From Nitrospira sp. (GTDB taxonomy: Bacteria > Nitrospirota > Nitrospiria > Nitrospirales > Nitrospiraceae), in the NCBI GenBank assembly GCA_013696305.1, contig JACCYV010000084.1, positions 1 to 37,198 of the forward strand: a DNA stretch of 37,198 bases, in the 5' to 3' direction. The position numbers and the translations under genes were made by a program. This document shows, in pieces, positions 1 to 37,198 of this stretch. Each line of letters starts with the position of its first letter. Within the stretch, counting starts at the first letter, position 1. Below the pieces are notes generated by a model. That model was not told where the DNA came from and searched no databases. It saw nothing but the letters and a program-made list of their open reading frames with translations.

Positions 1-1111
1 AGGTGGCTGATGTCTTGGCGGACGCTGCAATCTTCGGCGTGGAGGTCTTCACGTCGGCGTTCTGCGCGCGATGCAGGAGCGCATGATCCATCAAAACAAG
101 GGCCATCATGGCCTCGGCGATGGGCGTGGCGCGGATCCCGACGCAGGGATCGTGGCGGCCATTGGTCTCTACCGTCACCGGATTCCCCTGCTTGTCGATG
201 GAGCGGCGAGCGATGCGAATACTGGAAGTCGGCTTGATGCCGATGGTCACTACGACATCCTGGCCGGTGGAGATGCCGCCAAGGATGCCACCGGCATGAT
301 TGGATAGAAAACCGTCCGGCGTCAGTTCGTCGCCATGTTCGGAGCCGCGCTGGGTGACCGACTCGAAGCCCGCTCCGATCTCAACCGCCTTCACGGCATT
401 GATGCTCATCATGCCGGCTGCCAAGTCGGCATCCAGCTTCGCATAGACCGGTGCTCCCCACCCGACCGGCACCTGCTCCGCGACCGTCGTAATTCTTGCC
501 CCGACGGAATCACCGGCCTTCCGCAGCTCATCCATAAAGGTCTCGCACGTCGCCACGCTGTCGGGATCTGCCGAGAAAAAGGCGTTGGTGCTGACCGCAT
601 CCCACGTCTTGAAGGGTAATTCAATCGGCCCGAGCTGACTCAGATAACCGCGAATCACCACGCCGTATGTTTCTGAGAGCCACTTCCTGGCAATCGCGGC
701 GGCAGCGACACGCACCGCCGTTTCACGCGCCGAGGATCGACCTCCACCACGGTGATCGCGGATACCATACTTCTGCCAATAGGTGTAATCGGCGTGGCCG
801 GGACGGAAGGTCTCAGCAAGATTGCCGTAGTCTCGGCTGCGGGCGTCTTCGTTTCTGATGAGGAGGGCGATGGAGGTGCCGGTGGTTTTGCCTTCGAACA
901 CACCTGACAAAATTTCGACGGTATCGGACTCCTGCCGCTGGGTAACGTGACGGGAGGTGCCTGGCTTACGTCGATCGAGATCCTGTTGAATATCTGCCGT
1001 GGAAAGGACAAGGCCGGGCGGACAACCATCGACGACACAGCCGATCGCCGGCCCGTGGCTCTCGCCGAATGAGGTAACGGTGAAGACTCGGCCAAACGTA
1101 TTGCCGGCCAT
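1..1111 (-). CDS. aroC: Chorismate synthase, 3' end cut by window edge
   Basis: Converts 5-enolpyruvylshikimate-3-phosphate to chorismate, the last step of the shikimate pathway, using reduced FMN (family knowledge). The frame starts at ATG 1111 ([20 protein letters not shown]) and stays open to base 1, giving about 370 visible residues against a usual 360-390, so only a few C-terminal residues are missing. Family signatures visible are [14 protein letters not shown] near the N-terminus, the [17 protein letters not shown] segment near residue 120, and a late [10 protein letters not shown] stretch. An AGGAGGGGG ribosome binding site lies about 9 nt before the start. The gene follows aspS after only 15 nt, so it is probably the last visible cistron of the minus-strand operon. 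Because it has no stop in the window it is easily missed; the frame shows no lesion. Confidence 0.97.
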
Positions 1112-1126
1112 GGGTCGGACCCCCTC

Positions 1127-2890
1127 CTACTCGACGAGATCCAACTTGATCCGCAATTCTTTCAACTGATCGGCACTCACGGAAGACGGCGCTTCAGTGA
1201 GCGGACATTGCGCACGCTGGGTCTTTGGGAAGGCGATGACATCGCGAATGGAATCGGCGCAGCCCAGCAGCATAATTATCCGGTCGAGGCCGAACGCGAT
1301 CCCGCCGTGCGGAGGCGCGCCATAGTCTAAGGCCTCCAGCAGGAAACCGAATTTGGCTTGAGCCTGTTCCTTGTCGATTCCCAACAGATCGAGGATCCGA
1401 AACTGAATGTCGCTGCGGTGGTTTCGAATGCTGCCACCACCGATTTCGCTCCCGTTGAGCACCATATCGTAGGCCTTCGCCCTCGCCTTCAACGGCTCCG
1501 CATCCAAGAACGACAGGTCTTCATCCATCGGCGCGGCAAAGGGATTATGCATGAAAATGTAGCGCTTTTCTTCCGGCGAATAATCCAGCAGAGGGAACTC
1601 CGTCACCCACAACGGCTTCCACGCTGTCTTATCGATCAGCTTCAATTCTTCGCCTAGCTGCAGCCTGATTCGCCCCAAGACATCATGAACCACACCGGGC
1701 TTGTCTGCCCCGAAGAGGACCAGATCGCCGGGTTTCGCTTCGGGCAGGGACGCCGCAAACGCCTGGGCGTCGAGGTATTTGGCGATCACCGATTCCAACT
1801 GCCCCTCCGCTGTGATCTTCAACCAGGCCAGCCCCTTGGCGCCAAAGCTCTTCGCCGTCTCACCCAGCGCATCAATGCGACTCCGCGCCATGGACGCTCC
1901 ACCCGACACGATCAGGGCCTTCACGATCCCGCCGTTGGTCGCTACCTCTTTGAACACTTTGAACTCACTCTTCGCAGCAAATGCCATGACATCATGCAAC
2001 GGCATACCGAACCGGAGATCCGGCTTATCGGAACCGTAGCGCCCCAGGGTTTCGGCATAGGTCATACGCGGAAAGGGCACGGGCAGCTGAACGCCCCCGG
2101 CGGCCTTGAATACGGATACGATCATCCGCTCCATCAGCGACATGACCTGTTCACGATCTACGAACGACATTTCGAGATCGATCTGCGTGAACTCAGGCTG
2201 CCGGTCATGACGCAGGTCTTCATCGCGAAAGCAGCGGGCGATTTGGTAATACCGATCGACGCCGCTCACCATCAGCACCTGCTTGAACAACTGCGGCGAC
2301 TGTGGGAGCGCGTAGAACATCCCGGAGTTGACCCGGCTCGGCACCAGATAATCCCGTGCGCCTTCCGGGGTGCTCTTGGTCAACACAGGGGTTTCCACTT
2401 CGAGAAACTGCTCACCGTTCAAGAAAGCCCGTACAGCCTGCATGATGCCATGTCGCAACCCGAGCAGCCGCTGCATTCTTGGTCGCCTGAGATCGAGATA
2501 GCGGTACTTCAATCGCAGCGCCTCGGTAATCTCGGTATCGTCTTCGATCACGAAAGGCGGCGTTTTGGCTTCGTTGAGAATGTCGATGCCATCCACGAAG
2601 ATCTCGATATCGCCGGTCGGCAAGGTCGAATTCCGTGATTCTTCCGGACGGGCCATAACCTGTCCGCTGACCGAGACGACGCACTCACTGCGCAAGGTTT
2701 GGGCGACCTGATGCACCGTCGCATTCCGCTCGGCGTTACACACCACCTGGGTCAGTCCTGTCCGGTCGCGCAAATCGATGAAGAGCACCGTGCCGTGATT
2801 CCGACGGCGTTGTACCCACCCGTTCAAGACCACTTGTTGGCCGACGTGTGATTTGGTCAATTCTCCACACCGATGGGTCCTGATCCTCAT
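1127..2890 (-). CDS. aspS: Aspartyl-tRNA synthetase, bacterial type, probably non-discriminating
   Basis: Charges tRNA-Asp with aspartate in the cytoplasm. It has 587 residues, the normal size of bacterial AspRS with its GAD insertion. Order seen: OB-fold anticodon-binding domain (about 1-110), class II core with RYLDLRRP (130-137) and QSPQ (197-200), motif 2 FRDEDLRHDRQPEFTQ (221-236), GAD-type insertion (about 285-400), and motif 3 GGIAFGLDRI (529-538). In the OB fold the sequence reads GWVQRRRNHG. A histidine at this position is reported to mark AspRS enzymes that also charge tRNA-Asn and depend on GatCAB, so a non-discriminating enzyme is inferred. The start ATG overlaps the rluB stop as ATGA, with GGAG about 7 nt upstream, pointing to translational coupling. 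Long plus-strand open frames across it are shadows. Confidence 0.97.
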   Translation of the reverse strand: MRIRTHRCGELTKSHVGQQVVLNGWVQRRRNHGTVLFIDLRDRTGLTQVVCNAERNATVHQVAQTLRSECVVSVSGQVMARPEESRNSTLPTGDIEIFVDGIDILNEAKTPPFVIEDDTEITEALRLKYRYLDLRRPRMQRLLGLRHGIMQAVRAFLNGEQFLEVETPVLTKSTPEGARDYLVPSRVNSGMFYALPQSPQLFKQVLMVSGVDRYYQIARCFRDEDLRHDRQPEFTQIDLEMSFVDREQVMSLMERMIVSVFKAAGGVQLPVPFPRMTYAETLGRYGSDKPDLRFGMPLHDVMAFAAKSEFKVFKEVATNGGIVKALIVSGGASMARSRIDALGETAKSFGAKGLAWLKITAEGQLESVIAKYLDAQAFAASLPEAKPGDLVLFGADKPGVVHDVLGRIRLQLGEELKLIDKTAWKPLWVTEFPLLDYSPEEKRYIFMHNPFAAPMDEDLSFLDAEPLKARAKAYDMVLNGSEIGGGSIRNHRSDIQFRILDLLGIDKEQAQAKFGFLLEALDYGAPPHGGIAFGLDRIIMLLGCADSIRDVIAFPKTQRAQCPLTEAPSSVSADQLKELRIKLDLVE

Positions 2891-4149
2891 GCTCTTCTCC
2901 GCGTCGACGGCCGCGACTTTCTAGCAGGGCCTCTCTGCCCCTGGCGTGAAGTCGGGGGTAGTCCACGCCGGTTTTGTTGAGATTTCTGGCCAGGCCCAGA
3001 GCGGCGCATCGCCGCGCCACGGTTAGCACCTGGAGGCTTCGCGCCAGGCCGGGAGCGCTGGAACCCCGCATCTGGCTGGGAGCGCTGAGACTTTTTCCCA
3101 GGTCCGGGACGCCGCGTTCTTGTAACAAAGCCTTGCCCTGAAGACTTCCCACTGGGGCGGGATGGTTGAGCACCCGATCGTCGTTCGGACGGCTGATAAT
3201 GAGATCCGGATCCCCTGCGCCGCGCCGTGGCACCACGACGAGAACCTTTGGGGTTGTCGGTTGTTCCGGAACGCTGAGACCGTGATCCTCGCTCGGAACG
3301 TCGAGACTTCGGCCCTCGCCCTGAGCGCTCAGGCTTGGGCGGACGCGGTGGAGCCGGTGCCGTCGGCGCCTTCCAGCGAACAGGCTTTCCTGCAGCATCC
3401 AATTCCGCACTCTCGACTCGGGCCACTCGATCTTCCACCAACTCACGCAATCGATTCGCCTCGCGGTCAGTTAAAAAGCGGTATTCTCTCGATGCTAGAT
3501 CTCCCAAGAGCAAAGGCCCCATGCGTATCCGTGTGAGCTTGATGACCGAATGGCCGACAGTCTCGATCATTCGCTTCACTTGATGCTTCCGTCCCTCATG
3601 GATAGTAACTTCGAGCCAGGAATTGCTTTCCGCTTTGCTGACCTTCATCACTTTCGCGGGGGCCGTGAACCCGTCCTCGAGTTTGACGCCCCGTTCGAGA
3701 GCCTCGATCTTAACATCATCGAGCACGCCTTTGACCTTGATCAAATAAGTTTTCGGAATATGGTAGCGCGGATGAAGGAGAGCCTGAGCGAGATCCCCGT
3801 GGTTGGTCAGCAACATGAGCCCTTCGCTGTCGAAATCCAACCGCCCGACGGGAAACACCCGCACCGTCACCCCGTGCAACAGATCCTTCACGGTCGGACG
3901 CCCTTCAGGATCGTCGAGAGTGGACATGACATTTTTGGGTTTGTTCAGGATGAGATACACATAGGGCTGCGCAGCCCGCAGATGTTTGCCGTCAACCTTG
4001 ACGTGATCTCGATCGGGATCCACCTTGGTGCCGAGTTCCTTCACCACATGGCCGTTGATGGTCACGCGACCGGACGTGATCAGCTCTTCGGACTTGCGTC
4101 GCGAAGCAAGCCCGGTCCCGGCGATGAGTTTCTGTAGTCTGACTTCCAT
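2887..4149 (-). CDS. rluB: RsuA/RluB-family pseudouridine synthase with long basic tail
   Basis: Isomerises a specific uridine in rRNA to pseudouridine. Residues 1-60 form an S4 RNA-binding domain (RLQKLIAGTGLASRRKSEEL). The catalytic domain follows, with the signature GRLDFDSEGLMLLTNHGDL; the nucleophile is Asp105. It continues with EGRKHQVKRM, typical of the RluB/RsuA group. The core ends near residue 245. The remaining ~175 residues are a low-complexity tail rich in Arg, Ser, Pro and Gly, probably disordered and RNA-binding, and far longer than in most family members. The start has GGAAGGA five nt upstream. It overlaps aspS by 4 nt and follows guaA after 82 nt. The exact target (23S as RluB, or another site) cannot be read from sequence, so the symbol is tentative. 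Confidence 0.9.
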   Translation of the reverse strand: MEVRLQKLIAGTGLASRRKSEELITSGRVTINGHVVKELGTKVDPDRDHVKVDGKHLRAAQPYVYLILNKPKNVMSTLDDPEGRPTVKDLLHGVTVRVFPVGRLDFDSEGLMLLTNHGDLAQALLHPRYHIPKTYLIKVKGVLDDVKIEALERGVKLEDGFTAPAKVMKVSKAESNSWLEVTIHEGRKHQVKRMIETVGHSVIKLTRIRMGPLLLGDLASREYRFLTDREANRLRELVEDRVARVESAELDAAGKPVRWKAPTAPAPPRPPKPERSGRGPKSRRSERGSRSQRSGTTDNPKGSRRGATARRRGSGSHYQPSERRSGAQPSRPSGKSSGQGFVTRTRRPGPGKKSQRSQPDAGFQRSRPGAKPPGANRGAAMRRSGPGQKSQQNRRGLPPTSRQGQRGPARKSRPSTRRRA

Positions 4150-4231
4150 GTAGTCCTTCCGTGAAGCGTAGTTCGTCTCTCGTCGTTCGAGGAATCAGAT
4201 TATTTACATCGTTTCACGCTTCACGATGTGC
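4150..4231. repeat. Intergenic spacer with TTCACG-type repeats
   Basis: This 82-bp gap between guaA and rluB holds GTTTCAC followed directly by GCTTCAC (near 4208-4221) and an opposite-strand CGTGAAGCG near 4160-4169. Together they can form a weak hairpin. The same 7-bp theme appears on the other side of guaA. No terminator T-run is evident. Confidence 0.5.
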
Positions 4232-5788
4232 CTACTCCCACTCGATCGTTGACGGTGGCTTGGAACTGATGTCATAGACCACGCGGTTGACACCCTTCAC
4301 TTCGTTGATGATCCGACTCGACATTTTCCCTAGCACATCGTTCGGAATCTTGGCCCAGTCAGCGGTCATGCCGTCGAGACTCGTCACCGCGCGAATCGCA
4401 ATGACATACTCATACGTTCGCTGATCCCCCATGACGCCCACCGTTCGGATCGGCAGCAAGACGGCGAAGGCCTGCCAAATTTCCCGATACAGACCTGCGC
4501 CTCGGATCTCTTGGTCGACGATCGTTTCCGCACCGCGCAGGATAGCCAAACGGTCCTTCGTCACCGCGCCGAGCACTCGAATAGCCAATCCTGGTCCCGG
4601 AAACGGCTGCCGCCAGATAATTTCATCCGGCAGTCCGAGTTCCTGTCCCAACACCCGCACTTCGTCCTTGAACAGTTCTCGAAGAGGTTCGACGAGTTTC
4701 AACTTCATCCTCGTCGGCAACCCGCCGACATTGTGGTGCGTCTTGATCGTTGCCGACGGCCCCTTGAAACTGACACTTTCAATGACATCCGGATACAACG
4801 TCCCTTGTACCAAGTAGGTGACCTCCTTGAACTTCTTGGATTCGACTTCGAAATTCTTAATGAACAACCGTCCGATGATCTTCCGTTTTCTCTCGGGATC
4901 AATGACACCCTTCAGAGCCGTGAGAAACTGACTGGTGCGATCGAGCATCCGCATGTTCAGATGCAACTGCGAGGCAAACGTTTTCTGCACTTGATCGCGC
5001 TCACCAGCCCGCAACACTCCATTGTCCACAAAAATGCAGGTCAACTGGTCACCGATCGCTCGATGCGTGAGAGCCGCCGCCACCGACGAATCAACCCCGC
5101 CGCTCAAGGCACAGATCACTCGCTCTTTGCCAACCTTGTCCCGAATCTGCTCCACCGCCGTCTCAACGTAGGACCGCATGGTCCAGGTCGGCTTGCAGCC
5201 GCAAATGTCGTAGACGAAATTCCGTAAGATTCCGGCGCCTTCGGAGGTGTGTGCCACCTCAGGATGAAACTGGAGGCAGTAGATGCGCTGTGTGGCATCG
5301 TGCCGCTTCATGGCCGCGATAGGCGAATTATCCGTATGTGCAATGGAACGGAACCCGTCCGGCATGCGCTTAATTCGATCGCCGTGCGACATCCAGACTC
5401 CGCTAGACCCGCCGGTGCCGATGCCTTTGAATAGATCCGACCGGTCGTCGAGATGCAGCTCAGCTCTGCCGAATTCCCGATGCGTAGCCTTTTCCACCTC
5501 GCCACCTTGGAGATGCGTCACCAGTTGCATGCCATAGCAGATGCCAAGAATGGGAATACTTTGATCGAAGAGTTGTTTCGAGACTGATGGCGCCTTCTTG
5601 TCATACACGCTCGACGGACCGCCGGACAGCACGATGCCTTTCGGTCGGTAGGCCAACACGGTGGCGAGGGGAACCGTACAGGGCAAGATCTGCGAGTAGA
5701 CCTGCGCTTCGCGAATGCGCCGCGCAATCAACTGGGTGTACTGAGACCCGAAGTCGAGGACGATGATTCTATCGTGCCAGAGTTCCAT
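4232..5788 (-). CDS. guaA: GMP synthase (glutamine-hydrolysing)
   Basis: Aminates XMP to GMP using glutamine and ATP. It has 518 residues, full length for the two-domain bacterial enzyme. The N-terminal class I amidotransferase domain carries GICYGMQ with nucleophile Cys84 and the triad partners His175 and Glu177 in QFHPEV. The ATP-pyrophosphatase domain has the P-loop SGGVDSS at 229-235. The C-terminal dimerisation domain ends in the conserved KPPSTIEWE. The ATG at 5788 has no clear Shine-Dalgarno sequence. It fits the usual start a few residues before [13 protein letters not shown], so I keep it. It lies 92 nt after guaB, and the two genes make a guanine-nucleotide unit in pathway order. 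Confidence 0.98.
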
Positions 5789-5880
5789 GGAGACGTTTTT
5801 CGTGGAGCGTGAACCGTGGTGCGTGTAGTGAGGAGATCGGAATTACGAGATACGCTTCACGAGGAACGTTTCACGCGAGG
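5789..5880. repeat. Intergenic heptad repeats between guaB and guaA
   Basis: The 92-bp gap contains four consecutive 7-bp units beginning CGTG (CGTGGAG, CGTGAAC, CGTGGTG, CGTGTAG, near 5800-5828). A second 7-bp phased run follows (GCTTCAC, GAGGAAC, GTTTCAC, near 5851-5876). The units are degenerate but the period of 7 is regular. I see no terminator or riboswitch here. Confidence 0.5.
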
Positions 5881-7347
5881 TTATTCCCAATCGGTGCGAT
5901 AATTGGGGGCTTCTTTGGTGATGATGACGTCGTGCACATGTCCTTCACGCAGGCCGGCTATTGTTTGACGGATGAACATCGCCTTTTGCTGCAAATCCGG
6001 TATGGTCTTACACCCGCAGTAACCCATGCCGGACTTTACCCCGCCGACCATTTGATAGATATGCGGCGCCAACAGTCCCTTGTACGGCACCCGGCCTTCA
6101 ATCCCTTCCGGTACGAGCTTCGGGGCAGGCCGTCCGGCCTGTCCGTACCGATCGCCCCCGCCCCGCTCCATGGCTCCGATCGACCCCATTCCACGATACA
6201 CCTTGTAGGTCCGGGCCTGGAACAACACCGTTTCGCCAGGGGCTTCTTCGGTCCCCGCCAGAAGACTGCCCAACATGACCGCCGAGGCACCCGCTGCCAG
6301 GGCTTTCGTAATATCGCCGGAATACTTGATGCCGCCATCCGCAATCACCGGGATGCCGGATCCGGACAACACCTTGGCGCAATCCGCAATGGCTGTCAGC
6401 TGCGGCATGCCCGCACCGGACACCATCCGCGTCGTGCAAATCGATCCCGGCCCCACGCCCACTTTGACCGCATCCACACCGGCCTTCACTAAATCCTTCG
6501 CCGCCTGGGCCGTCGCAATATTGCCCGCGATGATGTCCAACTGAGGATGGGCCTTCCGCACCATTTTCACCGTATCCAGCACCGCCTGTGAATGCCCGTG
6601 CGCCGTATCCACGACAACGACATCCACCCCGGCTTTGACGAGCAAGGCGACGCGCTCTCCAGTCTCAGGACCGACCCCTAGAGCTGCTCCTACCCGCAAA
6701 CGACCGTGAGTGTCTTTGCACGCATGAGGATACTTAATGCGCTTTTCGATGTCTTTAATCGTGATCAACCCTTTGAGCTCAAACTGCTTGTTCACCACCG
6801 GGAGCTTTTCAATCCGGTGTTCATGCAGAATTTCCCGCGCCTTCTCCAGATCGGTCCCTTCCGGCGCGGTAATGAGCTTGTCGCGCTTCATCACTTGCGA
6901 CACCTTCAGGTCCATTCGGGTCTCGAACCGCAAATCGCGATTCGTCAGGATGCCGACCAGCTTGCCGCCCTTGGTCACCGGGATCCCGGAGATCCGATAT
7001 CTGGACATAAGATCGTGCGCATCACGAATGGTCTGGTCGGGTGAGATCGTGATGGGATCCAGAATCATGCCGCTCTCAGATTTTTTTACTCTATCGATTT
7101 CGGCAGCTTGGTCGGTCGGCGAGAGCACCCGGTGAATGATGCCGATCCCCCCCTCCTGCGCCATCGCTATAGCTAGCCGCGCTTCCGTCACAGTATCCAT
7201 TGCGGCGCTGACGATGGGAATATTGAGCGGAATGTTTCGGGATAGACGGGTTCGGGTATCGACCTCGCTGGGGAGGACGTGCGATTTCGCCGGCACCAGG
7301 ACGACGTCGTCGTACGTCAATCCCACCCGAATCTCCTTATCCAACAT
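5881..7347 (-). CDS. guaB: IMP dehydrogenase with CBS pair
   Basis: Oxidises IMP to XMP with NAD+, the committed step of guanine nucleotide synthesis. I choose ATG 7347 ([19 protein letters not shown]), giving 488 residues, the usual size. An upstream in-frame extension to 7473 runs into a palindromic repeat element and is not protein-like. Layout: N-terminal part of the TIM barrel, two CBS domains at about 95-205 (regulatory nucleotide binding in the family), then the rest of the barrel. The catalytic Cys304 sits in GPGSICTTR, followed by [10 protein letters not shown] for IMP phosphate binding and the mobile-flap sequence RYGQ. A purine-rich GAGAGGGTGGGA lies just upstream of the start. guaA follows on the same strand. 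Confidence 0.97.
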
Positions 7348-7388
7348 CAAATCCCACCCTCTCCCGGGCCTCTCGCCCGTTGCCCCTA

Positions 7389-7513
7389 GCAGGATGCTGA
7401 AAAAGTCCGCCAGCAGCGTTCGCGCATCGTTCAGACCCTCAACGTACCCAGAGGGTACGCCTCGGCCCTTCACTCGCTGCGGCCTTGCTGGACGGCCATT
7501 TTGAGCATCCTGC
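7389..7513. repeat. 125-bp imperfect palindromic intergenic element
   Basis: The element begins GCAGGATGCTGAAAA and ends with the near-complement TTTTGAGCATCCTGC. It is centred exactly on GTACCC-AGA-GGGTAC at 7444-7458 (midpoint 7451). Arms match strongly at both ends and the centre, with mismatches and 1-nt shifts between, as expected for a dispersed REP- or MITE-like repeat that folds into a long hairpin. It lies between the NHL-protein gene and guaB, so it could also act as a transcription barrier. No transposase is adjacent. I recall very similar sequences being common between genes in Nitrospira genomes, but have not checked. Confidence 0.75.
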
Positions 7514-7589
7514 GGAAGTGTTCACCCTACTGTGCACACGTGCGGATCATCGGAATTCTAGCGTGCCAAAATAGTTTTTCCGCAGCCTG

Positions 7590-10559
7590 CTACACCTTCG
7601 TCGTCTTGTCGACCTGCCCCAATTCTGCATCGGCTTCCGCCTCTTCCTGCAATCGTTCGCTGCCTTCTTCCGACGGCATGAACTGCTGCACCCTGGTGTT
7701 TCCGCTGTCGACGGCGAATACGCTTCCTCTGGAATCCACCACGATGCCGTAGGGGAAATTGAATTGCCCGTCACCGCCGCCGAACCCACCCCACTGAGCG
7801 ATGAAATTCCCCTCGCGGTCGAACTTTTCCACGCGATGGTTGCCCGTATCCGTCACGTACACATCCCCTTGGCCATCGACGGCAATGCCCCAAGGCGATC
7901 GCAGCTGTCCGGCCTCCTGCGCCAATGGGCTGCTGGCATGCCCGGCTTCTGAACTGCCTCCCCATTTGGTAAGCAACTGCGGCAGCACATTGGTACTGGT
8001 ATCGAATTTCTGAATGCGGTGATTTCCCATGTCGACGACGTAGACTGTGCCATCGGCCTGATCAACGGCAATCCCCCGGGGGAAATAGAACTGGCCGTCG
8101 CCGTTTCCGAAACTCCCCCACGACATGATGAACTCCCCGCCCATATCGAATTTCTGCACTCTGAAATTTGCGCTGTCGACGACATAAATGTAGCCGCGCA
8201 CGCGATCGATCGCGATACCCCATGGCGCATTGAACTGGCCTTCGCCGTTTCCACGCGAGCCGAACTTCATGATGTAGCCGCCCAACTTTCCGTCAAATTT
8301 CTGGACGCGATGATTGTTCGTATCGACCACGTAGACGTCGCCTTTGGCATCGCACGCAATCCCCGTCGCATTGTGAAAATTGGCGTTGGCGGCACCGAAG
8401 TTTCCCCACAGGATAATGAAATTCCCGGCGCGGTCGAACTTTTGGACCCGATTGTTGCCGTTGTCCACGACAAAGATGGCGCCTTGTTGATCGATGGCCA
8501 GCCCATACACCGGAGCCATGAACTCCCCGCCGTGCAGTAATGAAGCGCCGCGACCAGGCTTCCCCCATTTGGAGACGCAGAGATACCCGGAGGTGTTGAC
8601 CAAAATGGTGGCGCTCGCCGGCGTCGAAATATTGTTCCCGACGTCTTTAAACCAGACCATGACCGTCTTCTGCCCGTCGCTCGGAGAAAGAATAAAGGGG
8701 ATCGTCGCGCCGAACTTGATTTCCGGTGGAACTTCAACCCACCCCGGCGTTCCCGCCATCGGCGTCATCGGATTTTCGGAGATATAGTAGGCGGCAACGC
8801 CGGTATCGAGATCTGTGGCGGAGATGGTCACCACAATTTCAGGCGAATTCGTCATGAACGCGCCGTGGTTGATGACTGCATAGGGCGTTTGCGGGGCCGT
8901 GATATCAATCAGAACCGGCGTAGTCGACACCTCTTCGGAAAGTCCGCTCTCTGTGCCATCCTCATACACCGCTGTCAGGGCATAATAATAAGCCTGATCA
9001 TTGGTTAATCCGGTGTGATTGTAAGGGCTGGATACTCCCTCGATCTTCGTACCGCCTTCCAGCGTCAGCTTTGCCGTAGTGTGGAAATAGAGATTGTACG
9101 AGACTGCTCCGGGCACATCCATCCAACTTAAAAAGGTTTCGGTGTCTCCGGGCTTGATGGCCACGTTGCGCGGAATCGGATAATCGGTCACTACCTGAGC
9201 CCGTTCGCGTTCTTCCTTCCCCCGATTTAATTCTTCATCTGTGGGTACATACTTAATCACCCGGTGATTGCCACTGTCGACGACATACACGGCTCCTTCT
9301 TTATCGACGGCGACCCCGGACGGAAAATTCAGCTGACCCTCCGTCCGACCGCGATTGCCCCAGGCACAAAGGAACGTGCCGTTGCCGTCAAACTTTTGGA
9401 TGCGGTGATTGCCCTGATCGACGACGTAGACATTACCCAAGGCGTCGCAAGTCACTCCCCAGGGTGCTTTAAACTGGCCCGGGCCACTTCCCTCGCGTCC
9501 CCATTTGGTCAAAAAACTGCCGCGCGTGTCGAATTTCTGGATGCGATTGTTGCCCTCGTCGGCGACATACGTATTCCCTACAAAATCCACCGCCACTCCA
9601 CGCGGGAAGAAAAACGCGCCGTCAAAGCTTCCATCCCGTCCCCACTTCAATAGCGGCGTGCCGTCACCTTTGAATTTTTGAATACGGGCGTTATTGGTGT
9701 CGGTGACATAGATGTTACCTTCTTGGTCGGTCGTCACACCCCATGGTGCATCGAATTTATTCATATCGGCTCCGCGCCAGGCAAATCCGAATTTACCCCA
9801 CGATTTCATAGGATTGCCGTCGGTATCGAGACGCTGCACGCGATTGTTTCCGGTATCGGCCACATATACCTGTCCCTCTACATTGGTGGTCAACCCGCGC
9901 GGATAATAAAATCCGCCCTCTGCGCTGCCTGCTTCTCCGCCCCAGCGCCCGAGAAAGGTACCCTCTTTGTCGAATTTCTGAATCGAATGATTGTCCGTAT
10001 CGGCGACGTACAGATTGCCGTCCTTATCCACGGCAATGCCGGTCGGGGAGCTGAACTCGCTGTCTTCCACGCCTTCCCGCCCGATAATCTTGACAATCAG
10101 ATAGGGAGCTGGAATCGCCATCACTTCCCGCGATTCAGGGCTTTCACCCTTCTGGGTCACGACGGTGACGACATAGTGATAACAGGTCCCATTTGCCAGA
10201 TCGTCGTGCATGAAGGGTGATTGTGCGCCTTCAATGCAGGTCCCTTTTTCCTTGGTCACCCCGATGACGGTCTTGAAATCATCCGCGCTCGCGATGGGAC
10301 GCGTCAGTTCTGAAAACTTGATCAGCACTCCCTTGGTGGTCATGAAATATAGGTTGTAATACATTGCCTCCGGCACCGCATCCCAGGTGATCATCACCCG
10401 GCCATTTCCAGCCTTGGCGGCTACCCCACTCGGCGCGGGAGGGAGATCCTCCTCCTCCGCGACGGAATCCCCGGAGCCCCATTCGCTCTGACTTCCCTCC
10501 GCCGTGAGATGATGGCGGTCAAACCGAAACATTTCGTCGAGCAGCCAGGCCTTGGTCAT
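7590..10559 (-). CDS. NHL-repeat double beta-propeller protein with Fn3/Ig-like modules
   Basis: This 989-residue protein is built from repeats. It starts with a Fn3-like module (about 40-140), followed by six NHL repeats of the form PWGVTTDQEGNIYVTDTNN-RIQKF-G-WG. A second Fn3-like module and an Ig-like region come next (about 450-650). Six more NHL repeats run to near the C-terminus. Twelve repeats in two sets of six suggest two six-bladed propellers. NHL propellers bind protein, RNA or sugar ligands; no catalytic residue is apparent and the ligand is unknown. I choose ATG 10559, which has GAGGAA 6 nt upstream, over an upstream TTG. No signal peptide is visible, although exported relatives are common. 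A downstream palindromic element separates it from guaB. Confidence 0.85.
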   Translation of the reverse strand: MTKAWLLDEMFRFDRHHLTAEGSQSEWGSGDSVAEEEDLPPAPSGVAAKAGNGRVMITWDAVPEAMYYNLYFMTTKGVLIKFSELTRPIASADDFKTVIGVTKEKGTCIEGAQSPFMHDDLANGTCYHYVVTVVTQKGESPESREVMAIPAPYLIVKIIGREGVEDSEFSSPTGIAVDKDGNLYVADTDNHSIQKFDKEGTFLGRWGGEAGSAEGGFYYPRGLTTNVEGQVYVADTGNNRVQRLDTDGNPMKSWGKFGFAWRGADMNKFDAPWGVTTDQEGNIYVTDTNNARIQKFKGDGTPLLKWGRDGSFDGAFFFPRGVAVDFVGNTYVADEGNNRIQKFDTRGSFLTKWGREGSGPGQFKAPWGVTCDALGNVYVVDQGNHRIQKFDGNGTFLCAWGNRGRTEGQLNFPSGVAVDKEGAVYVVDSGNHRVIKYVPTDEELNRGKEERERAQVVTDYPIPRNVAIKPGDTETFLSWMDVPGAVSYNLYFHTTAKLTLEGGTKIEGVSSPYNHTGLTNDQAYYYALTAVYEDGTESGLSEEVSTTPVLIDITAPQTPYAVINHGAFMTNSPEIVVTISATDLDTGVAAYYISENPMTPMAGTPGWVEVPPEIKFGATIPFILSPSDGQKTVMVWFKDVGNNISTPASATILVNTSGYLCVSKWGKPGRGASLLHGGEFMAPVYGLAIDQQGAIFVVDNGNNRVQKFDRAGNFIILWGNFGAANANFHNATGIACDAKGDVYVVDTNNHRVQKFDGKLGGYIMKFGSRGNGEGQFNAPWGIAIDRVRGYIYVVDSANFRVQKFDMGGEFIMSWGSFGNGDGQFYFPRGIAVDQADGTVYVVDMGNHRIQKFDTSTNVLPQLLTKWGGSSEAGHASSPLAQEAGQLRSPWGIAVDGQGDVYVTDTGNHRVEKFDREGNFIAQWGGFGGGDGQFNFPYGIVVDSRGSVFAVDSGNTRVQQFMPSEEGSERLQEEAEADAELGQVDKTTKV

Positions 10560-10875
10560 GGTGTTCCTCGTGGTACGAGACAAGTGAAGATTAGCGGATG
10601 TTTCAATAACTTAGATCGGGCAGTCTAACAAAGCGAAAAGAAGGGAGTCAAGGCACGACCAGCGCTGTCTGAGGCGGCGACCTGGCTTCTCCTAACGATT
10701 TCCGAGTGACCTAACGCATGAACTGAACGGGCCCCGTACATCTCAGTGAGCTCGTACGGCGTCCATCCCCCCAAAGCTGGATGGACGCGCATCTTCCGAA
10801 TGTCATAGGCTCTGCACTGTCGAAGCTAAAAAACACTGCGCTCGCCCAATAAGATGAACCTATCGGAGGTGTACC
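10560..10875. other. Divergent intergenic region with two hairpins
   Basis: No gene is supported in this 316-bp spacer between two divergent genes. It contains a perfect 10-bp stem (10759-10768 with 10779-10788, GCGTCCATCC/GGATGGACGC, 10-nt loop). A smaller CCGTAC/GTACGG pair lies just to its left (10734-10739 with 10754-10759). Neither is followed by a T-run. The ribosome binding site of the next gene (CGGAGGTG) lies at the right end. No convincing promoter could be assigned. Confidence 0.4.
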
Positions 10876-11445
10876 ATGTGGCCAACACGACTTGTGCTCG
10901 CATGCTTTGCCGCGAGTCTGATCCTCATCCCCACCGTGCAAGCGATGGAATCATCCGCTGTGGACATGTGGGAGTGCCCCGGCGCCGATGGCACGGCTCT
11001 CTATACGAATAAAGAACGGCCGGGATGTCAGCCAAAAGCGCTCCAAGCGCTTTCCGTCGTGCCCTCATTACCGGATATGCCGTTCCGCCCCTCACCCGGT
11101 GGTTCAACCTATCAGCCTATGCCGCGGATGAACGATTTTGCTTACGACACCCCAATCGGCGCCTTGCGAAACCTGACGCAGGTACCCGATTTTGCACGCG
11201 ACTGGTATGCCGGTAATACGGCAGGCGGATCGGTTCAGGCAGAAGTCTGCAGCATGTACATGGAGTGGATTCATCTGACGCAGAATAGTCGCGGAGGGTT
11301 TTTCTTTGGGACCGACCCATCCTACGGCGGGAATCCGACGGCTCGCAACTGGTACTCTCCGGGTTATGCGTATTACGACAATGCCCGGTATGTGGCTCTC
11401 TCAAGGATATTCGGAGCAGGCTTCATTCCGATCGGTTGCCGCTAG
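10876..11445 (+). CDS. Small exported protein of unknown function
   Basis: I do not recognise this 189-residue protein. It starts at ATG 10876 behind a good CGGAGGTG ribosome binding site. The first 23 residues form a classical signal peptide (hydrophobic LVLACFAASLILIPT, then VQA as a likely cleavage site). The mature N-terminus, with MWECPGADGTALYTNKERPGC, loosely resembles the short DUF4124-type segment of periplasmic proteins (W...DG...YTN), a weak similarity. The rest is rich in Tyr, Gly, Asn and Pro and has three further cysteines (EVCSMY, final GCR), so disulphides in the periplasm are plausible. It is a single plus-strand gene, divergent from the NHL protein and convergent with scpB. 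Confidence 0.7.
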   Translation: MWPTRLVLACFAASLILIPTVQAMESSAVDMWECPGADGTALYTNKERPGCQPKALQALSVVPSLPDMPFRPSPGGSTYQPMPRMNDFAYDTPIGALRNLTQVPDFARDWYAGNTAGGSVQAEVCSMYMEWIHLTQNSRGGFFFGTDPSYGGNPTARNWYSPGYAYYDNARYVALSRIFGAGFIPIGCR

Positions 11446-11621
11446 GTCATTCCCCTGAGTGAAGGAGCCGCTCGTCGTGGAGCGATGCGAGAAAGGTCTT
11501 CGGAAGCAACTCTGCTCACAGGCTTACTGATAGAGGCACTTCGTAGGAAATCGAAAACCCGGCAGGAGCCAGTCAAAATTTTTCTTCGACCACTTCATCG
11601 AAGTCGAAGGTAGGATCAGGG

Positions 11622-12542
11622 TTAGGATTCGTCTACGACTTCAACGACCATCAGCTCACTTTCGGCATCATCTTGGACCACATCACCCGTACGCATCGCC
11701 GTTACCGTCCCATTCGCCTCGACACACGTGGCATCTGCGAACCCTTCCCCGGCAACGGGCTCAGCGGAGGCCATACAATGTTGCGCTAACGACTCACCGC
11801 CTATCTCAGCAGATTCATCCATCGGCAACATAGCCTGCTCGGCCTCGCCTAACTCTTTGAACTCGCGGAGCGGCGGCAGCTGAGATAGATCACGAAGGCC
11901 AAAATGTTCGAGGAAGAATTTCGTCGTCCCGTACATGATCGGTCGCCCCGGCTCTTCCTTCCGGCCTACGATACGCACAAGTTTTCGCTCCAACAATGTC
12001 CGAATGACTCCCGACGTTTCGACCCCTCGGATCTGTTCAACTTCCGCGCGGACGATCGGCTGCTTATACGCAATAATCGCCAGTGATTCCAAGGCGGAGC
12101 GCGAAAGCTTCGATGGAGCCTTCACCTTCTCCAAGCGTTTCAGCCAGGGCGCAAATTCGGCTTTGGTGACGATGCGGTAGCCCCCGGCCACTTCAACCAA
12201 CTGCAGCCCGCGACCCTCCTGTTCATAGTCGTAGCTGAGGCTGATCAGCGCCTGTTCGAGCTCTTGCTTCGTCACCGCTCCCAGTAATGCTGAGAACCGG
12301 GTAACGGGAATGGGATCGGCTGCGACAAAGAGCAACGCCTCAAGGATTCCTTTTAACGTTCGAAGATCGGAGTGGGCCGAATCAGAAGATGGCGGCGATG
12401 TCTCATCGGCAACGCCCCCACCAATCTCGGACGTGGTCTCGGTCTCCGCCTCACAACAAACAGATGACTCTTGCACGCGCTCTCGTCCCTCCACAAACCC
12501 CTCTACCGCGTCCTCCGTGCTGAGACTCATAGGTTCTTCCAT
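11622..12542 (-). CDS. scpB: Segregation and condensation protein B
   Basis: ScpB is the winged-helix (kite) partner that binds ScpA in the SMC-ScpAB condensin. The recognisable core is about residues 60-220: LKGILEALLFVAADPI, then LSRSALESLAIIAYKQPI with RAEVEQIRGVETSG, and GRPIMYGTTKFFLEHFGL, all typical of ScpB. The flanks are an acidic Ser/Glu-rich N-terminal stretch of about 58 residues and an acidic C-terminal tail of about 80. This makes it longer (306) than the usual 180-200. ATG 12542 has a strong GGAGGAG five nt upstream and overlaps scpA by 16 nt. ATG 12530 (ATGA overlap) is a reasonable alternative. The pairing with scpA is the standard arrangement. Confidence 0.95.
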   Translation of the reverse strand: MEEPMSLSTEDAVEGFVEGRERVQESSVCCEAETETTSEIGGGVADETSPPSSDSAHSDLRTLKGILEALLFVAADPIPVTRFSALLGAVTKQELEQALISLSYDYEQEGRGLQLVEVAGGYRIVTKAEFAPWLKRLEKVKAPSKLSRSALESLAIIAYKQPIVRAEVEQIRGVETSGVIRTLLERKLVRIVGRKEEPGRPIMYGTTKFFLEHFGLRDLSQLPPLREFKELGEAEQAMLPMDESAEIGGESLAQHCMASAEPVAGEGFADATCVEANGTVTAMRTGDVVQDDAESELMVVEVVDES

Positions 12543-13306
12543 TCAGACTCCTCCACTAGATCTCCTTCTGCAACAGCCGAAAAGGCACGCGAGACAAGAA
12601 TCGTCCCAAAGGTTTCGCTTTGAAACACACGCACGACCCTGATGCGAATCAGCTCGAGGAGGGCCAGGAATGTCACAATCACGACGAGCCGATGACTCGA
12701 CGCATCGAAGAGAGCCGTGAACGCCATGGACTCCTGCTCTTCCAAGGCTTCGATAATGGCGCTCATGCGGGTGCGTACCGTCAAGTTATCGGGAATGATT
12801 TCGACCAAACGCTTCCCCGGATGGCGTGACAGGACACCCTGCAGCGCATCGACCAGATCAAACAACGAGATCTCGTCGAGGAAACTCTCGTCCTGGGTGA
12901 GTGCTATGGACGGACCAGGCTCGCGAGAAAATACGTCCCGCCACAGACGCTCCTTATATTCGAGCTGCGACGCCGCCTCTTTGAACTGTTTGTATTCGAG
13001 CAGTCTCCGAACGAGTTCTTCGCGTGGATCGGGGCCGTCGTCCTCATCCACGGCTGCCTCTTCAACCGGCAATAACATGCGCGATTTGATATGCAGTAAC
13101 GTGGCCGCCATCACGAGGAACTCGCCGGCCCCCCCGAGATTCAACTCCTTCATCACCGACAGATAATCCAAATACTGCTGGGCGATCAGTGCTATTGGAA
13201 TGTCATAGATATTGATCTCGTTCTTCTTGATGAGGTGCAAGAGGAGATCCAGGGGACCTTCGAAGTTCTCGATCTTGACTTGGTAGGGCAGCTCAGATTG
13301 GTCCAT
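12527..13306 (-). CDS. scpA: Segregation and condensation protein A
   Basis: ScpA is the kleisin that bridges the SMC heads in chromosome condensation and segregation. The protein starts YQVKIENFEGPLDLLLHLIKKNEINIYDIPI, the highly conserved kleisin N-terminal domain. It continues with LVMAATLLHIKSRMLLP, and the C-terminal winged helix (VTFLALLELIR) follows. With ATG 13306 (MDQSELPY) it has 259 residues, the normal length. An upstream TTG at 13369 would lie inside the predicted promoter and add an unconserved leader, so I reject it. AAGGAG lies 12 nt before the chosen start. scpB follows with an overlap, so the two are co-translated. Confidence 0.95.
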   Translation of the reverse strand: MDQSELPYQVKIENFEGPLDLLLHLIKKNEINIYDIPIALIAQQYLDYLSVMKELNLGGAGEFLVMAATLLHIKSRMLLPVEEAAVDEDDGPDPREELVRRLLEYKQFKEAASQLEYKERLWRDVFSREPGPSIALTQDESFLDEISLFDLVDALQGVLSRHPGKRLVEIIPDNLTVRTRMSAIIEALEEQESMAFTALFDASSHRLVVIVTFLALLELIRIRVVRVFQSETFGTILVSRAFSAVAEGDLVEESEWKNL

Positions 13307-13339
13307 GAGGTACAGGCGCTCCTTGGACGAAGTTTTAAT

Positions 13340-13369
13340 CTTATACCAAGTTATGGGGGGGGCGGGCAA
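13340..13369 (-). promoter_or_regulatory. Predicted sigma70-type promoter for scpA-scpB
   Basis: On the minus strand TTGCCC (13364-13369) and TATAAG (13340-13345) are spaced by 18 bp and sit about 35 bp upstream of the scpA start codon. Position and sequence fit a housekeeping promoter; prediction only. Confidence 0.5.
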
Positions 13370-13391
13370 GGTTAAAACTATATGTTGGGGT

Positions 13392-14495
13392 CTATCTGGC
13401 CTTGATGATGTAAATCAGAATTCCTAGCGCCATCACAAAAAGGGAGATCGTCACCGCCTGCGAAGAGGGGGTCGCGCTCTTGCGACCGGGCATCGTTGCG
13501 GTAACACGAGTAGTTCGAGCTAAGAGCGGCGGGTGGACGAATGTCGCTTGCGCGAGGTCATCGCGCTCCTTGAATGAGGCGTCTGAGAAATCGGCTTGAG
13601 AACCGAATCGGGCCGAAGCGAAGGTGACAGACTGATCGAAGAGGGCAAAGAGGAAGAAGGCTTCACGATCGAACTGCGCCGCCGAGAAGTCGCACGCCGC
13701 ACGGCAATGTGCCCCGGAAAATCCGGTTCCCATTTCAAACGACGCCCGCGAGAAATTCGCATTCTGTTCAAAGACCACTTCCAAAAATTCGGTCAAGCCA
13801 TGAAAAACGGCGCTTTGGAATATCGCCGGACCCGCAAACAGTGAGCGATGAAAACGGGCGTGCGGACCGAAGCGAGTGCCCGAAAACATGGCGCCCTGCG
13901 TGAAACGATCCTGCACAAAATAGGTTTCCTGACCAAAGGTCGCACTCGACCCATCGACCAACCCGAGGAATATCGTTCGCGACAGATCGACAGAACCTTC
14001 AAAATGGGTGTGCGCCAGGACCACTGGTCCGGTGATCAGCAAAAATCCCCGCGTAGCTCGATTGACGATCCGTCCCCGGACACGTGCGTGCTTGAGAACG
14101 AACGGGCCACGGATGACATGGACGTCCTCATCGTTGAGCCCGTCGAGAACCCGACGGTCTTCAGGCGACAGATCTTGCACCGCCTCCGCCTTCTTCTTCG
14201 GCAGCTCATCGAGCAGCAGATCGCCCTGGATCACGACACCCGCCAGGTCTATGCCTCTCCCCGCTGCAAGCACACGCAATAGGTCTCGGGCGGGAATGGC
14301 GCGTGCCTCACGCTCGGCCTCGGTGCAGGTGCTGCTCAGCCGCAGCGTAAAGGCGACCGTCGCACCGGTTTTACCCCTCTCCACCGTGCACTCGGCGCGA
14401 AGCATCCCGGGGCTTAGGCCCATTCCACAAAGTATGCTCAACATCAGCCAGGCAATCACTCGACATTGTGCAAAAGACCGGTTCAACAACTCCAT
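13392..14495 (-). CDS. Exported/anchored pentapeptide-repeat-like protein
   Basis: I choose ATG 14495 (MELLNRSFAQCRVIAWLML), giving 367 residues that begin with a signal peptide ending near GMLRA-EC. A nine-residue longer start at 14522 is possible; neither has a good ribosome binding site. After a charged segment (residues 60-130), the middle shows a five-residue periodicity with Phe or Ala at the centre. Examples are AMFSGTRFGPHARFHRSLF, NANFSRASFE and ADFSDASF, as in pentapeptide-repeat right-handed beta-helices. The C-terminus has one membrane segment (AVTISLFVMALGILIYII) followed by KAR, so the helix probably projects into the periplasm from the inner membrane. Function is unknown. It is upstream of scpA on the same strand but separated by scpA's own promoter. 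Confidence 0.7.
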   Translation of the reverse strand: MELLNRSFAQCRVIAWLMLSILCGMGLSPGMLRAECTVERGKTGATVAFTLRLSSTCTEAEREARAIPARDLLRVLAAGRGIDLAGVVIQGDLLLDELPKKKAEAVQDLSPEDRRVLDGLNDEDVHVIRGPFVLKHARVRGRIVNRATRGFLLITGPVVLAHTHFEGSVDLSRTIFLGLVDGSSATFGQETYFVQDRFTQGAMFSGTRFGPHARFHRSLFAGPAIFQSAVFHGLTEFLEVVFEQNANFSRASFEMGTGFSGAHCRAACDFSAAQFDREAFFLFALFDQSVTFASARFGSQADFSDASFKERDDLAQATFVHPPLLARTTRVTATMPGRKSATPSSQAVTISLFVMALGILIYIIKAR

Positions 14496-14589
14496 AAGTG
14501 GCTCTGGGAGGCAGGATAACATCGAAGAAGGGATAGAAAATCGAGCGAATACTTTACTCCAGAAACGCCTTTGGTAGACTCCCTCTCAT

Positions 14590-15261
14590 ATGCCTCCCTC
14601 CGCTGCCCATAGGATCACTCATACCGGCCTACGCATCCTCTGTCTGTGTATCTCTATGCTGCTCGCCGATTTCCACCCGGCCGCGGCCGAATCCATCGTG
14701 GAAATCCCGGTACTCGCCGCGATCCAGTCCAACGACAAGGGGGTCTTCGAAGTCCTCCTACTGCGATGGGATCGCCTCCCAAATCCCTCTCCCATGGTGC
14801 TGCAGTGGCAAGGCGGTAACATCCGGCCCGGGCAGAGCAATCTCAGTTCCATGGCCCTGGCCTTTCAATACGCCATTGACCACACGCCGCATATCGACCA
14901 TGCGGGCACCGTCAGCGCCATCGGCATCGCCTATACCTCGACCGGCACCGACGGTCCAAGCGCCGGTGCGGTGATGACGGTGGGGTTTGTAGCGCTTCTG
15001 AACGGGGATCGCATTCAGCGAGGCATCGCCATGACCGGCACGATCACCAAAGATGGCACGATCGGGCCCGTCGGAGGCATTCCTGATAAGATTAGCGCAG
15101 CCGTTCGCGAGGGTTATCGCACCATCCTCATTCCCGAAGGCCAACGACACGATCCGCGCTGGAACATCGACCGGCTTTCCTGGGATCTCAACGTCGAAGT
15201 CAAGGAGGTCAGTACGATTGAGGAGGCCTACCATCTCATGACCGGACGCACACTCGATTAG
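14590..15261 (+). CDS. Exported stand-alone Lon-type (S16) protease domain
   Basis: This 223-residue protein has an N-terminal signal peptide (ILCLCISMLLADFHPAAA) and then a single domain that matches the Lon proteolytic domain. Key residues are the catalytic Ser124 in TDGPSAGAVMTVGFVALLNG and Lys167 in GPVGGIPDKISAAVREG, the Ser-Lys dyad of family S16. There is no AAA+ ATPase domain and no substrate-recognition N domain. It would therefore act as an ATP-independent protease, or a scaffold, in the periplasm; substrate unknown. No Shine-Dalgarno sequence precedes ATG 14590, and an upstream TAGACT could place the transcript start very near it. It is divergent from the pentapeptide-repeat gene and convergent with the next gene. 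Confidence 0.8.
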   Translation: MPPSAAHRITHTGLRILCLCISMLLADFHPAAAESIVEIPVLAAIQSNDKGVFEVLLLRWDRLPNPSPMVLQWQGGNIRPGQSNLSSMALAFQYAIDHTPHIDHAGTVSAIGIAYTSTGTDGPSAGAVMTVGFVALLNGDRIQRGIAMTGTITKDGTIGPVGGIPDKISAAVREGYRTILIPEGQRHDPRWNIDRLSWDLNVEVKEVSTIEEAYHLMTGRTLD

Positions 15262-15293
15262 GCAACCGTTCGGTGCGGACGTAACCGACCCGG

Positions 15294-15746
15294 TCACGCT
15301 CCCGGACCCAACCCTTCGAGAATCGCCTGGTGCTCCGCATTGGAAAGACGATGCATCCCGAGACTGAGCCGCCTGGTCAGTTCCGTTGGCTCCTCTATCC
15401 CCAGAGCCCTTTGCAGCAAAACCTGACAGTCTGGGGCACTACCCTGCCAGCGCCGCACCGGCGTCACTCGCACAAACCCATACCGCGCTTCCGTCCGCAC
15501 TTCGTCCTTCAAAAAGTCGTCCAAGGCCTGAACCGGCAAAACCGGTGAGGTAATCGCAAACTCCGCGCAAATGCCTTCTTTCAGCACATAGACCAGTCCG
15601 TGGGATTCCGGCGACAGGAACTTTTGAAGATTGTCACGAATCAGAGTGGTGCACAGTCCCCATATGCCTGCGCCCAGTTGGAGTTCAGCGCTGTCCTGCG
15701 AAGTCCGTTCGCGCAAGGCGCCGGCGATAAAGAGAAAATGACTCAT
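15294..15746 (-). CDS. Conserved-looking protein of unknown function
   Basis: I do not recognise this protein. I start it at ATG 15746 (MSHFLFIAGALRERTSQ), giving 150 residues. The frame is open for 36 more codons upstream, but that part is Arg-rich and not protein-like. The body has regular alternation of hydrophobic and charged residues (GLVYVLKEGICAEFAITSPVL; DDFLKDEVRTEARYGFVRVTPV) as in a soluble alpha/beta protein. There is no signal peptide or membrane segment, and no ribosome binding site for the chosen start. It is convergent with the S16 protease gene, 32 bp apart. Confidence 0.55.
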   Translation of the reverse strand: MSHFLFIAGALRERTSQDSAELQLGAGIWGLCTTLIRDNLQKFLSPESHGLVYVLKEGICAEFAITSPVLPVQALDDFLKDEVRTEARYGFVRVTPVRRWQGSAPDCQVLLQRALGIEEPTELTRRLSLGMHRLSNAEHQAILEGLGPGA

Positions 15747-15955
15747 GAGATAGAGGAGAGGTCTGGCGGGCGACCGGGGGCCACTGCAATGGTGACGTCG
15801 GAAAAAGACGGCCTCGCTGCGCACAGACCATTTGACTCGCACGCGCCGCGACAAGCCGGCATGCCAGGTCCTGCCACGCGTTCACTGACGAAGATGAGCC
15901 GAGCGTAGGGAAGCAGCAATTAGGAACCACCCTGCAACCACGGCTTCAACATCGG

Positions 15956-16585
15956 CTAATTGTTGCGATACTCGTCCGTGTCATCCAGGAGATCTTCGGA
16001 CTTTTCCAGATAATCGACATCGTCATCTCGGCTGTCGAGGCCGAGTTCCTCTTCCACCTCTTCCTCGACCTCTTCCGACGCGTCATCGAGGTCTTCCACC
16101 GATTCTTCTTCGTCATCCAACTCCAGTTGCGGCGGTTCACCCTCCACCTTCGCTGCCTTGCCTACCTCAGGCGTCACAGAGGCCACCACTTTTGGTTCGG
16201 GAACGACGGCAGCGGGTTCAGGCGCCTTCGCCTTAGGCATCACCGGCTTGACCATCATAGGCTTGGGCGCAGCCTTTGGCTTTGGGGCAGGTTTTGATGC
16301 AGGTGTAGCAGCTTTGGCCGCCGGTTTCACCTTGGGGGAGCGCTTGGGTTTTACTGCCGCCGGCTTCCCGGAAAATTTTTTCGCCCGTTCTCTCACGGTC
16401 TTTTTCGCGGTAGACTTCCCTGGCGCAGCCGTTCTCGATTTTTTCACCGGCCCTGCCTGCTTGGTCTTCACAACCTTCTTTGCCGCCCCGGCTTTTTTAG
16501 GCTTTCCCGCCTTCTTCGCGACGACCTTCTTCGGACGCGTGGTTTTTGCGCCAGCGCCTTTCTTCTTCACGCTCTTCTTTGCCAT
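15956..16585 (-). CDS. Histone H1-like Lys/Ala/Pro-rich protein with acidic tail
   Basis: The ATG at 16585 (MAKKSVKKKGAGAKTTRPKK) has a strong GGAGGG seven nt upstream. A longer in-frame extension to 16810 lacks such a signal, so I start here (209 residues). Residues 1-110 are almost only Lys, Ala, Pro, Thr, Val and Arg in KKA/PKP repeats, like bacterial histone H1-like nucleoid proteins. Residues 130-205 turn strongly acidic (LDDEEESVEDLDDASEE and EEEVEEEL). The two halves have opposite charge and no folded domain is seen. A nucleic-acid-binding or chaperone-like role is plausible but inferred only from composition. A long opposite-strand frame across this gene is a composition artefact. Confidence 0.75.
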   Translation of the reverse strand: MAKKSVKKKGAGAKTTRPKKVVAKKAGKPKKAGAAKKVVKTKQAGPVKKSRTAAPGKSTAKKTVRERAKKFSGKPAAVKPKRSPKVKPAAKAATPASKPAPKPKAAPKPMMVKPVMPKAKAPEPAAVVPEPKVVASVTPEVGKAAKVEGEPPQLELDDEEESVEDLDDASEEVEEEVEEELGLDSRDDDVDYLEKSEDLLDDTDEYRNN

Positions 16586-16883
16586 TCCACGCCCTCCTCT
16601 TAGATCTTCGTCCGGCACGTCGGTGGTAAAGGGGCCTCCATCTAGCATGAACCACCGGGTTCTTGCAACCATCTCCGATCGTCGCTGAGCTGTAGCAGTC
16701 TTCGACCGCAGATCCCCTATCAAACCAAGGGCTTTTTTCTTCTCCGACCCTTCCACGCAACCTGGTTCGCTCACCAGCTTTTTGAAATTCCAAGCCCAAC
16801 CTGGGGTCAAAAAGTGTTTTTATCTAGGCCTGGCCAATTCAGTAGGGGTCATTGAGTCCTTCCGAATCGAATCGGTCTCTATG
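16586..16883. other. Intergenic region, no gene supported
   Basis: This spacer lies between the divergent histone-like and cupredoxin genes. The open frames that enter it from both sides are extensions upstream of well-supported starts. Apart from the histone-like gene's GGAGGG at the left end and the cupredoxin promoter at the right end, I see no structure. Confidence 0.4.
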
Positions 16884-16889
16884 TATAAT
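16860..16889 (+). promoter_or_regulatory. Predicted promoter giving a leaderless cupredoxin mRNA
   Basis: A perfect TATAAT (16884-16889) is preceded at 18 bp by a weak TTCCGA (16860-16865). Transcription would start near 16896, which is the A of the ATG. Confidence 0.5.
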
Positions 16890-16895
16890 AGAAGC

Positions 16896-17297
16896 ATGCC
16901 CATTTACCGGATTGACCACTCTATGAGCTGGCGTGTCATCTTCCTGAGTCTTGCAGTAGGCACCCTGACGGCCGGGTCGATCTCTGCCACCCCACCGGCG
17001 GCACAAGTCTTCATGGATAGCGGTTCGCCTTACTACGTACCCGCTGCGGTTACCGTGACCGCCGGTGCCGCAATACGGTGGGACAATCCGACTCCGACTC
17101 ACCATACCGTCACCCACGATAAATGTTTTGACGGGACTGGCCGGTGCGTCTTCGATTCCAATGCCGTTGAGCCGGGCGGCACCTATACGATCCCCAGCCT
17201 GCCTCCTGGCCGCTATCCCTATCAGTGTCGCATTCACCCCATCATGCGCGGCACCATCATTGTGACCGATTCCCCGATTCTCTCCACCCAAACCTAA
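16896..17297 (+). CDS. Exported cupredoxin (plastocyanin-like blue copper protein)
   Basis: This is a small electron-transfer or copper-binding protein of the periplasm. A signal peptide (SWRVIFLSLAVGTLTAGSISA) precedes a single cupredoxin domain. Type 1 copper ligands are visible: His69 or His70 in PTHHTVTH, then Cys111, His114 and Met117 in YQCRIHPIMRG. I start at ATG 16896 (133 residues); ATG 16923 (MSWRVIF) is an alternative. Neither has a ribosome binding site, and the TATAAT box puts the likely transcript start at 16896. An unusual extra loop, HDKCFDGTGRCVF, carries two cysteines that may form a disulphide. Such proteins are frequent in nitrite-oxidising bacteria, but the partner cannot be told from context. 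Confidence 0.85.
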   Translation: MPIYRIDHSMSWRVIFLSLAVGTLTAGSISATPPAAQVFMDSGSPYYVPAAVTVTAGAAIRWDNPTPTHHTVTHDKCFDGTGRCVFDSNAVEPGGTYTIPSLPPGRYPYQCRIHPIMRGTIIVTDSPILSTQT

Positions 17298-17591
17298 GCA
17301 GGATATAGACAACATCCACCGGCAGCGAGCTCAACACCTATGAATCGTGCAGCCTATCCGCGAGAACAGGCCGCAGCCGTTCTGCAACGAGAGACGAGGA
17401 TAGGCCCAGGGGACGGCCTTTTGACCAATCCTTCTGGCGTCCTGCGTGTCGTCTCCGGCTCACAGATCTTTCTGTTTTCCGGAGCATAGAAATGGCTTTT
17501 AAACGGCCTGCTCACCCTTCTACATCGAGTTCTTGCAGGTGGGCGCCGCCCTCGTGTAGGCTGCGGGCTTTGTTGCAAAAGGCCGTACCCG
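17298..17591. other. Intergenic region with only a doubtful 49-codon frame
   Basis: This 294-bp spacer holds an open frame from ATG 17340 to TAG 17489 (49 residues). It has no ribosome binding site and no recognisable product, so I do not call it a gene. No clear promoter or terminator is visible. Confidence 0.35.
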
Positions 17592-19082
17592 ATGAAAGCT
17601 GCAGCAGCCATACAAGAGCCCCTCAACCTACGCGACGACGTCCTGAGCCTGCTGGCCTGGCGCATTCCCGACCTCGTCGCCTACCAATATGCCTTCGATG
17701 AATGGTGGCTTGCGCCACTCGACGACAACTTGCCACTTGTCCGACTGAACGCAGTCGGAATCGAGATGCTCACCTCCATGAACGGCCACATCACCGTGGG
17801 CGCGCTCCTGGAGAAATATGGCAGCAAGATTTGCGGACCGGACGGCCAGCCCGGCGCCTGGCATTTGGAGCGTTGGTCGACTCCCAATTATTCACTCTGC
17901 TATTTCGGCACCGAACCGCCCGGCGGCCATCGGCACAAAGCCAAGTGGGATCTGCTGCTGCAACAGATTCGCGAGAGTTGGTCAGGACAACAGGACTTCG
18001 AAGGGGAGGAACACCTTGAAGACTTTCACGTGCATGAGCTGAAGGAAAGCGACCTCGAAGACGGCCACTTCGACTTGATCGAAACCACCGTATCGCACCT
18101 GTTCCGCGAGCCCTGCGAGGCGCTGGGTGGCAACACCTACGGTCGCCTGCTCATGCGCCAACTGCGCCGCCTGGGATGGTTCAAACCGAAACCGAAGGTC
18201 ATTGTCGAGATCGGCGGTGGACTCGGCTACGTCGCACGCGAATCGGGGCAAGAACTGTTGCCGTTCGAGAAGCAGGGGATTCAGTACATCTCGCTGGATA
18301 TCACCCGCCCCTTCCTGCAGCTCCAGACCAAACGGGCCAAGGCAGGCGGCTGGTCGGGCATCGGCACCCATGCCAACGGCGAGTGCCTGCCCTTCAAGGA
18401 TCATTCCGCCGATCTCATTATCGACAATGAGAATATGGCGGACATGACGCCCGTCAAACTGACCCGCAAGGAACTGACGGAAGGGCGCGGTGAGACCGCC
18501 CAACACCAGGAAGCCCTGGACTGGATCAGACGACTTCGTCTCTCGCTAGAAAAGGATTTGCCCGAGGAAGTGATCTTTAACCTGGGTCCGATGCGATTTG
18601 TCGCCGAGGTATGGCGGGTGCTCAAGCCGGGTGGTCGCGCGTTTCTCACGGAATTTGGAATCGAGGAAGGCTGGCCCGCCGCCGTGAAGCTCCCGCACCA
18701 CACGGAGTATGAAGTTCAATATAGTCACTTGCGACAGGCCGTCCGATGGCTCGGCTTTCAGGAACGCTATCTCTCGCTCCCGCAGTTTTTACAGATCAAA
18801 CCGGACACGAAGGTGCTCTGCACGGGAGCGGCCTATACCATCCAGCGCTTTTGTCAGGGACTCGGCCGGGACTTTACGGTGCGAGCCTATACGGAAGGCG
18901 AACTCACCAAGACCTTGGGCGACATGCTTCCCAAACTGCAAGGCTGTCACTACCACGACATTGCCGACCCGGCCTGGTTCGGTCTCATCGACTTCAAGGT
19001 GCTCCTCCTCGAAAAGCCAGGCGGCACCCCCCCAGCGACCTTTACGGAACAAAAGGGGTTTCGCTGGTACTCGCAGAGATAA
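17592..19082 (+). CDS. SAM-dependent methyltransferase with PqqD-like N-terminus
   Basis: This 496-residue protein appears to have two parts. Residues about 28-80 (EWWLAPLDDNLPLVRLN, then GIEMLTSMNGHITVGALLEK) have the LN..G...L...G..TV..L pattern of PqqD-like winged helices, which bind leader peptides in RiPP pathways; this match is by eye. Residues about 200-400 form a class I methyltransferase fold: motif I VIVEIGGGLGYV, an acidic strand end YISLDITRP, a GECLPFKDHSADLIIDNENM segment, and LKPGGRAFLTEFG. A ~100-residue C-terminal part is unassigned. The substrate is unknown. No precursor-peptide gene is visible beside it. The ribosome binding site is weak (AAAGG 11 nt upstream). Confidence 0.7.
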   Translation: MKAAAAIQEPLNLRDDVLSLLAWRIPDLVAYQYAFDEWWLAPLDDNLPLVRLNAVGIEMLTSMNGHITVGALLEKYGSKICGPDGQPGAWHLERWSTPNYSLCYFGTEPPGGHRHKAKWDLLLQQIRESWSGQQDFEGEEHLEDFHVHELKESDLEDGHFDLIETTVSHLFREPCEALGGNTYGRLLMRQLRRLGWFKPKPKVIVEIGGGLGYVARESGQELLPFEKQGIQYISLDITRPFLQLQTKRAKAGGWSGIGTHANGECLPFKDHSADLIIDNENMADMTPVKLTRKELTEGRGETAQHQEALDWIRRLRLSLEKDLPEEVIFNLGPMRFVAEVWRVLKPGGRAFLTEFGIEEGWPAAVKLPHHTEYEVQYSHLRQAVRWLGFQERYLSLPQFLQIKPDTKVLCTGAAYTIQRFCQGLGRDFTVRAYTEGELTKTLGDMLPKLQGCHYHDIADPAWFGLIDFKVLLLEKPGGTPPATFTEQKGFRWYSQR

Positions 19083-19169
19083 TAAATCCTCATTCGTAAG
19101 AGGTGACGTGAGAGGCGAACGAGAGCCTACTACTGAGACGCATAAGAGTTAGCCGCAGAACAACTGCAA

Positions 19170-20038
19170 CTAGCCATTTGGAGGAAGAAACTCCACAGTA
19201 ATCCCTTTTTTCAGTAGGTATTCCTTCACTTGAGTTTCACTGCCAGAAGGTAGAACCCGCTTAAGAACAATCGTTTCGTTTCGAAGTTGCTCTTCCTGCT
19301 CTCACCAAATAGTTTCCAAATCAACTCTGAGCTCCATCTGGGCAAAATATATAGCTTGTTGGTTTTTGGCCCTTTGATTCAGAATTTGGCGAGCAGGAGA
19401 GAACCTTAGCGGAATACCAAGCGCTTTCCCAGCGTTCCCATCTTCGTCCATCTTCTCAAGAATCTTGCCGACTGGGATGACTTGCAATGTCTTTCCAGTA
19501 GCTGTTGCGTCACAAATATAGAGAGATCCATCTCCGTTCCGATTCTCGTTCGCAAAAAAAAGCGCCACGTCCGATGACTTTGTCCAGTCGAGCAGGTTTG
19601 TTCCTCTTATCGGGAAAGGGCCATCTTGCCTTCATCCGGGTGCTGTTGAATTCGCTTCATGAGTTCAAACCAAGGATCTAGGCGGCGCGAATTTTCAAGC
19701 TCTATAAGTTCAAGTGATGGGCGAACCAGCACTCCAAACTTAAGAAGGAATCGATTCAGAAGTACCCGGTGTAAGTCCAAAGATCCGGCAAGTCGTTCGG
19801 AAAACCTGGAATGTACATCAAGACCGAACAGAACCGGCTTGCACGACCTTACAAATGTCGAATCCAACAATTACTCTCTTCTGCGATGCCCGCGAAACAC
19901 CAGCAGGTTATTATCCCCATTAAACGAACTTTCAATTCGGCTCAATTCTTGGAGGAAATCATCAACTGACTTGGGTGTCCATTCCTTCGTTTGCTCGTTA
20001 ACAATCGTGCTAGAACAAATCGGGGCAACGTTCTTCAT
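19170..20038 (-). pseudogene. Decayed FRG-domain protein gene
   Basis: Translating the minus strand from ATG 20038 gives a protein that matches the FRG domain in order but is broken three times. The first piece (MKNVAPICSS to LLVFRGHRRRE) contains the defining F-R-G motif and ends at TAA 19871-19873. The same frame continues (LLDSTFVRSCKPVLFG) to about 19607. A frameshift near 19605-19630 then joins RGTNLLDWTKSSDVALFFA, the usual second FRG motif (LLDWT...ALFFA). An in-frame TGA at 19302-19304 is followed by a typical FRG C-terminus (TIVLKRVLPSGSE, then KGITVEFLPPNG) to TAG 19170. The implied product is about 289 residues, the usual size. FRG proteins occur in defence and mobile contexts; the cellular role is unknown. 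Confidence 0.75.
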
Positions 20039-20046
20039 AAAAATGC

Positions 20047-20375
20047 CATTCTCTTGTGAAGCCCTTACCTTAAACTGAATAGATCATGTCGGTCTTGGTC
20101 TAGCTGCGACAGCACCCCTCGCACTGGCCGTCCGAGGAGCAACCGCGACATTGCGGGCGAGTATCACTGATGTGTGAGGACTACAGCCCATACGAGGCCC
20201 GCCCGCAATTTCCTGTCGCATTAGGCCATTGGGGAGCAAAAGCCCCCAACCGGGGGTTGGCGGACCGCAGCCGAACTGCCGCAAGCTACAGTAGCGCGAC
20301 GAGCCCGCACGGAGCGTCTCGCTCCCCGGAAGAATCGCAGGCTTTCGCTTAATTTCTTACAGGATCAAGAAAAGA
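20047..20375. other. Structured non-coding region
   Basis: No supported gene lies between the FRG pseudogene and ppx/gppA. A long imperfect inverted repeat pairs 20145-20159 (GCGACATTGCGGGCG) with 20200-20208 and 20214-20219 (CGCCCGCAA...TGTCGC), with a 5-nt bulge and a 40-nt loop. A GC-rich hairpin with a minus-strand T-run follows (separate entry). I looked for tmRNA, RNase P and SRP RNA signatures and found none. It could be a small RNA or the trailer of the recG-ppx transcript. Confidence 0.4.
20236..20260 (-). terminator. Probable intrinsic terminator of the recG-ppx operon
   Basis: On the minus strand CCAACCCCC-GGTT-GGGGG is followed by CTTTTGC: a GC stem of five pairs, a 4-nt loop and a four-T run. 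It lies about 115 bp after the ppx/gppA stop. Confidence 0.5.
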
Positions 20376-21340
20376 TCAGACACGGTTTGTCTTCATCCGA
20401 TCTGCCAGATTAATCAGCACTCCTTCCCGCAAGCCAAGGTCGCTCACGAGAACCTTCGTCATTCCCAACGTCTCCATCACTGTAGATAAGATGATCACCC
20501 CCGCGGCGATGACTTCTTCACGCCCTCGTTCCAGACCCGGCATGCCCTCTCGCTGCACTTTCGAGCGGCTCAGCAGTTGCTGCTCCAACTCCTCACGGTT
20601 TCCAGCTTTAAAATGTAATTGTGTATTCTCGCGGGTTCATAGGCCGGCAACTGCTGGGCCATTGCAGCGAGCGACGTAGTCGTTCCCGCCGTACCGACAA
20701 ACGTGAGTCCGCTCAGACGCGGCATGTCCGCCATCGCCGCGGCAGTCTCATCCTTCATCCAGTCGCGCGCCAGTTGAATTTCTTTAGCCGTCGGCGGATC
20801 GTGATGGAGCAGCCGTTCGCTCAATCGCACGACGCCGATGTCGATCGAGCGCGCCATCAACGGTTGCTCAGGGCGATCGAGAATAAACTCTGTACTTCCG
20901 CCGCCGATATCCACCGCCAAAAGGTCAGTCACCGCCGGGGGCAAGCCGGAACGGATGCCCAGCATGGTCCGACGCGCTTCTTCTTCCCCTGAAATGATTT
21001 CAATCTGAAACCCGGCTTCACGGCTCACGAGGTCCAGAAATTCCTCACGGTTCCTGGCATCACGCACCGCACTCGTCGCCACCGCGGTCGAGGCCTTCAC
21101 ATGATAGCCGTCAATCACCTGGCGCCATTCCTTCAACGTGTCGATGACCCGCTCCATGGCGTCGACACGCAATACGCGATCTCGATCAACGCCCTGACCG
21201 AGCCGGAGGAGACGCCGATCGGATCGAAGCTCGCGAAACTCCCCGGACGGGGTGAGTTCGGCAATGAGCAAGCGGCAGGTCAACGTTCCGATATCGATAC
21301 CGGCGAGAATCCGTGAGGAAACAATCGGCGAGATGGTCAT
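20376..21340 (-). pseudogene. ppx: Ppx/GppA phosphatase, broken by a single-base frameshift
   Basis: Ppx/GppA enzymes hydrolyse polyphosphate or pppGpp and have an actin-like ATPase fold. The frame from ATG 21340 (GGAG seven nt upstream) shows AGIDIGTLTCRLLIAEL (phosphate 1), DIGGGSTEF (phosphate 2) and TFVGTAGTTTSLAAM. After ILKLETVR it runs out of frame and stops at 20570. The correct continuation (ELEQQLLSRSKVQREGMPG, GVIILSTVMETLG, DLGLREGVLINLADRM) lies in another frame to 20376. Adding one base near 20590-20596 (AGGAG to AGGGAG) would restore a normal ~320-residue protein. Everything on both sides is well conserved, so this may be a sequencing error or a very recent mutation. Ppx and GppA cannot be told apart here; the symbol is provisional. 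Confidence 0.85.
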
Positions 21341-21351
21341 GAACGTCTCCG

Positions 21352-21675
21352 CTATCCTTCTACGGTGATATCGTTCATTTCCAATAACAGTTTGGTTCGT
21401 TCATCTTGCAGTTTTCGCACCTGTTGCATCATGCGGGCGACTTCCGGATCGGACAGAATGCGGTCAGTGGACTCACCGCGATCGTGCAACTCGATCGTTC
21501 GCTCGCCCATGTCACCCTGCAGATCCTCAAGCTGCTGGTCGACTTTTCGCAATTCCAGGCGATATCGAAGCAACTCGCCCTCTTCAAACGCGCGTGTGGC
21601 CGCCTTGGCGGTACCGTGTCGCAGGGTCACCCATCCGGCGCGCAAATCGTGGCTCAGGCGTTGCAGTATTCCCAT
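21352..21675 (-). CDS. Small coiled-coil protein of unknown function
   Basis: This 107-residue protein has a good GGGAGGG ribosome binding site 8 nt upstream. Residues 25-100 are highly charged and helical (LLRYRLELRKVDQQLEDLQG; MMQQVRKLQDERTKLLLEM) with heptad-like spacing, so a coiled coil is likely. No catalytic motif, signal peptide or membrane segment is seen. It lies between recG (38 nt upstream) and ppx/gppA (11 nt downstream) on the same strand, so all three are probably co-transcribed. I do not recognise the family. It is not the exonuclease VII small subunit, which is shorter and differs in sequence. Confidence 0.7.
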   Translation of the reverse strand: MGILQRLSHDLRAGWVTLRHGTAKAATRAFEEGELLRYRLELRKVDQQLEDLQGDMGERTIELHDRGESTDRILSDPEVARMMQQVRKLQDERTKLLLEMNDITVEG

Positions 21676-21713
21676 GTGTCAGCCCTCCCCTGAACCGGCA
21701 GGTTCTATGCTGT

Positions 21714-24254
21714 TTAGCTCACATCTCCCAGCGCGAGCTTGGCGTGCCAGCGTCGGAGCATGGCCGTTTTGAACGCCTGGTGCTGAGGCATGGTGAGGCC
21801 GTGGTCCTGTTCGAGTAGCGTATAGGCCTCGTGCCGGGCCTGCTCCAACAGATCAGTGTCACGCACAAGATTGGCCGCCCGAAATTCCGGCACACCCCAC
21901 TGCCGTAGCCCTAAAAATTCGCCGGGACCCCGGATCCGGAGATCTTCTTCGGCAATGACGAACCCATCGTTCGAGTTGACGAGCGCACCCAGCCGTTGTT
22001 GTGCATGTGACGCATTCTGCTCCCGCCTTCCATCCCGGCCGACTCGTTCTCGGGCTTCTCGCGCAAGGTACGACGCCATGAGCAGACAGAGTGATTGGTG
22101 GGCCCCCCGACCGACCCTCCCCCGTAGTTGGTGCAATTGTGCCAACCCAAACCGTTCGGCATGCTCGATGACCATCACCGTCGCATTCGGGACATCCACC
22201 CCGACCTCGATCACGGTGGTCGCGACGAGAACCTGAATCGTTCCGGCCTTGAGGGCCGCCATCGTCCGCTCTTTTTCAGCCGTCTTGAGCCTGCCATGGA
22301 GCAATCCGACCCGCGCCTCTGGAAAGACGTCGCGCTGCAGGTGTTCCGCCCCTTGGATTGCCGCCTTGAGATCAGTCTTCTCAGATTCTTCGACCAGCGG
22401 ATACACGATATAGGCCTGGTGCCCGGCCTTCAATTCGTCCCGAACCAACTGCCAGGCCTTATGCCGCTGCCCTTCGCTGTAAAGCAATGTCCGCACTGGT
22501 TTGCGCCCTGGCGGCAGCATGTCTATCACCGACACATCCAAATCTCCCCAGACCGTCATGGCCAAGGTGCGCGGAATCGGCGTAGCCGTCATCACCAGGA
22601 CGTCCGGCCGATAGCCTTTGTCGAGCAATGACTTTCGCTGCAGGACGCCGAACTTATGCTGTTCATCGACAATCACCAGACCGAGCTTGGCAAACTGTAC
22701 CTTTTTCTGGATCAATGCGTGAGTCCCAATGGCCACCTGCGCCACGCCTGATGCCAACTGTTTCAGTTTGCCATTGCGTGCCTTCGTTTTGCCGCCACTC
22801 GTGAGAAGAACCGTATTCAGCCCCAGTGCCTGCAGCAGCGGTTGGAGATTCAGATAGTGTTGCTCAGCCAGGATTTCTGTCGGGACCATGAGCGCCGTTT
22901 GGTATCCCGACCCGCAGGCCATGACCAGCGCATGGAGCGCCACCACCGTTTTCCCGGAGCCGACATCACCCTGCATCAATCGATTCATCGGCCGCGATGT
23001 CACCATGTCGGCCTGGATCTCGCGGAATACGCGTTCCTGAGCAGATGTGAGCGTGAACGGCAACAGTTGCGCGAGTTGATTTAACTGCGCCACGTTGGGA
23101 TTGAAGCGGAATGGCTTGAGTTCCTCTTTGGTCTCACGCTGACGCAGCACCAGCGCCGCCTGCAACAGAAACAGCTCTTCGAAAGCCAGGCGACGGTGGG
23201 CCGCCGTCGTACCTCGGTCGAGGGCGGGAAGATCCGTTTTTGGTGGGGGAAAATGCACCTGTCGAATCGCGACACTGATCGGCGGCAACCGGTGTCGCGC
23301 GCGAACCGACAATGGCAGCACTTCTTCCACGTCTGTTTCATATTCCGCCAGCAGTCCATGGATCAGGACGCGCATGTGACGGGACGTCCATCCTTTCGTT
23401 TCGTGATAGATCGGGACGATCCGCCCCACATGCAGTAGCTCATCCTCTGCCCCACTCAAGACTTCGAATTGAGTCGCTTCCAACCGTACGTCCATCCATC
23501 CGCCCCGACCGGCAACCACGCGCCCGGCCACTATGATCCGCACGCCTCGTTTCAAAACATCTTCCAAGTATGGCTGATTGAAAAATACGGCGCGCACCGT
23601 CCCCGTGGTATCTTCAACCGCCACATCCAGAATTGACAGACGACGAGACCCCGCGCGAGTCGCCTCCGCGCAAACGATCACCCCGCAGATGATATGCATG
23701 GACCCTGGAACGAGTTTGTTTACCGGCGTAACCACCGAACGGTCTTCGTATCGCCAGGGCAGGGTCCAGAGCGCCTGCTCAATCGTGTGGATTCCCAGAC
23801 GCTCCAACAGCATCGTCCGGTGCGGACCGACCCCTTTCGCAAACTGAATCGGCAGGTCCCATAGCACTCGGGTAGAACCTGAACGAACCAAGCCGGGCAC
23901 AGACCGGCCTTTACTGGGTGAAGTGTCCGGCGGATTGATCTTGTGCTGTTTCTCCTGTAGACGGCGGAGAAGACCCAGCGCTTGCGAGAGCCGATCCTGT
24001 TGTTCGATAGGAGACAGACGTGTGTGGAAATCGACAAATAGATTGCGCAGCGATAACAGCTCCGTTTCAAGCGACTGTGAGTATACTCGCTCGCCAAGCG
24101 CTCCGATTACCTGCTCCGACACAAAACGGTCGAGATTCCTGACCGCCTTGAGATGGGCATAGGCATCGCGGGAGGCAAATTCAATCGGTCTGGTCACACG
24201 TTGAAGGAAGGCTTGAAAAGGGTCGTGAGGGTCGGGCGAATCAGGACGTGGCAT
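21714..24254 (-). CDS. recG: ATP-dependent DNA helicase RecG with N-terminal extension
   Basis: RecG remodels stalled replication forks and branch-migrates Holliday junctions. It has 846 residues, about 150 more than E. coli RecG; the extra length is a helical N-terminal extension (about 1-130) as in some thermophile RecGs. Then come the wedge/OB domain (about 180-280), the helicase domain with Walker A GDVGSGKT (429-436) and DEQH (530-533), and the MTATPIPRTLA motif. The second helicase domain has TTVIEVGVDVPNAT and QLRGRVGRG. The start ATG 24254 has GGAGGGG 7 nt upstream, inside a palindrome shared with the divergent integrase. The first five codons coincide with a 15-bp direct repeat that bounds the adjacent integrative element, so the present leader is probably foreign. 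Confidence 0.96.
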   Translation of the reverse strand: MPRPDSPDPHDPFQAFLQRVTRPIEFASRDAYAHLKAVRNLDRFVSEQVIGALGERVYSQSLETELLSLRNLFVDFHTRLSPIEQQDRLSQALGLLRRLQEKQHKINPPDTSPSKGRSVPGLVRSGSTRVLWDLPIQFAKGVGPHRTMLLERLGIHTIEQALWTLPWRYEDRSVVTPVNKLVPGSMHIICGVIVCAEATRAGSRRLSILDVAVEDTTGTVRAVFFNQPYLEDVLKRGVRIIVAGRVVAGRGGWMDVRLEATQFEVLSGAEDELLHVGRIVPIYHETKGWTSRHMRVLIHGLLAEYETDVEEVLPLSVRARHRLPPISVAIRQVHFPPPKTDLPALDRGTTAAHRRLAFEELFLLQAALVLRQRETKEELKPFRFNPNVAQLNQLAQLLPFTLTSAQERVFREIQADMVTSRPMNRLMQGDVGSGKTVVALHALVMACGSGYQTALMVPTEILAEQHYLNLQPLLQALGLNTVLLTSGGKTKARNGKLKQLASGVAQVAIGTHALIQKKVQFAKLGLVIVDEQHKFGVLQRKSLLDKGYRPDVLVMTATPIPRTLAMTVWGDLDVSVIDMLPPGRKPVRTLLYSEGQRHKAWQLVRDELKAGHQAYIVYPLVEESEKTDLKAAIQGAEHLQRDVFPEARVGLLHGRLKTAEKERTMAALKAGTIQVLVATTVIEVGVDVPNATVMVIEHAERFGLAQLHQLRGRVGRGAHQSLCLLMASYLAREARERVGRDGRREQNASHAQQRLGALVNSNDGFVIAEEDLRIRGPGEFLGLRQWGVPEFRAANLVRDTDLLEQARHEAYTLLEQDHGLTMPQHQAFKTAMLRRWHAKLALGDVS
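24240..24254. repeat. Attachment-site repeat, left copy (attL)
   Basis: ATCAGGACGTGGCAT occurs here and, identically, at 27422-27436. Here it is the reverse complement of the first five codons of recG, and the integrase starts 30 bp away. The match stops exactly at both ends. Confidence 0.7.
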
Positions 24255-24261
24255 TAGAATC

Positions 24262-24278
24262 CCCCTCCATAGGAGGGG
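24262..24278. promoter_or_regulatory. Palindrome holding both divergent ribosome binding sites
   Basis: CCCCTCC-ATA-GGAGGGG is a perfect 7-bp stem with a 3-nt loop. Read rightward its GGAGG lies 8 nt before the integrase ATG. Read leftward its GGAGGGG lies 7 nt before the recG ATG. Either mRNA could hide its own site in this hairpin. Confidence 0.6.
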
Positions 24279-24284
24279 CTACGT

Positions 24285-25793
24285 ATGTTGAAGCCTACGG
24301 TTGTTCAGCAAGGAGAAATCTACCATATCCGCTTCCGCATTGGCTCCCGTCAACTTTGGCTCTCGTTAAAGACGCGGGACGGCGAGCAGGCTAGAATACG
24401 CGCAAAACAGATGGAGGCCGTAGCCGTTACTACCGCTTTTGCCACAAGATTACAACCGAAAGGGGCGCAAGTGAGCCAAATTCGAGAGGACCTAGGGCGG
24501 CTGGTAGACGAGTGGAGACAAGCGGAACTTGACCACACGGAGCGGGCCAAGATTGACAGTGGGGGCTTCGATCCTGCTGACGTGGAAGATCAGACCGACG
24601 TGTACGCGGATTTGCTGGAGGAAGCCCACGAAGCCCTCACCAGCAATAAACAATGGCAAGTGAAGAGCTTGGCGGATGGCCTGGTCGAACAGCATGGGTT
24701 GAAGATGGGCCGCGAGTCAGGCGAGTACAGGCGATTATGTCGGGAGCTGTTGAAAGCGAGGGCAGCTCTGTATGAGGAGGAAATACGGCGGATGGATGGG
24801 CGCTACACGACAGTTCCGTCTGTGGTGGCTCCGTCGCCGTTCACGCCTCCCGCCGCAGTGGTGCCTTCGATTGATCTTCGAAAATCCTTTGACTCGTATA
24901 TGTCGCAGCACACCTACAGGCGATCAGTGACTCAACGTGATATCGAACTCACGCTCAATGAGTTCCTTAAAATGTCCGGTCTGGACTGGAAGACGGTCGA
25001 TGTACGACGCGACTGCGTGAAGGCGACGTGTACCAAGTGGAAGGATCTGCAACTCGCCAGGGTGGCGGCGCGATCGTTCAACAAGAAGCTGTCGTACCTT
25101 CAGCATCTGTTCCGCTGGATGGTCAAGCACGACATGATTGAGAAGAACCCTTTGGAAGGATTGGGCGTCGCCACACGGCAGCAACGGGTGGAGTCGAACG
25201 CCCGAAAGCCGTTCACCGCGGAGCAGATGCGGCTGCTTCTGGACTCCCTACTCAATACCGGAAAAAAAGACTCCCGCTTCTGGTGTGCCGTGTTGGTCAT
25301 GCATACAGGGATGCGAGGCGGCGAAGCCTTCCCGCTCTGCGTGGATCAAGTGAAGGAGCAGGGCGGCGTTGATTACCTCGACCTGTACGAGGATGAATCC
25401 CGCGAGCTGCTGCTCAAGAATGCGGCCTCTACGCGCAAGGTCCCTGTCTCTTCTGCATTGCGCGGTCTCGGGTTCGTGGATTTTGTGGCGACACGACGGA
25501 AGGCGGGAAATAAGGCGCGTCTTTTCCCTGGTCTTTCGCGGACCTGGGATGTGTCGATGTACGTCAAGCGAGCAATGCGGAGAGTGGGGATTGTAGATCC
25601 AGCGTTGACCTTGCACAGTACTCGCCACTTCTATGCCACTCAGTATGTCCGCGCCGGGGTGCAGTCGGAGATTCGTCATCGACTGCTAGGACATTCCCTT
25701 CCGGGCTCAACGCAAAACACCGATTACGTAGAATTGAATAACCTGTTTCCACTTGAGGTCTTGCGAGATGCCCATAAGAAGGTAAGGTTCTGA
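24285..25793 (+). CDS. int: Tyrosine recombinase / integrase
   Basis: Catalyses site-specific integration and excision. It has 502 residues with a complete active site: Arg344 in TGMRGGEA, Lys378, His444 and Arg447 in LHSTRHFYA, His470 in LLGH, and nucleophile Tyr481 in NTDY. The N-terminal ~55 residues (YHIRFRIGSRQLWLSLKTRD) look like a phage-integrase N-terminal beta-strand domain. A long helical linker follows, with a SAM-like core-binding domain at about 195-290. The ribosome binding site GGAGG is 8 nt upstream, within a palindrome. It starts 30 bp inside the left direct repeat, as usual for an integrase that acts on the adjacent site. The gene looks intact, so the element could still excise. 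Confidence 0.95.
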   Translation: MLKPTVVQQGEIYHIRFRIGSRQLWLSLKTRDGEQARIRAKQMEAVAVTTAFATRLQPKGAQVSQIREDLGRLVDEWRQAELDHTERAKIDSGGFDPADVEDQTDVYADLLEEAHEALTSNKQWQVKSLADGLVEQHGLKMGRESGEYRRLCRELLKARAALYEEEIRRMDGRYTTVPSVVAPSPFTPPAAVVPSIDLRKSFDSYMSQHTYRRSVTQRDIELTLNEFLKMSGLDWKTVDVRRDCVKATCTKWKDLQLARVAARSFNKKLSYLQHLFRWMVKHDMIEKNPLEGLGVATRQQRVESNARKPFTAEQMRLLLDSLLNTGKKDSRFWCAVLVMHTGMRGGEAFPLCVDQVKEQGGVDYLDLYEDESRELLLKNAASTRKVPVSSALRGLGFVDFVATRRKAGNKARLFPGLSRTWDVSMYVKRAMRRVGIVDPALTLHSTRHFYATQYVRAGVQSEIRHRLLGHSLPGSTQNTDYVELNNLFPLEVLRDAHKKVRF

Positions 25794-25928
25794 GAGAGAG
25801 ACGAGCCTACTGAACCCCACCGGCCAAGAGCTGGAGGCCGTCAACGACCGACTAGAAGGACGCTTCGGGAGGCGGTGGAGAGGGTGAAGTTCTGAGTGTC
25901 CGTGATCGGCTTGGTATGGGCGATTTGC

Positions 25929-25957
25929 TTGACAGCTTTCGAGCCCCATAATACCCT
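25929..25957 (+). promoter_or_regulatory. Possible promoter for the PH-domain gene
   Basis: A consensus TTGACA (25929-25934) is followed after 17 bp by a weak TACCCT (25952-25957). The gene starts 38 bp further on behind GAGGAG. Confidence 0.4.
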
Positions 25958-25994
25958 CGATTTGATAGGACACAATACACGAAAGAGGAGAAGC

Positions 25995-26482
25995 ATGGGA
26001 TATATACATAGCAACCTGATGAAGGGCGAGAAAATCGTCTACCAGTCGAAGGTTCACTGGTTCATCTTCGTGCCGGGCTGTGCAATGCTGTTGTTCGGTA
26101 TTTTTTTCACACTGTGCTCTAAAAGTCTTGGCAGTGATGGTCCAGCCATGTTTTCATTTTTTGCTGGAATCTTCTTTTTCGCTGGAATCATATATCTGGT
26201 TAAAGCATTTATCACAGCGGCGTCCATAGAGTTGGCAGTCACGTCAAAGCGAGTCATCGCTAAGTTCGGTTTCATAAGCAGAACGACGGTTGAGCTGAAT
26301 CACAGCAAGGTTGAAAGCTTCAATGTGGATCAAGGTGTCCTTGGAAGAATCTTTGGATTCGGAACGTTGGTCTTAATGGCACAGGAGGCGGCAAGACTCC
26401 GATTCCTGACGTGGATGCTCCGTTGGAATTTAGACGGCATGCCATGGAAGTGATTGATGCCAGCCAAACGAAGGCTGCTTAG
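25995..26482 (+). pseudogene. PH-domain (YdbS/bPH2-like) membrane protein with late frameshift
   Basis: The start ATG 25995 (MGYIHSNLMKGEKIVYQSKVH) has AGAGGAG close upstream. The protein has two membrane helices (FIFVPGCAMLLFGIFFTL; FFAGIFFFAGIIYLV), then the bacterial PH-like segment. That segment includes ELAVTSKRVIAKFGFISR and VESFNVDQGVLGRIFGFGTLVL. The natural ending (NGTGGGKTPIPDVDAPLEFR, then RHAMEVIDA) is in another frame. One A seems missing at about 26375 (TTAATGG for TTAAATGG). The restored protein would be about 162 residues, ending at 26482; as written the frame ends at 26453. This stretch is AT-richer than its surroundings, fitting acquisition with the element. Only the last ~25 residues are affected, so the altered protein might still fold. 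Confidence 0.75.
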
Positions 26483-26571
26483 CAGGACTGAATAGGGGCG
26501 ACTACGCTAGACCCTTAGCCTCAGCGGAACCTCTGATAGACACTTCTCGTAGACCCTTCTCGCGGTGGGCG

Positions 26572-26754
26572 CTATTCGACACCCAGTTGCTTTCGAATGG
26601 ACTTGCATGTGATGTCGTTCAGCTCGTTATGTCGAGGAACGGCAGCGACCGCAGCAGCGATCTTTGGATTTCGGTAGATGTCGTGATTGCTGCCGTGCCG
26701 GTCGAGTATACAACCAGTGGCTTCAATCTCGCGAATGAACCGACGACGTTTCAA
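26572..26754 (-). CDS. hicA: HicA-type mRNA interferase toxin
   Basis: HicA toxins bind and cleave mRNA when released from HicB. This 60-residue protein has the typical compact dsRBD-like form: MKRRRFIREIEATGC, the catalytic His24 in HGSNHDIYRN, AVPRHNELND, and a final IRKQLGV. It starts with TTG 26754, whose last bases overlap the stop of the upstream hicB as TTGA, so translation is coupled. The antitoxin-first order is the less common of the two hic arrangements. It lies in the integrative element and probably stabilises it. Confidence 0.88.
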   Translation of the reverse strand: MKRRRFIREIEATGCILDRHGSNHDIYRNPKIAAAVAAVPRHNELNDITCKSIRKQLGVE

Positions 26755-27002
26755 GCGAAGACAGGTATTTCGATGGGAATAGAAAGACTGTGAGGGTAGA
26801 CGGTCGTGTGGGTGGTAGCGGTGGTGGCGTCACCTTTGAAATACTCCACCATCAGTTGATGAGCATCACGGATATTTTCTTGAAGCTCGTCCAGGCTTTT
26901 GCCCTGACTGATAACGGCGGGAACTTCGGCAAGCTGGCCCACAAACCAGTCACCGTCTTTCGAGTAGTTCAAGGTCAAGGTGTTGGTGGTGTGCTTGTGC
27001 AT
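26751..27002 (-). CDS. hicB: HicB-type antitoxin, short form
   Basis: HicB neutralises HicA by covering its active site. The 83-residue protein (start chosen at ATG 27002, MHKHTTNTLTLNYSKDGDWF) shows the partial RNase H-like fold: GDWFVGQLAEVPAVISQGKSLDELQENIRDAHQLMVEYF. A GTG at 27017 adding five residues is possible; neither start has a strong ribosome binding site. No helix-turn-helix or ribbon-helix-helix DNA-binding domain follows. The tail instead ends with a short strand (LSIPIEIPVFA), so autoregulation would need another mechanism. It overlaps hicA by 3 nt. Confidence 0.82.
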   Translation of the reverse strand: MHKHTTNTLTLNYSKDGDWFVGQLAEVPAVISQGKSLDELQENIRDAHQLMVEYFKGDATTATTHTTVYPHSLSIPIEIPVFA

Positions 27003-27017
27003 GTGAGTACTCGGCAC

Positions 27018-27421
27018 AGGATCTTTCGTGAAAGAAGTGTATCATAGACTACTGCTACTATCTACTGCTGCTGCTTAACTGTGCGACAACCTTGGAACAA
27101 CCCCATTAATTAACCTCAAGCATAATTAACCTCAAGCACCGTGTAGGCGTGTGCGAAGAAAGGTAGGGGCCACGGGGGGCGCGACCGATTCCACGCTCAG
27201 CGATAGGCTGACAGATTTTTTTATATTTTTTCGGTTAAAGGTGGATCGAAGGCACAGCTGAGCGCCTTCCCGAACCTCTCTCCCAGGCCGCAAACTGACA
27301 GACTTATCCACAGAGTGGTAGCAAAAGCGTTCCGTTTACTACCGCTTTTGACGTTTCTTTACTACCGCTTTTTGAAAAGACCTTCATTTGGCGTGGGGTT
27401 TGGAGGGGGCGCTTGACCCCT
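27018..27421. other. Repeat-rich right end of the element, origin-like or integrase arm region
   Basis: This is non-coding. From left to right it holds a tandem pair of AATTAACCTCAAGCA (27108-27122 and 27124-27138). An AT tract follows (27215-27231). CTGACAGA occurs twice (27208-27215, 27295-27302). A perfect DnaA box TTATCCACA lies at 27304-27312. Two copies of TTTACTACCGCTTTT (27335-27349 and 27358-27372) are 23 bp apart. The arrangement resembles an iteron origin. Because it ends 50 bp from the right attachment repeat, the last repeats could equally be integrase arm-binding sites. Confidence 0.5.
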
Positions 27422-27436
27422 ATCAGGACGTGGCAT
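27422..27436. repeat. Attachment-site repeat, right copy (attR)
   Basis: This is identical to 24240-24254. Beyond it the minus-strand frame continues upstream in phase with recG to an ATG near 27453 (MAVIRSRLR before the repeat). The native recG start therefore probably lies on this side. Confidence 0.7.
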
Positions 27437-27516
27437 CCTGAGGCGGGATCGTATCACAGCCATGCCTGCTGCTCAACGAGGGGCCGCCTTACCTAAGACC
27501 GGTTTTGCGACTTTCC

Positions 27517-27545
27517 TTGGCCCTCTCGAGGCTCGGTGCTAGAGT
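27517..27545 (+). promoter_or_regulatory. Possible promoter for the TPR-metallopeptidase gene
   Basis: TTGGCC (27517-27522) and TAGAGT (27540-27545) are spaced by 17 bp, 32 bp before the start codon. Both boxes are weak. Before the element arrived this would have been the shared, divergent recG/peptidase promoter region. Confidence 0.35.
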
Positions 27546-27577
27546 GATTTTGCGTAGATTCCACATAAGGAACCTCC

Positions 27578-29020
27578 ATGTATCGACGCAATATCAGACA
27601 TATTCTTGGTCCGCTCGCGGTTCTGATCAGCCTCTTCATTTTTTATCAAGCGTGGCTAAAGCCCCATTATTTTCATGAGACACCGCCTCCTTCCCCACAA
27701 GTCCTCGTTGAAGATACGCCCGCCGCGTCTTCAGCTCCCTTATCGCGGCCTCAGGAACGTGGATTTGTGGAGCTCAAACGGTCTCGAACCATCGATCCCG
27801 TCAGCATACCGGTTCCGAAGCATTCTGAATTGCTCGGCGCCATTCATGAAGAGCTGGAAAAACGCAATATCGCCTTGGCGGAGACTAAACTCGAGGAGCT
27901 TCCATCATCGCTCTTTACGGAATCGGCCACCAAGCGGCACGTGGCTATCTTATGGAACAACCTCGGAATCCTTCAAGAAAAGGACGGGGGAACTGAAGTT
28001 TCAGTGAAGGCCTTTAAAAAAGCGGTTTCCCTCGATCCTCAAAACGCGGTTGCTCATCTCAATCTCGCCAATGCTTACTGGGGCCTGCGGGACCCGGCGC
28101 TCACGGAAGAGTTTCTGAGGAAAGTGTTGAGCCTGGCCCCGGACGAGCCATTCCCGCATGTCGCCCTCGCTGACTTTCTACAAGAGAAGGATCGCATCAC
28201 AGAGGCAAGCAAACACCTGGCCCATGCAAAGGAGAGGATCAAGAAGGACCCCGGCCTTCAATCCTATTTGAAGGCGGTCACTGCGAAAATACATCGCGTC
28301 GAGAAAGTGGAGGACAAGCTATTCACTCACAAGAGCGTTCACTTCACGGTCAAGTATGACGGCAATGACGATCCCACAACATGGACCACCGTCCTTGATA
28401 TTCTCGAAGAGGCCTATCGAGAGGTTGGTCAGAAGGTCAATTTTTTCCCCTCAAGACCAATCATTGTCGTTCTCCACACGAAGAATCAGTTCCAAGGCGC
28501 CACCGGCGGCCCCAGTTGGGCAGACGGTTTGTTCGACTCTGTCCTCGGACGCATTCACATTCCAACTCAGGGCGCCGCCACAGATCTCGCCTGGCTAACA
28601 CGGGTACTTCGTCACGAGTTCGTCCATGCCCTGATTCAGGGGGAATTAGGAGAAACTGGGGGAGCAATTCCAACCTGGCTGAACGAAGGATTGGCAATAC
28701 AACTAGCCGGTGATCACTGGCAGGAAGTGAAAAATCTGACAGACGGCGAACAGAGTCTGGTTCCATTAACGGCACTTGAGGGTAGCTGGGAGAGCCTACC
28801 GGCAGAGAAGGTCAGCATAGCCTATATGGAAGCTAATGCCGCCACGCACTATCTGATTCAACGATTCGGCATGTATAAGGTACACGAAGTTCTCCTCCAC
28901 TTGAAAACTCGTCACACAATCGCCGCCGCCATGCAAGACAGGCTTCTGTTGTCCTACGATCACTTCCAAAAACAGTGGGCCGACAGCCTGGGAGCCACGT
29001 TGTCTCAGCCGAAGTCTTAA
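27578..29020 (+). CDS. Membrane-anchored TPR protein with zinc metallopeptidase domain
   Basis: This 480-residue protein starts at ATG 27578 behind AAGGAA. One N-terminal membrane segment (ILGPLAVLISLFIFYQAWL) anchors it with the rest outside the cytoplasm. Residues about 95-220 form tetratricopeptide repeats (ILWNNLGILQEKDGG, AVAHLNLANAYWGL). The C-terminal domain is a peptidase of the MA clan: HEFVH at 346-350 supplies two zinc ligands and the catalytic Glu. PTWLNEGLAIQLAG, with Glu370, fits the third ligand. Such TPR-peptidase fusions are common in Deltaproteobacteria and Nitrospirota but uncharacterised; the substrate is unknown. Its stop lies 4 bp from the convergent gene's stop. Confidence 0.85.
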   Translation: MYRRNIRHILGPLAVLISLFIFYQAWLKPHYFHETPPPSPQVLVEDTPAASSAPLSRPQERGFVELKRSRTIDPVSIPVPKHSELLGAIHEELEKRNIALAETKLEELPSSLFTESATKRHVAILWNNLGILQEKDGGTEVSVKAFKKAVSLDPQNAVAHLNLANAYWGLRDPALTEEFLRKVLSLAPDEPFPHVALADFLQEKDRITEASKHLAHAKERIKKDPGLQSYLKAVTAKIHRVEKVEDKLFTHKSVHFTVKYDGNDDPTTWTTVLDILEEAYREVGQKVNFFPSRPIIVVLHTKNQFQGATGGPSWADGLFDSVLGRIHIPTQGAATDLAWLTRVLRHEFVHALIQGELGETGGAIPTWLNEGLAIQLAGDHWQEVKNLTDGEQSLVPLTALEGSWESLPAEKVSIAYMEANAATHYLIQRFGMYKVHEVLLHLKTRHTIAAAMQDRLLLSYDHFQKQWADSLGATLSQPKS

Positions 29021-29024
29021 CCCG

Positions 29025-29981
29025 CTATCGTAATGCCGTCCGATGGCTTGCGGCTCCCTCGACACCAATAGGGCTCCAAGACGGAATCGCCTGGGGATAG
29101 GCATGAATGTCTGGCTCACCCGCAGGTTCCTCGATACGGTCCAGTTGCTCGAATGAATCCTCCCATAGCAACGTTCCGGATGCGCGGTCGTATGTTCGCA
29201 CAACCAAATCAAATAGATGTCCGATCGGTTCATGGATCGGCCTCATCCGCGGCATATCAAATTGCACGCCTTCCCCCTTTGCCCGATCTCGACTGCCAGG
29301 AGCAAACTGGTCCTGCCACACGAGCCCTCCAGTGGTCGGATTCACGGCTCGGACGGAGAAGAGGGTTTGGAGAGGTTTTTGAACGGTGGCGGCGGTTTGA
29401 ACCATTACGCGGCTGTTCGGGATGAGTGCGGCACTCGCCCTCGTCATGCCTCCTTCCCCCAACTTCAGCAAATTCAATTGCCCTTCCCACAGAAACCGCC
29501 CGGTTTCCGCGTCATATACCCGCAACATAAACTTTGACTTCCCCTCCGAATCGGTTCCGACCCCGCCGGCAAAAATCCGTCCCTTATTCTCATCGTACTC
29601 CGCCGCACCCTCTTCTTTGACATTCACATCAAATGAATCCTCGGACAATATCGCTCCCGTGGGCGCATCATACGTTCGAACCGTAATGGTTGAAGATCCT
29701 GCTGCCTGAAACCCAAATGCAGCGGCCAGTACAGCTGAATGAGCGGCGGGCGATTGTGTTACAGTGACGGCATCCAATTCGATGACGGTCCAGGTTTCCA
29801 TAGGGAAATGAGATGGAGCAGCAGCGGAATAGGTCGATGCAAGTAGGATGACAGCCACTGGAGGCACCATGTGCGCCAGTCGCCTTCCCCCTAATCCAAA
29901 GCTCTGCTCTCTCTGATCATTGCCTTGCTTCCGTCCAATAATTCTAGCCGCGACCATTTTCAGAAATGTATATTGAGCCAC
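29025..29981 (-). CDS. Exported protein with PQQ-like repeats
   Basis: I choose GTG 29981 because GGGAGG lies 5 nt upstream; the longer ATG 30041 and shorter ATG 29957 or 29870 lack such a signal. The product has 318 residues. A hydrophobic segment (MVPPVAVILLASTYSAAA) about 40 residues in makes an unusually long signal sequence or an anchor. The mature part has four repeats of the form R.YD..TG..LWEDSF (VRTYDAPTGAILSEDSF, RVYDAETGRFLWEGQL, RAVNPTTGGLVWQDQF, RTYDRASGTLLWEDSF). These resemble PQQ/WD-type propeller blades. There are too few for a full propeller, and no cofactor residue is recognised. It is convergent with the metallopeptidase gene. Confidence 0.65.
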   Translation of the reverse strand: MAQYTFLKMVAARIIGRKQGNDQREQSFGLGGRRLAHMVPPVAVILLASTYSAAAPSHFPMETWTVIELDAVTVTQSPAAHSAVLAAAFGFQAAGSSTITVRTYDAPTGAILSEDSFDVNVKEEGAAEYDENKGRIFAGGVGTDSEGKSKFMLRVYDAETGRFLWEGQLNLLKLGEGGMTRASAALIPNSRVMVQTAATVQKPLQTLFSVRAVNPTTGGLVWQDQFAPGSRDRAKGEGVQFDMPRMRPIHEPIGHLFDLVVRTYDRASGTLLWEDSFEQLDRIEEPAGEPDIHAYPQAIPSWSPIGVEGAASHRTALR

Positions 29982-30126
29982 GTGTGCCTCCCTCGTGTGA
30001 GGCGGATTCTCACCCGGTTCACACGGCGCAGTAAATGACACACCGGCCCTGGCTGTCCCCTCTAAGGATGGGTTTCCGGCAAAACTATTGGCGAGGTTTC
30101 GAAACGAAGACTTGTAAATTTGCTAT

Positions 30127-30540
30127 TTATCGAGGCTTGGCGGACACGGCACCGAACCAACGATAGCGATTGCGAGCGACGAATCCGTATAGCCGAGAAA
30201 CCATTGGCTTGAAAGCAGGCACCGTAAGAAAGGCTACTAATAATCGACCACCGGGAATTCTGGGGAGGAGAGGCAAAATAGCATCCAGCCCTCGCCGAAT
30301 CTGGCCGTCGCCACCCACCCAATAGGCCACCTCCGGTCGACCAGGCCGATACTCAGGGCCAAGAACTTGTTCGGCCTCTAGGCTTTGATAAAGGATGTAT
30401 CTGACAGAGGCTGATTGGTTTGAGCGAGACAGCCGTTCGATTCCTTCCTTGCTCTTCACGCAGAACCGACACTGCCCGTCATAAATAACCGTGCAGCAAT
30501 CTTGCTCGAATATTGGGCTCACTCTCGTTGCCGTACCCAT
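30127..30540 (-). CDS. DCC-family (DUF393) thiol-disulfide protein
   Basis: This 137-residue protein starts at ATG 30540, with AGGA eight nt upstream; a start 7 codons earlier is possible. It has the family's N-terminal signature VIYDGQCRFCVKS, with Asp21, Cys24 and Cys27 in a D-x2-C-x2-C motif like that of thioredoxin-fold proteins. A DGQIRRGLDAILPLLPRIPG segment follows, with a hydrophobic region near 100-120 (LLVAFLTVPAFKPMVSRLYG). It ends in a basic YGFVARNRYRWFG segment, also typical. DCC proteins are predicted oxidoreductases without a settled substrate. It is divergent from the small membrane-protein gene. Confidence 0.85.
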   Translation of the reverse strand: MGTATRVSPIFEQDCCTVIYDGQCRFCVKSKEGIERLSRSNQSASVRYILYQSLEAEQVLGPEYRPGRPEVAYWVGGDGQIRRGLDAILPLLPRIPGGRLLVAFLTVPAFKPMVSRLYGFVARNRYRWFGAVSAKPR

Positions 30541-30616
30541 AAAAAATCCTATCACCAACACAGGTTTGGGAACAAGGCAACTTGCGGTGGACTGAGGCGG
30601 CAGCTATAGTGCCGCT

Positions 30617-31033
30617 ATGAGAGCAACCCGCCCGGTTATCGGACTACTTGTCGCACTGATCGCGGTGGAAGTCAGCCTGTTTATACTAGGCTCGACCTCC
30701 CCTCTCTCAACCATTAAGAATAGCGTGCTGGTTGGGTTTCTGTTCGGGTTTCCGGCACTGCTGGTGGGAGGACTTCTTGTGATCCGTCAGCAGTGGATCG
30801 CCATGGTCGCGGTGCTGTACAGTACGATCGCACTGGCGCTTGACATGGCAACTATCGTCCAAGAAGCCAGCCAACCTGCACCCCGCTCGGTGGTGTTGGC
30901 ACTCACCCTGATGAGCAGCTTACTGAACTTTTTGATTATGGTCTTCGGAGGCCGTTGCGCTCTCACCTTCAAGCCGGACGAGCAGCCTCCAGCAGGCCGC
31001 CATCCCAATCTTCAGTTCCCTGCTTCATCTTAA
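30617..31033 (+). CDS. Small multi-pass membrane protein of unknown function
   Basis: This 138-residue protein has four predicted membrane segments: about 7-27 (VIGLLVALIAVEVSLFILG), 36-56, 61-80 (WIAMVAVLYSTIALALDMA) and 92-112 (VVLALTLMSSLLNFLIMVF). A short polar tail follows. I do not recognise the family. Its last 65 bp overlap the end of the convergent methyltransferase gene, so either the true C-terminus or the pairing is unusual; the hydrophobic core lies outside the overlap. No strong ribosome binding site is seen. Confidence 0.6.
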   Translation: MRATRPVIGLLVALIAVEVSLFILGSTSPLSTIKNSVLVGFLFGFPALLVGGLLVIRQQWIAMVAVLYSTIALALDMATIVQEASQPAPRSVVLALTLMSSLLNFLIMVFGGRCALTFKPDEQPPAGRHPNLQFPASS

Positions 31034-31982
31034 TGGGTCTGATCTTCACGTATCCTACCGCTTTAAGCCACCGAGCGGTATCCCTCAACGAGTAGGTGTT
31101 GCCACGCTCGGTAAAGAGCAACATGCTCACGGCAAAAAGGCTCGCTTCTTCGGGATAGAGGCCCTGTCGATCATGAAGAAATGCATCCTGAATGACAAGC
31201 CGCCCACCGGGAGAAAGCGCCGAAATGATCCGCCGAAACAATGCTTGGTTTGCGTCGGGTGAATAAATATGGAGCACATTGGAACACCATACCAGATCAT
31301 ATTGTCCGGGAAGGTCTTCCTCCATAAAATTGAGCGGCAGAAAAATCAATCGCTTCCGCGCCTTGTGCCTCTCAGCAATCTCTTTCGCCACTGCTAGGGC
31401 CGCTGGACGATCACAGATCGTCGCCTTCAGTTTTGGATGACGTGACAAGAACGCCATCGCGTAGGTCCCGGGCCCGCCGCCGAGGTCCAGCAAGGTCCCA
31501 ACCCGACTCAAATTCATCTGCCGTGCGACTCTTGCCGCTACATCAACTGATCGGTGGTGCATGGCCCAGGTAAATTGACGTCGATAGCCCGGCGCTTCTG
31601 GCTCATCATGATCTACCGGACGCCCGCTTCGAACCACCTGAGTTAGCTGCGACCAGTCAGTCCAGTGACTTTTCATCAACTCGACATAGGCACCCCGGTA
31701 TTTTGGATGCTTGGCATTCAATATCGTCGCGGCGAAAGGACTGTTGCGGTAGAGGTTGCCGCGCTTCTTTAACAGTCCACACATCGCCAAGTTCCGGCAG
31801 AGAATGTCCAGTCCGCGCTCATTCACGTCGAGAGTCTCGGCCAACTTTGCAATTGACCAAGGTCGAGCTGCAATCGCTGTGAAGAGATCCAATTCAAGTG
31901 CGGTCACAATCACCCGTGGCAATCGATAAGCGGCTAGAACAGCGCGGAAGGCTTCGATGGTCGTGATGGAAGTAAGCGTCAT
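30969..31982 (-). CDS. O-methyltransferase family 2 (acetylserotonin-type)
   Basis: This 337-residue SAM-dependent enzyme has the two-part layout of the family. A winged-helix dimerisation domain (about 10-95) has LELDLFTAIAARPWSIAKLAETLDVNERGL and a wing ending in YRNSPFAATIL. A Rossmann methyltransferase follows, with motif I TLLDLGGGPGTYA (163-175), ATICDRP for ribose binding, WCSNVLHIYSPD, and LSPGGRLVIQDAF. Family members methylate phenolic or N-acetyl small molecules, or quinone-like compounds. The substrate here is unknown. It is the last gene of a six-gene minus-strand operon, 27 nt after the preceding gene, and overlaps the convergent membrane-protein gene. Confidence 0.9.
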   Translation of the reverse strand: MTLTSITTIEAFRAVLAAYRLPRVIVTALELDLFTAIAARPWSIAKLAETLDVNERGLDILCRNLAMCGLLKKRGNLYRNSPFAATILNAKHPKYRGAYVELMKSHWTDWSQLTQVVRSGRPVDHDEPEAPGYRRQFTWAMHHRSVDVAARVARQMNLSRVGTLLDLGGGPGTYAMAFLSRHPKLKATICDRPAALAVAKEIAERHKARKRLIFLPLNFMEEDLPGQYDLVWCSNVLHIYSPDANQALFRRIISALSPGGRLVIQDAFLHDRQGLYPEEASLFAVSMLLFTERGNTYSLRDTARWLKAVGYVKIRPIKMKQGTEDWDGGLLEAARPA

Positions 31983-32009
31983 GCAGATCCCAGCAGGGTC
32001 CGATTTTCG

Positions 32010-32456
32010 CTATGCCCGATTCTTAAGGAGGTTCTGGCACCAGTGCACGGCAGCAACGACCTCGTCAGGCCGCTGAAAATCGATATCTTTAAGAAAGATG
32101 ATAGCGACGAAATCATCATTCATATCGGTCTGTTCCACAAAGCCCGCCTTGATAAGAGTTGGTCGCATTTTTGACACCACCGGTCCCAGAAAGTACTTGG
32201 CCTGTTTCGCCACCTCATCGGTTCCCAAATCCTCCGGCGTCCCGTCACACATCAGACTCTTCACATCGTCCATATCAATTCCGTGCTGACAGAGGAGTTT
32301 TCCATCAGGCCTGACTTCCAGCAACCAATCGCCATCCCCTAGATCGAGAGCCAGGGCTCCGCCGGGTTCAAATTCGTAAAATTGTGGGACGGCTGCAATC
32401 AAATGGGAACGAGTCTGTTCCCATCGTTCCCATGATGGGAGGGCAACGGTAGTCAT
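32010..32456 (-). CDS. 148-residue protein of unknown function in the redox/TPR operon
   Basis: I do not recognise this protein. It is soluble, acidic and without signal peptide or membrane segment. It has a regular alpha/beta look (GGALALDLGDGDWLLEVRPD; DDFVAIIFLKDIDF) and two isolated cysteines (LLCQHG, LMCDG). Its start overlaps the stop of the upstream TPR gene by 4 nt, so the two are probably made together in fixed ratio. The methyltransferase gene follows. Its place in the middle of a tightly packed operon is the only functional clue. Confidence 0.7.
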   Translation of the reverse strand: MTTVALPSWERWEQTRSHLIAAVPQFYEFEPGGALALDLGDGDWLLEVRPDGKLLCQHGIDMDDVKSLMCDGTPEDLGTDEVAKQAKYFLGPVVSKMRPTLIKAGFVEQTDMNDDFVAIIFLKDIDFQRPDEVVAAVHWCQNLLKNRA

Positions 32457-33280
32457 GCGCGTGACCGCCGAGGTTGGGAAGTCGGATCTTCGGCATCGAG
32501 ACGGGCGCGAAGACGTTCGAGCCTGGCGGTGTTCTCTGCCAATTTGGGAAGATCGTATTTACGGTCCATACGCACAACTTGTTCCAACAAATCAACCGCC
32601 ATCTGCAACTGCCCGAGATCCTCATAACATTGGGCCAAGACGTAGCGAGCCCCGCCTGTACGTAACTCATCGCGGCTCCGCTCTGCAATCGATTGGCTGG
32701 TATGGCAGCAGGCAATAGCGTCTTCGTATCGTTTTTGAATCGCAAAGGTTCGTCCCATCATTCGCCAGGCATCGGAGACGCCCCCTTGATTATTCAGACG
32801 GCGCATGAGCACCAACGACTGCTCATAGTATCGGAGGGCATCCTCGAACTGACCGATCTCGCGCGCTACCAGACCTAGATCAGAAAACAATACCGCCTTC
32901 CCAAGTTCGTCATGCACGCGAGTCATGATATCGAGTGCCTCGAGGTAGTAGGCTCTGGCCCGATCCCACTCACCGGCATCGGCGCGCAAATTTCCAAGAT
33001 TGGCTAGAGTCGTCCCGATACCCTTCTCATCCCCAAGAACCTTTTGCAGCTCCAGCACTTCTTGATAATAGCTCTGTGCCGAGTCGCGGCGACCACTGAC
33101 GGCGCAGATGTTGCCAAGATTGCCTAATGTCGCACTTAACGCCCGATGATCACCCGTCAAACGGTCACACTCCAACGCTTTCGCGTAACAGGCGTACGCA
33201 TCGGTGTAATGCCCCCGTGCAAAATGCTCATTGCCTTGACGATTGAGTTCCTCTGAGAGTCCGTTTCGAAGCGCCATCAT
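32453..33280 (-). CDS. TPR-repeat protein
   Basis: This 275-residue protein is almost entirely tetratricopeptide repeats of about 40 residues, the longer form with Gly/Leu at fixed sites. Examples are ALSATLGNLGNICAVSGRRD, IGTTLANLGNLRADAGEWD and AVLFSDLGLVAREIGQFED. About six repeats run from residue 10 to 235. There is no enzymatic domain, signal peptide or membrane segment, so it is a cytoplasmic protein-binding scaffold. It starts 3 nt after the metallo-beta-lactamase-fold gene and overlaps the next gene by 4 nt. It may hold the neighbouring proteins of the operon together; that is inference. Confidence 0.85.
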   Translation of the reverse strand: MMALRNGLSEELNRQGNEHFARGHYTDAYACYAKALECDRLTGDHRALSATLGNLGNICAVSGRRDSAQSYYQEVLELQKVLGDEKGIGTTLANLGNLRADAGEWDRARAYYLEALDIMTRVHDELGKAVLFSDLGLVAREIGQFEDALRYYEQSLVLMRRLNNQGGVSDAWRMMGRTFAIQKRYEDAIACCHTSQSIAERSRDELRTGGARYVLAQCYEDLGQLQMAVDLLEQVVRMDRKYDLPKLAENTARLERLRARLDAEDPTSQPRRSRA

Positions 33281-33283
33281 CCC

Positions 33284-33880
33284 CTATGCCTGCAGCGCAT
33301 CACCCACTGCTTGTTTGGCTCCAACTAAAATGCTAGCGCCATCCCCGACAAGAATCGAGTCGAAGTTGTATTTCAACAACCGGCGGAGGCCTTCTTTCGC
33401 CTTGGCTGGGTCGCGGTATTTCTCCGGTGTCATTAAACTCAAGAATCCTGCCGGTTTTCCAATCAGTGCATCCCCGACGATGAGGACGCCTTTTCCCTGC
33501 TGAATATATAGTGTCGATTCACCGGGGGATTTCTGGTCGTCGAGGTGAATGACCCAAATGCCACCCGGCAAGAGTTCGCCGTCCTTGAAGGTCTTGTCCG
33601 GCTTCAGGTCCATGTGGAGCGCATCCCCATCAGGAATCTGCACCTGGCAGTGAAACTCTTCCTGGTACGTCGCCGCCTCACGAGCGTGGTCACGATTGGT
33701 GACGATAATGTAGTCGAGGCTCCCCTGACGCCGAATAAACGTGCCGGCCTCGGCTGTCATGGGTGGAGGGTCAACGAGAACCTTATGTTCACCGACGCTG
33801 AGAAACAGTCCGTTAAAATCGATCTGCTTCTCTTGAGAAAACCATGACCATTGCCACATCCCGGGAAGGAGCTGTTTCAT
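33284..33880 (-). CDS. Metallo-beta-lactamase-fold protein with altered metal site
   Basis: This 198-residue protein follows the MBL fold: an N-terminal strand pair (NGLFLSVGEHKVLVDPPPM), then IIVTNRDHAREAA where the HxHxDH motif should be. It continues with GIWVIHLDDQKSPGESTLYI and GVLIVGDALIG near the third and fourth ligand regions. The usual first two His are Thr61 and Arg63; Asp64 and His65 remain. A single-metal or non-catalytic role is therefore likely, and I expect it is a subfamily feature rather than a mutation. GAGG lies 8 nt before the start. It is the third gene of the operon, 24 nt after the 79-aa gene and 3 nt before the TPR gene. Confidence 0.75.
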   Translation of the reverse strand: MKQLLPGMWQWSWFSQEKQIDFNGLFLSVGEHKVLVDPPPMTAEAGTFIRRQGSLDYIIVTNRDHAREAATYQEEFHCQVQIPDGDALHMDLKPDKTFKDGELLPGGIWVIHLDDQKSPGESTLYIQQGKGVLIVGDALIGKPAGFLSLMTPEKYRDPAKAKEGLRRLLKYNFDSILVGDGASILVGAKQAVGDALQA

Positions 33881-33904
33881 GTCTGTCGCCTCAACTTATC
33901 GGAA

Positions 33905-34144
33905 TTATAAAGCTGTAATCGCATCCTGCAGGGTCTTCGTGACCTTTGCGAGGATGTCGGCCTCGCTGGGGATATCGATAATATCGTCTTCTGACACCGT
34001 AATGAATTTACGATTGGGGCCTTTTGTCAGAGAGATGAGGAACATGCTATTGGTCGGCTTTGTTGGAATCACGACCTCAACGGTCCCATCAATCCCTTGT
34101 ACCACTTCGAGGAACTTGAGTTTTCCTTCTTCCCACTCGTCCAT
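33905..34144 (-). CDS. 79-residue protein of unknown function
   Basis: I do not recognise this small acidic protein. It has a clear AAGGGG ribosome binding site 5 nt upstream and sits 9 nt after the TlpA-like gene and 24 nt before the MBL-fold gene. This makes it a real operon member rather than a chance frame. The sequence (GTVEVVIPTKPTNSMFLISL; FITVSEDDIIDIPSEADILA) suggests a small beta-rich fold with a C-terminal helix. No cysteines, signal peptide or membrane segment. Confidence 0.7.
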   Translation of the reverse strand: MDEWEEGKLKFLEVVQGIDGTVEVVIPTKPTNSMFLISLTKGPNRKFITVSEDDIIDIPSEADILAKVTKTLQDAITAL

Positions 34145-34153
34145 GAATCCCCT

Positions 34154-34699
34154 TTACATGGCTCCTGCGCCCGCAGTGGGGCCAGAGGCCAACAGTTTTT
34201 CCACTTCTTGTATGATCGCTTCGGCGCCAGCCAGCTCCATATTGCCTACACGTTGCCACCTGATCACACCCTGCTGGTCGATCACATACACGTTGGGGAT
34301 GAACTTCCCGCCTCCATAGAGTTTGTCGGTGGCCTTGTTCGGATCGAGCAAATACGGATATGTGACCTTGACCGGAAATGCGCTCAGAAATTCACCCACG
34401 TCGCGTTTGGTATTCCCGGATGAGTTGATACCGACAACGGCCACGTTTTTGCCGGCCAGGGCTTCATGAACTTTTTGCAAATTAGTTCCTTGCATCATAC
34501 ACGGATCACAGATGTGGAATAGTCCCAGCACGACCACCTTGCCCTTTAAGTGCTCGAGCGACACCGCATCGCCCGTCACTGAGGTCAGGGCAAAAGCCGG
34601 GGCCGTCTCACCCACCTTAAAAAATCCAGCGGCCCAAATCAGTTGAGTCGCCCAGAAGGGTGCCAATGCGATTACCACAGCTATTAACATGCGCTTCAT
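34154..34699 (-). CDS. Exported TlpA/ResA-like thioredoxin-fold protein
   Basis: This 181-residue protein begins with a signal peptide (MLIAVVIALAPFWATQLIWAA). The thioredoxin/peroxiredoxin-like fold follows: VGETAPAFALTSVTGDAVSLE, then the redox-active Cys64-Asp-Pro-Cys67 in FHICDPCMM, and IPNVYVIDQQGVIRW with the conserved cis-Pro. Such periplasmic proteins reduce disulphides, for example in cytochrome c maturation. The CDPC centre is less common than CxPC forms such as CEPC. The ribosome binding site AAGGAGGG is strong. It is the first gene of the six-gene operon, and the only exported one, so its link to the cytoplasmic partners is unclear. Confidence 0.87.
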   Translation of the reverse strand: MKRMLIAVVIALAPFWATQLIWAAGFFKVGETAPAFALTSVTGDAVSLEHLKGKVVVLGLFHICDPCMMQGTNLQKVHEALAGKNVAVVGINSSGNTKRDVGEFLSAFPVKVTYPYLLDPNKATDKLYGGGKFIPNVYVIDQQGVIRWQRVGNMELAGAEAIIQEVEKLLASGPTAGAGAM

Positions 34700-34891
34700 C
34701 TAGCCCTCCTTCCTGGAGCCAGCCCAACAAACAAGAAAAATGGCTTTCCTTCAAGTTGGTCCCCAGCAGCCAACATCCCATACTGTTCGTGCGGGCATCC
34801 TAGCATGCGAAATTTTTCAGGAGCAACCACTTAGGAGCGAGAACAGTAGACATTGACGAAGGAGGATATCTTTGTGAGGAAGGACCTGTGA
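34700..34891. other. Spacer upstream of the six-gene operon
   Basis: This 192-bp spacer between the nucleotidyltransferase stop and the TlpA-like gene holds the latter's AAGGAGGG site. No promoter matched well enough to assign, and no terminator hairpin was seen. Confidence 0.35.
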
Positions 34892-36187
34892 TCACCCAAC
34901 GCTATGTATCCATCGCACGACGGCTTGACGAATGCGAACGGATGGGACACATTTTATCGCAATCCAATGGAACGGCTTAAGACAAATAAACAGCCCTCGA
35001 AGCCTCCGCTGGAACCGGAACCACGGCAACGACCTGCTGATTACCTCTGCCTCATCCCGACATAGTACTACAGCAAGTTTCCAGCGGTCGCACCAGGAAT
35101 CTTTGAGGATCACGTACAGGGCATCGGCACAGTCCTCGTCGATTCCCTCACTCGAATTCTTCAGTAACTGTTTCGGCATGTGCCGCACAAGCGCAGGAAT
35201 GTCCGCATCGCCCTCAATCGCATGGAGAACGGTGCGCGGCAACACAATGTCAAACATGTTCCTGGCCATTGCCAGGCCCAGCAGTACCATCCGTCGGCAG
35301 CGCCATTCACCCGCCTGAAACAATATTCGGCTCCAATCCAATGCCGGCCGTCGACGCACCAACTCAGCCACATCACACACCCACTTTAATTGCTCCCACG
35401 CATGTTTCGATCCATGCACACAGAGCACGATCAACAGATCCTCGGGACACAGTCCCATTACGGTTTTGGTCGGCAAATGAACCGGCTTTAACCTGTCCCA
35501 AAACACGCTCCGATCCAGCCGGAATCCGAAGTGGGGCCGAGCCATAACCCATTGAAGATCCACTGCGACGATGCCGTTTTTCTTTTGAAAAAAGTGATAC
35601 GGCTCATCGGACTCCTGTCCATCCCCCATATCCTGACTGGTGAGTTGATATCCCTTCGACCACAATACTTGCCTGGCCTGAGGGATGAACGCTTGGTCGA
35701 CGATCAAATCCAAGTCCGCGCATTCACGCAGGCTGAAATCGCCATAAGCGGTCTGCGCCAGCGTCACACCTTTGAAGGGAATAGCACGCACGCCTGCCGC
35801 CGCCAGCGCATCGACCACCATTACCAGCTCTTTAGCAAGTAACGTATTCAAGAGGACAGTGGCCTGGATGTGACGGCGAAACGCTTCGTGAATGACGGCA
35901 GGGACTGTTGCAGGGCAGATTGCGGACAGATTGCGATACACGAGAGGCGCCACGCCGTGAGCCCTCGAGAGGCGCCACACCATATCCCAATCAATGGCCT
36001 CACTGACCAAATCCGCTACTTCCACCCGAAGAAACTCGCTGATCGTCGTCCGGGCGCAAAGTACGAGCAAGCGGCCCTCCGCATGCATGTGAGTTACCCC
36101 CTGGCAGGGCATCCTCTGCCCGTGCAAGAACGTTCTTGGATGAAATTGTTTCGAACGTGCAGCTATCGGCCTTAGCTTCTGCCCCAT
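34892..36187 (-). CDS. Nucleotidyltransferase-fold protein (PF14907 type)
   Basis: This 431-residue protein matches the uncharacterised nucleotidyltransferase family by its core RAIPFKGVTLAQTAYGDFSL, followed by RECADLDLIVD. Lys139-Gly140 and the Asp158/Asp160 pair resemble the metal-binding DxD of polymerase-beta-like enzymes. Later conserved parts are VDLQWVMARPHF, LCPEDLLIVLCVHGSKHAWEQLKWVCDVAEL and DWSRI. The ATG at 36187 has AGGAG 7 nt upstream, inside the end of the kinase-like gene, and is separated from its stop by 1 nt. A shorter start near 36088 would remove an unconserved ~33-residue leader. Family members often lie near PqqD-like, kinase-like or polysaccharide genes; the substrate is unknown. 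Confidence 0.82.
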   Translation of the reverse strand: MGQKLRPIAARSKQFHPRTFLHGQRMPCQGVTHMHAEGRLLVLCARTTISEFLRVEVADLVSEAIDWDMVWRLSRAHGVAPLVYRNLSAICPATVPAVIHEAFRRHIQATVLLNTLLAKELVMVVDALAAAGVRAIPFKGVTLAQTAYGDFSLRECADLDLIVDQAFIPQARQVLWSKGYQLTSQDMGDGQESDEPYHFFQKKNGIVAVDLQWVMARPHFGFRLDRSVFWDRLKPVHLPTKTVMGLCPEDLLIVLCVHGSKHAWEQLKWVCDVAELVRRRPALDWSRILFQAGEWRCRRMVLLGLAMARNMFDIVLPRTVLHAIEGDADIPALVRHMPKQLLKNSSEGIDEDCADALYVILKDSWCDRWKLAVVLCRDEAEVISRSLPWFRFQRRLRGLFICLKPFHWIAIKCVPSVRIRQAVVRWIHSVG

Positions 36188-36188
36188 G

Positions 36189-37198
36189 TCAACGCTCCTG
36201 TCTCGCTTGCCGTTTTTGTAGAAGAGGCGTCACTAGCCAGGGCAAGTCCGTGATATCACGCCCAAAGTGAAGCCTGTAACAGTCTGTTTGCTCAACCAAT
36301 TGCACTAGTGCCTGAAATTCCCGACGAGCTATCTCGGCGTCATACACGAGCAACGAATGCGGGAGGATCAGTTCCAACGCCAGCTTCTTCGACAAGGGTT
36401 CCAGGCAGCTATGTGGAGAATCAATGATCTCAGGGAACAAAATCACAGCCGGTTCACAGGGTTTCCCTAATGGACCCGGATATATATCCTCCGCGTGAAA
36501 ATATCGCTTGGGAGGAGCGGCATGGAGCATGGATGGGAGCGCATCGCGCAATTCAGGAAAGAATGATACGGTCTGATCAGTCACGTTGATCTTCAGAGGA
36601 TAGGGTAGAATCTCCACTCGAGCGTCCCGGAGGCGAAAGAATGGATGGTCATCAGAAAGATACCGGTAACCCGACCGTAGGAGGGACAGGAACGAAGTGG
36701 TCTTGCCGCGACCGCTGAATCCGGGGATCAATATACCCTGTCCATTTTTTTCCAACGCCGTGGCATGAAAGGTATACAGTCCTCGCCGTTTCAGGAGTTC
36801 GGTCATAGCGAAATGCACGAAGCTGGCTCGGATATCGGGCCCCATCGCATCGGGGCGCACCAAATATCCCAATGCAGATAGCGATGCCGCATCAATGACC
36901 AGCACCCCTTCCTCATGAAAGTCCGCAATCAATAGTCCATGATCGGAATAGATATCGCACAGCCAGGTCGTCCCCCGGTCGCCCCCCACTACGAGACCTG
37001 TGCCGCTGTATAACCGTTCGGCCTTCTGGAAAATTCGAACTGGAACGTCCTCACGTCGCTCGATCGCGCTGAATTGCATCAGCATGGGTTGACCGTCAAA
37101 GGTCGTACATTGAAAGTATCCGAGTAATGACGCAACGGAACCGGCCAACGCCGGTGAGTTGGTGATGAATTTCAACTCTATGCCATGGACACAGAGTA
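36189..37198 (-). CDS. HPr kinase-like P-loop protein, probably continuing past right edge
   Basis: The minus-strand frame is open from 37198 to the stop at 36189. A TTG at 37175 could be a start. But the residues before it (VHGIE) have no stop, no ribosome binding site is visible, and family members begin a little earlier, so I treat it as cut at the 5' end. It shows the Walker A GFSGRGKTT about 25 residues after ELLKRRGLYTFHATAL, then YRYLSDDHPFFRL with the acidic pair of the HprK C-terminal kinase fold. There is no full HPr kinase regulatory domain. The paired nucleotidyltransferase begins 1 nt after its stop, so the two are translationally coupled. Target unknown; not the classical HprK of sugar regulation. 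Confidence 0.82.
   Translation of the reverse strand, partial: LCVHGIELKFITNSPALAGSVASLLGYFQCTTFDGQPMLMQFSAIERREDVPVRIFQKAERLYSGTGLVVGGDRGTTWLCDIYSDHGLLIADFHEEGVLVIDAASLSALGYLVRPDAMGPDIRASFVHFAMTELLKRRGLYTFHATALEKNGQGILIPGFSGRGKTTSFLSLLRSGYRYLSDDHPFFRLRDARVEILPYPLKINVTDQTVSFFPELRDALPSMLHAAPPKRYFHAEDIYPGPLGKPCEPAVILFPEIIDSPHSCLEPLSKKLALELILPHSLLVYDAEIARREFQALVQLVEQTDCYRLHFGRDITDLPWLVTPLLQKRQARQER

Follow-up and report, generated by a model that had tools for sequence, protein, structure and literature searches.

Other bacteria are already known to carry mobile elements inserted at the start of housekeeping genes. SpyCIM1 integrates at the 5′ end of mutL and blocks its transcription, which is restored by excision (PMC4689407), and in a decayed SpyCIM1 relative mutL owes its rescue to a promoter within the int pseudogene (PMC3430984). 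Islands integrated at the 5′ end of dusA replace that end, with putative promoters found afterwards (PMC4482086). In ICEclc (promoter Pcirc) and ICEKp1 (promoter P3′end), int is driven in the circular form by a promoter of the 3′ end (PMC2892462, PMC13023037).

Here, we analysed a window of 37,198 nucleotides, the whole stretch of Nitrospira DNA under study, in which an element lies at the start codon of recG. It is very probable, all evidence considered, that ATGCCACGTCCTGA, a conserved sequence at the recG start codon, is the integration site of a tyrosine-integrase element whose family is related to prophages. No relevant paper on recG as an attachment site was found in a literature search of partial coverage, and recG as a target appears to be new in the papers searched.

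The recG start codon as an insertion site

The gene recG (21714–24254, minus strand) encodes an intact ATP-dependent DNA helicase of 846 aa and is the sole copy found in the genome. An exact 15-bp direct repeat, ATCAGGACGTGGCAT, is located at 24240–24254 (attL core) and 27422–27436 (attR core), bracketing 3.2 kb that contain a tyrosine integrase, a PH-domain gene, HicA and a HicB-like partner. The initial annotation had reported this repeat around the integrase at the recG start, and we found it at the same coordinates and unique when up to 2 mismatches are allowed: no third match exists in the window, where 0.11 matches would be expected by chance, and two matches occurred in none of the shuffled sequences. 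Moreover, the 13-bp inner part of the core is found exactly only at attL and attR in the whole 3.25-Mb draft genome, so that this assembly holds the integrated form only, with no separate copy of attB or attP. On the minus strand, both copies of the core read ATGCCACGTCCTGAT, with the recG ATG as its first codon followed by the next four recG codons; the start codon is regenerated on integration, as had been proposed. A tRNA gene that could be the true target was searched for in the window with ARAGORN and none was detected.

Among the genomes of the genus that were searched, recG is present in 28 of 29, and in 26 congeneric genomes the site is empty, recG being joined directly to the sequence that now lies beyond 27436 in the window. 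The claim that the native upstream DNA was displaced by 3.2 kb is thus borne out by these uninterrupted junctions, and the sequence at 24255–24285 is present in none of the relatives lacking the element. The native divergent neighbour of recG, a TPR/Peptidase_MA_2 protein (metallopeptidase), follows at 27578–29020 (plus strand).

The site is occupied in a second species, the Nitrospiraceae genome Hainich-H41 (G028). Its integrase is 75% identical to that of the window, has the same orientation and begins 27 nt from the recG ATG, and a 15-bp core, ATGCCACGTCCTGAA, is identical at both ends of the element (attL at C47:7530–7544, attR at C38:7014–7028). Beyond the repeat of its attR come the native recG promoter and, after 162 nt, the metallopeptidase gene; the element itself is spread over two contigs whose ends fall inside it. 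DNA likeness of the two elements is limited to two stretches, one at the int/recG end (76% over 1612 bp) and one covering the final portion of the right end and its flank (72% over 286 bp). As read from both genomes, the site has received a related but different element in the second species, with attachment sites built alike, and the recG start is a real, reused insertion site. A chance repeat or an assembly artefact beside an unrelated integrase might be suspected in a draft of 379 contigs, where two genes on the contig (ppx/gppA and the PH gene) are frameshifted. However, the repeat is not expected by chance, and the same arrangement is found in two genomes with species-specific core variants, next to relatives with empty sites; we give this explanation almost no credence.

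In about 25 genomes, recG codons 2–4 (CCA CGT CCT) show zero synonymous changes, whereas the modal fraction at comparable codons elsewhere is about 0.6. This indicates conservation of the start region at the nucleic-acid level, so that the element finds a reliable target in it. Together with the preceding bases, attB reads CAGG-ATGCCACGT-CCTG, an inverted repeat (24240–24254 with 27437–27440 in the window). It is worth mentioning that this inverted repeat of the recG start region may itself be an operator or a leaderless-initiation structure.

Integrase, arms and cargo of the two elements

The integrase (24285–25793, plus strand) is full length with 502 aa. Its C-terminal part matches Phage_integrase above the Pfam cut-off and its N-terminal part is DUF6538-like, below the cut-off. 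R344, H444/R447, H470 and Y481 are invariant in an alignment of four proteins, the lysine of the R-K-HxxR-H-Y set being placed without certainty. Apart from the Hainich-H41 protein, neither the family nor a set of 396 genomes from the phylum yielded an integrase of more than 40% identity; further relatives were found neither in viral contigs nor in GTDB contigs beyond the record of Hainich-H41 itself, and the closest sequenced phages share 29% identity over 41% of the integrase.

Three copies of a putative arm-type repeat, CTACCGCTTTT, are present in the window on the plus strand, one on the left inside int (24430–24440) and two on the right (27339–27349 and 27362–27372) that are 23 bp apart. 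The right pair is also present, with the same spacing, in Hainich-H41, and such a pair was detected in 2 of 175 genomes of the family, namely these two. Binding of the integrase to these repeats is predicted, and strand exchange would then take place within ATGCCACGT. The motif was encountered elsewhere as well: among the viral contigs searched for the pair, one Bacteroides-like phage contig of IMG/VR (L072:4752–4785) carries CTACCGCTTTT-N12-CTACCGCTTTT directly upstream of a different integrase, a match of 22 bases that is improbable by chance and from which we draw no link to the window element.

The contigs of the Hainich-H41 element encode homologues of T7_gp14 and of a T7 capsid assembly protein, plus a serine recombinase; because of these T7-like virion genes, the element is probably a prophage. 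Neither an excisionase gene nor a virion gene was recognised in the 3.2-kb element of the window. Its cargo includes a bPH_2 (membrane-flanked) domain gene at 25995–26482 (plus strand) that occupies two frames, 25995–26453 and 26378–26482: the gene is frameshifted near 26375, with its C-terminal part, GTGGGKTPIPDVDAPLEFRR, in the other frame. The plasmid homologue trbW runs on in one frame where the window gene breaks. Among the matches listed, the alignments of PH homologues end at residue 125–127, except for one plasmid protein aligned to residue 147. The short C-terminal piece, taken alone, received no support from Pfam or PHROGs, whereas the sequence of the trbW homologue did support it, and the PH cargo has zero relatives in the genus at E 1e-8. 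The HicA toxin (26572–26754, minus strand) is recognised by Pfam above the cut-off (E 5e-10); the HicB-like antitoxin (26751–27017, minus strand, ATG at 27000–27002) gives a weak family match below the cut-off (E about 0.006–0.09). Of the intact integrase, PH gene and HicAB initially annotated, the full-length integrase and HicA hold, but the PH gene is broken and HicB remains a weak match. Between hicB and the right arm, a perfect tandem duplication of TAATTAACCTCAAGCA (2 × 16 bp, 27107–27138) was also noticed, and a terminator-like hairpin followed by a T run lies at 27197–27211 (plus strand), the number of such sites not being above the shuffled expectation.

The lack of a recognised virion or excision gene and the broken PH gene fit a reduced derivative, and reduction or decay is the probable origin of the window copy; it could also be a satellite. 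Nonetheless, the PH frameshift is less certain as biology since another gene on the same contig has its frame split. This gene, a ppx/gppA-type phosphatase at 20376–21340 (minus strand), is divided over two frames (Pfam positions 8–222 and 223–283). It is one open frame of 323–329 aa in 4 of 5 relatives, the fifth being cut by a contig end, and its split could be decay or an assembly indel.

The displaced recG promoter and the new recG leader

As read from the two junctions, recombination at the 15-bp core keeps the recG frame whole, puts the conserved promoter beyond the end that faces away from recG and brings element DNA directly upstream of recG. The displaced native promoter (27437–27476, minus strand) consists of a −35 box TTGAGC at 27471–27476, a 17-bp spacer and a −10 box TACGAT at 27448–27453, 11 nt from the ATG of the core, and now points into the element towards hicBA. 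We compared 28 recG upstream sequences, i.e. 26 empty sites and the two attR sites, and a promoter TTGAGY-N17-TAnnAT is kept in all 28. Its −35 box is TTGAGC or TTGAGT, its spacer is exactly 17 bp and its −10 box is TACGAT, TACCAT or TAGGAT; it ends 10–11 nt before the ATG, one of the 28 being listed with a gap of 14 since the match there begins after the ATG. A TGn directly 5′ of the −10 box makes it of the extended −10 type. The gap between the −10 box and the ATG leaves too little room for a usual leader with a ribosome-binding site, from which we infer a leaderless or near-leaderless native recG mRNA. Integration separates recG, a probably leaderless gene, from its own promoter. The displacement itself is visible in the sequence, the promoter being recognised by its conservation; the effects on recG, int and the cargo are predicted.

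The initial annotation had read the same stretch as coding for extra N-terminal residues of an original RecG. An in-frame upstream ATG does exist, at 27461–27463 and not near 27453 as given, the frame being open to it here, and a minority of relatives have an in-frame ATG too. Yet most relatives have none, in most of them a stop codon lies within the −35 box, and a gap shorter by 1 nt breaks the upstream frame in 5 of 28; the region is a promoter conserved in 28 of 28. A longer RecG N-terminus is therefore very improbable, and we rejected the extension on account of these frame-breaking single-base indels and the conserved promoter.

The left end of the element (24255–24284) forms a leader common to int (plus strand) and recG (minus strand). 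It contains a palindromic pair of Shine-Dalgarno-like motifs, AGGAGGGG at 24271–24278 for int and GGAGGGGG at 24261–24268 for recG, the latter standing 6 nt before the recG ATG as the mirror of int's own Shine-Dalgarno. The notion that recG now uses an element-supplied leader is correct as anatomy, but the Hainich-H41 leader is not like that of the window and has no Shine-Dalgarno motif for recG. Since it is not shared by both elements, the leader shows no evident sign of having evolved for rescue.

This bears on the question of whether recG is constitutively rescued by an element promoter lying antisense in int, the palindromic leader serving as Shine-Dalgarno for both genes and integration being neutral. 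The position of GGAGGGGG in the window would suit such a rescue, as would the cryptic promoter known in the SpyCIM5 int pseudogene (PMC3430984) and the putative promoters found after integration of dusA islands (PMC4482086). However, in addition to the missing motif in Hainich-H41, the search for a replacement promoter upstream of recG at attL gave best sigma70-like scores of 5.1 and 6.8 in the two elements, within background. The rescue is possible, if somewhat doubtful. The promoter model is E. coli-like and gives the conserved native recG promoter only 6.1, so the lack of a recG promoter at attL is not proven.

Under the explanation that we favour, recG, cut off from its leaderless-type promoter, would have weak expression or depend on a cryptic promoter within int, and a dependence of recG expression on the element is plausible. 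The captured promoter reads through attR to hicBA, about 430 nt away, and may transcribe this right-end cargo.

A predicted integrase promoter across the joined ends

Joining of the two ends into attP is predicted to assemble a strong promoter upstream of int whose spacer contains the core. In the window, the predicted −35 half, TTGACC, comes from the right end (27413–27418, plus strand) and the predicted −10 half, TAGAAT, from the left end (24255–24260, plus strand), giving TTGACC-N18-TAGAAT. In Hainich-H41 the halves are TTGACT and TACACT, giving TTGACT-N18-TACACT, and the consensus across both attP sites is TTGACY-N18-TAnAnT. The scores are 11.5 (window) and 12.3 (Hainich-H41), against 10.9 for the 99th percentile of the best match in random 150-bp pieces, and random flanks placed around the core reach them in 0.15% and 0.06% of trials, respectively. 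In the integrated state, at attL, the best int-ward scores are 6.4 and 4.0. The two split promoters come from related elements and so count as less than fully independent observations. Promoters formed at a junction are known from transposon circles of the IS911 type, which the predicted split int promoter resembles.

It is predicted from this arrangement that circularisation should turn the integrase on and integration should turn it off: integrase would be made from the circle and its production would fall off after integration. Perhaps, then, a single recombination event acts as a promoter exchange that unplugs recG, hands its promoter to the cargo and splits the int promoter, both states being locked by promoter architecture alone and recG activity reporting the state of the element; we offer this tentatively, as a rather unlikely idea. 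Still less likely, in our opinion, is a conditional switch in which the element excises and reintegrates with growth or damage, turning recG on and off by analogy with mutL under SpyCIM1. Its geometry is that of SpyCIM1 at the mutL 5′ end (PMC4689407, PMC3430984), the promoter is displaced in both Nitrospira-like cases, the integrase looks intact and a circle promoter is predicted; yet no excisionase is recognised in the 3.2-kb copy, and its own assembly contains two exact sites only, with no separate attB or attP.

This element extends to recG, a replication-fork repair helicase, the small set of repair genes that serve at their start as an attachment site, and the host belongs to a nitrifier-related lineage in which we found no earlier report of such a site. 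Should it silence recG, the element would alter the way its host recombines and repairs DNA. The locus further offers a clear and testable case of a predicted int promoter that exists only in the circle, with the attachment core as its spacer, and a case of a host promoter captured by an element. No earlier description of an integrase promoter split by attP was found in the literature searched, and for SpyCI none was found in the text consulted (PMC4689407, PMC3430984).

Among known systems, the element resembles SpyCI (SpyCIM1 of Streptococcus pyogenes) in being phage-like and inserted at the 5′ end of a repair gene that is parted from its promoter. It differs from SpyCI, a system with regulated excision and a mutator phenotype, in its host phylum and in its target, recG. 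As with the dusA-associated islands, the integrase targets a conserved 5′ stretch of a housekeeping gene and the element supplies new 5′ sequence; here, however, the core begins with the start codon, leaving every residue in place, and is immediately preceded by the native promoter. Homologous integrases of the same bacterial family, 29–40% identical, have a tRNA gene just before int in 11 of 14 loci; they adjoin tRNA-His, -Glu, -Leu or -Ser genes, unlike the recG clade at the start of a protein gene, which therefore appears to have changed its target. Finally, circularisation would place a promoter before int as in ICEclc and ICEKp1, but where those elements carry a whole promoter in the 3′ end, the predicted −35 and −10 boxes here lie on opposite ends, with the core as spacer.

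Follow-up and report, generated by a model that had tools for sequence, protein, structure and literature searches.

The window analysed here, a 37,198-nucleotide stretch of Nitrospira sp. DNA, is contig 40 of a 379-contig, 3.25 Mb genome. An earlier note had described six genes on its minus strand, and ORF calling confirmed all six together with their intergenic gaps (A-B 9, B-C 24, C-D 3, D-E -4 and E-F 27 nt). The genes, named A to F in the direction of transcription, and an associated gene are listed below.

34154..34699, minus strand: gene A, exported TlpA/ResA-like thioredoxin-fold protein with a CxxC motif (CDPC); ORF, 181 aa; PF00578; optional member
33905..34144, minus strand: gene B, predicted alpha-beta-beta-beta-alpha-alpha protein; ORF, 79 aa; without family match; core member
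33284..33880, minus strand: gene C, pseudo-metallo-beta-lactamase; ORF, 198 aa; PF14597; core member
32453..33280, minus strand: gene D, TPR protein; ORF, 275 aa; TPR_12; core member
32010..32456, minus strand: gene E, predicted type III secretion chaperone/YbjN fold; ORF, 148 aa; structure model; core member
30969..31982, minus strand: gene F, family-2 O-methyltransferase with a dimerisation domain; ORF, 337 aa; PF00891 and PF08100; optional member
30127..30561, minus strand: DCC1-like thiol-disulfide oxidoreductase (PF04134, 2.1e-16); associated gene

The DCC1-like gene lies outside the stretch described in the earlier note, with a convergent plus-strand gene between it and F. The downstream flanking genes (DCC, PQQ-like, peptidase MA) are also conserved in position. 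The closest relatives at the six-gene locus, by a scan of species genomes and by a B-C-D-E tree, are the Nitrospira records L125 and L167. All six genes are under purifying selection: comparison with four relatives gave dN/dS of 0.02-0.18 wherever it was calculable, and 6/24 comparisons had saturated pS.

The earlier note had made its proposal depend on gene order being conserved beyond close strains. The order A-B-C-D-E-F is kept far beyond them, across the window's family and a second family of the same order (f2), so the proposal is not refuted on that ground. Among 20 genus representatives, A-B-C-D-E are ordered on one strand in every locus long enough, and F is present in all long enough but L026. 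A script count gave contiguous B-C-D-E in 19/20 and A to F in 17/20; the three loci short of A to F are L038 and L041, which end inside the set, and L026. L038, the sole representative without B-C-D-E, begins within D at a contig end. Both B-C-D-E and the full A to F were found in 7/7 f2 loci. A set of 80 named loci, which partly overlaps the unnamed ones (some tree rows are identical) so that the two counts are not to be summed, has B-C-D-E in order in 69/80 and A to F in 47/80; L161 is a 48th A-to-F locus with D split into two matches. The 11 named loci without B-C-D-E comprise seven outside the order (L098-L102, L108, L122), three at a contig end (L117, L129, L165) and L157, where a truncated D gives way to different genes that were judged by eye to be those of respiratory complex I.

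The two ends of the set are less constant. A is missing in 17/80 named loci despite at least 1500 nt of sequence upstream of B, and F in 2/80 despite at least 2500 nt downstream; the loci without F that have this much downstream sequence are L146, L155 and L026. An aldo/keto reductase gene (PF00248) lies between E and F in 6/20 genus loci, the copy in L030 being a remnant. On the B-C-D-E tree (96 sets, 92 different; a short search, with 17 inner branches weakly supported), A requires at least seven state changes, F at least two and the aldo/keto reductase at least two. The rows of this tree were picked for having B-C-D-E and the tree is therefore silent on loss of the core, which was judged instead from counts of E in 118 genomes of the window's family. 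Relocation of A to another part of the genome was rejected, as seven genomes with an A-less locus have distant paralogs only (E 1.9e-13 to 2.4e-16; the control match in N. moscoviensis reached 3.3e-100). Relocation of F was rejected likewise: the genomes of L146, L148 and L155 and genome G005 have only paralogs near 1e-60, and other species of the genus of G005 retain F at the locus. The six genes are thus a real, long-conserved gene set, and the unit consists of four core genes, B-C-D-E, flanked by the optional A and F. The idea of one six-gene unit holds insofar as the genes belong together, but the unit is not indivisible, A and F being dispensable ends.

E is present in 111/118 genomes of the window's family and in 20/22 genera, in a single copy every time. 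Two of the seven genomes without E (G007, G026) have C at a contig end, exactly where D and E would come next. Four others (G003, G017, G029, G109) also lack C, and only G017 among these is more than 90% complete; the seventh, G115, has only weak C-like matches. A sample of 217 genomes of the phylum contains E in 69, of which 54 belong to the window's family, 12 to f2 and three to the nine class members outside the order; E is absent from the remaining 142 genomes of the phylum in this sample. B reaches further within the class (44/58 genomes of a class sample). Scanning some 85,000 species genomes for B gave 157 confirmed loci, 80 of which were kept, and all kept loci are titled as Nitrospirota-type organisms except L126, titled Nitrospinota, which groups among the f2 loci on the tree.

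Outside the window's family and f2, the six-gene arrangement was not seen, and the same genes occur in other combinations. In f7, a DCC family gene directly precedes B-D-E (L081, L085, L086, L098, L100), and in three further loci B and E occur with no recognised D in between (L087, L099, L102). A B-C pair adjoins a gene identified by Pfam as rhodanese in f3 (L097), where D-E pairs also occur (L083, L203). The arrangement in f37 is C-D followed directly by a DCC gene (L195); in f8, C is followed by a TPR gene matching D at 2e-45 and 8e-44, values in the range of D paralogs (L196, L197); and in f6, C lies 32 nt upstream of hemE (L200). Other members of the set are located elsewhere in the genome in f8, f3 and f7. 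Because DCC genes recur beside core genes in f7 and f37, the DCC gene of the window was assigned to the wider neighbourhood of the set. The different pairings indicate that linkage of these genes exceeds inherited order. C stands apart from B or from D-E in f7 and f8, so the four proteins need not form one complex.

Gene overlap provides further evidence of linkage. In the window, the E start codon and the D stop codon share a 4-nt overlap. The overlap script uses the start codon nearest the upstream stop, which biases it to short spacings, and the loci include some contigs that were counted twice. With these limits, a D-E overlap of 4 nt occurs in 78/102 loci and one of 1-30 nt in 93/102, and the pair A-B, a control under the same rule, overlaps by 1-30 nt in 1/80. 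A 4-nt overlap was also found for C-D in 27/97 loci and for E-F in 54/89, and the D-E overlap is retained in f1, f3 and f7. A promoter and terminator scan of the locus returned sites no more numerous than in shuffled sequence; we therefore infer from spacing and overlap that the six genes form one transcription unit.

Profile searches place the optional end proteins in known families. A carries an AhpC-TSA/Redoxin domain (PF00578, E 1.4e-18), and its CxxC cysteines are invariant in 19/19 aligned rows. Against the NCBIfam ResA model (PRK03147) it scores 56.9 bits (2.3e-15), below the cut-off of 170 for a ResA equivalog. F exceeds the cut-offs of both PF00891 (Methyltransf_2, 2.3e-20, 73.3 bits) and PF08100 (Dimerisation, 7.6e-11, 42.1 bits). 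Neither B nor E has a family match in Pfam or NCBIfam. B also has no PDB match by sequence; its five structural models range from a pLDDT of 67.1 to 94.1, the best VIA-align hit is HPF 4hei_B at a Z of 5.4, below the level of chance arrangements, and the best Foldseek hit is the SRP Alu domain at an E of 3.3e-2.

C matches Lactamase_B_5 (PF14597) at an E of 5.4e-26, with 91.7 bits against a gathering score of 28.4. The earlier note had described it as a metallo-beta-lactamase (MBL) fold with lost metal ligands, and the alignment bears this out: in 20/20 rows the HxHxDH motif is replaced by TNRDH, the PGH histidine by Lys117 and the GHG histidine by Asp180, whereas Asp64, His65 and Asp137 are kept, as is an invariant GDG. 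By motif mapping onto the MBL numbering, four of the seven canonical metal ligands are replaced in all 20 rows, and the motifs of an active MBL hydrolase are incomplete. The remaining Asp64, His65 and Asp137 may form a mononuclear metal site.

D is a TPR protein (TPR_12, 7.2e-38, 129.1 bits) with six TPR_2 stretches by Pfam, and is the slowest-evolving of the six, with a dN/dS of about 0.02. A structural model of E was generated with AlphaFold2 from 72 rows, which take in f7 and leave out the f3 and f6 rows (pLDDT 88.7, pTM 0.82); C56 is invariant in 72/72 of these rows and C140 is kept in at least 90%. The leading VIA-align rows are SycT, with Z of 8.7 and 8.5 (2bsh_B: Z 8.7, rmsd 3.5, 107 residues aligned), a single group just above the level of about 8 under which chance matches are common; families beyond those listed by VIA-align may match as well. 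Of the 50 rows shown, about 32 belong to type III secretion chaperones or proteins of the YbjN type. The helix and strand order of the model is that of the chaperone/YbjN fold, given in PMC3575483 as alpha-bbb-alpha-bb-alpha, plus one extra helix. Foldseek gave no match at E <= 0.001, its best being 2.9e-2 with the ExsC chaperone in the top rows; sequence searches against the PDB gave nothing significant (best E 0.046, de novo designs), and a Pfam scan of 21 E sequences at E <= 1 matched no YbjN or CesT family. E is accordingly assigned a predicted type III secretion chaperone/YbjN fold. Among the neighbours of E in the loci examined, part of which were profile-searched, no secretion-system or effector gene was recognised.

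Our preferred explanation, held tentatively and at somewhat less than an even chance, is that B-C-D-E encode a cytoplasmic complex of a TPR protein and a chaperone-like adaptor, with a dead MBL subunit, that holds one or more client proteins. D would serve as the scaffold and bind E, which is probably dimeric by analogy with chaperone and YbjN proteins, and the D-E complex would bind an extended segment of at least one client. AmyR/YbjN are said to work by contacting other proteins, with no enzymatic activity of their own (PMC5398634); DR1245, which shares the YbjN fold, binds DdrB (PMC3575483). Protein contacts of the YbjN type, combined with a translationally coupled TPR partner, make client holding the likeliest job of D-E. 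C would contribute binding or scaffolding and no hydrolase activity, B may be a small accessory subunit, and A, F, the aldo/keto reductase and the DCC thiol protein would be optional partners of the core. Since thiol-redox genes (A, DCC, rhodanese) recur near the core, none of them obligatory, the clients may include redox proteins. Of the two themes that the earlier note had offered, the maturation complex built on the TPR protein is the better one; the predicted fold of E and the 4-nt D-E overlap help it.

An unlikely alternative is that the core is no chaperone but works in regulation or the stress response, as a complex sensing some state and passing it on to another regulator. The predicted YbjN-like fold of E fits this reading, as YbjN proteins are described in PMC5398634 as stress-response regulators acting via protein contacts, and the conserved cysteines C56 and C140 of E, with the thiol-redox neighbours, could make a sensor. 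Pfam and NCBIfam, however, give none of the six proteins a DNA-binding, kinase or receiver domain, and the thiol partner A is repeatedly lost.

These losses of A, with at least seven state changes, also count against a role in the maturation of nitrite oxidoreductase, a respiratory enzyme characteristic of nitrite oxidisers, or of cytochromes c, in which A would keep thiols outside the cytoplasm reduced while the cytoplasmic core handles the apoprotein. The ResA-like character of A and the position of C 32 nt upstream of hemE in f6 are consistent with such a role. The families f3, f6, f7, f8 and f37 nevertheless carry core genes or pieces of the set and gave no full-length NxrA-like match, which weakens the tie to nitrite oxidation; according to PMC12342949, Nitrospiria outside the nitrite-oxidising families encode no nitrite-oxidising proteins. 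Four genomes of the window's own family (G002, G004, G005, G019) have E and no full-length NxrA-like match, though assemblies of this kind often lack multi-copy genes. The narG model TIGR01580 was uninformative for NxrA, finding one true narG-like gene in 35 genomes. As loci with all six genes in order came only from the window's family and f2, this reading is retained, as quite unlikely.

It is decidedly unlikely that inheritance alone keeps the order and that the genes share an operon and no function. The positional conservation of the DCC, PQQ-like and peptidase MA flanks would be expected on that account; the different pairings in other families, the D-E overlap in f1, f3 and f7, and a core that stays while its ends are lost again and again would not.

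The other theme of the earlier note, redox sensing by A coupled to small-molecule methylation by F on a scaffold made of C and D, is improbable. All six genes occur together in most Nitrospiraceae, the E-F overlap of 4 nt is frequent (54/89 loci), and F matches natural-product O-methyltransferases. Yet A and F are the very members lost while B-C-D-E stay, with at least seven and two changes and only distant paralogs in the A-less genomes, which argues against this being the purpose of the unit; A is, moreover, exported and F is not. A defence system was rejected, the six proteins giving only generic TPR and methyltransferase matches against PADLOC.

Nitrospira perform much of the world's nitrite oxidation. 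A gene set present once in nearly every member of the order indicates a basic cellular process that has yet to be described. It is possible, if rather doubtful, that B-C-D-E form an undescribed, Nitrospiria-specific protein-handling machine, combining the E fold outside a secretion system with a TPR scaffold, the pseudo-hydrolase C and the 79-aa protein B, and serving a process required by nearly all Nitrospirales. Because it pairs a secretion-chaperone-like fold outside a secretion system with a beta-lactamase fold that has lost its active site, the set is well suited to testing the role of such proteins, and the 79-aa and 148-aa proteins gain a context and a first structural hypothesis.

The earlier note knew of no described pathway with this set, and literature searches, which left supplements outside their scope, likewise found none; nor did they turn up the operon itself, PF14597 or any Nitrospira YbjN-like protein of relevance. 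A term look-up in PMC6606698 and PMC8115632 gave nothing on the operon. The parts are known folds, and their combination is new to us. A resembles the TlpA/ResA thiol-disulfide oxidoreductases in its AhpC-TSA/redoxin domain, its CxxC motif and a proline that follows isoleucine before the fourth strand, but falls under the ResA cut-off and is an optional member at its locus. F shares PF00891 and PF08100 with the family-2 O-methyltransferases (CrtF/BchU, RedM, MmcR) and has PDB relatives down to 2.6e-36; it differs from BchU, scoring 70.9 bits against an NCBIfam cut-off of 276.1.

C has a full-length profile match (E 1.8e-30) to 2p97_A, a solved PF14597 relative presumably from a cyanobacterium, and the motifs TN.DH, SK.PGE, GD and GDG are degenerate in both. 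C has a set place in one operon with B, D and E; the comparison with 2p97_A covers sequence. The model of E aligns with AmyR (5fr7_B) and YbjN (6vu7_B) at a Z of 7.5 each and with DR1245 (4h5b_B) at 6.6 in VIA-align. Unlike the class I type III secretion chaperones, YbjN, DR1245 and AmyR, E is without a Pfam match, is coupled to a TPR gene and is predicted to carry an extra helix.

On both sides of the six-gene operon, and farther along the window, the following genes were recorded:

7590-10583, minus strand: NHL-repeat protein, 997 aa
14590-15261, plus strand: Lon proteolytic domain protein, 223 aa
24285-25793, plus strand: phage-type integrase (PF00589), 502 aa
30617-31033, plus strand: 138-aa gene convergent to the O-methyltransferase gene F (30969-31982, minus strand), the 3' ends overlapping by 65 nt
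34892-37196, minus strand: uncharacterised nucleotidyltransferase (PF14907) and HprK-related kinase, immediately upstream of the TlpA-like gene A

The 138-aa convergent gene keeps its position beside F in most of the family's loci, and a Pfam search with it returned no match. At the other end, the nucleotidyltransferase and the HprK-related kinase co-occur in some genera only, and the pair possibly represents the margin of a separate cluster extending past the window. Farther away, the integrase perhaps marks an inserted stretch reaching ~27500. The sole match of the 223-aa protein is the Lon proteolytic domain (PF05362), and its N-terminus carries an apparent export signal.

Two operon loci in related genomes contain incomplete genes. 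In L157 (7899-8321), the TPR gene D is truncated at about half its length and is followed by opposite-strand genes, read by eye as complex I genes; this is either a genuine break or an assembly join. In L030 (7519-7848), the aldo/keto reductase gene is a remnant with its middle mostly gone.

Members of the operon were also observed in other families. In family f6 (L200, 7995-10708), the pseudo-MBL gene C lies directly upstream of hemE (assigned by Pfam) and, by eye, upstream of genes resembling hemH and hemG. In family f8 (L196 and L197), C and a TPR gene lie downstream of genes for a GBBH-like protein (PF06155) and a ribosome-hibernation-like protein with a fused cold-shock domain. A pterin carbinolamine dehydratase gene adjoins this C/TPR group, and seems to be likewise adjacent in family f7. 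In L089 and L094, from two other families, the 79-aa gene B occurs without the remaining core genes, flanked by genes that resemble, by eye, NAD kinase and alanine dehydrogenase/transhydrogenase subunits.
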